Shown here one piece after another: positions 1-38,521 of a stretch of 38,521 bases of DNA (the first letter of the stretch is position 1; the number at the start of each line of letters is the position of its first letter). Source of the stretch: a virus. Both the position numbers and the translations under genes were made by a program. The stretch covers positions 1 through 38,521 of the IMG/VR virus record IMGVR_UViG_3300020445_000017. The stretch is one strand, 5' to 3'. Below the pieces are notes generated by a model. That model did not search any database. It saw only the letters and a program-made list of their open reading frames with translations, and was not told the DNA's origin.

Positions 1-92
1 ACAGTGTAATTAACAATACCTATCACCTTCCGATCATCTACCGGAAGAGTGAAAGTTGTACTGCGCATCCTATTAGGAAGTTCTGTTCTCAC
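1..92 (-). CDS. Partial hypothetical protein, cut by left edge
   Basis: An open frame enters from position 92 and runs off the left edge without a stop. The likely start is GTG at 92-90, with a GGA element about ten bases upstream; an in-frame ATG at 68-66 is the alternative. The visible N-terminus reads VRTELPNRMRSTTFTLPVDD and continues with short alternating hydrophobic residues. I do not recognise a family securely. It follows the membrane-protein gene ending at 106 by 13 bases and is probably the next gene of the same leftward operon. About 30 residues are visible, too few for a functional call. Confidence 0.5.
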   Translation of the reverse strand, partial: MRTELPNRMRSTTFTLPVDDRKVIGIVNYT

Positions 93-105
93 CTTATTAT
101 TTTCC

Positions 106-321
106 TTAATTAAAGTCATCCTTGTGTGCCTCTATAAACTGATAAAGACCAATATTAGTCTCCTTTATCTGTTCTATCTCCACCCACATTGTTTCGACTA
201 CAGCCATCATATTAAAGATAGTTAAGATATTTGCAATCATTAATGCCATTGTAATCAGTAAAATAGTCCACACTATAAGATTACTAGTGTACGCTTCTAG
301 CTGAATCTTGAAGTCTTTCAT
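106..321 (-). CDS. Small single-pass membrane protein
   Basis: This 71-residue protein has one strong hydrophobic segment at about residues 14-37, after a short N-terminus starting MKDFKIQ. A charged C-terminal tail rich in Glu, Lys and His follows. The ATG at 321 has a very strong GGAGGT Shine-Dalgarno site seven bases upstream. That site lies inside the preceding 56-residue ORF, so translation is probably coupled. A single-span phage protein of this size could be a holin-like, superinfection-exclusion or anchoring protein, but nothing in the sequence decides between these. It sits at the distal end of the leftward accessory operon. Confidence 0.75.
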   Translation of the reverse strand: MKDFKIQLEAYTSNLIVWTILLITMALMIANILTIFNMMAVVETMWVEIEQIKETNIGLYQFIEAHKDDFN

Positions 322-454
322 GTGCTACCTCCGATCTTTTATCTAATAAATTATCTAAGTGTTTTTGCCATATAGGCCTAGCGCCTTCCGGAGCTGTTGC
401 TACCATTCGACGCAATTTCTCTATTCTATTCAAAAATAATAAATAATCACCCAT
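284..454 (-). CDS. Small hypothetical protein (56 aa)
   Basis: The ATG at 454-452 overlaps the stop of the oxygenase gene by one base (TAATG), and the frame runs 56 codons to a TAG at 284. The protein starts MGDYLLFLNRIEKLRRMV, is charged and helical in character, and has no Cys or membrane segment. Its 3' end overlaps the next gene by 38 bases and contains that gene's GGAGGT ribosome site, typical of a translationally coupled phage cassette. I do not recognise a family. Support for coding comes from the stop-start coupling and the lack of space around it. Confidence 0.6.
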   Translation of the reverse strand: MGDYLLFLNRIEKLRRMVATAPEGARPIWQKHLDNLLDKRSEVAHERLQDSARSVH

Positions 455-1002
455 TATGTTTTTTCCTTATAATGTAAAAATAATTGTGTTTGGTACAGCC
501 CTAAAAATTCCTCTCTCCCGTGTCGTAATTTAGAACCATTATAAATTAGAGCGTCGGTTGGGTATAATAATATATCCTCCCGTTCGCCGTCTAATTCTTC
601 AATATATATAGGCCAACAATAACCCGCAGGACCTTTACTTCCCATATTAATAGTAACTGAATACTCTAGTTCTTCGTCGTCCATATGGGGTTTTAAATAA
701 GATCCTTCTGCATATATCCTATAAAAACTTCTAATTCTTTCTAGTTTCTGCCCTGTTATCTCTTCCATTCTTTTATGACACAGTTTTAACATAGCTTTTG
801 CCAGAGGTTCATTAGTTCCTTGTATGTCTATACAATGACCGCAGAAGTCTTCGTGTTTAGTTATAATACCTCTTCCTCCTGGTGAAAATATTGCGTCTTT
901 ATAAGCTATCAAATAAGCATAATCATCAAATAACTGCGCTATGTCTTTTGAAATAAAATTTTCTACTTTTCTTTTTATAAGTTTAGCTTCTTTACAACTC
1001 AT
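454..1002 (-). CDS. 2OG-Fe(II) oxygenase (prolyl-4-hydroxylase-like)
   Basis: This is a double-stranded beta-helix dioxygenase of about 182 residues. Counting from the ATG at 1002, the iron ligands are visible as HMD (His106, Asp108) and a distal His161 in LRHGREE, followed by a QTQLFLHY strand that closes the fold. The usual Arg ten residues after the distal His is not obvious. Arg163 or Gln171 may bind 2-oxoglutarate instead. Such oxygenases are frequent auxiliary genes of marine phages; the substrate (protein Pro/Lys, nucleic acid or small molecule) cannot be read from sequence. I chose ATG 1002 over GTG 1008 because it makes an ATGA overlap with the upstream gene and has AAAGAG at good spacing. 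Confidence 0.8.
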   Translation of the reverse strand: MSCKEAKLIKRKVENFISKDIAQLFDDYAYLIAYKDAIFSPGGRGIITKHEDFCGHCIDIQGTNEPLAKAMLKLCHKRMEEITGQKLERIRSFYRIYAEGSYLKPHMDDEELEYSVTINMGSKGPAGYCWPIYIEELDGEREDILLYPTDALIYNGSKLRHGREEFLGLYQTQLFLHYKEKT

Positions 1003-1214
1003 ATACACTCTTTAGATTTTTTGCCGCGAGCCTCAACTCCACCTTCTACGTTTAGACGACAGTTCTCGGCGGGCAGTGCTACTTCGCCTTGACTATCACA
1101 TTGAGGACAATCGTGTTCTACCAAGTCTGGTGTACTTACAACTCTAATAAAGCCATTGCCATCACAACGAGGGCAGATAGCTTTAACGTCGTGCTTTCCC
1201 GTTAGATCTACCAT
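999..1214 (-). CDS. DnaJ-type zinc-finger small protein
   Basis: This 71-residue protein has two CxxCxxxG units: CPRCDGNGF near residue 14 and CPQCDSQGE near residue 36. This is the repeat style of the DnaJ central zinc domain, reduced to a pair able to bind one zinc. No J domain is present, so it is not a co-chaperone in the DnaJ sense. Small zinc proteins of this type are common in tailed phages and their roles are mostly unknown. The start ATG at 1214 lies inside the end of the ribbon-helix-helix gene, overlapping it by 32 bases. The gene ends in an ATGA overlap with the oxygenase gene. Confidence 0.7.
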   Translation of the reverse strand: MVDLTGKHDVKAICPRCDGNGFIRVVSTPDLVEHDCPQCDSQGEVALPAENCRLNVEGGVEARGKKSKECI

Positions 1215-1362
1215 TTTTTTTCTTCAATTCTTTCTCTATTAAATAGTCTATTACTTTTTGTACACTAACAGCAACCCCAAATTTCTTTGCAGCCATATTA
1301 GTTAATTTTTGGTGTGTATCGGTTGATACACTTACTGATTTAAATCTACTTATATCAGGCAT
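1183..1362 (-). CDS. Ribbon-helix-helix (CopG/Arc-like) DNA-binding protein
   Basis: This small basic protein has the strand SVSVSTDTHQKL followed by two helices ending in VQKVIDYLIEKELKKK, the layout of a ribbon-helix-helix dimer. A lysine/arginine tail follows. The ATG at 1362 is preferred over an upstream ATG at 1386 because AAAGGAGA lies directly before it, giving 59 residues. It is the first gene downstream of the leftward promoter at about 1426-1397, so it may repress its own operon or the overlapping rightward promoter. That regulatory role is inference; the fold call rests on the pattern of hydrophobic residues only. Confidence 0.6.
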   Translation of the reverse strand: MPDISRFKSVSVSTDTHQKLTNMAAKKFGVAVSVQKVIDYLIEKELKKKNGRSNGKARR

Positions 1363-1396
1363 GTTATTTTCTCCTTTTGTTAACATATTCTATGGG

Positions 1397-1426
1397 ACTA
1401 TATAGGGTAATTATTATATTTGACAA
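1397..1426 (-). promoter_or_regulatory. Leftward sigma70-type promoter
   Basis: TTGTCA at 1426-1421 and TATAGT at 1402-1397 are separated by 18 bases; TATATA two bases upstream would give a 16-base spacer. A perfect TATAAT also lies inside the spacer but lacks a good -35. Transcription would start near 1390, about 28 bases before the RHH gene start at 1362. The -35 shares its bases with the -35 of the rightward promoter described separately. Confidence 0.55.
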
Positions 1427-1447
1427 GAGTTTATTTTAAATTATTAT
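1420..1447 (+). promoter_or_regulatory. Rightward sigma70-type promoter for candidate sRNA
   Basis: A perfect TTGACA at 1420-1425 is followed after 16 bases by TATTAT at 1442-1447. The predicted start is near 1454. No plus-strand reading frame follows. Instead a strong terminator lies about 20 bases further on, so the likely product is a short RNA. Confidence 0.5.
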
Positions 1448-1453
1448 GAAATA

Positions 1454-1508
1454 ATCTTCTCACCTTCATATGTCGGTAACTTTTCTTAGTTACCGGCATT
1501 TTTCTTTT
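1454..1508 (+). ncRNA. Candidate short plus-strand RNA (about 55 nt)
   Basis: The segment lies between a rightward promoter (TTGACA/TATTAT) and a rightward intrinsic terminator, with no reading frame on that strand. Its 5' part is pyrimidine-rich (CTTCTCACCTTC), followed by the terminator hairpin. CACCTT is complementary to AAGGTG-type ribosome-binding sequence, so base pairing with mRNA leaders is conceivable. The transcript would be antisense to the intergenic leader below the nuclease-like gene (1521-1802). It could also be a by-product of terminating rightward leakage. The call is from sequence layout only. Confidence 0.4.
1470..1508 (+). terminator. Rho-independent terminator, rightward
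   Basis: A 12-bp stem pairs 1470-1481 with 1488-1499 around the loop TTTCTT, followed by TTTTTCTTTT ending at 1508. The only non-Watson-Crick position is 1473/1496, which is a G-U pair in plus-strand RNA but an A-C mismatch in minus-strand RNA. The T-run also lies on the plus-strand downstream side. Both facts point to function on the plus strand. Confidence 0.7.
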
Positions 1509-1520
1509 AAAAACAAATAG

Positions 1521-1802
1521 TTAGACGTATATAATTTTTACGTCTAAATTTTTAGCTGATTTGTTTTTTACCCTATTTATTAGCGAACCGTCTTTTCTAT
1601 AGCATTTTGATTTGACGTCGTACAAATCCACGGTCCCCGTTTCGCTATTCACGACAATTAAATCAGCCGGACCGCGACCACCTAACTCGTAATAAACATG
1701 AGTGTCTGGTTTATTTAGAAATTTCATCGCAGCTTTTAATTCATTACGAATACCGAGTTGTGATTTATGTTTGTGACTAATGTCTTTTGATTGTGTAGCC
1801 AT
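1521..1802 (-). CDS. PD-(D/E)XK nuclease-like small protein
   Basis: This 93-residue protein shows the restriction-like nuclease pattern. A helix contains Glu21 (GIRNELKAAMKF); then Asp47 lies in GPADLIVV and the D-x-K end of the motif lies in DLYDVKSK (Asp62, Lys64). This matches Holliday-junction-resolvase-like and other small PD-(D/E)XK folds, which cut DNA with metal ions. In this position, at the end of the replication block after polymerase and a zinc ribbon, a role in recombination, host DNA breakdown or branched-DNA clean-up is plausible. The length is short for the family, and catalysis is inferred from the motif alone. It overlaps the upstream zinc-ribbon gene by 26 bases. Confidence 0.6.
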   Translation of the reverse strand: MATQSKDISHKHKSQLGIRNELKAAMKFLNKPDTHVYYELGGRGPADLIVVNSETGTVDLYDVKSKCYRKDGSLINRVKNKSAKNLDVKIIYV

Positions 1803-1983
1803 CTTCTAAATAATTAAATGTAACTTTACCGTTGATGTGTTGAGTGTGTCTAGCCTTGCACGTTAAGCACTGATAGATTCTTTTTTCATCACCAGTAACT
1901 AAACGAATAAAAGGAACGTAAGCACTGCAGCTTTCACAAACACCAAGAGTAATTTCTACTGGATCTTTATCCGTGTATGTCAC
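1777..1983 (-). CDS. Zinc-ribbon protein (GTG start)
   Basis: This 68-residue protein has two CxxC knuckles, CESC near residue 16 and CLTC near residue 39, spaced as in a zinc ribbon and joined by beta-prone sequence. The start is GTG at 1983, with GGAG nine bases upstream inside the polymerase gene; it overlaps the end of the polymerase by 17 bases. No catalytic residues are visible. Such ribbons in phages bind nucleic acid or partner proteins. Given its position between polymerase and the nuclease-like gene, an accessory replication role is a reasonable guess but unproven. Confidence 0.65.
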   Translation of the reverse strand: MTYTDKDPVEITLGVCESCSAYVPFIRLVTGDEKRIYQCLTCKARHTQHINGKVTFNYLEDGYTIKRH

Positions 1984-3829
1984 CCCAAGTATCTCCTTCC
2001 TCGTAATCTATTTTGTTTGGCACTTGTAGCTCAATCGCTTCTTCCATAAGCTTAACAATTTTCTCTGCGTGCTGTACGCTTTCAACTGATATATCAAGTT
2101 CATCATGTATTTGTATATGGGGAATCACCCCCTCTCTGTACAAGGCCAACATAGCTTTTTTTGTCATGTCCGCAGCTGATCCTTGGATCAACTTGTTCAA
2201 AGCTTTGTACGTGAACGCGCGTTTAGTCATACCAGGACCATACTCACTTAAAGCATCTTCATATGTTAATGGTTTACCTACATTAAATCCATGCGGTTCC
2301 CACATATCAAAATGACACAGCCGTCCTGCTAAAGTTCTTATCTTCCCTTTATTGTTTGCTCTTTGAGAAACTTTTCTACTTAACTCATGCACAAAAGGAA
2401 CCATCTGTTTATAAGTCTTCCAAATATTTTCTGCTTCTTCTTTAGTTGAACCTAACTCACCCATTAATTTATTCTTACCCATTCCATACATCATACCAAG
2501 ATTGATTGTCTTAGCTTGTTTACGTTCAATGTTTGCCATGTCTGCTACCATCTGGTGGAAGTCTGCTTCCCCCTTGTGATACTTCTCTACGATTTCTTCT
2601 ACACCAGGTATAGGTGGTGTGTATGCATGCGCAAAGTGTACTAATATTCTAGGCTCTTGTTGAGCGTAGTCAAAGCACCCCCATTTACATCCTTCTTCTG
2701 GAAGGAAGATAGATCTAATCATAGGACCTATAACTTTATGTTTAGCAGGTATCTGTTGTAAGTTAGGGTTAGCATAACTAAACCTCCCTGTTACAGTACC
2801 ACCTGCATCTGATCTTAGTTGATTAATGTTAGCATGAATACGTCCTTTGTGTTCGTGCTTAACTATTGAATCTATAAATGTTGTGTGTGCTTTGTTAAAC
2901 TCTCTAGCTACTGCAATACTTTCCACTAGATCATTACTATGATGCTTCATAAAGTTTTTAGTAAAACTAGGAGCACCTTTTTCAGTCTTGTCGTAATCAA
3001 TTTTAAGCTTATCAAATAATTTTTGTATAGAAGAAGCCGCCCATATATCTAGGTCAATTCCTGTTTTCTCTTTAATGTTATGTAGTATTTTCTTTTCTCT
3101 AGTTATGAAATCTTTTTTAATTTCTGCTGCTCTTTCTAAGTCTACTCGAACTCCTTTAAATGTCATGTCTACTAACATAGGAAATAAATCTGTCTCTAGT
3201 TTAAGTATGTCCTCTAGGTCTTGATCACTTATATCTTTTTGTAATGCATCCCAAAGTTTCAGAGTAGCTTCCGCGTCTCTCTCTGCATAATCACCTACAT
3301 ATATAGCAGGTAAGTCAGCCATACCTGACTTAGGATCAACACCAAAAGCTTTAGCAGCTTGTCTTAAAACACTCTCATCTTTACCTGTCTTTATATAATC
3401 TTTAGCTACTGAATCTAATGTAAAACTAAATCTGTTTTCATTTATTAAACTTGCCGCGATCATAGTATCTACGATCTTACCTTTAAGTTTAAAGCCGCGG
3501 GCCGCGATCCACGATACGTCGTACATGGCATTATGAAATATCTTAGTGGCCTCGGTGTTAACTACATTCTTCTCGAACCATCTCCAAACCATTCCTGGAT
3601 CAATATTACCTGCTACATGTCCGATAGGTAGATAACCTTTCCAACCATCAACCGCTACAGCTATGCCAATGATTTTTCCATCGCCTCTAATGGCACCTGG
3701 ACCCATCTTCGTTAAGTTTGGATCGTTTGTTTCTAAGTCGATTGCTATCTTAGTAGCTTTAGTTAAGTCTGGTAACTGTTGGGGAGCATTCCAATTAGTA
3801 TCAGGTAAGAATAAATTACCTTGTTTCAT
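1967..3829 (-). CDS. polA: DNA polymerase family A with 3'-5' exonuclease
   Basis: This 620-residue replicative polymerase has an intact proofreading domain: Asp31 and Glu33 in AIDLETND, Asn100 to Asp104 in FHNAMYD, and Tyr181 to Asp185 in YAERD. The polymerase domain has motif A with Asp387 (FDYAQQEPR), motif B Arg436, Lys440 and Tyr448 (RKQAKTINLGMMYG), and motif C His575-Asp576-Glu577. No 5' nuclease domain is present, as in T7-type phage enzymes. The residue matching E. coli Pol I Phe762 is Leu444; this position affects nucleotide selection and varies among marine phage polymerases. The start ATG 3829 makes an ATGA overlap with the DUF3310 gene. It acts in phage genome replication with the primase, SSB and helicases encoded nearby. 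Confidence 0.96.
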   Translation of the reverse strand: MKQGNLFLPDTNWNAPQQLPDLTKATKIAIDLETNDPNLTKMGPGAIRGDGKIIGIAVAVDGWKGYLPIGHVAGNIDPGMVWRWFEKNVVNTEATKIFHNAMYDVSWIAARGFKLKGKIVDTMIAASLINENRFSFTLDSVAKDYIKTGKDESVLRQAAKAFGVDPKSGMADLPAIYVGDYAERDAEATLKLWDALQKDISDQDLEDILKLETDLFPMLVDMTFKGVRVDLERAAEIKKDFITREKKILHNIKEKTGIDLDIWAASSIQKLFDKLKIDYDKTEKGAPSFTKNFMKHHSNDLVESIAVAREFNKAHTTFIDSIVKHEHKGRIHANINQLRSDAGGTVTGRFSYANPNLQQIPAKHKVIGPMIRSIFLPEEGCKWGCFDYAQQEPRILVHFAHAYTPPIPGVEEIVEKYHKGEADFHQMVADMANIERKQAKTINLGMMYGMGKNKLMGELGSTKEEAENIWKTYKQMVPFVHELSRKVSQRANNKGKIRTLAGRLCHFDMWEPHGFNVGKPLTYEDALSEYGPGMTKRAFTYKALNKLIQGSAADMTKKAMLALYREGVIPHIQIHDELDISVESVQHAEKIVKLMEEAIELQVPNKIDYEEGDTWGDIHG

Positions 3830-4050
3830 TTATATTGCTCTTTCAGTTTATTTAAAAACCAAATAGCTTTATCTAAATCTTCTATAGGTTTTTTCTTCCA
3901 TTCATGGCGCCAGATATATTTCATAGCTGAGCCTTGTAAATAATATCTAAAGCCGTAGCCTTGACATGCTTTGATCGCATCAATGCAACCAATATCACCT
4001 TTATTATAATGCGATGGGTGATTCACCGGATCGTGTTTCTTTTTCTTCAT
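3826..4050 (-). CDS. DUF3310 family protein
   Basis: This 74-residue protein shows the DUF3310 signature: DPVNHPSHYNKG at residues 7-18, then a helical region YLQGSAMKYIWRHEWKK and a closing EDLDKAIWFLNKL. Members are widespread in phages, and some are annotated as nucleotide-kinase-related without firm biochemistry. The gene is coupled on both sides by ATGA overlaps, to the UvrD-like helicase before it and the polymerase after it. It is therefore expressed with the replication proteins. A role in nucleotide metabolism or replication is plausible, not shown. Confidence 0.85.
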   Translation of the reverse strand: MKKKKHDPVNHPSHYNKGDIGCIDAIKACQGYGFRYYLQGSAMKYIWRHEWKKKPIEDLDKAIWFLNKLKEQYK

Positions 4051-5627
4051 GCAGATTCCTCCAATAAATCTCTGTAATTTAAGTTTGCAGATAGATCATA
4101 TTTTTTTGGATCTACTATAATTAATTCATATTTAGCTCTAGTAACTGCAACATACCATTTTCTATATCGCTCTGCTCCCCCATGATTTTTTTCTGCCCAA
4201 GATATATCGCTGAAAAGAACTACGACATCTGCCTCTGCTCCTTTAATGGAACTTATAGTAGACACTCTAACCTGAGAAGGATCGGTAAGTTTTCTACCAG
4301 AGTTTAAGATACCTTTAATGAATTGAATATCTTCGTCAGGTAATTTTAAAAAAGCTTCATCCCAAGGAGCATCGGTTAACAAACCAAACTTCTCTTTACA
4401 ATCCTTTAAGGTGTAGTTTTCTAAATCATCTGGTGCTTTCTTTCCTGATTTATAACCACGCTTAACATTAGTTTTTAAATAACCGTATATATTTTTAATC
4501 TTAGCCCCTGTAAGTTCATGTCCGTCAAGGAACCTACCCCAGTCTTCAATAGCGTTAATTTTATCTTCACTCATAGATGTAGAATGTCTGCTGTCGTATT
4601 TTATACCTGCACTTTTAAGAGCGTCGCTGGGTTCTTTTAACATAGCATTAGTAGCAGCGAGAACTAAGACTGTCTTAGAATTATTATTATCTATGAACTC
4701 CTTAAGCGGAGGTACGATACCTCCAAAAGAAAAAGCTCTTTTTATTTTTCCTTCGCGGTCCACTGGTAGATACTCTTTAGGTATTCTTTCCCAGTCTTTT
4801 TCTATGATTCTTTCCGCTAGTGTGTGCATCTTTCTAGGAACTCTGTAAGACTGCTTTAACAACTCAGTTTTAAAGCCTTCTCTTGTAGCAAATGATCTAA
4901 ACTTTTCTACGTTGGCTCCCGCCCAAACATAAATAGCTTGATCATCATCTCCTGCTATGTGTGTAACACCTGCATTTTCCATAAGTCTTTCTATACAGTC
5001 CCATTGTATATTACTTAAGTCCTGGGCTTCATCTATAATTAAAACTTTGTAAGTAGGGAATGTATCCTTTTTTGCAAACTCAATTAGATAATCATTGTAG
5101 TCGTATAAACCTCTGTCTCTTTTAAATTTTTTATAGTGTTCGTCTAATAGATAAGTAATGTCTCTTTTAATTCTGGTGTCTGTGTGTGAGTCAAAAGCTT
5201 CTTCGATAGTTTGTTTACGACAAGCAGCAAGATTAACTAAAAACAAGTAAGGATTTTTTCTGTTTAGTAATTTACCATCATGGTCATAAGGGTTTTCCCA
5301 TGTATTGTATTTTGCTTCTAGATTAAAATTAACCATTTTTCCAAGGTCAGCATAGTCACCCGCTTGCATAGTATTTTCTCTTACATCAGGACATTGTGCG
5401 TGCGCAAGAGAGTGTAGAGTCCTAAAGTTTTCAAATGCTCTCGGTGAATTTTTAAACTGTGGGAATGTTTTAATTGCTCTTGTCTTTGCTTCGTTCGCAG
5501 CAACTTTAGTAAAAGAAATATAAGCTATATCGCACGGGTCTATTCCGTCTGCTATATATTTTTCTACCTGCTCAATTAGTGTAGTAGTTTTACCAGTGCC
5601 CGGAGGGCCTATCCAAAATTTATTCAT
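4047..5627 (-). CDS. UvrD/Rep-like superfamily 1 DNA helicase
   Basis: This 526-residue helicase has all SF1A motifs in order: Walker A GPPGTGKTT (residues 7-15), motif Ia SFTKVAANE, motif II DEAQD (199-203), motif III GDDDQAIYVWAG (226-237), motif IV SYR (260-262), motif V STISSIKGAEAD (456-467) and motif VI VAVTRA (493-498). It should unwind DNA by translocating 3' to 5' with ATP and probably serves replication or recombination-linked restart. It is shorter than UvrD (about 720 residues), so the 1B/2B subdomains are reduced. The start ATG 5627 has a GAAG element upstream, and the stop overlaps DUF3310 as ATGA. Confidence 0.95.
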   Translation of the reverse strand: MNKFWIGPPGTGKTTTLIEQVEKYIADGIDPCDIAYISFTKVAANEAKTRAIKTFPQFKNSPRAFENFRTLHSLAHAQCPDVRENTMQAGDYADLGKMVNFNLEAKYNTWENPYDHDGKLLNRKNPYLFLVNLAACRKQTIEEAFDSHTDTRIKRDITYLLDEHYKKFKRDRGLYDYNDYLIEFAKKDTFPTYKVLIIDEAQDLSNIQWDCIERLMENAGVTHIAGDDDQAIYVWAGANVEKFRSFATREGFKTELLKQSYRVPRKMHTLAERIIEKDWERIPKEYLPVDREGKIKRAFSFGGIVPPLKEFIDNNNSKTVLVLAATNAMLKEPSDALKSAGIKYDSRHSTSMSEDKINAIEDWGRFLDGHELTGAKIKNIYGYLKTNVKRGYKSGKKAPDDLENYTLKDCKEKFGLLTDAPWDEAFLKLPDEDIQFIKGILNSGRKLTDPSQVRVSTISSIKGAEADVVVLFSDISWAEKNHGGAERYRKWYVAVTRAKYELIIVDPKKYDLSANLNYRDLLEESA

Positions 5628-5638
5628 TTAGTCTTCTT

Positions 5639-5719
5639 TCATATTATATATATTAAATAAACATTCGTATAAATTACAAAAAAAGTCAAAAGAAAAATAA
5701 TGTACTCAAAAGGGCTCAT
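5639..5719 (-). CDS. 26-residue hydrophobic micro-protein
   Basis: A 26-codon frame starts at ATG 5719-5717, forming an ATGA overlap with the stop of the HTH gene, and ends with TGA at 5639, twelve bases before the helicase start. The product begins MSPFEYIIFLLTFFVIYTN and is almost entirely hydrophobic, enough for one membrane span. Its placement fills the otherwise 88-base AT-rich gap, and the coupling is exact. Phage micro-proteins of this kind may alter membranes or regulate partner proteins, but no function can be read here. AT-rich DNA favours Phe/Ile codons, so an accidental frame is possible. Confidence 0.4.
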   Translation of the reverse strand: MSPFEYIIFLLTFFVIYTNVYLIYII

Positions 5720-5925
5720 TTAGTGTTGTCTTCTAACCAATTAATTAGTCCTTGCTCTAAAAAGTAAGGAGTATTTCCTATACGAATATATGGGACTATG
5801 AATGTGCCGTGCCGAATTTTGCGTCTTAATGTATCTTGTTCAAAACCGCGCGGTATTCCACGATCTTCCATCCAATCTCTTACCTTGGCTATGTGAACGT
5901 ATTGATTAGAAAGGGCTGTTGTCAT
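5716..5925 (-). CDS. Helix-turn-helix (excisionase/AlpA-like) protein
   Basis: This 69-residue protein has an N-terminal helix (HIAKVRDWMEDRG) and a basic turn-helix (TLRRKIRHGTFIV). A beta-hairpin (YIRIGNTPYFLEQ) and a final helix GLINWLEDN follow. This order fits small winged-helix MerR/AlpA/excisionase-type DNA-binding proteins. In such families the protein bends DNA at recombination sites or regulates a promoter. No integrase gene is in the window, so excision is not supported and regulation is as likely. It overlaps the primase gene by 20 bases and the micro-ORF by an ATGA. Confidence 0.5.
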   Translation of the reverse strand: MTTALSNQYVHIAKVRDWMEDRGIPRGFEQDTLRRKIRHGTFIVPYIRIGNTPYFLEQGLINWLEDNTK

Positions 5926-7447
5926 AGTTTACCTTGCTTGATTTAATTTCTAATGTTTTGAATGCCTTAATAATAATTACAGCTCTGGAGCTAGTTCTTA
6001 TCTGCATTCTTTTCTCATCTACATATATATCTAAAGTAGATAATAAGTTTGAAGTATTAGTTTTACCTTCTACCCAACCACTTCTTTTAAGGTGATCAGT
6101 AAAATCTTTAGCTAAAAAATAAGTCAACTTTTTCTCTTCGTCTGTGTAGGCGACGTGATTTGAAATATCATCCAAGTTTTTCCCTGTCTGAATATTCCTT
6201 GTGAATTCAAATAGATGCTCCTTTAACTGATAACTAGAAGACATAGATTCTATTGCTTTTATTTCTCTTATGACACCAGGAGCAGAGAGAGGAGTAACGT
6301 TTTCAGATATCCATTTCTCCATCGTAGGCATCTTAGCTATTGCAATGTTAGCTTGTTTAAATACTTCTAGTTTAAATAATCTAGGTTCAAGAAGTTGTTC
6401 ACCTGTTAGTTTTATTCTCTTATCATCTACGTTTAAAAAATACTGTGGAGGATCAGAACATATTTTAGTTAAGTCTTTAAACTCTGGTAGTTGTATATCT
6501 GTTTCACCATAACCTACTCCAAACGGACACTTACTACATTTACGGGAATCACATACGGGTTGTAGTGGGGCCTCTTTACATTTGTACTTATAATCTTTTT
6601 TTGCTACAGACTTCTGCAAAGCAACAACCTCTTGAGATGGTAACGGAGGAACAATATATTTTGTATTATCTGCATCCATCATGTCTTGCCAGTTATCTGG
6701 ATTTGCTTTCTTTCTATAGACACCAATACTATATAAAGCATTGTTCCTAGAGCCCTGAGTAAACCCTTCCTTTGCTAATTTATTTAAACAAGGAGGACCA
6801 TCTGGAAATGCCTCCTCTTCTTTTGCTTTAGGTTTTATTTTTATAGATTCAATTTGTTCTTTTGTCTGTGCCCATTCATCATACATTGAATAGAAATCCT
6901 CTAAGGTAGCAGACTCACCACCCGATTTATGTGCATAACGAAGACTTGTATCTCCACCATGATAAGGAAGATTTAAAAAACTACCCTTGTCTCCCTGATC
7001 CATTAATAATTCTGTTTGTTTAGGAAAAACTTCTACTCCTCCATACCCAAGATCTTCTGCAATCTCTTTTAATTTAGACTGCATGAGTACAGCAGGTATA
7101 AATTCTTTGGCAAATAAAAATAGATGTGCGCCGCCTGACTTAGATCTAAAAGTTATTAAAGGGTATCCTCTGCCTTTTATCTCTCTCATAAGAGACTGGT
7201 GATTTAATGTGTCGTATACATCTACATCAATACAGCCCCACTTACACATATTCTCTTCATTAATAGGCACCACACCTAAGGAAGGTTCTTTGCCTTCTAA
7301 GTGTTCTGTCCACATCTTATCTGTAACAGGTTCACTAGGCATTCTACATGTAGCTTCTTGTTTCTCTCCTGCAGCCGCAGGAGCACCTATGGTCATTACT
7401 CCATGTACACTATTGTTACCTTCAAAAATTTCCTTAAACTTTTTCAC
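5906..7447 (-). CDS. Archaeo-eukaryotic-type primase (PrimPol-like)
   Basis: This 513-residue protein has an AEP-type active site: D-x-D in CIDVDVY (Asp74, Asp76), SKSGGAH with His108, EVFPKQ (139-144) and NLPY (159-162). This matches TOTE/PrimPol-like primases that synthesise short primers. A four-cysteine cluster with spacing C-x8-C-x4-C-x2-C (Cys290, 299, 304, 307) follows, then a C-terminal region of about 200 residues that looks helical or winged-helix. No helicase domain is fused; the two helicases nearby could fill that role. The start is GTG at 7447, making a GTGA overlap with the zinc-finger gene. It should prime the polymerase encoded downstream. Confidence 0.85.
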   Translation of the reverse strand: MKKFKEIFEGNNSVHGVMTIGAPAAAGEKQEATCRMPSEPVTDKMWTEHLEGKEPSLGVVPINEENMCKWGCIDVDVYDTLNHQSLMREIKGRGYPLITFRSKSGGAHLFLFAKEFIPAVLMQSKLKEIAEDLGYGGVEVFPKQTELLMDQGDKGSFLNLPYHGGDTSLRYAHKSGGESATLEDFYSMYDEWAQTKEQIESIKIKPKAKEEEAFPDGPPCLNKLAKEGFTQGSRNNALYSIGVYRKKANPDNWQDMMDADNTKYIVPPLPSQEVVALQKSVAKKDYKYKCKEAPLQPVCDSRKCSKCPFGVGYGETDIQLPEFKDLTKICSDPPQYFLNVDDKRIKLTGEQLLEPRLFKLEVFKQANIAIAKMPTMEKWISENVTPLSAPGVIREIKAIESMSSSYQLKEHLFEFTRNIQTGKNLDDISNHVAYTDEEKKLTYFLAKDFTDHLKRSGWVEGKTNTSNLLSTLDIYVDEKRMQIRTSSRAVIIIKAFKTLEIKSSKVNYDNSPF

Positions 7448-7593
7448 TTCTTCTTCTTTCTATATTTATCGTTAGTCTTACTATACCATCCGTTCGTACA
7501 ACGTCCAGAACAGAATCTTTTTTTCTTTTGATATTTAGTTATGTCAAACTCATTGCCGCAACCTTGACACGTTCTTTTAAAATCTTCTTCCAT
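7444..7593 (-). CDS. Small treble-clef zinc-finger protein (49 aa)
   Basis: A 49-residue basic protein is encoded from ATG 7593, with AAGGA four bases before it, to a TGA that overlaps the primase GTG start. It contains CQGCGNEF near residue 9 and RFCSGRC near residue 26, a C-x2-C ... C-x3-C treble-clef arrangement, followed by a lysine-rich tail. Such proteins bind DNA or RNA. It directly precedes and is coupled to the primase, so a helper role in priming or template binding is conceivable. The exact start, ribosome site and coupling make coding likely. Confidence 0.7.
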   Translation of the reverse strand: MEEDFKRTCQGCGNEFDITKYQKKKRFCSGRCTNGWYSKTNDKYRKKKK

Positions 7594-7618
7594 TTATCCT
7601 TCTTTCTTATATATTGGA

Positions 7619-7655
7619 GAGGCCTATCAACTGGGGGAGTTACTTGATAGGCCTC
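7619..7655 (-). promoter_or_regulatory. Perfect 12-bp intercistronic hairpin
   Basis: GAGGCCTATCAA (7619-7630) and its exact reverse complement (7644-7655) flank a 13-base loop. It lies 12 bases after the SSB-like gene and before the zinc-finger gene. No T-run follows on either strand, so it is not a standard intrinsic terminator. It could protect the upstream SSB message from 3' exonucleases or reduce read-through into the primase. Regulatory effect is inference. Confidence 0.6.
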
Positions 7656-7666
7656 AATTTCACAGT

Positions 7667-8446
7667 TTAGAATGGTACCTTATCGTCTAATTTTTCATCA
7701 GACTCTACTTTTTTTGGTTCCGTTCCACCGTGATTCACTTTAAGGTCTCCGACCGAAGAGTGAAACTCTTTGCAGTTCTCGTAAACAGACTTATCTGTTA
7801 CAGGACCTACCTTTTTAACACTCCAACCAAACCAAGTTCCCTTGTCATTTGATTGTTGAACAGTGCTAAGGTTATACACGTGACTAAAGATAGGTGGTGT
7901 AAATGAATTACCATCACTACCTTTTAAGCTTATGCTATCCATCATCGAGTTCCAGTTTCTACTAACTTTTAGCTGAGTAGATTTCATAGTTATCAATGCT
8001 TTGGATCCATCCTCTGCAATAACAAAATAAGAAGCAGTGTTCTCAAGATAATTACCATTAGGTAATCTATCTTTATTGCTTCCGTCTCTTGTTGCTTGTC
8101 TAAGAATGCCACTACTCGCAGGGTGAGTAGTAACCGGAGAGGATAGGCCTTCACCCCTATCCTGCCACTCAACATAATCCCTTTTGTAACCGCAAGGAAT
8201 TACATTAAGTCCCTTCTCACCATCATATGTCTGCTTAGTCACGGTATTAAATATCATACCGGGTTCAGCGCCTTCAACATATTTGGCGTCCCGTTTATTT
8301 ATCTCGGGTGATAGCTGGCCTAACACTCTTAGAAATGGCATCGCAAAATCTTCGCGATCCATTCCCTCAGTGCCTACCTGCTTGTCTTCTTCAAACATGC
8401 TCGTTAGAGCTACGTCTGTCTTAGCTTTTTTCGTTACTTCGTTCAT
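7667..8446 (-). CDS. ssb: Single-stranded DNA-binding protein (phage type)
   Basis: This 259-residue protein has a central beta-rich region (about residues 60-220) fitting an OB-type fold and an acidic C-terminus ending DEKLDDKVPF. The Asp-rich tail ending in Pro-Phe is the partner-docking tail of SSB proteins. The N-terminus EEDKQVGTEGMDREDFAMPF matches a common phage DNA-binding family. It probably coats single strands and recruits polymerase, primase and helicase. The start ATG 8446 has AGGAG eight bases before it. Strong ribosome site and downstream hairpin suggest high expression relative to the primase. Family membership is by eye; no fold search was possible. Confidence 0.7.
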   Translation of the reverse strand: MNEVTKKAKTDVALTSMFEEDKQVGTEGMDREDFAMPFLRVLGQLSPEINKRDAKYVEGAEPGMIFNTVTKQTYDGEKGLNVIPCGYKRDYVEWQDRGEGLSSPVTTHPASSGILRQATRDGSNKDRLPNGNYLENTASYFVIAEDGSKALITMKSTQLKVSRNWNSMMDSISLKGSDGNSFTPPIFSHVYNLSTVQQSNDKGTWFGWSVKKVGPVTDKSVYENCKEFHSSVGDLKVNHGGTEPKKVESDEKLDDKVPF

Positions 8447-8470
8447 GGTTCATTCTCCTTGTTTCATGAT

Positions 8471-9031
8471 TCATTTTTTCCGGCTGATTTTAGTTTTATC
8501 CTTAACAAATAAATGAAAAGAATCAGAGGGCATATCGAGGCCGGCCTCGATACGCTCCCTATAAAGTGCCTTTAAAGTCATAGGCTCAACCTTTGATTTT
8601 TGTTGAGGCTCATAACCATTAGACACTGCAAGGTCGAGCAATTGCTCAGCCTTGTTATCTTCGCCTTTACCAAACTGTACAGAAATCTCATTTTTAATAA
8701 GATCCCCCAGTCCGTTTTCTCGAAGCCATTTGTACGCTGACTCTATGTTATCTTTTTTAACAGTACAGCTGTAGGATTTACCAACCTCTACAGCGCTTCC
8801 GTCAGCTAATTTCAAAGACGATAACCCCTGCTCTGCGAGCATGGTAGGTATAATCTCTGATGCAATCTTATCCGCTTGTTCTTTTTGTTTCTTTAGCTCC
8901 TCTTCTTTAGCAGCTATATCATCTTCTAAAGCTTGGAGTTCTAAACAGTAGCCGGATAGTTGCTGAATATCTGTTTTCTCTATTACTTCCTGCTTGTCTT
9001 GTTCCATATCTTGTATTGTAAGTGTAGGCAT
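8471..9031 (-). CDS. Conserved phage protein with N-terminal coiled coil
   Basis: This 186-residue protein has a charged heptad-like stretch at about residues 30-60 (DDIAAKEEELKKQKEQADK). A conserved block follows: SSLKLADGSAVEV, then SAYKWLRENGLGDLIKNEISVQFG and GEDNKAEQLLDLA. I recognise this as a family that commonly sits beside the SSB and primase in podoviruses, but no function is established to my knowledge. It is coupled to the preceding gene by TAATG and has AAGGAGA before its start. An assembly or recombination helper role would fit the neighbourhood but is a guess. Confidence 0.75.
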   Translation of the reverse strand: MPTLTIQDMEQDKQEVIEKTDIQQLSGYCLELQALEDDIAAKEEELKKQKEQADKIASEIIPTMLAEQGLSSLKLADGSAVEVGKSYSCTVKKDNIESAYKWLRENGLGDLIKNEISVQFGKGEDNKAEQLLDLAVSNGYEPQQKSKVEPMTLKALYRERIEAGLDMPSDSFHLFVKDKTKISRKK

Positions 9032-9435
9032 TAGTCTGTCTCCTTGTCATATAAATTAAATGTTAATGGATAATATCTTCTTTCTTGTCTGTCCCACTTC
9101 AATAAATTAAATCTACCTTGTGTAATATCACTTACAATAGCAGTAGATAAACCAATAATAGCAGGATCACCTGTACAAAGTATGTAATCTTTTTCTTTAA
9201 AATCTCTTAAGTTTTTTCTCATCTTGTGGATAAAAGGTGCAGGACTAAATTGTAACTGTGAATTTTCCGGTAAACAAATAACTAAGTAACCAAAGTCAGA
9301 TGCAGCCAATATATTAATATTTTGGGGTGGGTGTTGTAGTACATACACAAACGTTTCATCAGGATTATACTTAATAAAGGTAAGGAACTCCGCCAATTGT
9401 TTAGGTCTGTACAATTCAAATAATTTATTTCTCAT
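9031..9435 (-). CDS. Conserved phage hypothetical protein, first leftward gene
   Basis: This 134-residue protein has a mixed alpha/beta pattern and a conserved-looking end, GDPAIIGLSTAIVSDITQGR followed by LLKWDRQERRYYPL. It resembles a family seen at the head of replication blocks in marine podoviruses, with unknown function. It is the first gene after the overlapping promoter pair, transcribed leftward from about 9454, so it should be among the earliest leftward products. The start ATG 9435 has only a weak AAAGAAAG element upstream. Confidence 0.65.
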   Translation of the reverse strand: MRNKLFELYRPKQLAEFLTFIKYNPDETFVYVLQHPPQNINILAASDFGYLVICLPENSQLQFSPAPFIHKMRKNLRDFKEKDYILCTGDPAIIGLSTAIVSDITQGRFNLLKWDRQERRYYPLTFNLYDKETD

Positions 9436-9452
9436 AATTCAACTTTCTTTTA

Positions 9453-9481
9453 TTGACATTTATATAATGAATGAATATATA
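9453..9481 (+). promoter_or_regulatory. Rightward promoter of helicase gene (overlaps leftward promoter)
   Basis: TTGACA at 9453-9458 and TATATA at 9476-9481 are 17 bases apart, very close to the sigma70 consensus. The start would be near 9488, leaving a short leader of about 22 bases to the helicase ATG at 9510. It occupies the same DNA as the leftward promoter. Confidence 0.75.
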
Positions 9482-9489
9482 TTTGTCAA
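9461..9489 (-). promoter_or_regulatory. Leftward promoter of replication genes (overlaps rightward promoter)
   Basis: Reading the minus strand, TTGACA at 9489-9484 and TATATA at 9466-9461 are 17 bases apart. Both boxes and spacer length are identical to those of the opposing promoter. The predicted start is near 9454, about 19 bases before the ATG at 9435. The two promoters face each other, each with its -10 beside the other's -35, so polymerase cannot bind both at once. Confidence 0.75.
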
Positions 9490-9509
9490 CTAAGAAAGTA
9501 AAATAAATT

Positions 9510-10955
9510 ATGATAAAAGATTACAGGTTTAAAACTAAGCCTTATGACCATCAAATCAAAGCCTTAGAGAAGTCTTGGGCCCAGAAAACATATGCTTTGT
9601 TTATGGAAATGGGTACAGGAAAATCAAAAGTTTTAGTTGACAACATTGCTATGTTATATGACAGAGGCGCGATCCGCGGTGCGCTAATCGTGGCTCCTAA
9701 GGGAGTGTACAAAAACTGGGATCAAATAGAGTTCCCTACACACATGCCCGAACACGTTGAATATACTAAGGTTTTGTGGGAAGCGAGTTTAACAAAGAAA
9801 AAACAGTACGAGCTTGATACTTTATTTGATGACAAAGGTGATCTTAAGATATTGATAATGAACGTAGAAGCATTTTCTACAGAGAAAGGACTGGACTTTG
9901 CACATTCTTTCCTTAACATATTCGTTGGAAGAGCTTTGATAGGAATTGATGAATCTACGACGATCAAGAATCCGACAGCAAAACGCACAAAAAATATTTT
10001 AAAAATAGGGAATCTAGCGAAGTATCGTAGAATTTTAACCGGCTCTCCAGTTACAAAGTCGCCCCTTGACTTATACAGCCAGTGTAAGTTCTTGGATCCT
10101 TTCCATCTAAACCAACAGTCTTACTACTCGTTTCGTACTAGGTATGCCAATATGATTGAAAGAAATTTCGGTGGACGTAGAGTACAATTAGTAGGTAGCT
10201 ATAGAAATCTCGGAGAACTGACCACGCTACTAGATAAATTTTCTTATCGTGTACTTAAAGAAGAATGCTTAGATCTTCCAGAGAAAGTATTCACTAAAAG
10301 ACATGTTCAATTAACAGCAGAGCAGAAGAAAGTTTATAATCAGTTAAGACAAACAGCTCTAGCTATGCTTGATGATAAGATGATGTCAACTATGAATGTG
10401 ATTACTCAGATGATGAGGCTCCATCAAGTTACTTGCGGTCATTTTAAAGCTGACGATGACTCAGTTACTTTATTAGATAACAACAGAGTTGATACTTTAT
10501 TAGACTTGCTTGAAGAAACTGATGGTAAAGTTATCATCTGGGCAAATTACAGGCAGGACATAAAAAATATAGTGGATACTCTGAAAAAAAGGCACGGAGA
10601 TGACTCCACAGTCGAATATCACGGTGGGGTGGACCCTACCCTCCGCCAGGAGAACATTGCTCTATTTCAAGAGAAAAACAGCCCTACGCGCTATTTCGTA
10701 GGAAACACCCAAACCGGAGGGTATGGAATTACCCTAACGGCAGCGAACACTGTAATTTATTATTCTAACAATTATGATCTAGAAAAAAGATTACAATCTG
10801 AGGACCGAGCACATCGTATCGGCCAGACTGGCAGTGTTACCTATGTTGACTTGATAGCAGAAGAGACTATAGATGAGAAAATAGTTAAAGCATTAAGGAA
10901 AAAAATAGATATCGCTAATGAAATTATGGGTGAAGAACTTAAAGATTGGATCTAA
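9510..10955 (+). CDS. SNF2-like superfamily 2 DNA helicase/translocase
   Basis: This 481-residue protein is the only gene on the plus strand. It has a Q-like motif YDHQIKALEK (12-21), Walker A MGTGKSK (34-40), a Walker B variant DEST (147-150), motif III TGSP (177-180) and a SNF2-type motif VI QSEDRAHRIGQ (429-439). It lacks chromatin-targeting domains and is short, like other phage SNF2-family enzymes. It probably translocates on duplex DNA with ATP and helps replication, recombination or displacement of host proteins. It is controlled by its own strong promoter, separate from the other replication genes. Its stop overlaps the endolysin stop on the other strand. Confidence 0.93.
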   Translation: MIKDYRFKTKPYDHQIKALEKSWAQKTYALFMEMGTGKSKVLVDNIAMLYDRGAIRGALIVAPKGVYKNWDQIEFPTHMPEHVEYTKVLWEASLTKKKQYELDTLFDDKGDLKILIMNVEAFSTEKGLDFAHSFLNIFVGRALIGIDESTTIKNPTAKRTKNILKIGNLAKYRRILTGSPVTKSPLDLYSQCKFLDPFHLNQQSYYSFRTRYANMIERNFGGRRVQLVGSYRNLGELTTLLDKFSYRVLKEECLDLPEKVFTKRHVQLTAEQKKVYNQLRQTALAMLDDKMMSTMNVITQMMRLHQVTCGHFKADDDSVTLLDNNRVDTLLDLLEETDGKVIIWANYRQDIKNIVDTLKKRHGDDSTVEYHGGVDPTLRQENIALFQEKNSPTRYFVGNTQTGGYGITLTAANTVIYYSNNYDLEKRLQSEDRAHRIGQTGSVTYVDLIAEETIDEKIVKALRKKIDIANEIMGEELKDWI

Positions 10956-11419
10956 AGAATTACCGGCTCGTATGCTGTTCGTCCTTCTATCTTCTTCGCT
11001 TGCAGTACTTGTTTGCGCCCTGTTTCTGGTCCTCTTTTCGCTGAGCAATGCACCCAACCAGAGTTGGGGTCAACACCATCATAGAACTCTAATATTAACT
11101 GATCAAAATCACAATTTTTACTAATCCAAGTTGCAAGTTCTTTATTATCAACTCCACCAATCTCGAAGTCTGCTGCCTCACCCTTGGCATGTTGTGACTT
11201 AGACGAAGAGCCGATAGCCTCGCACAACTCTGGGCTGCGATAGCCTGAGGATATCATGACCGGTTTACCAAAGTGCTCGCGCACTGGTTGTAGGACGGCC
11301 TCCGCTAGGTGAATAAGATTATTAATCTCCGCGGTCCCCGGTTCATTACTAATGTTCTTACGGATCGCTGTTTGAGATTTTGTTAGCTCTGCTAACGAAA
11401 AGTTATTTGATAGTTTCAT
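10952..11419 (-). CDS. Endolysin, M15 zinc peptidase (D-Ala-D-Ala carboxypeptidase-like)
   Basis: This 155-residue peptidase has the M15 zinc site: His77 and Asp84 in SQHAKGEAADFEI and His124 in GWVHCS, with Glu111 (LILEF) and the substrate-loop motif SSGYRS at 57-62. It should cut peptide cross-links of peptidoglycan at the end of infection. No signal peptide is present, so release would depend on a holin. A suitable small membrane protein is encoded immediately upstream. It is the last gene of the leftward virion-lysis block, and its stop overlaps that of the convergent helicase gene (10952-10955). Confidence 0.93.
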   Translation of the reverse strand: MKLSNNFSLAELTKSQTAIRKNISNEPGTAEINNLIHLAEAVLQPVREHFGKPVMISSGYRSPELCEAIGSSSKSQHAKGEAADFEIGGVDNKELATWISKNCDFDQLILEFYDGVDPNSGWVHCSAKRGPETGRKQVLQAKKIEGRTAYEPVIL

Positions 11420-11420
11420 A

Positions 11421-11651
11421 TTACATTCCCATTCTATTTAATAAAGCTTCTATAATTACTAGACCAACGGCCCCCACCGTAGTCAAAACAACCCAATAGA
11501 TCTTGTCTATCTTACCGCCCAAATCTTGAATCTGTTCCTTCATGTGCTTGAGGTGATTCTCCTTGACGTTGGTTATGTCTTTTTTAACACCTGTTATATG
11601 ACCATGCAACGCTATAATGTGTTCTCTTTGTGTCTTAGGTTGTATAGGCAT
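11421..11651 (-). CDS. Holin-like/XhlA-like small membrane protein
   Basis: This 76-residue protein has a hydrophilic helical, coiled-coil-like N-terminus (about residues 8-48) and one C-terminal membrane span at about residues 52-70 (YWVVLTTVGAVGLVIIEALL). This is the layout of XhlA-type lysis accessory proteins, and the gene lies directly before the endolysin gene with one base between them. It most likely helps the endolysin reach the wall, as a holin or as a holin partner. It starts in a TAATG overlap with the giant virion gene. Holin activity itself is inferred from context. Confidence 0.65.
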   Translation of the reverse strand: MPIQPKTQREHIIALHGHITGVKKDITNVKENHLKHMKEQIQDLGGKIDKIYWVVLTTVGAVGLVIIEALLNRMGM

Positions 11652-14600
11652 TATCCTACTCCAAATATTGAATCATTAGGACCAAATACTTGCTGGCCTG
11701 CCATGGCTGTTTGCTGTTGCTGCTGTACATTAGGTATCCCAGCAGTCATTGAGGCTGTTGTTGCTGGTGAATTCATAAGACCTTGGAAAGCAGGTGAGCC
11801 CATTACAGGAAGATCTCCTATGCCGCTTGTTTTAAATGGATTATTAACCTCTGGTAGTCTTAGACCGAGAGGCATGCCATCATAAAGTTTGATTAATCTT
11901 TCTATTAATCCTTTAGCTCTCCTATATGGATCAGCATCTCCTATAGCTATAGCATTTTCTCTAAAGGCTTTTTCAATATTTTCTGATGGTACAAAAGGTT
12001 TGAAAAAACCACGCTTAATAGAGTCTAGTTGAACATTAGAAACCCTGTCAGCAAACTGTAGATCTAAATCTTCTACACCAGTACCAAGAGTTAGTGCTGC
12101 CATGTAATCTCTGTGCATCTTTTCTTGTACTCTATATAAAGCTTCACTTGCTACTTTATATCTATCTACTATTTGTTCAGGAGTAACTGGTCCACCTCTA
12201 AGTAGAGGTGATGTAAATTCTCTACGTGCATTGTTAATACCTGTTCTAAAGTCTGCAATTTTAAATTTCATTGCTCTAAGAGGATCAACTTTAACAGCTC
12301 TCATCCCAGCAAAACCTAGTAATTCATCTCCCAATTCGAATGCTTGACCGTATTTATCATACTTACCTTTCATAATTATATCTACTGGCTCAATAGCTAA
12401 GTCCATTCTTTTGAAAGTTTCAATTGATCCAGGGAATTGAGTCTTAGCTGCATGCATTACAGCTTTATTCATTCTCTCTCCCCAAGGGGTCTCATCTGTC
12501 CATAATCTATTACCTTCTCTAGTACGACCACCTCTTAAAAATATGTCTGATATAGCTGTAGTCCAGATTGATTCACTAACGAATGGAGATAAAGTTTCTT
12601 TAGTACCTTCCCACATACCTTTCATAACTTCTCTTCCTATTTCTCCTTCATCCATCCCTCTTTGTATTCCTGTGTATAAAGCAGTGATTGGTCTAATCAT
12701 TGTGTCGTATGCATTAGCGTGAGAAAAATCTATATACTTAAGTTCACCCGTGTCTTTATCTTTTATTGGTACAAGCGTAGAGTTCTTAGACCAGTCAGGA
12801 ACAAATCTTCTAAGAGCTTTCATTTCATCTTCAGACACATCATAGATTGCTTTAGCAGCTTCAACTGTACCATAAGGAATAGCTACAACAGTAGTACCCA
12901 AACCAAACAATCTTTTATATCCTATGTTTCTAAGTGGATGAACTATACGTCCATCATCTAACGTATGAGCTAGATTAACTTCTTTCAAACCTCTTTGTAA
13001 AATATTAGCTGTAGTTCTCATAATCTCAGCAGGGAAAGATACAAAGTTTCCTAGAGGAAGTTTTCTTGTTGCTCTAATAAAGTCATTAACCATGTCATAG
13101 TTAGGTATTTGATTTCTAATTATATCAGCAGCTTCTTCGTCTAGTTCATCTATAGTTTTGTTAATACCATACTTTGAGTATGCTTTATTTAAACGTTGAC
13201 GCTCTAAAGCATAAGAAGTTATTTTCCAGAAGTCATCCTCAGCAGTGTACATGTCCTCTGTCCATTTTTTAGCTTTAGATAATGGTTGCATTAAACCGCG
13301 TAACGCTTTTCTAGAGTTAACTGTTTCACCGAAGTTAGTATCCTTAAGTAGTTTAGTTAGATCACCAAGACGAACGTTACTATTAACAACACCTAGTGAT
13401 AATAGTTTCCTGTATTCATCATTGGCCATTCTTGATCCAGGTATCTGTAAAGCTTTGAAAGCATCTTTCATAGCTGCAGCTATTTCATCTGGAGATTGTA
13501 AGAACAAACCATTAGAAGAAGCAAATGCTCCTGCAGATATAAAGTTTCTAACATGAGTAACTGGACTTAAAATTGTTTTAGCCATTTGTGAAGTAGCTTT
13601 AGGATATAAAACAAAACTATCATACAATTGTTGCAGTGTTGATTTATCTCTAGCTATCATAGAAGACTCTTCTATAGCTTCCGCTACTCCTTTTTCAGCG
13701 TACTTGCCATTTAAAGGATTAGTTATACCTGCTTCAATAGTTCTGCTTGGGTCTATGTCTATCTGTTTAATATTTTGACCAAACGCTTCTACTGCTTCTC
13801 TTTCTGTTTCCCTAAAGAATCCTCTCATAGTATTAGGTGTAACTCCTCCAGGATTTTCTGCTAAGAATTTAGCGCGTTCCGCGGTCATCAATTCGTCTGA
13901 CTTTAACAACTCATTAAAGAATTGATTACGTCTAGCAATTAGAGAAAGTCTGTTTGTTCCAGTTAGCATAGTTTGCATTGGATCGCTAACTTTACCAAAC
14001 AGTTCTCCAAAAGCTTTTTTGTCAGTATTAATTAAATCTTCAAGGGCAACTGTTCCTCTTCCTTCTATTTCGCTAAGGGTAGTTCTGTTTGCAAAAAAGT
14101 CAGGAGCATTGAAATATATACCTGATGTTTTTTCTCCAGAGGTAGCTAAGTCTCTTGGAAGTTTAGCTGTCTCTACTACTTGGTTCGCGTAGAACTCTGC
14201 TTGTTCTCTTGTAATAGGTTTCCCTGCATCCTCTGCTGAATCTTGAAATATTTTTATAACTTTATCTAAGGATTCTTGTGTTGGCTTATATCTCATTAAA
14301 GGTAGTAGAGATTTATTTTGGAATATTTCATAAGTGGAGCCTAAATAATCTTTGAACTTTTTAGCGAACAAAGGAGCAAACTCTTTTCTAACATCATCAT
14401 CCATAGTGGTACCAAGACGACTGAACATTCTTCCCCATCTTCCTCTTATAGATTCAAATGAATCAAACACTCCTTCGATGTCTTTTTGTTTAGCTCCTCT
14501 AGACTTCATAATTGAGGTTACTTCATCCATTAATGTTTTATCCATAGTTCCAAACTCAACTTTACCAATTCCATTCATAACTGACTCGCCAGATAATAAT

Positions 14601-16930
14601 GTTTCATTTAGTTTGTCCATAAACTCTGTTCTTCCTTTGTTACCCATTTGGTTAAATGGATTTTTAATAAAAGGAAATATAGCATCAATATGTTTGTCTA
14701 GTTTACGCGCTTCTTGACTCGCAAAGTTTATATCAGTAGCCCGAACACCAATGTTTCTTCTTTCCATATCAAAATATTCTTGAGACTTTCTGCCTCTAGG
14801 TCTAAACGCTGCTAAGAATTTATCTATAGCATCGTTATTAGAAGCCAAATCATTTCTTCTTCTGTATAAAGATTTAATTGATGAACCAGTTCCTCCGATT
14901 AAACCTAAGAATAAAGAACCATCTAAACCAAATTTCATTCTGTTTACAATTTCCCTGGACGCAATCTTTTCATCATTGGGGTCTAGCTCGGTAGGGCCTC
15001 CTCCAACCATATCTCCAAATGTACCAACACCTTCTGGATCACCTACAAAAATAGCGTCAGTTACACCTGCTCCCGCTGCTCCGCCAAGAGTTGCCATTAA
15101 TCTTCCGCCTGCATTTAATGAAGTATTAAATTTTTCTACAAGTGCAGGGTCAGTTAGTTTGAAATAATTCCCGTTACGTTTTGCGAGCAGTGCCTGACGT
15201 GCTAGTTTTTCTCCAGCTTTCCAACCATAGTATCCAGGGACACCTAGATTAACACCAACTTTAGCAACCTCTCCTAACCAATGTTCTTTTGCTTTTTCAT
15301 CGAACTCAGTTAAGTCATCAAACCAAGAAGAAACTTTAGCTGCGTTGTTAGTACCAAAACCTAAGTCTAATAAAGAAGCCCCAAGTGTGAAAGCCCCTTT
15401 TGGTATATCAATTAAACCAGATGCAATGCCTGACAATAAACTTTCAACAGCTCCTATTTTGTTTGTTACCTCTAAACCATATTGACCACCGCCAACAGAT
15501 CCTCCTGATGCAAATTTCTTTCTATCCTTTATAGGTATAGCGGAAGCTCTATCTTTCATAATTTCAAGAACAGAATCACCTAAACCTAATCCTGTTAAAT
15601 CCATCATTTGTCTAACTTCTGAATCAAAAGTTGTTTTTGGATTTTCTATTGGTTGTACACCTGCTGGACCTGGTCCGTCAGCATATCCAATACGGCCACC
15701 ATCTTTAACTCCGGTTACTAGATTTGGAGTTGTACCTGTTATCCCTTTTTTTAAAGCTATTGTTTTACTTGTTGAAGTAGGCAACTCTCCAAAATATTTT
15801 AATTTACCAGTCACAGGATCATTAAATACTGATTGTACTTGTAGAGCTTTCATATTCTCATCTATTTTATCTAGTTCTAATTGATTAAGTTTTAGCTCTT
15901 TGTACATTCTTGCTTTTTTTGCTGCTTGATATTCTGGTATCTCATCTAATTTTTTTAAAATTGCTTCTCGCTTAGCTAATTTATCTAAAAGTTTAGGTTC
16001 CATACCTTTATGAAAAAATTGATTTTTAGTACTAGTGGTTAAAAAAGAAGGCTTTAATAACTTAGTATCCTTAGTAAATAAATCAGGCATGTCATCCACA
16101 GCAATTTTATACCTGCCACCTTGAGTTGCATTACCAGCTACATGAGAGCTATCTAATTGAAAATCATTTAAATCATCACCAAGACTTTTTCCCAGTGATG
16201 TGTTGTGTCCTTTGTTTACGTCTCTTGGATTAAGTCCTTTTGTTTTACGTACACCTTCTCTAACCATTTTTTTAGTTAGCATCATTGCTTGACTTGCAGA
16301 GCTGCTGATGTTTGATGGACCAGCTCTTTCTTTAACTAAACCTAAAGTCTTTTTGCCATAATAATGTACATGGTCGCTTATAGTACTCCAGTCTCTTTTG
16401 CCTTTGTACAAATTTAGTAGTTTACCAACCACTGAATTCGGAACTTGTCCTTCCGGGTATTTAAAAAATTCTTTAACTAACGATACAAACTCTTCTTTTT
16501 GAGTACCATTAGAAAAAGAAGCTCCGTGTGGATTTACAATAGGAATATCACTACTTTCTCTAAGGTTTTTTGAACGTACTTTACCCGACGCTTTTCTTGC
16601 TAATTTGTTTTGTTTAGAAATTGATTGTAACGGAGCAAACTCTATATTACTGACTAATGAAGATTTACTTGGTCGACTTGTTTTAGTTGTTCTTATTAAT
16701 CTATCAAATTCATTTTTACCAATCTTAGCACCTGCTAATTTTTCATAATTTTTAGCAAAAGTTTCGTAGATTCTTCTTTTACTGGCGTCAAAGGCGTGAC
16801 TTTTTAAAGGGTTTGATTCTGAAGTAAGACCTCTTCTGGGTTTAGGGGCGTTTTTAGCTAAATCAGCAATTTCTTTTTTAGCTACTTTAGCTAGTTTAAC
16901 TACAGCTGGAGCAAATAGTTTAATACTCAT
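11651..16930 (-). CDS. Giant internal virion/DNA-ejection protein (1759 aa)
   Basis: This is the largest gene of the window. The protein is basic at its N-terminus (KLAKVAKKEIADLAK) and has a Gly-rich motif GGRIGYADG near residue 411 and another near 472 (FASGGSVGGGQYG). Several hydrophobic, Gly/Ala-rich segments follow at roughly residues 500-700, with a further one near 1345-1360; the rest is long and helical. I see no transglycosylase or protease motif. Size, hydrophobic patches and position after other Gly/Ala-rich proteins and before lysis genes fit the largest ejection protein of podoviruses (compare T7 gp16), which crosses the cell envelope to let DNA in. A tape-measure role is less likely because the tail genes are of the short-tailed type. 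Confidence 0.7.
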   Translation of the reverse strand: MSIKLFAPAVVKLAKVAKKEIADLAKNAPKPRRGLTSESNPLKSHAFDASKRRIYETFAKNYEKLAGAKIGKNEFDRLIRTTKTSRPSKSSLVSNIEFAPLQSISKQNKLARKASGKVRSKNLRESSDIPIVNPHGASFSNGTQKEEFVSLVKEFFKYPEGQVPNSVVGKLLNLYKGKRDWSTISDHVHYYGKKTLGLVKERAGPSNISSSASQAMMLTKKMVREGVRKTKGLNPRDVNKGHNTSLGKSLGDDLNDFQLDSSHVAGNATQGGRYKIAVDDMPDLFTKDTKLLKPSFLTTSTKNQFFHKGMEPKLLDKLAKREAILKKLDEIPEYQAAKKARMYKELKLNQLELDKIDENMKALQVQSVFNDPVTGKLKYFGELPTSTSKTIALKKGITGTTPNLVTGVKDGGRIGYADGPGPAGVQPIENPKTTFDSEVRQMMDLTGLGLGDSVLEIMKDRASAIPIKDRKKFASGGSVGGGQYGLEVTNKIGAVESLLSGIASGLIDIPKGAFTLGASLLDLGFGTNNAAKVSSWFDDLTEFDEKAKEHWLGEVAKVGVNLGVPGYYGWKAGEKLARQALLAKRNGNYFKLTDPALVEKFNTSLNAGGRLMATLGGAAGAGVTDAIFVGDPEGVGTFGDMVGGGPTELDPNDEKIASREIVNRMKFGLDGSLFLGLIGGTGSSIKSLYRRRNDLASNNDAIDKFLAAFRPRGRKSQEYFDMERRNIGVRATDINFASQEARKLDKHIDAIFPFIKNPFNQMGNKGRTEFMDKLNETLLSGESVMNGIGKVEFGTMDKTLMDEVTSIMKSRGAKQKDIEGVFDSFESIRGRWGRMFSRLGTTMDDDVRKEFAPLFAKKFKDYLGSTYEIFQNKSLLPLMRYKPTQESLDKVIKIFQDSAEDAGKPITREQAEFYANQVVETAKLPRDLATSGEKTSGIYFNAPDFFANRTTLSEIEGRGTVALEDLINTDKKAFGELFGKVSDPMQTMLTGTNRLSLIARRNQFFNELLKSDELMTAERAKFLAENPGGVTPNTMRGFFRETEREAVEAFGQNIKQIDIDPSRTIEAGITNPLNGKYAEKGVAEAIEESSMIARDKSTLQQLYDSFVLYPKATSQMAKTILSPVTHVRNFISAGAFASSNGLFLQSPDEIAAAMKDAFKALQIPGSRMANDEYRKLLSLGVVNSNVRLGDLTKLLKDTNFGETVNSRKALRGLMQPLSKAKKWTEDMYTAEDDFWKITSYALERQRLNKAYSKYGINKTIDELDEEAADIIRNQIPNYDMVNDFIRATRKLPLGNFVSFPAEIMRTTANILQRGLKEVNLAHTLDDGRIVHPLRNIGYKRLFGLGTTVVAIPYGTVEAAKAIYDVSEDEMKALRRFVPDWSKNSTLVPIKDKDTGELKYIDFSHANAYDTMIRPITALYTGIQRGMDEGEIGREVMKGMWEGTKETLSPFVSESIWTTAISDIFLRGGRTREGNRLWTDETPWGERMNKAVMHAAKTQFPGSIETFKRMDLAIEPVDIIMKGKYDKYGQAFELGDELLGFAGMRAVKVDPLRAMKFKIADFRTGINNARREFTSPLLRGGPVTPEQIVDRYKVASEALYRVQEKMHRDYMAALTLGTGVEDLDLQFADRVSNVQLDSIKRGFFKPFVPSENIEKAFRENAIAIGDADPYRRAKGLIERLIKLYDGMPLGLRLPEVNNPFKTSGIGDLPVMGSPAFQGLMNSPATTASMTAGIPNVQQQQQTAMAGQQVFGPNDSIFGVG

Positions 16931-16939
16931 ACTGTCCCC

Positions 16940-19141
16940 CTAGGTAAGAGTACCATTAATGAAGGCTTTAGCTCTCTCTAAACTATTAAATGCTTTTACA
17001 ACTCCGTCCATATTAACAGCTACATAATAACCACCACTTCTTTGATCATAGTCAACGAAGACCTGTCCGAGTTTTTTGGATAGTTCGTCTGTATCTATTT
17101 CATCACCATCATCTATGTAAGGGCCTACTGATGGAACGCCTGCTGCGTTAGCTTCTTGTTGAATTTGTACTGTTTGTAAGAAGTCTGTGTCACCGCCCGC
17201 TACTGCTTGTAGGTTAGCTTGTTGTAACATTTGATCACTACCTGTAATATCTGCAAATGCTTGGTTGACCGCGGCTGTGTTTATATCTTGTTTAGCTGTT
17301 CTTCTAGATTTTACTTCATCACCTAGTGCTCGATTACCTTCTCGTAATGCTCCGCTCCAACCCTCGCCTTCTTCTAAAGCACCTGACATAGCAAACATAG
17401 TATCTGCAAAGGTACCTAAGTTATCATCTTTAGTTTCTGCTCCTAATAACTCTTTATAGAGTTCAATTTTTGCTAAGTATTCTTGTTTCATTTTTTCTTG
17501 TTGCTCTGCAGCTGTTGCAAACTCAACGGGCTTAAGATCTGTATTATCAATTACTGCAGCTTCGGGATCTTCTTTTGTGTAACCAAACCAGTTATGACTT
17601 GCAGATCCATAACCTCTTAAGTTATCCACAATATCTTCTGGTTTCCCTGTGAGAGTGTCATAAAGAGATAGACCCGCTTGCATTGGCAATCTAGCCATCT
17701 GTTGCGCTCCATATCCTGCATAATCTAACAGAGTTGAATCCTCATCAAGTTCATATGTAGGAATCCGAGAACTTGGCATTGATCCTGCAATGTAAGCTGC
17801 TGGAACAGCTCCCATAGCAGCAGTTCTTCCTATTTGACCAGGTAGAGACATTATACCTGTTCCTAATCCTTTTCTTCCGTCTCTTCCAAATTGTTTTAAT
17901 AACTCTCTTCGATTAGCAAAAGCTGCTTTCTTAGCGTCTGCAGCTGATTTAGCTGCTGCTGCAGCATCAGCTTTACCTTTTTTACCAGCTTTTTTAAGGG
18001 CAGCTTTAGCTGCTTCATCAGCTTCTCTTGCAGCCTTTGCTGCTGCTTGAGCTGTTTTTATGTCTGCTTGTCTTTGCTGTATGGTTTTTAATCCTTTTTT
18101 ACCAAACTTTAGATAATCTTTTATGCCTGACGGTCCGCCTTTTGTACCTGCTTTTAAGCCGCCAAAAAAAGTTCTAGCTCCAGGAGCTATAAACCTTCCG
18201 AGTCCTTTTGCTCCTTGAACTAACCATCCGTAGTGGCCTTCTCTATCTCCTTGCTTTGCTGGAGACCAATCTGGTTGATAACCAACTCTTCCAGGAACAA
18301 ATCCTTTTGGTAAGACATGTCCGCCTGTTTTATATCCTTGTGCCATCGGTCCGCGCTGCGGTGGAACCGTTTTAGTTAATCCGGAAGTTAATCCAACACC
18401 GTGAGCCTTATCTACATTGCCACCCATCGTGAACATCTTCCTTCTTAAAGCAACCGGTCCTCCGTTTGCATATTGTCCATAATAATTTTCAGCTTCATTT
18501 AAATTCATAAAAGGTTGCCAACCAGTATTTGAAGGAGCTGGTGAATATGAGTTAGTTGCTGCGTTATAAGTACCTGGTGCTCCTCCACTTGCATTTGTAT
18601 TTACAGGTGTTGTGTTTGCATTGTTTGCATTAGTTAAAGCTGTATGTTGAGCAGTCGTAGCCCACGGAGCTATATTCCCTTGTAATTGTGATGTAGCTCC
18701 AGCCGCTACTGTAGTTGGATCCATACCAAGAACACTCGTTATTCTGTCATGATAATCTTTATATTTATATGTGTTATCAATTTCTCCTGGTGCTTGATAT
18801 CTAGTGTTTGTTATATTACCGGTGAATAGTCCTCTTGGATCTCCTGCTTCTATAATATTTCTTTTATAAGCTTCAGCTGCTTTATAAGCGGGTGAATCTG
18901 ATCCTAGTCCTTTGTGATACTCTTGCCAGTCATTATCTCTAAATGACTCCTCTCTAAGAGTAGTACCTGGCATTCCAGGAAGCCAACTATATAAATACTC
19001 TTCTGGGTCTATATCTCTACCGCCAGCCCAGCTACTTGCTTTTTTGTTCTTTTTGACATAATCCATGTTACCTTCCATCATAGCATTGTAGAGGTTTCTT
19101 TCTCTTTCCTGTCTAGCTAATTGTAAGTCTCCTCCTGACAT
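16940..19141 (-). CDS. Internal virion/ejection protein (733 aa)
   Basis: This large protein has three parts. The N-terminal region is polar, with an Asn/Thr/Ala-rich linker (about 165-205). The middle carries GGPV, GGNV and GGHV motifs at about 225-275, then a long Ala/Lys helical stretch (about 355-410) and a hydrophobic Gly/Ala segment near 435-455. The C-terminal part is acidic and helical. It is flanked by other Gly-rich virion genes and has an AGGAGG ribosome site formed by the glycine codons ending the upstream gene. A component of the ejectosome or virion core is the best reading. No enzymatic motif was found. Confidence 0.6.
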   Translation of the reverse strand: MSGGDLQLARQERERNLYNAMMEGNMDYVKKNKKASSWAGGRDIDPEEYLYSWLPGMPGTTLREESFRDNDWQEYHKGLGSDSPAYKAAEAYKRNIIEAGDPRGLFTGNITNTRYQAPGEIDNTYKYKDYHDRITSVLGMDPTTVAAGATSQLQGNIAPWATTAQHTALTNANNANTTPVNTNASGGAPGTYNAATNSYSPAPSNTGWQPFMNLNEAENYYGQYANGGPVALRRKMFTMGGNVDKAHGVGLTSGLTKTVPPQRGPMAQGYKTGGHVLPKGFVPGRVGYQPDWSPAKQGDREGHYGWLVQGAKGLGRFIAPGARTFFGGLKAGTKGGPSGIKDYLKFGKKGLKTIQQRQADIKTAQAAAKAAREADEAAKAALKKAGKKGKADAAAAAKSAADAKKAAFANRRELLKQFGRDGRKGLGTGIMSLPGQIGRTAAMGAVPAAYIAGSMPSSRIPTYELDEDSTLLDYAGYGAQQMARLPMQAGLSLYDTLTGKPEDIVDNLRGYGSASHNWFGYTKEDPEAAVIDNTDLKPVEFATAAEQQEKMKQEYLAKIELYKELLGAETKDDNLGTFADTMFAMSGALEEGEGWSGALREGNRALGDEVKSRRTAKQDINTAAVNQAFADITGSDQMLQQANLQAVAGGDTDFLQTVQIQQEANAAGVPSVGPYIDDGDEIDTDELSKKLGQVFVDYDQRSGGYYVAVNMDGVVKAFNSLERAKAFINGTLT

Positions 19142-19142
19142 A

Positions 19143-20348
19143 TTAACCTCCTCCTCCTTGTCCGAATAAGCTACCTAAGTTACCTAGTATTCCAGCTGTA
19201 TTCATAATTCCACTAGCCATGCTTTGACTACCGCTAGGTCCTGGTCCAGCAGTTGATCCAATAGTAGTACCTGTTCCGTATCCACCCATTAAACCTGAAA
19301 TCTGTTGTCCAACAAAACCAAGTTGTTCATAAGGAGCATACTGAGCAAGTTTATTTTTATTAGCCATTGCATCAATACCTGCTTGAGCATATTTCTGTTG
19401 TTGATCACCGAAGCTAGATAGAACACCAAACTGTTGAGCACCTAATCTTCCTACATCTCCAGCCAACTGAGACTGAGCTGCTAGTGTATTTTGGAAAGGC
19501 GACATTTGTGATCCAGCTAATTGACCTTGAGCTGTTCCTGCTTGTTGTAATGCACCGATATCTTGACCAGCATAACCAGAAGCAGCTTGTCCTAGAGCAC
19601 CTGTTTGTTGACTAACACCCATTCGATTAGCTATATCTTGTTGTCTTCTAGTCGCAGCATCTGTAAACATTTCTCTATTTAATCTTCCAGATAATAAGTT
19701 TCTATTTAACTGATCTTGTTGTGCTTGTGCTATCTGTGCCTGGGCTGCTCTTGTTCCACCAAACACACCCATCCGACCTTGATCTAATCTTAAATCTTGA
19801 ATTCTTTGAGCTGCGCCTTGATCATAAGCAGCAAGTTCAGCGTCAACGTAAGCTTGTCTTTGAGGATCCATATACTCATCAATAGAACCAGCCCCGGTCC
19901 CCGCTCCAGGACCCGCTAGTCCTCTTGCGCCAGCAAGGTCAGCCATTGCTTGTTGCTGATACGGAGTTGCAGCCCCCGATATCGCTTGAGCTCCTGCCAT
20001 CCCTTGCATTTGATTCATTGCTGCTTGAGCATTACTTAATGCTGTAGCACCGGCACCTTGAATTTGGTTTGCGGCTGTTGTCGCTCTATCTAAATATGGT
20101 TGGAAAGCCGCGATCCCCGATCCGCTGACCGCGCCTGTTGCTGGATCGTATTGAAACCCTTGTTGACCAAGAGCTGTTTGCATTGCTTGTTGTTGCGCTT
20201 GGTTTTGTGCAGCTACACTAGGAGCAAATGCTGCAGTATTAATATTACCACCCATTATCCCCGCTAGTTTAGGGCCGAACGTGGCCAGCATGGATTCTAT
20301 ATGTGGTGATGATAACGTGGTTGACGTTGTTTCCGCTCTATCTACCAT
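19143..20348 (-). CDS. Ala/Gln/Gly-rich internal virion protein
   Basis: This 401-residue protein is dominated by Ala, Gln and Gly. It has a long helical middle (about 155-245, containing DPQRQAYVDAEL and GVFGGTRAAQAQIAQAQQD) and a glycine-rich end finishing FGQGGGG. This composition and the GVFGG(S/T)RA-type motif recur in podoviral ejection or core proteins, similar in role to T7 gp14 or P22 gp7. It starts in a TAATG overlap with the gene upstream and lies one base from the gene downstream, so the group is expressed as a unit. The role is inferred from composition and position. Confidence 0.6.
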   Translation of the reverse strand: MVDRAETTSTTLSSPHIESMLATFGPKLAGIMGGNINTAAFAPSVAAQNQAQQQAMQTALGQQGFQYDPATGAVSGSGIAAFQPYLDRATTAANQIQGAGATALSNAQAAMNQMQGMAGAQAISGAATPYQQQAMADLAGARGLAGPGAGTGAGSIDEYMDPQRQAYVDAELAAYDQGAAQRIQDLRLDQGRMGVFGGTRAAQAQIAQAQQDQLNRNLLSGRLNREMFTDAATRRQQDIANRMGVSQQTGALGQAASGYAGQDIGALQQAGTAQGQLAGSQMSPFQNTLAAQSQLAGDVGRLGAQQFGVLSSFGDQQQKYAQAGIDAMANKNKLAQYAPYEQLGFVGQQISGLMGGYGTGTTIGSTAGPGPSGSQSMASGIMNTAGILGNLGSLFGQGGGG

Positions 20349-21844
20349 TATACTTTAGCCTCCAAGTTATTCATTAAATCATACATTACTTGTGCCCCTT
20401 TATTTACATCTCCATTACCTGCTGCTTTAACAGCATCGCGGGTCATCACAAATTCGTCCTTTGATAGCATTGCGGGCACATCATCGGCTTGTGGCACTTC
20501 ACCCATTGGCATAAATCCACCTTGACGTCCGTCCCATTGTGTTCCTTTAGGTGGCATCATTGCTTGCCCTGGAGTAGTAACAGCAGGAGCATTCATAATA
20601 CCTCCGATGTTTCTGTGTACACGGCCACCTGTATTGTAGAAATCATTCATATTCATTTCATCTAAATTAAATTCTAGCATTTCAATTTCTTTTGGTGATA
20701 ATTTATCTAGAGATTTACCATACTGCTCTAGTGCCATGTTTTCCAAAGTATCCGCACGTTCTGCCATTGGATCTGGTGCTGATGCCATTTGCATATTTCC
20801 AGAATCAGAGAATTTATTTCTAAGTCTCATCATCTCTTCTTCAAAATCATCCAGTTCATCTGGAGTTAAATCTTTATATTCTTTATTAAACATTCTTTGA
20901 GCATGGTCATCTGCATCTTCAGGAGAACTCCATCCTCCCCAACTAAACCCTATACGACCACCGTTTGCTTTTACTTCAGGAGCGGTCAATCTTTCAAGTA
21001 AGAAAGCTTTATCTTCTTCACTCAGATTTCCTCCTCCTATCAAACCAATAATTTCATCAGGATCTTCATGACCTATTCCTTTTAGATACCGTACTTGACT
21101 TAATAAATCCTGTTGGTCTTTAGTTGGTCTGTAATGGTCGGTGTCGCTTGCTTCCACATCTTCTGGATCACCACCCGTCAATCCTTTTAATAAACCTCCA
21201 AGCCAAAATCCTGGTCTTTCTATACGACCACCGTTAGCTGCGCCTTGTGTTGTGTAAATTGGATAATTAGTTCCTGGGAATTGTATTCTTCTACGTTGGC
21301 TAGGATCAGCTGGTACTTCTGTGTGACCTCCGCCCATCATCTCTCCTAAAGGTCCATAAATTGTGTTTATATCTTCATTTGTATAACCAGCATTCTGACC
21401 ATACATTCTCATCATATTATAGTTTGCTTGATTAAGAGCTTTTCTATCAATTGGATCTTCTGCTTTTTCAGGTTTATCTCCTAGCATTCCCATACCAAGA
21501 GCAGCTAAGCCACCGTAAGTCGCAAGACCTTTTTTTGATAAAGGATTTGCTAAGCCAGACATTATTCCTTTTGCTAAAGTTCCTTTACCTAAGGCAAGTT
21601 TACCTCCTGTACCAAAAAGACCTGGTGTTGCTGCAGTAAGACCTTTCTCTCCTAAGAAAGGTAATAATGAACCTCCTGCTGTTCCCGTTCCGCCTATTGC
21701 TGCTTTTCCAAGCATAGCTCCTTTACCCCCGGCAAACATACCACTCATACCACCAGTAGCTGCCATTAAAGCGAGAGGTATTAATACCTTTGGCCTAGCT
21801 ATTTTCTTAACAACTTTTTTAAGACTCTTTCCAATCGATCCCAT
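20348..21844 (-). CDS. Membrane-active Gly-rich virion protein with GGRIG motifs
   Basis: This 498-residue protein starts with a cationic segment (KSLKKVVKKIARPK) followed by a hydrophobic Gly/Ala region to about residue 120, as in membrane-penetrating ejection proteins. The middle has NGGRIERPG (about 205), NGGRIGFSW (about 295) and TGGRVHRN (about 406). The C-terminus DDVPAMLSKDEFVMTRDAV followed by an Ala/Asn helix is a block I know from many marine phage structural proteins. It starts in a TAATG overlap directly after the acyltransferase-like gene. Lysines near the hydrophobic N-terminal region would be natural targets if that enzyme modifies virion proteins, which is speculation. Confidence 0.6.
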   Translation of the reverse strand: MGSIGKSLKKVVKKIARPKVLIPLALMAATGGMSGMFAGGKGAMLGKAAIGGTGTAGGSLLPFLGEKGLTAATPGLFGTGGKLALGKGTLAKGIMSGLANPLSKKGLATYGGLAALGMGMLGDKPEKAEDPIDRKALNQANYNMMRMYGQNAGYTNEDINTIYGPLGEMMGGGHTEVPADPSQRRRIQFPGTNYPIYTTQGAANGGRIERPGFWLGGLLKGLTGGDPEDVEASDTDHYRPTKDQQDLLSQVRYLKGIGHEDPDEIIGLIGGGNLSEEDKAFLLERLTAPEVKANGGRIGFSWGGWSSPEDADDHAQRMFNKEYKDLTPDELDDFEEEMMRLRNKFSDSGNMQMASAPDPMAERADTLENMALEQYGKSLDKLSPKEIEMLEFNLDEMNMNDFYNTGGRVHRNIGGIMNAPAVTTPGQAMMPPKGTQWDGRQGGFMPMGEVPQADDVPAMLSKDEFVMTRDAVKAAGNGDVNKGAQVMYDLMNNLEAKV

Positions 21845-22260
21845 TATATCATGTATTCCTTAGTTGTAATTTTCATGTGATTTCTTATTAATCCGTTTGG
21901 AGCTAATCTTAACCATTGAACTGGTTTTCCTACTCCTAATAAATGTGTGAAGAATGTTTTATAAAATGTCATAGCTTCGTTATGTTTCCTTTTAAAGATT
22001 GTATCAATGACCCAAGTTCTATCTCCACTATTCCAATCATTGAAACCAATCTCCCTAGTTTCTAAATATCTTTTTTCAGCTTCCTCACTTAAGAAAGCCC
22101 AATTTCGGAACCCATAAAGTCCATCATCGTCGGTATGGATTTTAAATTGTCCCAAAACAATTGAGGGGTAAATATGTAAGTAGATTTCTTTTAGACTGTT
22201 ATCAAACCATATTGGGTATTCGAACTTATATAATTCGATGATGTCAAAAAGCTCATCCAT
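21844..22260 (-). CDS. HlyC/RTX-type lysine acyltransferase-like protein
   Basis: This 138-residue protein matches the core of toxin-activating lysine acyltransferases, which move a fatty acyl group from acyl-carrier protein to lysines of RTX toxins. The blocks are GFRNWAFLSEEAEKRYL (50-66) and DWNSGDRTWVID (75-86), close to the HlyC equivalents. Asp86 aligns with the catalytic Asp92 of HlyC. By eye, the catalytic His23 of HlyC falls near Tyr15-Trp18, with no His there. His29 and His42 are the nearest, so activity is uncertain. It directly precedes four ejection-type virion genes, a C-before-substrate order like hlyC-hlyA. No RTX toxin gene is present. A degenerate or N-acetyltransferase-type binder is the alternative. 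Confidence 0.7.
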   Translation of the reverse strand: MDELFDIIELYKFEYPIWFDNSLKEIYLHIYPSIVLGQFKIHTDDDGLYGFRNWAFLSEEAEKRYLETREIGFNDWNSGDRTWVIDTIFKRKHNEAMTFYKTFFTHLLGVGKPVQWLRLAPNGLIRNHMKITTKEYMI

Positions 22261-22287
22261 ATTTCACCGCAAGATGGTTAGTCTTGT

Positions 22288-22530
22288 TTACTCGCCGCTA
22301 CCAGAACCTATAGGTAACTGAACGACTTTAACCTGTATATCTTTGACCTTGTTCGCGCTCCATGCTTGGCCGCAATTCGAACAATTTCCGGTCGCTTGTT
22401 CATCTGAATCTACCTCATTATCACAATTTTTGCAATAAATTCTATGATGAACCTCTGGTTGAATTACAGGAACCTCTTTACCTTCAACCATTGTTGTGCT
22501 TAAAACCTTAGATTCTTGTATTTTTACCAT
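22288..22530 (-). CDS. Zinc-ribbon protein
   Basis: This 80-residue protein has CKNC near residue 33 and CSNC near residue 50, a rubredoxin-like zinc knuckle pair in a short acidic/Gly loop. Beta strands and a Ser/Gly tail follow. The start is the ATG at 22530, which overlaps the upstream stop (TAATG) and has GGAG at good spacing; the longer frame from 22554 would need a TTG start and lacks a site. The function is unknown. It lies between small virion genes and the acyltransferase-like gene, so a virion or assembly role is possible. Confidence 0.65.
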   Translation of the reverse strand: MVKIQESKVLSTTMVEGKEVPVIQPEVHHRIYCKNCDNEVDSDEQATGNCSNCGQAWSANKVKDIQVKVVQLPIGSGSGE

Positions 22531-22886
22531 TATGTAATCTCCACTAGAGAGCAAATAACATGCAGTGCATTAGCCCCTGAGGCTGTTGCTTTCAATACAT
22601 CTCCTTCTTCTAATACCAAAGGATTGGTTAATAGCTCTAGTGTTGTATTAGAAGCAACTGCTTTTGCTTTATACATCACTATATCAGCAGGACCTAAACT
22701 CTGATCCGCTATTTTAACATCTAAGTTTACAGAACCACCTGAGTCATTACATACCAGTAATGATTTAACTATAGTAACTGTAGGTGGTATAGGCGGACTA
22801 GATAACTGAGACGTAGGCACAGTATATATGTTTGTTTCGTTTGTATTGATGAAGTCTACGCTCTTATTTAAATATCTATCTGCCAT
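22530..22886 (-). CDS. Small beta-rich virion-type protein
   Basis: This 118-residue protein has alternating strands and a proline stretch (SSPPIPPTVTIVKSL), with VCNDSGGSVNLDVKI and LVLEEGDVLKATASG downstream. This looks like a compact beta-sandwich of the sort used for phage surface or tail decoration. I know similar proteins as uncharacterised virion genes in marine phages, but the role is not established. It is coupled at both ends by TAATG overlaps and so belongs to the tail operon. Confidence 0.55.
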   Translation of the reverse strand: MADRYLNKSVDFINTNETNIYTVPTSQLSSPPIPPTVTIVKSLLVCNDSGGSVNLDVKIADQSLGPADIVMYKAKAVASNTTLELLTNPLVLEEGDVLKATASGANALHVICSLVEIT

Positions 22887-23053
22887 TATATTCCAAACCA
22901 GCTCCTTGCTGACTGTTGATCTCTTAGGTCGTCTTGATAAGAAAAGTTTAACTGATCTATAAGACTTTCTAGCTCACGAATCAAGACATCTTGCTGTTCT
23001 CGACTAAATTCGTCTGCTGGTAAAGGTAGTCTTACAACTGAAATCTGTGCCAT
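22886..23053 (-). CDS. Small conserved tail-operon protein (55 aa)
   Basis: A 55-codon frame starts at ATG 23053, in a TAATG overlap with the gp10-like gene, and ends in a TAATG overlap with the next gene. The product starts MAQISVVRLPLPADEFSREQ and then forms an amphipathic helix (DVLIRELESLIDQLNF). It ends with a polar stretch and WFGI. Double coupling and exact fit between neighbours make it very likely coding. I know similar short proteins in this position of marine podoviruses without a known role; an assembly chaperone or connector peptide would fit. Confidence 0.65.
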   Translation of the reverse strand: MAQISVVRLPLPADEFSREQQDVLIRELESLIDQLNFSYQDDLRDQQSARSWFGI

Positions 23054-24882
23054 TATCTTCCCCCATCCTGTTTTAAGTCATATCTAATTGTTCCAAATCT
23101 CCAATCAGAATCAGCAGCGTTACTAGCTATCTTTATATTAGCCTGTCTGCCCCGACCTCTAACAGAGAAAAATTTAGTAGCTGAGTTTATAACTTTTGTA
23201 AAAGCCCTTGTATTAGTAGATGCTGGATAGTTAGCAAAAGTAGTAGTTACATTTGCATCGCCTGCTAAAACCTTAAAATCAGGAATAACTCTACTAACGT
23301 GATAAACCTCATTACCGTCTTCTATATCAATATCTCCTGAAGTTATAAAACAATCCATAGCATTTCCATCGTTATTTACTCCATCTTCATGAGCGTAAAG
23401 CTGCGAGCATCCTGCTGTCACCCCTAAAATATTTTCATTGTTTGCAGAAGTAGAAGTAGAATAAGAAGTACCATAAGGATTAGCAAAAACACCTCTATCT
23501 GTCCACGCTGTTCTAGAAAAACCATCATTAGTATACCAAACTTGTTCTAAATAATTATAGGTTACACTTCTATCTAAATAATCAGAACCATCACTTGGAT
23601 AGAACCAAGTAACTTCATTAAAGTCTACATTAAGACCACAGTAAGTTTGTACTTGTGATGATGGGCTAACATTACCAAAAACAAAATCTTGAACTGAGCA
23701 AGCTAGTTTTTTAACAGAACCATCAAACATATAGAAAGCAGTTTGCGACATCCAATAAGTTACACCGTTAACCTCTGCCCAACAGAAAGGAGATATAGCT
23801 CCACAAGAAGATCCAACTTGTTGTATTTTAAAAATATATTTACCACCAATAGAAGTCAGTGTGTTTAAAGAAGTATCTGACCACACAAGAATACTACCAC
23901 GAGAACGACAAGCAGCAACTATCTTAGATCCATCTTGGATTCTTTCATCACCAGCAGTTGTTTCAGAAAGAGGCTTAGAATCCCAATCTGTAAACACAGC
24001 ATGGTTACTCCACCTAATAAGTGTGTTTTCCTTTGATCCTGGTGTGCCAATAGTTAGTTCAGTACCCAAACAAACTAAATGTTGATCATTAGATACAACT
24101 ATAAAACGACTAGCAGTAGGAGCGCCTGAAACTATTTGAGCTCTAGTAGATGTTCCACCAGATGTATCCCATTTATAAACAGCTCCGTTATTTCTCATAG
24201 CTAATAAGTCTTCTCCGTCATTATCAAAAACCCAATAAGTTGCCTCCAAGAAGATTGATGAAGAAGTACGAGGTGTATTCCATGTGCTAACATTCCAAGC
24301 CCCAGTACCCCAACCAAAACTGTAGCTACTAGTAGCTGATCCTATATTTAATTGGTATTTAGTTGAAACACTACTTCCTCCTGCTCCACTAACAGCGGAT
24401 ACATTTGCATTATGTGTGATAGTATAAGAGTTAGCATCAGGTACAGTTGTAATTTCGTATTCGTTGTTTAAATCTTGGCCACCAACTGAAGTTGCACCAG
24501 AAAAGGTTACAAAGTCTCCCTTTGTTGCTCCGTGAGAAGTATGTGCAACAGTTACAGTTGCATTTCCAGTTGAGGTAAAAGGTCCATTTAGAGTAGCAGT
24601 AGATCTAAGTGGTGTAATATCATCAGCAGTACCCTCTGAATAAATATAAAGTTTTCTGTCTGTGCCGATTGCTAAGTATCTAATACCACCGTCGTCATAC
24701 CAAGCTTTCATTCCACGAACAACACCTACAAGTCTAGTAGCAATTAGTTTTGACCAACCACCTATTTTTTCTGGTAATCCTGTTCTAAACCTTACATTCT
24801 TAGAATCAATCCAACGACCTTCAGCTCCATAAGTAGTAGTCTGTTTATCTATACCAGCCTGTATATTGACTTTACTGAGCAT
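23053..24882 (-). CDS. P22 gp10-like tail hub/nozzle (packaged DNA stabilisation) protein
   Basis: This 609-residue protein begins with KNVRFRTGLPEKIGGWSKL and VVRGMKAWYDDGGIRYLAIGT, the opening of P22 gp10-type proteins. A long beta-rich body fitting propeller blades follows (AIGTDRKLYIY, FIVVSNDQHLVCLGT, SILVWSDTSL). A module with HGATKGDFVTF at about residue 115 looks inserted. In P22 the protein closes the portal below gp4 and carries the tailspike and needle. Here it would sit between the adaptors (31687-34164) and the fibres. The start ATG 24882 has AGAGGAG upstream, supplied by the end of the 38-residue ORF. Confidence 0.75.
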   Translation of the reverse strand: MLSKVNIQAGIDKQTTTYGAEGRWIDSKNVRFRTGLPEKIGGWSKLIATRLVGVVRGMKAWYDDGGIRYLAIGTDRKLYIYSEGTADDITPLRSTATLNGPFTSTGNATVTVAHTSHGATKGDFVTFSGATSVGGQDLNNEYEITTVPDANSYTITHNANVSAVSGAGGSSVSTKYQLNIGSATSSYSFGWGTGAWNVSTWNTPRTSSSIFLEATYWVFDNDGEDLLAMRNNGAVYKWDTSGGTSTRAQIVSGAPTASRFIVVSNDQHLVCLGTELTIGTPGSKENTLIRWSNHAVFTDWDSKPLSETTAGDERIQDGSKIVAACRSRGSILVWSDTSLNTLTSIGGKYIFKIQQVGSSCGAISPFCWAEVNGVTYWMSQTAFYMFDGSVKKLACSVQDFVFGNVSPSSQVQTYCGLNVDFNEVTWFYPSDGSDYLDRSVTYNYLEQVWYTNDGFSRTAWTDRGVFANPYGTSYSTSTSANNENILGVTAGCSQLYAHEDGVNNDGNAMDCFITSGDIDIEDGNEVYHVSRVIPDFKVLAGDANVTTTFANYPASTNTRAFTKVINSATKFFSVRGRGRQANIKIASNAADSDWRFGTIRYDLKQDGGR

Positions 24883-24988
24883 CTTTTTTCTCCTCTAATT
24901 CTTCCGGTGTTGGCATCGTTAATTTACTCATTTGGTTTTCAGCCAACAGTTGATCTAATAAGTGAGCCTTTAATTCTTCATCAGTCAT
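24872..24988 (-). CDS. 38-residue coupled ORF
   Basis: The frame from ATG 24988 (TAATG overlap with the tail-protein stop) runs 38 codons to a TAA at 24872, overlapping the gp10-like gene by 17 bases. The product MTDEELKAHLLDQLLAEN is acidic and helical, ending LEEKKDAQ. Its codons for LEEK contain the GAGGAG ribosome site of the next gene, so its translation probably sets initiation there. It could be a short assembly protein or simply a leader ORF. Confidence 0.5.
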   Translation of the reverse strand: MTDEELKAHLLDQLLAENQMSKLTMPTPEELEEKKDAQ

Positions 24989-26703
24989 TATCCACCATCC
25001 GTCCCTAAGTTTCTTGTACCATAGTAATCAGACATTTTTAGGTTATATTTACCCATGTTCACTCCTACGTTGTCCTGTTCTGCTGTTGTTTGCGCAGTAG
25101 CATAAGTAATAGTAGGAGTAAAATTAGTTGACCCTATAGCTCCTCCAGCAGTGTAATAAGGAGTTACACCATTATTTTCAAACGAAGCAGCCCCTCCTGT
25201 AGGAGTTTTAAATTGATAGGTAGTGCTATTACTTTTTATTCGCAGTGTTCCTGTAGTAGGTTCAAAAGCACTTAGACTGTACCAATAAACTCTAGCTGAT
25301 GCACCTAAATTAATTCCTGGATATGTGGAGCTAGTATTGGATCCTCCCGCAATATTTAAAAGTTCCAAAAATCTACTTATTACAGTTGACCTGTTTACTG
25401 AGCCAGTACTATAATAACCTATACTTATATTTCCTTGATCAGCGCCAGATTGATTATCTCTTCCGATAAATGTTAATGGATAAAAGTTTTGTTCATATTT
25501 TTCTGTAAAATTGCCCGAGCTCCAATTACTACCTAGGGTATGGGTGGATAGACTATTACTACTACTATCTAGGTACTGCATACTAAAACTATTATACGTA
25601 GAGCTATTACTATTATACCAAGTAGTATAGTAAGCATAATCTGTTCCTGTATTATTGTTTATTGTACAACTTAAAGACGCTCCACTACCTCCCCAGGAAG
25701 TAGTAATACCACTAACACCTGACATTCCACTATAGAAAGTTGTTGGGTTTGCTGGGCCGTTGCGGCAAACATTTGCTACTCCTGTCCCAGTATTCGATTG
25801 AGCCCCAGAACCATTAATATAATTAGTCCCTGATCCACCATAAGTATCCCAGCCAAAATACCCACCACTTCCGGATGTTGAAAAGCCTTGAGCATAGCCG
25901 GTCCCTGTCCACGATATAGGGACAAACCACCCCACATAAGGATAAACAGCTGTCCCCGAACTTCGTGCATCGGGCAACGCATCACAAGTTGTGTAAATAG
26001 TTATGGAATCTCCGTTCTTTAAAATACCAGGTTTTACTGTTGAATTAGTATTATAATTAGCAGTAGATTTAGTATCTTCACTTCCTCCAGCTAGTGCAGA
26101 AGGGAAAGCATAATCAACATAGGAAACATTTGTGGTAACTAATCTGTTAGTATCTACAAGGGACATAATATACACACTAACATTCTGTCCACTGTTTACT
26201 TGCTGAGTGTTTGTGTTTATATAAAATTTTTTTGTAGGAGCCACTCCTATTGTAAAATCTTCACTGCCCCCCGCAGCTGTATCTATATCAATGTGTATGA
26301 AAGTGTGAGAACCTTGATGATAGTTACTGCTTGCATTATAGTTACTTCCATTATTTAGTACCCCGGAAGAAACCAAGTCAGAGCCGGAAGTATTTTTTGT
26401 GGTTGCTATATAAACAGGAACAGTTACAGAATTATCTAACGCTAGCGAAAGTCTTATTTTACCAGGAAAGAAAAAAAATGTTGTATCAGTGGATGGGGCG
26501 GCCCCGTCAATTATTAACTGACTTCCGTTCCAAGTGACATAAGATATGAATTGTTGCCTGCACGCTCCCCCAGAATCGGTTCCTGCTTGATCTGGAAATC
26601 TTCTTATGTAATCACCCAGTTTAATATTACTGGCGCCCCCAGATGAATTAAATTCATTCATGAGATTTGAAAATGTTATTGCGCCGGATGCTGTAACTGT
26701 CAT
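24988..26703 (-). CDS. Tail fibre/adhesin-like protein, Ser/Thr/Asn/Gly-rich
   Basis: This 571-residue protein is extremely rich in Ser, Thr, Asn, Gly and Tyr, with almost no charged stretches, typical of extracellular beta-structured fibres. Its start MTVTASGAITFSNLMNEF with SGG and KLGDYIRR is a tail-protein N-terminal block common in marine phages. The C-terminus ends YNLKMSDYYGTRNLGTDGG. No chaperone domain is present, and folding may depend on other proteins. It most likely forms part of the receptor-binding apparatus. The start overlaps the previous S74 fibre gene as ATGA. Four consecutive Phe (TTFFFFPGK, near residue 75) are notable. Confidence 0.65.
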   Translation of the reverse strand: MTVTASGAITFSNLMNEFNSSGGASNIKLGDYIRRFPDQAGTDSGGACRQQFISYVTWNGSQLIIDGAAPSTDTTFFFFPGKIRLSLALDNSVTVPVYIATTKNTSGSDLVSSGVLNNGSNYNASSNYHQGSHTFIHIDIDTAAGGSEDFTIGVAPTKKFYINTNTQQVNSGQNVSVYIMSLVDTNRLVTTNVSYVDYAFPSALAGGSEDTKSTANYNTNSTVKPGILKNGDSITIYTTCDALPDARSSGTAVYPYVGWFVPISWTGTGYAQGFSTSGSGGYFGWDTYGGSGTNYINGSGAQSNTGTGVANVCRNGPANPTTFYSGMSGVSGITTSWGGSGASLSCTINNNTGTDYAYYTTWYNSNSSTYNSFSMQYLDSSSNSLSTHTLGSNWSSGNFTEKYEQNFYPLTFIGRDNQSGADQGNISIGYYSTGSVNRSTVISRFLELLNIAGGSNTSSTYPGINLGASARVYWYSLSAFEPTTGTLRIKSNSTTYQFKTPTGGAASFENNGVTPYYTAGGAIGSTNFTPTITYATAQTTAEQDNVGVNMGKYNLKMSDYYGTRNLGTDGG

Positions 26704-27497
26704 TTTTTCACCTTGGCGGACAGCTCATTAATTGCTTGCACAAGCAGTCCAATTAATTTTTCATACTTCACACCAAGTGTGCCATCTTCTCTCTCAGCAA
26801 CAACTTCAGGACAAACTTTAGCAACGTCCTGGGCAACAATTCCTACATCGCGTTTTCTTACAAAATATCCATCTTCGCCACCGCGTTTTTTAATGTGATC
26901 AGCTTTCCAATCAAACTCAACTCCGCGAATAGCATTAACTTTATCAAGTGCATTTTCAATTGTTGAAATATTTTCTTTTAATCTTTCATCAGAAGAATAA
27001 TAAGCTGTAATTTCATTAGTAGCTCTTATCTCTCCAGCGGTTGAACTACTATTTGTATTTACTCCAAGACCCCCTACGATTGTAGCACCATTCGCCTCCG
27101 TAGCAAATTTAGCTACATTATTATGAAGCAAAGTAACAGCTCCATCAGGAAGAGCAGACAGTAAAGTTTCTGATGCATCATTGTTCGTAACATAAAAACC
27201 ATTTAAAACTGTAACTAGACCATTCGTGCCATTAGAATAAAGTTTCATGTCTGTTCCAGCACCCATTTGTATTCTAGCTGGAGCTGGCCCAGTATCATCA
27301 GGGAATACAACAGACCCTGTCATTGTTCCACCAGCTTTTGGTAAGTTAGCAGTAATCTGAGTTTGTGCGTTTGAAGATAAAGAGTTTATGTATTGATATT
27401 CGGTATCTGAAACAGTTCCATCAGCAATAGCCGCAGCCCCTATTCCTGTTAATCCTGCTCCTGAGTGTGCATATTTTACTGATTCATAAGTTGCCAT
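26700..27497 (-). CDS. Tail fibre with C-terminal S74 chaperone domain
   Basis: This 265-residue protein starts MATYESVKYAHSG, using ATG 27497 (TAATG overlap with the upstream gene, GAGGG upstream). Residues 1-60 match the start of the next fibre gene (27497-28576), especially QYINSLSSNAQTQIT, so the two are paralogues. The C-terminal half is an intramolecular chaperone of the S74 family: SDERLKENI carries the Ser169/Lys174 dyad, followed by RDVGIVAQDVAKVCPEVV and a closing helix. This domain helps the trimer fold and then cuts itself off. The mature fibre would be about 168 residues. Confidence 0.85.
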   Translation of the reverse strand: MATYESVKYAHSGAGLTGIGAAAIADGTVSDTEYQYINSLSSNAQTQITANLPKAGGTMTGSVVFPDDTGPAPARIQMGAGTDMKLYSNGTNGLVTVLNGFYVTNNDASETLLSALPDGAVTLLHNNVAKFATEANGATIVGGLGVNTNSSSTAGEIRATNEITAYYSSDERLKENISTIENALDKVNAIRGVEFDWKADHIKKRGGEDGYFVRKRDVGIVAQDVAKVCPEVVAEREDGTLGVKYEKLIGLLVQAINELSAKVKK

Positions 27498-28576
27498 TAA
27501 GATACCCTCACAAAATGTCCCATAGACCAATTAGTGTGTCCACCTTGATTATATCTTCTACAAGGATTTAAACACAGCCATGTTCCACTAAGAGTAGTAG
27601 AAGTACCTCCAGTAGCAGAAAAAGGTTTATTTTCACCTGGGTCTGCACTACTGTTCAGGTTTCCTATCACCCACGAAGAATCTGTTCTAACATATAAACC
27701 TGATCCAGCTGTAGTAGATCCTCTAGCTATATTGACTACACTATTACTTGGACTGTAGTATGCAAAAACAAGAGCGCCTATGGCGTCTTCATCTGTAGGA
27801 GCTCCATCAACAGCTGTAGCTGTTAAAGTCCCGGTAACTGTCAATCCCCCACTAGCCGTTTCTGCTTTTTTACTTCCATTATGATAAAGTGAAACTTCTC
27901 CACCATTAACTCCTTGCAAGTAATTATCACCACCCGTATTAGTTAGTCTTAGATTAGTTGCACCTCGTATAATTAAATCACCTGTTCCGCCATCGTGAAT
28001 ATAACTATCATTTCCATCGTGATAAATTTCTAAATCATTTCCTGTCCCCCATCTTGCTTTTACATTATCATTAAAATCTACACCTGTTGATCCTCCAACA
28101 GTTGGTAAGCTGGTTAAACCAGACCCATCACCAGTAACAGCTGTAGCTGCTAACGTCCCGGTAACAGTGGCTCCCGTCGCACTCGTAGCAATTTTAGTAA
28201 CGTTATTATGCATAAGTGATACAGCTCCATCTGCTGTAGCACTAAGATGTGTTTCATCTTCTGCTTGGTTCATTAATTTTATAGTATCCGCACCAATACG
28301 AAGTTCACCAGTTGTATTATTAATTTTAGAATTGTTAGTGTCGTGTGAAATTACTAAATCAGTTGCACTACCTATATTTAAATTTTGAGAATCATTAATT
28401 CTAACTCCACCTGTAAACGTAGCGCCAGCTAAAGGAGCTCTAGCTGTTATTTGAGTTTGTGCGTTTGAAGCTAAAGTATTTATATATTGAAATTCTGCGT
28501 CAGTTACGGAACCGTTAGCTACTTGAGTAGCTGCAATTGGAATGGTTGCATATCTTTTAGATTCATATGTTGCCAT
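27497..28576 (-). CDS. Tail fibre protein, paralogue without S74 domain
   Basis: This 359-residue protein starts MATYESKRYATIPIAATQ and shares the block QYINTLASNAQTQIT with its downstream neighbour. The body has repeats of the form LEIYHDGNDSYIHDGGTGDL and LRLTNTGGDNYL, the beta-repeat common in cyanophage-type fibres. The C-terminal part (TTLSGTWLCLNPCRRYNQGG) looks like a compact tip domain with two cysteines. Having no chaperone domain, it may fold with help from the S74 domain of a partner. It would bind host surface structures. Confidence 0.75.
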   Translation of the reverse strand: MATYESKRYATIPIAATQVANGSVTDAEFQYINTLASNAQTQITARAPLAGATFTGGVRINDSQNLNIGSATDLVISHDTNNSKINNTTGELRIGADTIKLMNQAEDETHLSATADGAVSLMHNNVTKIATSATGATVTGTLAATAVTGDGSGLTSLPTVGGSTGVDFNDNVKARWGTGNDLEIYHDGNDSYIHDGGTGDLIIRGATNLRLTNTGGDNYLQGVNGGEVSLYHNGSKKAETASGGLTVTGTLTATAVDGAPTDEDAIGALVFAYYSPSNSVVNIARGSTTAGSGLYVRTDSSWVIGNLNSSADPGENKPFSATGGTSTTLSGTWLCLNPCRRYNQGGHTNWSMGHFVRVS

Positions 28577-28577
28577 T

Positions 28578-29306
28578 TTATTTCTCCGTTAATTTCCAAC
28601 CGTCTGTAGCTCCTGTGTATACCAATGAGAATGCCGCACCTTCAGTTGAAACAGTTCCTGCTGAAGCAGCACCAAAAACTTTATCAGAACCACCTGGTGT
28701 AATTGTTAATGCGTTTGTGTCAAAATTATCTTTTAAATCTAAAAATCTTATTTCAGAACCTACAGCTGGTGTAGTCGGTAAAGTTGCATTGACAGTATTA
28801 GAAGAAGTATCTATTAATATTTTTTCTCCAGCATAAACATTTCCATTTGCATTAACAGTCCTCCAAGTAGAAGATGAAGTTTCTAATGGATACCAAGTAG
28901 TACCATTAGTTGCCATGAACATTTTTTGACCAGGAGAGATAGCTTGTTGGTTAGCCGAGTTCCCCGTTCCGCCAACATCCATCGTAATTGTACCTGCACC
29001 TGTACCGTCATTAATGATGTAATATATTTTTTCAACAGCTGGAGTATTAATTCTAAACGCTGATGAGTGTCCATAAAATCTAAGAGCCGCGGACCGCGCT
29101 TGGTTAGAAGCAGCTGTAACCGGACCGTCGCCCGAGGTTAAAGTTTGTGGGGAAGAAACTGATCCTAAGTTTATACTTAAAACGCCTGTGATTGCTTCTT
29201 CGATTGATCTTGAAAGTGAGTTATTAGTTGTGGTACCCCACGAGTTAGATTGCTCACCATCACCTATAAGTTCTATTTTTAATCGTGTTGAATATGTTGA
29301 TGCCAT
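28578..29306 (-). CDS. Tail fibre-like protein
   Basis: This 242-residue protein begins with STYSTRLKIELIGDGEQSNSWGTTTNNSL, here shown by its first and last parts STYSTRLKIEL and WGTTTNNSL. This is a recognisable N-terminal block of marine phage tail fibres. The middle (KIYYIINDGTGAGTITMDV) and end (PAVGSEIRFLDLKDNF, TDGWKLTEK) are beta-rich repeats found in the same fibre families. No chaperone domain is seen. It lies one base from its neighbours on either side and is part of the same fibre cluster. Confidence 0.7.
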   Translation of the reverse strand: MASTYSTRLKIELIGDGEQSNSWGTTTNNSLSRSIEEAITGVLSINLGSVSSPQTLTSGDGPVTAASNQARSAALRFYGHSSAFRINTPAVEKIYYIINDGTGAGTITMDVGGTGNSANQQAISPGQKMFMATNGTTWYPLETSSSTWRTVNANGNVYAGEKILIDTSSNTVNATLPTTPAVGSEIRFLDLKDNFDTNALTITPGGSDKVFGAASAGTVSTEGAAFSLVYTGATDGWKLTEK

Positions 29307-29307
29307 T

Positions 29308-30081
29308 TTAGTGCTCCGTCCAATTACTGTCTGTTGGTACTGTTACGCTGCTCCAGGTACTACTATTACCTGAACTATCAACGTTTGTCCATGTCCCACT
29401 AGTTGTAGCATTTATATTACTCCATGTCGAGCCCGAACCTGAATCAATATTCACCCAAGAAGGGCTGGTAGGAGTGGTAACATCGTGCCAACCAGTAAAG
29501 ACAGAGCCTGGAAGAGCTTCGAGAGTTATTTCAATACCGGTTGGAATAATAGTTTGATTAATATGTATAGTAGGTGAACCAAGAACAAGGGTTCCAGATA
29601 AGCCTGTTATTGCAGGTAAAGCATTACCTTGAGGAGTTATGGTTGCTGGAGTTAAAGTCGCAGAAACACCTGTTGGTATATGTAAAGACGTACCAGTAAC
29701 TGTAACTGATCCAGGAGTAGCACTTAATAAGAAACCAGTGACATCTTGAACTTGTTGGGCATCTATGGTTACTGAACCAAGAGTATTTGTTAATGAAAAA
29801 CCCGTTAAAGTTTCTGTAGAATTTATGTGTAAATTATCGTTAGGAACAAAACCTATACTTGCTGTTATCTGTTGATCAAGATTAGCTGGTATAATATTTC
29901 CTATTTCTTGACCCAAGCTTACGGTCATACCAAGACCTATTGGATGAGGGAAATTAGAGTCTCCAACTATCTCACTCGGAGATCCCGCAGCTAAAGTTAA
30001 GGGTAAACCACTAACTGCTACAGCTACAATATTCTGTGATGAAAAGGGGGTTTCTGCAAAAGCGGCAGCTGCTATTGTCAT
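29308..30081 (-). CDS. Repeat-built tail fibre protein (22- and 11-residue repeats)
   Basis: This 257-residue protein is built almost entirely from repeats. The unit TG-x-(hydrophobic)-x-x-T-x-G-S-V/P-T recurs with its Thr at residues 93, 115, 137, 159 and 181, exactly 22 apart. Weaker copies lie earlier, near 25, 49 and 73. The tail then carries Trp at 198, 209, 220, 231, 243 and 254, an 11- to 12-residue repeat (TWSNI, TWTNVD, TWSSV). Such regularity suggests a beta-helix or beta-spiral fibre shaft with an aromatic tip. It is coupled by TAATG to the collagen-like fibre gene. I do not know a named family. Confidence 0.65.
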   Translation of the reverse strand: MTIAAAAFAETPFSSQNIVAVAVSGLPLTLAAGSPSEIVGDSNFPHPIGLGMTVSLGQEIGNIIPANLDQQITASIGFVPNDNLHINSTETLTGFSLTNTLGSVTIDAQQVQDVTGFLLSATPGSVTVTGTSLHIPTGVSATLTPATITPQGNALPAITGLSGTLVLGSPTIHINQTIIPTGIEITLEALPGSVFTGWHDVTTPTSPSWVNIDSGSGSTWSNINATTSGTWTNVDSSGNSSTWSSVTVPTDSNWTEH

Positions 30082-31217
30082 TAGTTATCCTTTTTGCATT
30101 TACACTTACATTCTTTTTTATCTAGCTCTTTAATGGCTTCAATTAATAAAGGGATAATTCTATCATACCAAACTGATTTATACTCAGAATTGAATGGTGC
30201 TTCTGTTACAGCTTCTGGAAGAACTTCATCTATCTCATCAGCATTAATACCAACTTGTAATCTTTCATTATCAAATCCAAAAGACTTAGCTAATTTATTT
30301 TCTTTATAATAGTAACCACTAATCTTATTTAGCTTCTCTAAAGCAGATTCAATCTTACCTTCAAAATCTTTTAGACGTGGATCCGAATAATACGCTGTGA
30401 TGTTGCCCGTCGCAGTAATGGTCCCCGCGGCAATATTGCCTCCTGAGTTAAAAGTACCTGTTGGCCCCGTAGGTCCTGGAGGTCCTGTTGGCCCCGTAGG
30501 TCCTGTTGGCCCCGTAGGTCCTGTACCCCCACTTGGCCCCGTAGGTCCAGGAGGTCCATCTGGTCCTGTTGGCCCTGTTGGTCCTGTACCCCCACTTGGC
30601 CCTGGAGAACCTGCTGGCCCGGCTGGCCCTTGTAAAGATAAATTAGTTACAGTTGATTTTTCCCAAGCGCCTGCATCAACATCATAATAAGGAACTAAAT
30701 CAGAAGCGACAGCATCAGTCCCTGTTGGAAATCCAGTTATAGCTGCTCCTACATTAGTTGAATCTGTTACATCTGCTGATGCTTCAATATTATCTAGCTT
30801 TGAGCCATCAGAAGCAACGTCTCGTCCATCCACATTTCCAGAAATTGTTATTGCTCCAGTTATATTTAAAGAAGGTGTTGTAACACTTCCGCTATCATTT
30901 ATTACAATAGCCTTAGAAGCTGGTAGAGCACAGAATACATCTTTAGTACCTGCACTAAAATTAACAGCACTATCACTATTAGAGCTTGAAATAATTGTAG
31001 AGCGAGAAAGAGTATCAGGAGTAGCATCTGTTACTGTTCCTATACCAACTTCAAACTCTGTGCTGCCTGGAAGTACAATACAATAATAAGTAGTGTTGGA
31101 ATTACCAACACCTGTAACAAACGTCTCAAAACCTGTTACCGCTCCTGCTAGGTTAATAGTACCTGTCCCGGTAGTCGCTGTGGTTTCTTTGACTCTATCG
31201 TTAATTACGAAAGCCAT
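30081..31217 (-). CDS. Tail fibre with collagen-like shaft and S74 chaperone
   Basis: This 378-residue protein has three regions. Residues 1-100 are a fibre N-terminal block ([18 protein letters not shown], then [10 protein letters not shown] and KDVFCALPA). Residues about 197-255 are Gly-X-Y triplets, mostly GPT and GPP, forming a collagen-like triple-helix shaft. Residues about 277-378 are an S74 chaperone: SDPRLK holds the Ser278/Lys283 dyad, with [16 protein letters not shown] and a final amphipathic helix. The last residues [10 protein letters not shown] are an odd Cys/Lys tail. The start ATG 31217 has TAGGAG upstream. It should be a trimeric fibre matured by self-cleavage before Ser278. 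Confidence 0.88.
30453..30629. repeat. Imperfect 9/18-bp tandem repeat coding the collagen-like shaft
   Basis: Units of the form GGTCCTGTTGGCCCCGTA (plus strand) repeat imperfectly through the stretch coding for Gly-X-Y triplets. The block is far richer in G and C than its surroundings, and identical neighbouring units would favour slippage that lengthens or shortens the fibre in steps of three or six residues without breaking the frame. Confidence 0.8.
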
Positions 31218-31226
31218 CTAAAACTC

Positions 31227-31673
31227 CTAACCTAACCGAAGTATCTCTGATCCACCACCCGCTGTTGGGAATTGAATTGTAAATGTTCCGTTACTTGCTG
31301 TGAAATCTCCGCCAAAAGCTAGTACACATACCGCGTCAGTATTAGACAAGTTATTATCTGAACGATAAATTAGAGCACCATTCGCTGTGAAGGAAGCACT
31401 TGTCCAAGAAATATCGTCAAAGTCAACATACGCTGGAGTAGTACTTGCACCGCCTGTTACTGAAGGGTTTTGTAATTGTTTTCCTCCTGCAGAGTAAGCA
31501 GATCCTGAAGTATTAGTTATTTCGTTTGTTGTGACGTAATGTGTAGTAGTAGCTCCCATAGTAGCAGAAGAAGTGTACAAAGCTATTTTATATGTCATAC
31601 CTGTATTAAAGTTATGATTTCCTTTTAGCAAGTTCATCTTAAAAACATTTGCAACCGCTTGTGATATTGCCAT
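31227..31673 (-). CDS. Conserved phage virion protein (tail-region)
   Basis: This 148-residue beta-rich protein has the order YKIALYTSSATMGATT, SAYSAGGKQL, WTSASFTANGALIYRSD, AVCVLAFGGDFTAS and FTIQFPTAGG. I recognise this as a widespread family next to phage tail and fibre genes, usually annotated as structural without a defined role. It ends IQFPTAGGGSEILRLG and lacks membrane or catalytic features. It lies between the adaptor genes and the fibre cluster, so a tail-associated part is likely. Confidence 0.65.
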   Translation of the reverse strand: MAISQAVANVFKMNLLKGNHNFNTGMTYKIALYTSSATMGATTTHYVTTNEITNTSGSAYSAGGKQLQNPSVTGGASTTPAYVDFDDISWTSASFTANGALIYRSDNNLSNTDAVCVLAFGGDFTASNGTFTIQFPTAGGGSEILRLG

Positions 31674-31686
31674 AGTATTCTCCTAA

Positions 31687-32385
31687 TTATGGATTCGCAC
31701 TAGGAATTGGAATTCTAATTGCTCCATCCCTGTACTCATCTCTACGTTTTTTACCCATTTGTTCTTGTGCAAGCGCTGTAACAGACTCTCTATAAGACTG
31801 TTCATACACTTGTTGATCTTGTGGAGCTTTCAAGAACTTAAAAGCTTCACATAAAGCTGCGTACAAAAGTACTCTAGGGCAGTTTACACTTACCCAAGTC
31901 TCAGTATTACCACTGGATAATCCTGTAGGTAACTTTGTAAACCCTACCTCAAATTTATATATTGCATTTGGAGTTGGCGCAAGTACCAATGTGCCTTCAT
32001 CCCATTGTGCATAGTATTTTGGCATACTAGCAGAACCAGTCTCTGGTGTATCATAGTACTCATTCATAAAATCTGAGTCTACTCTTACCAGCTTATGCCT
32101 GACTTTAGTGCCAGAATCCAAGTAAATAGTAACATATCTAATAGTAGCATAATCAGTCAATTTAGGTGTAGTAGCTGCGGCTGTCTGTCCTGGTAAAGGA
32201 ACCCATCTGTTATTAGCTGCAGTTGCTCCATTCATGACATCTTTATAACAATCTAAATCTATATCTTTAAATATTCTAAGTTCAGCGTGTTCAATAAAGT
32301 CATTAACAATAGTATCAGTTAAAACCTGATTGTCAGTTTCTGTGTAATCTCTAATCTGTGTTACTAATTCTGCGTATGTTGTCAT
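31687..32385 (-). CDS. SU10-type head-tail adaptor protein
   Basis: This 232-residue protein starts TYAELVTQIRDYTETDNQVL and continues IVNDFIEHAELRIFKDIDLD, the helical opening of phage adaptor proteins of the SU10/T7 gp11 kind. A beta-rich middle (AQWDEGTLVLAPTPNAIYKFEV) and a helical end (YEQSYRESVTALAQEQ) follow. Such adaptors form the ring below the portal. It is coupled to the preceding gene by an ATGA overlap, and its neighbour at 33418-34164 is a second adaptor-like protein, so the short tail has two stacked rings, as in P22-like virions. Confidence 0.75.
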   Translation of the reverse strand: MTTYAELVTQIRDYTETDNQVLTDTIVNDFIEHAELRIFKDIDLDCYKDVMNGATAANNRWVPLPGQTAAATTPKLTDYATIRYVTIYLDSGTKVRHKLVRVDSDFMNEYYDTPETGSASMPKYYAQWDEGTLVLAPTPNAIYKFEVGFTKLPTGLSSGNTETWVSVNCPRVLLYAALCEAFKFLKAPQDQQVYEQSYRESVTALAQEQMGKKRRDEYRDGAIRIPIPSANP

Positions 32386-33425
32386 GATAATAATGTAATC
32401 GGTCCTACTGACGCGTTACCTCCTCCAAATTTTCTTATACCACCACTTTCAAAATATTTAAACCCCTTGCCTCCAGCTCCTTCAAATTGATCTAGATAAG
32501 AAGTTCTGTCATCAATTAACATTTTATTTGCTCCTCCATAAGAGCTTTTGTCATACTGAGGTGCATAATCTATATCGCCGGGAGTTGATCCCGATGCAGG
32601 TGCACGACCAGAACCAGATCCAGGTGTACCAAAATGAGTAGTAACCCAAGCAAGTTTTTGAGCATTACCTGAAACAGAACCTGTAGTTGTTGTTAACACG
32701 TTCCAAGTATTATTCTTTGACATAACTAAATCTATTAAGGCATTTGCTTCAGCTCTTTTATCTAGGTTTTGCCACCAACTAGATGGTGCTGTAGCTATTG
32801 CAGATAATTCATCTGCAGGTGTCATATTATACCAATCACCATCAAAAGGTCTTCCTGAGCTTACGTTTACCCATTCAGCTACTCTTTGGTAATATTCTGT
32901 AAGAACCCCATCCATGTCAACATAAACAGTTGTAGTTCCAGGATTACAATTTGCTTCTAACCACTCTTCTATAATATCGTTAGGTGTAAATGTAAAAGTA
33001 TCTGCATCTACTTTAGTAATGATGTGTCCAGCTGCAGCATTTATATCATGATCAACTATTCTAGAAACTTGTGGATAATCTGGCCACTTAGATGTTGATT
33101 CTCTAAATCTAACGCGGTCCCCGGTGCTATAACCGTGGCCCGGGTCTTTAACACTAACTGTTATAGAATCAATAGCGCCCGCACTCAGTGCATCTTGTCC
33201 TAACAAATGTGCTACTGGTGGTTCTGTTCTAGCAGGTCTTGCATGTTGTAATCCCTGTGCGTCGCCTCTAAATTTTCTTGGAACTAATTGGGGGTGTTTT
33301 GATTCAAACTCGCTTTTATGAACCCATGCTCCATTCCATTCTCTAACCATTTCTCTGTATGGGAACTGCATACCACTTCTATCCGAGATAGCTTTTGCAT
33401 ATTTACCTGTAGAAAAATTAGACAT
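32382..33425 (-). CDS. Head-tail protein fused to a HAD phosphatase-like domain
   Basis: This 347-residue protein has two unlike parts. Residues 1-75 (GKYAKAISDRSGMQFPYREM, then HPQLVPRKFRGDAQGLQ) are a block known from virion neck regions of marine phages, followed by a beta module with HGYSTGDRVRF (97-107). Residues 165-326 are a HAD hydrolase resembling 5'(3')-deoxyribonucleotidases. Motif I is DMDG with Asp170/Asp172, motif II TTT near 245, motif III Lys257 and motif IV IDDR with Asp305/Asp306, then GGKGFKYFE. A Gly/Ser-rich loop (266-298) interrupts it. All catalytic residues are present, so phosphatase activity on nucleotides is plausible. It overlaps its neighbours by 8 and 4 bases within the connector cluster. 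Confidence 0.75.
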   Translation of the reverse strand: MSNFSTGKYAKAISDRSGMQFPYREMVREWNGAWVHKSEFESKHPQLVPRKFRGDAQGLQHARPARTEPPVAHLLGQDALSAGAIDSITVSVKDPGHGYSTGDRVRFRESTSKWPDYPQVSRIVDHDINAAAGHIITKVDADTFTFTPNDIIEEWLEANCNPGTTTVYVDMDGVLTEYYQRVAEWVNVSSGRPFDGDWYNMTPADELSAIATAPSSWWQNLDKRAEANALIDLVMSKNNTWNVLTTTTGSVSGNAQKLAWVTTHFGTPGSGSGRAPASGSTPGDIDYAPQYDKSSYGGANKMLIDDRTSYLDQFEGAGGKGFKYFESGGIRKFGGGNASVGPITLLS

Positions 33426-34164
33426 TTGGGTAATAAGCCTGTGGAGTTATATAAGTACTGGTAGATGAACCATCTTCAACAAGAGCTCTATTTAATTCAT
33501 CTTCATACAATAATTTCATTTGCTGAACTAACTCAGGCTTTTCTTTTTGAGAAAGATAAAAAGCTAATCCTGAAACCATACAAGGTATAAATCTATAAGG
33601 GGCGTCTGAAGTATTAGTATATCCACCTACATCTTGAATTCTTTTTACATAGTAAGCACCCACATAATTACCAGCCGCTGTAGCATCTGGAGTTGGGTAA
33701 AGAGTCATTACAGTTCTGTCTATAAATCTTTGTACGTAATATTGTGTTGGTGTAGATTTAGTTAATTTATTAGAGAGTCCAGAATAAGTTGATCTATTTA
33801 TCTTAGTAAGAGCAGAATCGTTTTGAGAAGTAGTATTATAACCTGTTCTATAAACAGCTTCTAAAATATCGTCAACGCCATAAATACCATTAGTTGGTAC
33901 AGTGGTTACACTAGTGCCATCTCCTACTGCTCTATAAAAAATATATTCTGCTTGACCTTCAACAAGATCAATACTGGTGTTACCCATTTCCCAATAATGT
34001 AAACCACGATTAGCCCATTCTTGGAACATTATGTTTAATGAACGTCTTGCTGTCTTTAATTGATAACCACCTACAGCATGAATACCTATACGATCATAGG
34101 CTTCCTGTATAATGTCATCAATTGCAAAACCACTTTCGAATGTAGTTGTTCCGGACGTTGCCAT
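33418..34164 (-). CDS. P22 gp4-like head-tail adaptor (DNA stabilisation) protein
   Basis: This 248-residue protein opens with IDDIIQEAYDRIGIHAVGG and KTARRSLNIMFQEWANRG, the helical start of gp4-type tail accessory proteins. The beta-rich WEMGNTSIDLVEGQAEYIF and TVMTLYPTPDAT follow, with a helical end (VQQMKLLYEDELNRAL). In P22, gp4 forms the first ring under the portal and closes the head after packaging. AGGAGG lies before the ATG at 34164. It precedes the HAD-fused gene, the SU10-type adaptor and the gp10-like gene, a consistent short-tail module. Confidence 0.8.
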   Translation of the reverse strand: MATSGTTTFESGFAIDDIIQEAYDRIGIHAVGGYQLKTARRSLNIMFQEWANRGLHYWEMGNTSIDLVEGQAEYIFYRAVGDGTSVTTVPTNGIYGVDDILEAVYRTGYNTTSQNDSALTKINRSTYSGLSNKLTKSTPTQYYVQRFIDRTVMTLYPTPDATAAGNYVGAYYVKRIQDVGGYTNTSDAPYRFIPCMVSGLAFYLSQKEKPELVQQMKLLYEDELNRALVEDGSSTSTYITPQAYYPNV

Positions 34165-34174
34165 AAACTACCTC

Positions 34175-34456
34175 CTAATTGTACGTAATAGTTACGCCTA
34201 CTGTTCCAGAAAGCACTGCATGACAACCTGTTTTAAATCTAATACCACTACCTGGAACGTAAACTGAAAGTCCTTCTGTTCCAAATAAGAAAGTATGTGA
34301 AGTACCGGTTGCCGAAGTTGCATCATACAAAATAAGTGATCCACTAGCGTGTCCTTTTGCCTGTATAGAAGTTACTCTGCAAGATCCTGTGTATAAAGTC
34401 GCCGTAGATGCGGTATGCGCTGTCTTTTGATCTGATGTAAAAGAACTACCACCCAT
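34175..34456 (-). CDS. Small beta-rich virion protein
   Basis: This 93-residue protein is rich in Ser, Thr and Gly, with alternating strands (SCRVTSIQAKG, GSLILYDATS, HAVLSGTVGVTITYN). It has the look of a compact beta-barrel decoration or connector protein. It lies between a second small beta-rich protein and the gp4-like adaptor, under a perfect AGGAGG site, and is separated from its upstream neighbour by a stable hairpin. No family name can be given with confidence. Confidence 0.6.
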   Translation of the reverse strand: MGGSSFTSDQKTAHTASTATLYTGSCRVTSIQAKGHASGSLILYDATSATGTSHTFLFGTEGLSVYVPGSGIRFKTGCHAVLSGTVGVTITYN

Positions 34457-34475
34457 AATATTTTCCTCCTAAATT

Positions 34476-34495
34476 AGTGGGGCCGAAGCCCCACT
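34476..34495 (-). promoter_or_regulatory. Intercistronic hairpin with UUCG loop
   Basis: In minus-strand RNA, AGUGGGGC and GCCCCACU form a perfect 8-bp stem around UUCG closed by C-G, an especially stable tetraloop. It lies between two virion genes, followed by AATTTAGGAGG rather than a T-run. It is therefore more likely an mRNA stability or attenuation element than a terminator. Confidence 0.65.
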
Positions 34496-34505
34496 GTTAA
34501 TTATC

Positions 34506-34916
34506 TTACGATTCTTTAGCCCAAACACCTTGAGCTTCAACTACTGTCCAATGGGCAGTAGAATTTAAAGCTGCTATTTTCACATAGTCCCCAACTTTTG
34601 ATGTTGCTTTTGTATTAATAAGGTCTTTGTCATCTGTTAAACCTCCTACATACAAAATACCATCACTAGCATTAGGACTAATAGTAAAGGTGTTATGTCC
34701 GTCTTCACCAGTATTTACAAATGTAAATACGTTTCCTACAGCAATAGCTGGTAGAGTGAAAACTACACCATCAGTCTTAGATGTGAGTGTTTTTCCTGAG
34801 TCAGTAGTTGCTACGACAGTGTAATTAGATTCTTTTGCTTCGATATTGTATCCAGTTACACCAGCTTCGTTTTTCTTACCAACTAAAACAGGTCCTCTAA
34901 ATGTTGTTGTTGCCAT
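34506..34916 (-). CDS. Beta-rich virion (capsid decoration-like) protein
   Basis: This 136-residue protein has TVVATTDSGKTLTSKTDGVV, FTLPAIAVGNVFTFVNTG and a strand-rich end with HWTVVEAQGVWAKES. The FTLP-A-x-VG-x-x-FTFVN block is a beta fold met in phage surface and fibre proteins. It has its own promoter and structured leader directly after the capsid terminator, and an AGGAGG site, which suggests a need for copy numbers set apart from the capsid protein. Decoration of the capsid is the likeliest role; this is inferred from position and composition. Confidence 0.6.
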   Translation of the reverse strand: MATTTFRGPVLVGKKNEAGVTGYNIEAKESNYTVVATTDSGKTLTSKTDGVVFTLPAIAVGNVFTFVNTGEDGHNTFTISPNASDGILYVGGLTDDKDLINTKATSKVGDYVKIAALNSTAHWTVVEAQGVWAKES

Positions 34917-34939
34917 GATTTAATCCTCCTAGTTATGTT

Positions 34940-34980
34940 TAATGTAGTCTCTAGGCCGTCGCCTGCGCGCGTCTACATTA
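34940..34980 (-). promoter_or_regulatory. GC-rich structured 5' leader
   Basis: TAATGTAG (34940-34947) pairs with CTACATTA (34973-34980) as a perfect 8-bp outer stem. The enclosed 25 bases are unusually GC-rich (CCGTCGCCTGCGCGCGTC on the plus strand) and hold an inner AGGC/GCCT stem at 34953-34964. It lies within the leader made by the promoter at 35030-35002, just before the ribosome site of the 34506-34916 gene. A cis-acting RNA or protein-binding element is possible. Confidence 0.5.
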
Positions 34981-35001
34981 GGTTTTTATCGCAGATAAAC
35001 G

Positions 35002-35030
35002 AGTATATGCTTTTTAACTATATTATGCAA
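35002..35030 (-). promoter_or_regulatory. Leftward promoter after the capsid gene
   Basis: TTGCAT (35030-35025) and TATACT (35007-35002) are 17 bases apart on the minus strand; five of six -10 bases match consensus. It lies directly downstream of the capsid terminator, with a predicted start near 34995. It would restart transcription into the decoration, adaptor and tail genes. Confidence 0.55.
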
Positions 35031-35032
35031 AT

Positions 35033-35058
35033 AAAAAGGGGCGCCGAAGCGCCCCTTT
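35033..35058 (-). terminator. Rho-independent terminator after major capsid gene
   Basis: In minus-strand RNA, AAAGGGGCGC and GCGCCCCUUU pair around UUCG, followed by UUUUUAUUU. Seven of the pairs are G-C, giving a strong intrinsic terminator about 30 bases after the capsid stop. It should cap the scaffold-capsid transcript and help the capsid message accumulate. Confidence 0.9.
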
Positions 35059-35087
35059 AATTAGGTTAGACCTAACAGTTCTACTTA

Positions 35088-35996
35088 TTAAGCAGTACCG
35101 TCAGAACCGTAGATACCTCTCCAGTCAGACCAGCCGAAACTGTATCTTTCTCTAGCTTTGTATCTCATGTTACCTGTTTCGAAGTCACCTTCCATAGCCG
35201 TTTTAACCGGCGTACGTACCATGTGCTTCAATCCGTTAGGAACATCGGTTTTAATGAACCATTGCTCGCCATCGTTGATGTAGTTATTAACTACATAACC
35301 TTGAGGAATCATCCCCATAGATTTAAGAGCGTTGATGTCATTATCAGCTGTTCCAACACGTTGAGCAGACTTCATAAGTCTCTCAGCAGTAAATTGACCG
35401 TCAGCAGGTATAATTAGTTTCATACCTCTAGCAGCAATTTTAAGACCTCTTTCGTCTTTGAAATTGCCAATGTCGATCATAGCTTGCTCAAGAGAAGTCT
35501 CAGACAAGTCAGACAAAGTAGTAGGTCTGTTGCTAAGGTTCCCTGCAATCGTAGGGTGAGCGTTTCCGATTAAAGACTCGTTGTCGCCACCAGTCGATGC
35601 AGCAGCGAAAGCATTGTTTAGAATGTTTGCTGCTTTAGTTTGCTTCGTTTGAGCCATAGAACGTGCTAGTGCTTTTGTATAACGAGTAGAAATCTTATCA
35701 TACAAGTTATCTTCAACATTTTCCTCAGTTAGTGAGAAAGCGAGAGCAATTGTCTCATGTTGATATCTTGCAGTGTAAGTTTCCTGTGCGTTATCATAAG
35801 TCACAGCAGAACCTTCTGACTTAACGGCTGCTTTGTCAAAACCAGATAACATTACTTCTTCTTCAAAAGCTCTGTCACTGTTTTCTGTGTCGAAAATCTC
35901 TTTATGCTGATTTTCGTAGTTTTTGTACTCTAGTCCAAATAATGCATTCAGACCAGGCTCTAGCTCTTTTGCGAGCTGTTGTCTTGATATAGCCAT
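35088..35996 (-). CDS. Major capsid protein (HK97-fold, Mu gpT-like type)
   Basis: This 302-residue protein has the position, size and pattern of an HK97-type capsid protein. A helical N-arm (RQQLAKELEPGLNALFGLEY) is followed by the spine and P-domain (AFSLTEENVEDNLYDKISTR) and the strand-turn LIIPADGQFTAERLMKSAQR. The A-domain end WFIKTDVPNGLKHMVRTPV and RYSFGWSDWRGIYGSDG closes it. It follows the scaffold and a capsid-associated gene and is followed by the strongest terminator of the window. AGGAGG precedes the ATG at 35996. There is no obvious protease site at the N-terminus, consistent with use of a separate scaffold. Confidence 0.85.
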   Translation of the reverse strand: MAISRQQLAKELEPGLNALFGLEYKNYENQHKEIFDTENSDRAFEEEVMLSGFDKAAVKSEGSAVTYDNAQETYTARYQHETIALAFSLTEENVEDNLYDKISTRYTKALARSMAQTKQTKAANILNNAFAAASTGGDNESLIGNAHPTIAGNLSNRPTTLSDLSETSLEQAMIDIGNFKDERGLKIAARGMKLIIPADGQFTAERLMKSAQRVGTADNDINALKSMGMIPQGYVVNNYINDGEQWFIKTDVPNGLKHMVRTPVKTAMEGDFETGNMRYKARERYSFGWSDWRGIYGSDGTA

Positions 35997-36014
35997 ATTA
36001 TAATCCTCCTGCTA

Positions 36015-36581
36015 TTATGCGCTGACTGGTTTGTACTTGTGTTCAGTAATCAAAACGTTGTAAACGATATTGTCTGAACCAACTTCATTACGTCCTTCTT
36101 TTTTAGAGAAGCCTACGATTCTTAAGTTGTTCCCAGTTCCAATATCACTTGAATCTAGTTCTGAGTTACTTACACCAGTTGTTGTTGAACCTGCAACTAC
36201 AGCTACGTCAGCGTGCTTTGATATGTCAGTTTGGGCTGAAGCGCCGTCACCTTGTACTTCGAACATTTGATATGGATCGTCGTACACAAAGACATCTGCT
36301 AGTTGAGAAGCGGGTCTTGTATTTTTAAAAGTTGGTTTACCATTTGAATCATCGTAAGAAGATCCCCAAAAAACACCTATAGCGTTAGTAGCGTCTGTAC
36401 CGCCACCATTCGCTGCAAAAAGCTGTACATCACCTTCAGCTTCGTCGATTTTTACGACATCGCCTTGTGAGATGATACTAGCGTAGTTTGCAAACGCTGT
36501 ATAAGAGTTCATTGCCGGATCAGTTCCGCCGCCGATTTTTCCAATTGGAGATAAACCAAAAGGGGCATCTAAATTTGCCAT
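36015..36581 (-). CDS. Capsid-associated (cement/decoration-like) protein
   Basis: This 188-residue protein starts MANLDAPFGLSPIGKIGGG, a start met in phage structural cement proteins encoded before or after the capsid gene. The body is beta-rich and acidic (SQGDVVKIDEAEGDVQLF, ADVFVYDDPYQMFEV), ending NVLITEHKYKP. It probably binds the outer capsid surface or helps stabilise it. It lies 18 bases before the capsid gene under an AAGGAGG site, so both are made in large amounts from the same transcript. Confidence 0.75.
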   Translation of the reverse strand: MANLDAPFGLSPIGKIGGGTDPAMNSYTAFANYASIISQGDVVKIDEAEGDVQLFAANGGGTDATNAIGVFWGSSYDDSNGKPTFKNTRPASQLADVFVYDDPYQMFEVQGDGASAQTDISKHADVAVVAGSTTTGVSNSELDSSDIGTGNNLRIVGFSKKEGRNEVGSDNIVYNVLITEHKYKPVSA

Positions 36582-36632
36582 ATTGTTATCCTCCTTAAAG
36601 GGTTAAAGTTAAATCGATGGATGAACAAAAGA

Positions 36633-37109
36633 TTAGCTTTTATTCGAGCCACCAAAAGTTACACGAGTCTGCCTCTCTTGATTGATCGGCATACTTGGGT
36701 GCTGTTCCTTTAAGACATCGTTTTCTAAGGCTTCATTGCGATCTAGAGTTTTCTGTCTGAAATACTCTTCACGCGACCTTGCGAGCTCTTCGGTTATCCT
36801 TGCCAGCACAAGGCCACCAACCCCGATCACTCCTGCGTATTTACCGTCTGTAACGACTGGATAGTCTTCATCAGGATATTCGTCAGCTCTCACTAACTCC
36901 CATCCAGATCTTATTTTACCTGTTATGTTCTTTGTATCATCAAAGCCCATACTTTCGGCACGTAACCATCTATGTCTATACCCGTCTGGCGCAGGTGGTG
37001 CATCTAGTGATGATGGAGGAGTCCATACTTTAGGCTTTTCTTGTTTAGCCCTAGTTTGACTCACGCGGGAAGTTTTAACAGTTTTCTTTGCTGTATCTTT
37101 TTTATTCAT
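36633..37109 (-). CDS. Conserved head-operon protein
   Basis: This 158-residue protein has a basic, disordered start (KKDTAKKTVKTSRVSQTRAK). A conserved block follows: PPAPDGYRHRWLRAESMGFD, GKIRSGWELVRADEYPDEDY and YAGVIGVGGLVLARI. It ends in a charged helix. I recognise the block as a family that sits between scaffold and capsid genes in marine podoviruses and related phages, but its function is not known to me. A minor head or assembly protein is the natural guess. AGGAGG precedes its ATG at 37109. Confidence 0.65.
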   Translation of the reverse strand: MNKKDTAKKTVKTSRVSQTRAKQEKPKVWTPPSSLDAPPAPDGYRHRWLRAESMGFDDTKNITGKIRSGWELVRADEYPDEDYPVVTDGKYAGVIGVGGLVLARITEELARSREEYFRQKTLDRNEALENDVLKEQHPSMPINQERQTRVTFGGSNKS

Positions 37110-37113
37110 ATGC

Positions 37114-38109
37114 TTATACCTCCTTCGCGGCTAATTGTTTCGCATACTCTTCGAGTGGCACACCTAATCTTTTAGAAATTGCTACCTGTGAGGGTGTGAG
37201 CTTCACGGTTTTTCTGCGTCCTTTTCCTGCCGGACGTTTGGCACTAGCAACAGTCTGAGTTGGAACTTGTCCACCCTCAGCTGCAGTATCCCTATTTGTA
37301 TCAAATTTGTGTGGGAATTCAAGTCTTATTCTCTTATCTACTTCAGAATAATAATCATCACTAGATGGATCAAATCCTTCTTCCTCTACAAGTCTTCTAT
37401 GTATGTCAAATGCAGTGTAAGTCATTGCATTATCAGTACCAAACCAGGTATTTTTAGCTGACCAAGATTCTGCTTTAGGGTCAATTTGCTGCGCAGCATT
37501 ATAAATTTCATTCTGCGTAGGCATCTCTTGAGCCATTTGAGCATAATTTTGAGGTGGTGGAGGTGCTGCTCTTCTAGCTTCGTTTCTAGTTTTCACACTT
37601 GCTAGTCTTTGCTCTTCCATAGCTATTTTTGCAATAGCTTCTTGAGCTTTAACTTGCTTATCAACATCTCCAGCTTCAGTTGCTTCTTTTAAAGCTGCTC
37701 TAGCTGCTATTTTACCTGTTTCAATTTTATCAGCTAACTCTTTAGCGTAGTCTCCTTCTAAGTTAGTGTATTGACCTCTAACTTTAGCTGCTTGTTGCTG
37801 TATAGATTGTGCATACTGAATAGCTTCTTCTTTTTGCCTTTCAGCTTCTCGCATTTTGCGAGTAAGTTTAGCTATTCTTTTTTGAACGCCTTCTGAGTAC
37901 TCATCAAGTTCTGCTTTTTGTTCGCCTTCTTGAACAGCAGGCTGCTCAGCAGGTTCCTCAGTTGTGTCTTCGGACTTAGTATCGTCTTCTGTAGTTTGTT
38001 CAACATGTACTTCCTCCTCTAAAGATTGTTCCGGTGCAGGTTCTGCATCTAAATCAATCTCCGTTTCTATTTCGTCGGCTTCACCGACATCGATCTTGTC
38101 ATCGAGCAT
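37114..38109 (-). CDS. Capsid scaffolding protein
   Basis: This 331-residue protein has a strongly acidic N-terminal third (residues 1-75, mostly Glu/Asp/Thr) and a long coiled-coil region at about 75-180 (KRIAKLTRKMREAERQKEEA and onward). A Pro/Gln-rich linker follows, and a basic C-terminus (KRPAGKGRRKTVKLTPSQVA) ends in a helix-turn-helix-like LGVPLEEYAKQL. This is the classic make-up of phage scaffolds, whose basic end binds the capsid protein and guides shell closure. It is the first full gene of the head operon in the window, with AGGAGG before ATG 38109. Confidence 0.85.
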   Translation of the reverse strand: MLDDKIDVGEADEIETEIDLDAEPAPEQSLEEEVHVEQTTEDDTKSEDTTEEPAEQPAVQEGEQKAELDEYSEGVQKRIAKLTRKMREAERQKEEAIQYAQSIQQQAAKVRGQYTNLEGDYAKELADKIETGKIAARAALKEATEAGDVDKQVKAQEAIAKIAMEEQRLASVKTRNEARRAAPPPPQNYAQMAQEMPTQNEIYNAAQQIDPKAESWSAKNTWFGTDNAMTYTAFDIHRRLVEEEGFDPSSDDYYSEVDKRIRLEFPHKFDTNRDTAAEGGQVPTQTVASAKRPAGKGRRKTVKLTPSQVAISKRLGVPLEEYAKQLAAKEV

Positions 38110-38128
38110 AGTTATAATCCTCCTATGA

Positions 38129-38521
38129 TTACATTGCGTGAATCAAATCTTTAGGATCTTCTATCGTACCTAAGATTTCATCATCGTTTAACATTCTTAT
38201 CTCGCCACCTTCAATCTCCATTCGCGATCCTGCATACCTTGCAAAGATCACCCAATCTTTTTCCTTGCACCACGGACCGGTTGTATACTTTTCTTTATCT
38301 TCATAGCATAGTGGTCCCATCTTCAAGACATATCCAACTTGGACCGCGGCTCGTGCTCTGTCTAAAGTTTCTTGTGCAATAATAATTCCGCCTTGAGTTT
38401 CTTCTTTAACTCTAAAAGGCATGACTAAAATTCTCCAACCTGTTGGGTTGGGTAATTTATCTAAATTTGTTTTTTCTGGGGCTTCTGTTGCTGCTTGTTC
38501 TTCAGCTTTATATTTATCTTC
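38129..38521 (-). CDS. GroES-like co-chaperonin, cut by right edge
   Basis: The frame runs off the right edge. An internal ATG at 38422 is not the start, because the first core strand reads PNPTGWRILVMPFRV across it. The mobile loop EETQGGIIIAQETLD carries the hydrophobic triplet III that in GroES docks into GroEL. The remaining beta-barrel is visible as VGYVLKMGP, DWVIFARYAG, SRMEIEGGEIRML and DDEILGTIED. A charged Glu/Ala/Lys extension precedes the domain, so it is longer than host GroES. By analogy with T4 gp31, it may redirect host GroEL towards capsid-protein folding. Its place directly upstream of the scaffold supports that. Confidence 0.85.
   Translation of the reverse strand, partial: EDKYKAEEQAATEAPEKTNLDKLPNPTGWRILVMPFRVKEETQGGIIIAQETLDRARAAVQVGYVLKMGPLCYEDKEKYTTGPWCKEKDWVIFARYAGSRMEIEGGEIRMLNDDEILGTIEDPKDLIHAM

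Follow-up and report, generated by a model that had tools for sequence, protein, structure and literature searches.

A deoxyribonucleotidase-type HAD domain exchanged as a cassette within a neck-operon protein of marine phages

Results

A fused gene between two adaptor genes

We analysed an IMG/VR virus record (IMGVR_UViG_3300020445_000017) over its whole length of 38.5 kb (38,521 nucleotides; possibly a fragment), in the following called the window. Its relatives are the pelagiphages HTVC023P and HTVC027P as well as phage 023Pt_psg01, with which it shares 68–70% identity in the capsid and 50–62% in the DNA polymerase. The gene of interest encodes a protein of 347 amino acids, P0001. The reading frame lies exactly where the first-pass annotation had put it, and its strand, which had been left unstated, is the minus strand. 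It is part of a tightly packed operon and sits between two adaptor genes:

30081..31217, minus strand: Collagen / Peptidase_S74 protein of tail-fibre type; its counterpart, matched by gene order, is exchanged in the pair L056/L098 (see below)
31687..32385, minus strand: downstream SU10-type adaptor (PF24175, E=2.3e-25), overlapping the P0001 gene by 4 bases
32382..33425, minus strand: P0001, fused neck-operon protein of 347 amino acids (reading frame and translation), intact in at least 69 distinct forms
33418..34164, minus strand: upstream adaptor-like gene (phrog_12985; PHROG match and homologue annotations), overlapping the P0001 gene by 8 bases

The upstream product belongs to phrog_12985, and its homologues go under the names adaptor, tail adaptor or portal-adaptor. 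In SU10, the adaptor has been described as a dodecamer that links the portal to the nozzle and also keeps the long fibres in place (PMC9509320). The placement of P0001 together with the adaptor genes is kept in synteny, which is the gene context expected of a neck protein. Judged from this context, P0001 would be part of the virion. It is more likely that the two adaptor-like neighbours are the core connectors and that P0001 is rather a neck accessory.

Elsewhere in the window, a gene at 5906–7447 encodes a primase-like protein that matches PF22548 (E=6e-11), the archaeo-eukaryotic primase domain found in TOTE conflict systems; it adjoins DNA polymerase A and a UvrD-type helicase. A SNF2-type helicase gene (9510–10955, plus strand) is the only long plus-strand reading frame among minus-strand genes. 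Between portal-like and tail-fibre genes lies a reading frame of 571 amino acids (24988–26703) for which no significant PHROG match was obtained (best E=0.075).

Domain layout and predicted fold

PHROGs divides P0001 into two parts: residues 1–147 match phrog_28581, which is annotated as of unknown function, while residues 164–324 match phrog_2643 (5'-3' deoxyribonucleotidase) with E=3e-12. Together with structure prediction and alignments this provides the following layout:

33231..33425, minus strand: residues 1–65, conserved N-terminal block (start of phrog_28581; PHROG and alignments with relatives)
32985..33212, minus strand: residues 72–147, putative FCCH-like beta barrel (AlphaFold2 strands and Foldseek)
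32451..32936, minus strand: residues 164–325, 5'(3')-deoxyribonucleotidase-type HAD domain, which is the part inserted and exchanged (PHROG, fold and profiles)
32385..32441, minus strand: residues 329–347, C-terminal tail common to relatives without HAD (GGG..SxGPxTLxP in both groups)

Structure prediction of the full protein, proposed earlier as a check, gave a confident HAD fold. The AlphaFold2 model reached a mean pLDDT of 86 with an alignment of 100 sequences that included stand-alone enzymes, while 15 close sequences alone gave a pLDDT of 34. Averaged over blocks of ten residues, the HAD part scored 74–96 and mostly above 88. The best PDB match of the model in Foldseek was the deoxyribonucleotidase-like protein 3bwv (E=3e-5); the human mitochondrial deoxyribonucleotidase appeared lower in the list. 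About 80 residues of the model resembled phage endosialidase modules and the FCCH part of the ubiquitin-activating enzyme (matches including 4hiz, 3gvk and 2v31, with weak E-values of about 0.005–0.02). From the predicted strands and the sequence pattern this match would fall onto residues 72–147. In the viral library, fold matches of 310–350 amino acids were also seen (A0A6J5L8C0, A0A6J5LP47 and A0A1Y0T0R7), which could be other fusions.

The N-terminal block of P0001 contains SDRSG, while distant relatives have CDxCG at this place. Two such relatives are L331:5639-5914 and L004:2995-3399, where CDxCG replaces the SDRSG of the marine proteins, and the Planktothrix phage Pag-Yong1 encodes a 91 amino acid protein at the same place with CDRCG. 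The block is thus perhaps a former zinc ribbon: CDxCG in L331 and L004 suggests a ribbon whose metal ligands were lost within the marine lineage.

A divergent relative of the NT5C family

Motifs I (DxD), II (S/T), III (K) and IV (DD) follow each other in this order on a Rossmann-like fold, as is characteristic for the HAD superfamily. Within it, NT5C is the closest family by homology and fold (phrog_2643, hhalign and 3bwv). A profile-profile comparison (hhalign) of the P0001 domain with NT5C-type phage enzymes, i.e. stand-alone enzymes that pass the Pfam NT5C cut-off, gave a probability of 98.6% and E=1.4e-15. With the Pfam NT5C profile (PF06941) itself, P0001 obtained E=0.07 and 13.4 bits, which is below the gathering cut-off of 24.8. 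Because the domain scores below this cut-off, yet is closest to NT5C in homology and predicted fold, we would place it as a divergent NT5C relative and not as a member of the Pfam family. Since searching PDB sequences with either the HAD profile or the N-terminal block returned chance matches only, the link to human mdN was made via a phage enzyme that itself matches human mdN. The HAD assignment is far beyond chance, and the earlier suggestion of a 5'(3')-deoxyribonucleotidase-like enzyme was upheld by phrog_2643, hhalign and AlphaFold2/Foldseek alike. Scans of bacterial and archaeal genomes returned no relative of the HAD domain or of whole P0001, such that no host or prophage source was found.

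A conserved active site under purifying selection

The active-site motifs were located as follows:

32910..32918, minus strand: motif I, D170-M-D172; Asp invariant in 69/69 fused proteins listed and 20/20 stand-alone enzymes
32688..32693, minus strand: motif II, T245-T246; S or T in 69/69 fused proteins listed
32655..32657, minus strand: K257, Lys of the KxxW helix; invariant in 69/69 fused proteins listed and 20/20 stand-alone enzymes
32547..32549, minus strand: K293, likely the motif III Lys; invariant in 69/69 fused proteins listed
32505..32513, minus strand: motif IV, D305-D306-R307; Asp pair invariant in fused and stand-alone proteins

Across all 69 distinct fused proteins listed, D170, D172, G173, S/T245, K257, W260, K293, D305, D306 and R307 were unchanged. 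Except for K293, these residues also align with those of the stand-alone enzymes, in which position 307 is K or R and a Lys is found a few residues earlier than K293, in a loop. Motif III was placed by aligning P0001 with phage and human deoxyribonucleotidases. The order DMDG, Thr motif, Lys257 and IDDR, as read by the first-pass annotation, stands, but the motif III Lys appears better matched by K293, located before the last core strand, with K257 being the Lys of the KxxW helix. The equivalents of the two lysines are presumably K143 and K165 of human mdN (human numbering).

The median pairwise dN/dS was about 0.20 for the HAD domain and 0.23 for the N-terminal part. The domain is therefore under purifying selection and not a relic. 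This agrees with the earlier view that it is not a merely structural relic: a loss of the catalytic Asp residues in most homologues, which would have spoken against that view, was not seen, and the full active site was kept in every listed fused protein. Judged from these residues, the active site is catalytically complete and the domain apparently a working phosphatase.

One polypeptide

P0001 is one polypeptide that combines a HAD domain with a protein of the structural region. A start within the gene, which had been named as the observation that would separate the two parts, was sought in 73 distinct genes. None had an ATG in the 25 codons that precede the HAD domain or among the first codons of the domain itself. 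In the window gene, residues 60 to 175 offer only two candidate starts, namely TTG at residue 74 and, within DMDG, ATG at residue 171. In absence of any suitable start codon we rejected a separate HAD protein. The N-terminal part had a constant length of 480 or 483 bases. Every IMG/VR relative recovered from the HAD branch of P0001 had the fused architecture, where it should be considered that the scan patterns favour this branch. An artefact, in which two separate proteins, a faulty assembly or a decaying gene were taken for one gene, is extremely improbable and refuted by the data, since the same architecture recurs in at least 69 distinct sequences from many independent assemblies with constant spacing and no internal start.

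Insertion of the HAD domain into a variable slot

A search with the N-terminal block matched at least 600 stretches. Whether relatives carry this part without the HAD domain had been posed as a question earlier; among the loci read, at least 77 distinct proteins do. Their base form of about 164 amino acids has the barrel directly continuous with the GGG..SxGPxTLxP tail. A second form of about 265–290 amino acids carries a different insert, and some short forms exist too. Many HAD-free relatives keep the same C-terminal tail as P0001. Since they share both block and tail, the HAD domain is an insertion between the FCCH-like barrel and the C-terminal tail, and the joint alignment also places it there. 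The first-pass annotation had described a HAD domain joined to a connector block. It was correct regarding the single polypeptide, but the domain is inserted rather than appended, in a slot that is variable and subject to exchange.

At the position of the neck gene, HAD was absent in HTVC023P, HTVC027P, CRP-901/902, 023Pt_psg01 and DSL-LC04, and the phage collection examined contained no cultured carrier. Six records without the fusion gave no match to phrog_2643 elsewhere in their sequence. In a tree built on residues 1–146, all 56 representative carriers fell into one clade without non-carriers (support 0.95), while a tree on the first 71 residues placed 8 non-carriers inside the carrier clade (support 0.78). 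The single clade in the tree on residues 1–146 is consistent with a single gain of the HAD domain.

Exchange of the HAD domain between phages

The HAD domain behaves as a swap cassette between phages. L045 and L013 share identical DNA for about 2.7 kb, ending at the HAD boundary; from there on identity is about 45–90%. For L056 and L098 the sequence is 99% identical upstream, 96% in the N-terminal part and 98% downstream, while the HAD domain is 70% identical; of the other genes compared in this pair, a similarly low value is reached only by the one in the tail-fibre position (71%). We then considered 45 phage pairs in which all flanks have at least 90% identity; these pairs share members and are not independent events. 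In 15 of them the HAD domain was at most 80% identical and at least 10 points below the lowest flank. The N-terminal part never exhibited such a drop in the same pairs. A module swap is also seen without HAD: L029 and L030 have flanks of 95–99% identity and outer neck-gene parts of 190 and 278 amino acids.

Two small genes of the window between capsid and adaptor (34175–34456 and 34506–34916) have counterparts in L126, L138 and L156. These small genes have about 48–73% DNA identity where neighbouring genes have 91–99%. They may encode decoration proteins of the capsid that are being exchanged. Because small upstream genes also vary in some pairs, exchange is not unique to the HAD domain.

Discussion

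We propose that P0001 is an accessory neck protein with an interchangeable outer module, here an active, outward-facing HAD phosphatase that was gained once and is exchanged as a cassette. To this reading as a whole we assign a probability of roughly one half. The conserved N-terminal block and the barrel would anchor P0001 at the adaptor complex. The interchangeable outer module would follow, which in the carrier lineage is the apparently intact NT5C-type HAD domain. Facing outwards on the neck, it would dephosphorylate a nucleotide or some other phosphomonoester that the phage encounters outside its particle; the most likely site is the host envelope, at the time of adsorption. A role at the envelope is suggested because the HAD domain varies together with the tail-fibre position and not with the adaptors, and an outward, host-surface role because the domain is missing from relatives that have the same neck. 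Exchange alone is no proof of a host-facing role, since small upstream genes are exchanged in some pairs as well. That the phosphatase sits on the neck, is swapped like a receptor-binding part and acts on envelope phosphates or nucleotides at adsorption is put forward tentatively. The earlier suggestions of an action on DNA ends or on host nucleotides after entry found no direct support in the analysis. To our knowledge the NT5C enzymes studied biochemically to date have nucleotides inside the cell as substrates, and we know of no envelope substrate.

Dtm of phage PBS1, a characterised NT5C enzyme and the closest biochemical guide, hydrolyses dTMP and dUMP (PMC12697855), so that by analogy nucleotides would be the default substrate class of the P0001 domain. 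This would fit at least as well a nucleotidase, e.g. for dTMP or dUMP, that works in the cytoplasm of the infected cell ahead of assembly or alongside it, with the neck part as mere carrier. Stand-alone NT5C genes are in addition common in marine T4-like phages. However, the P0001 gene belongs to a structural operon for which, given a general early/middle/late scheme, late expression would be expected in the related HTVC027P-like phages, no separate HAD gene of its branch occurred among the relatives recovered, and six carrier records, possibly fragments, contained no thymidylate synthase. We consider a cytoplasmic nucleotidase unlikely. The same six records leave a role in base modification with thymidylate synthase unsupported.

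An enzyme for assembly or packaging would also suit the neck position between adaptor genes: at the portal vertex it would dephosphorylate DNA ends or a protein of the virion, in the way baculovirus 38K acts on p6.9. The baculovirus HAD phosphatase 38K sits at the base of the capsid, and nucleocapsid assembly requires it (PMC11654684). An assembly need is disfavoured because the HAD domain is absent from close relatives whose adaptors and capsid are the same, and such an enzyme would not be expected to swap as an independent cassette beside constant adaptors, which makes this explanation rather improbable. We regard with similar doubt a binding or structural module whose catalytic residues hold Mg2+ and a phosphorylated glycan or nucleotide without need for turnover. 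Relatives do have beta modules that look non-enzymatic in the same slot, and necks of lactococcal 936 phages carry carbohydrate-binding modules (PMC6669499). What speaks against mere binding is that none of the 69 fused proteins listed has lost any catalytic residue, the second Asp of motif I included, although identity of the HAD domain falls to about 50%.

With the NT5C enzymes (human mdN, S. epidermidis 3bwv, PBS1 Dtm and those of T4-like marine phages) P0001 shares fold, motif order and catalytic residues. It differs from them by its score below the Pfam cut-off, its fusion into a neck-operon protein and an extended loop before K293. The HAD-free neck proteins of HTVC023P, HTVC027P, 023Pt_psg01 and the roseophages CRP-901/CRP-902 have the same gene order and N-terminal block, and the capsids of these phages are 58–70% identical to that of the P0001 phage, but their outer parts are different and of variable length. 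In baculovirus 38K/BCP, too, a virion protein combines a HAD phosphatase with a part that anchors it to the capsid (PMC11654684). The likeness is one of arrangement only: 38K is related to CTD phosphatases, belongs to an unrelated virus with an unrelated anchor and has the protein p6.9 as substrate, whereas the best fold matches of P0001 are deoxyribonucleotidases. The neck passage structures of lactococcal 936 phages (PMC6669499) have a neck protein with added outer modules as we propose for P0001, but these belong to different phages and are binding modules and not enzymes.

In the open-access literature we found no paper on a virion HAD phosphatase in phages. No tailed-phage precedent was thus found, and 38K would be the nearest analogue. 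HAD family and neck operon are both known; their fusion is new with respect to the literature searched. Probably, the particle carries a kind of enzyme that is not known from the particles of tailed phages. Not every match to 'deoxyribonucleotidase' in viral metagenomic data has to be a metabolic gene. If located on the particle, P0001 would bring phosphatases into the small set of enzymes that phage virions carry, and neck decoration could be tied to host interaction in a way open to testing.
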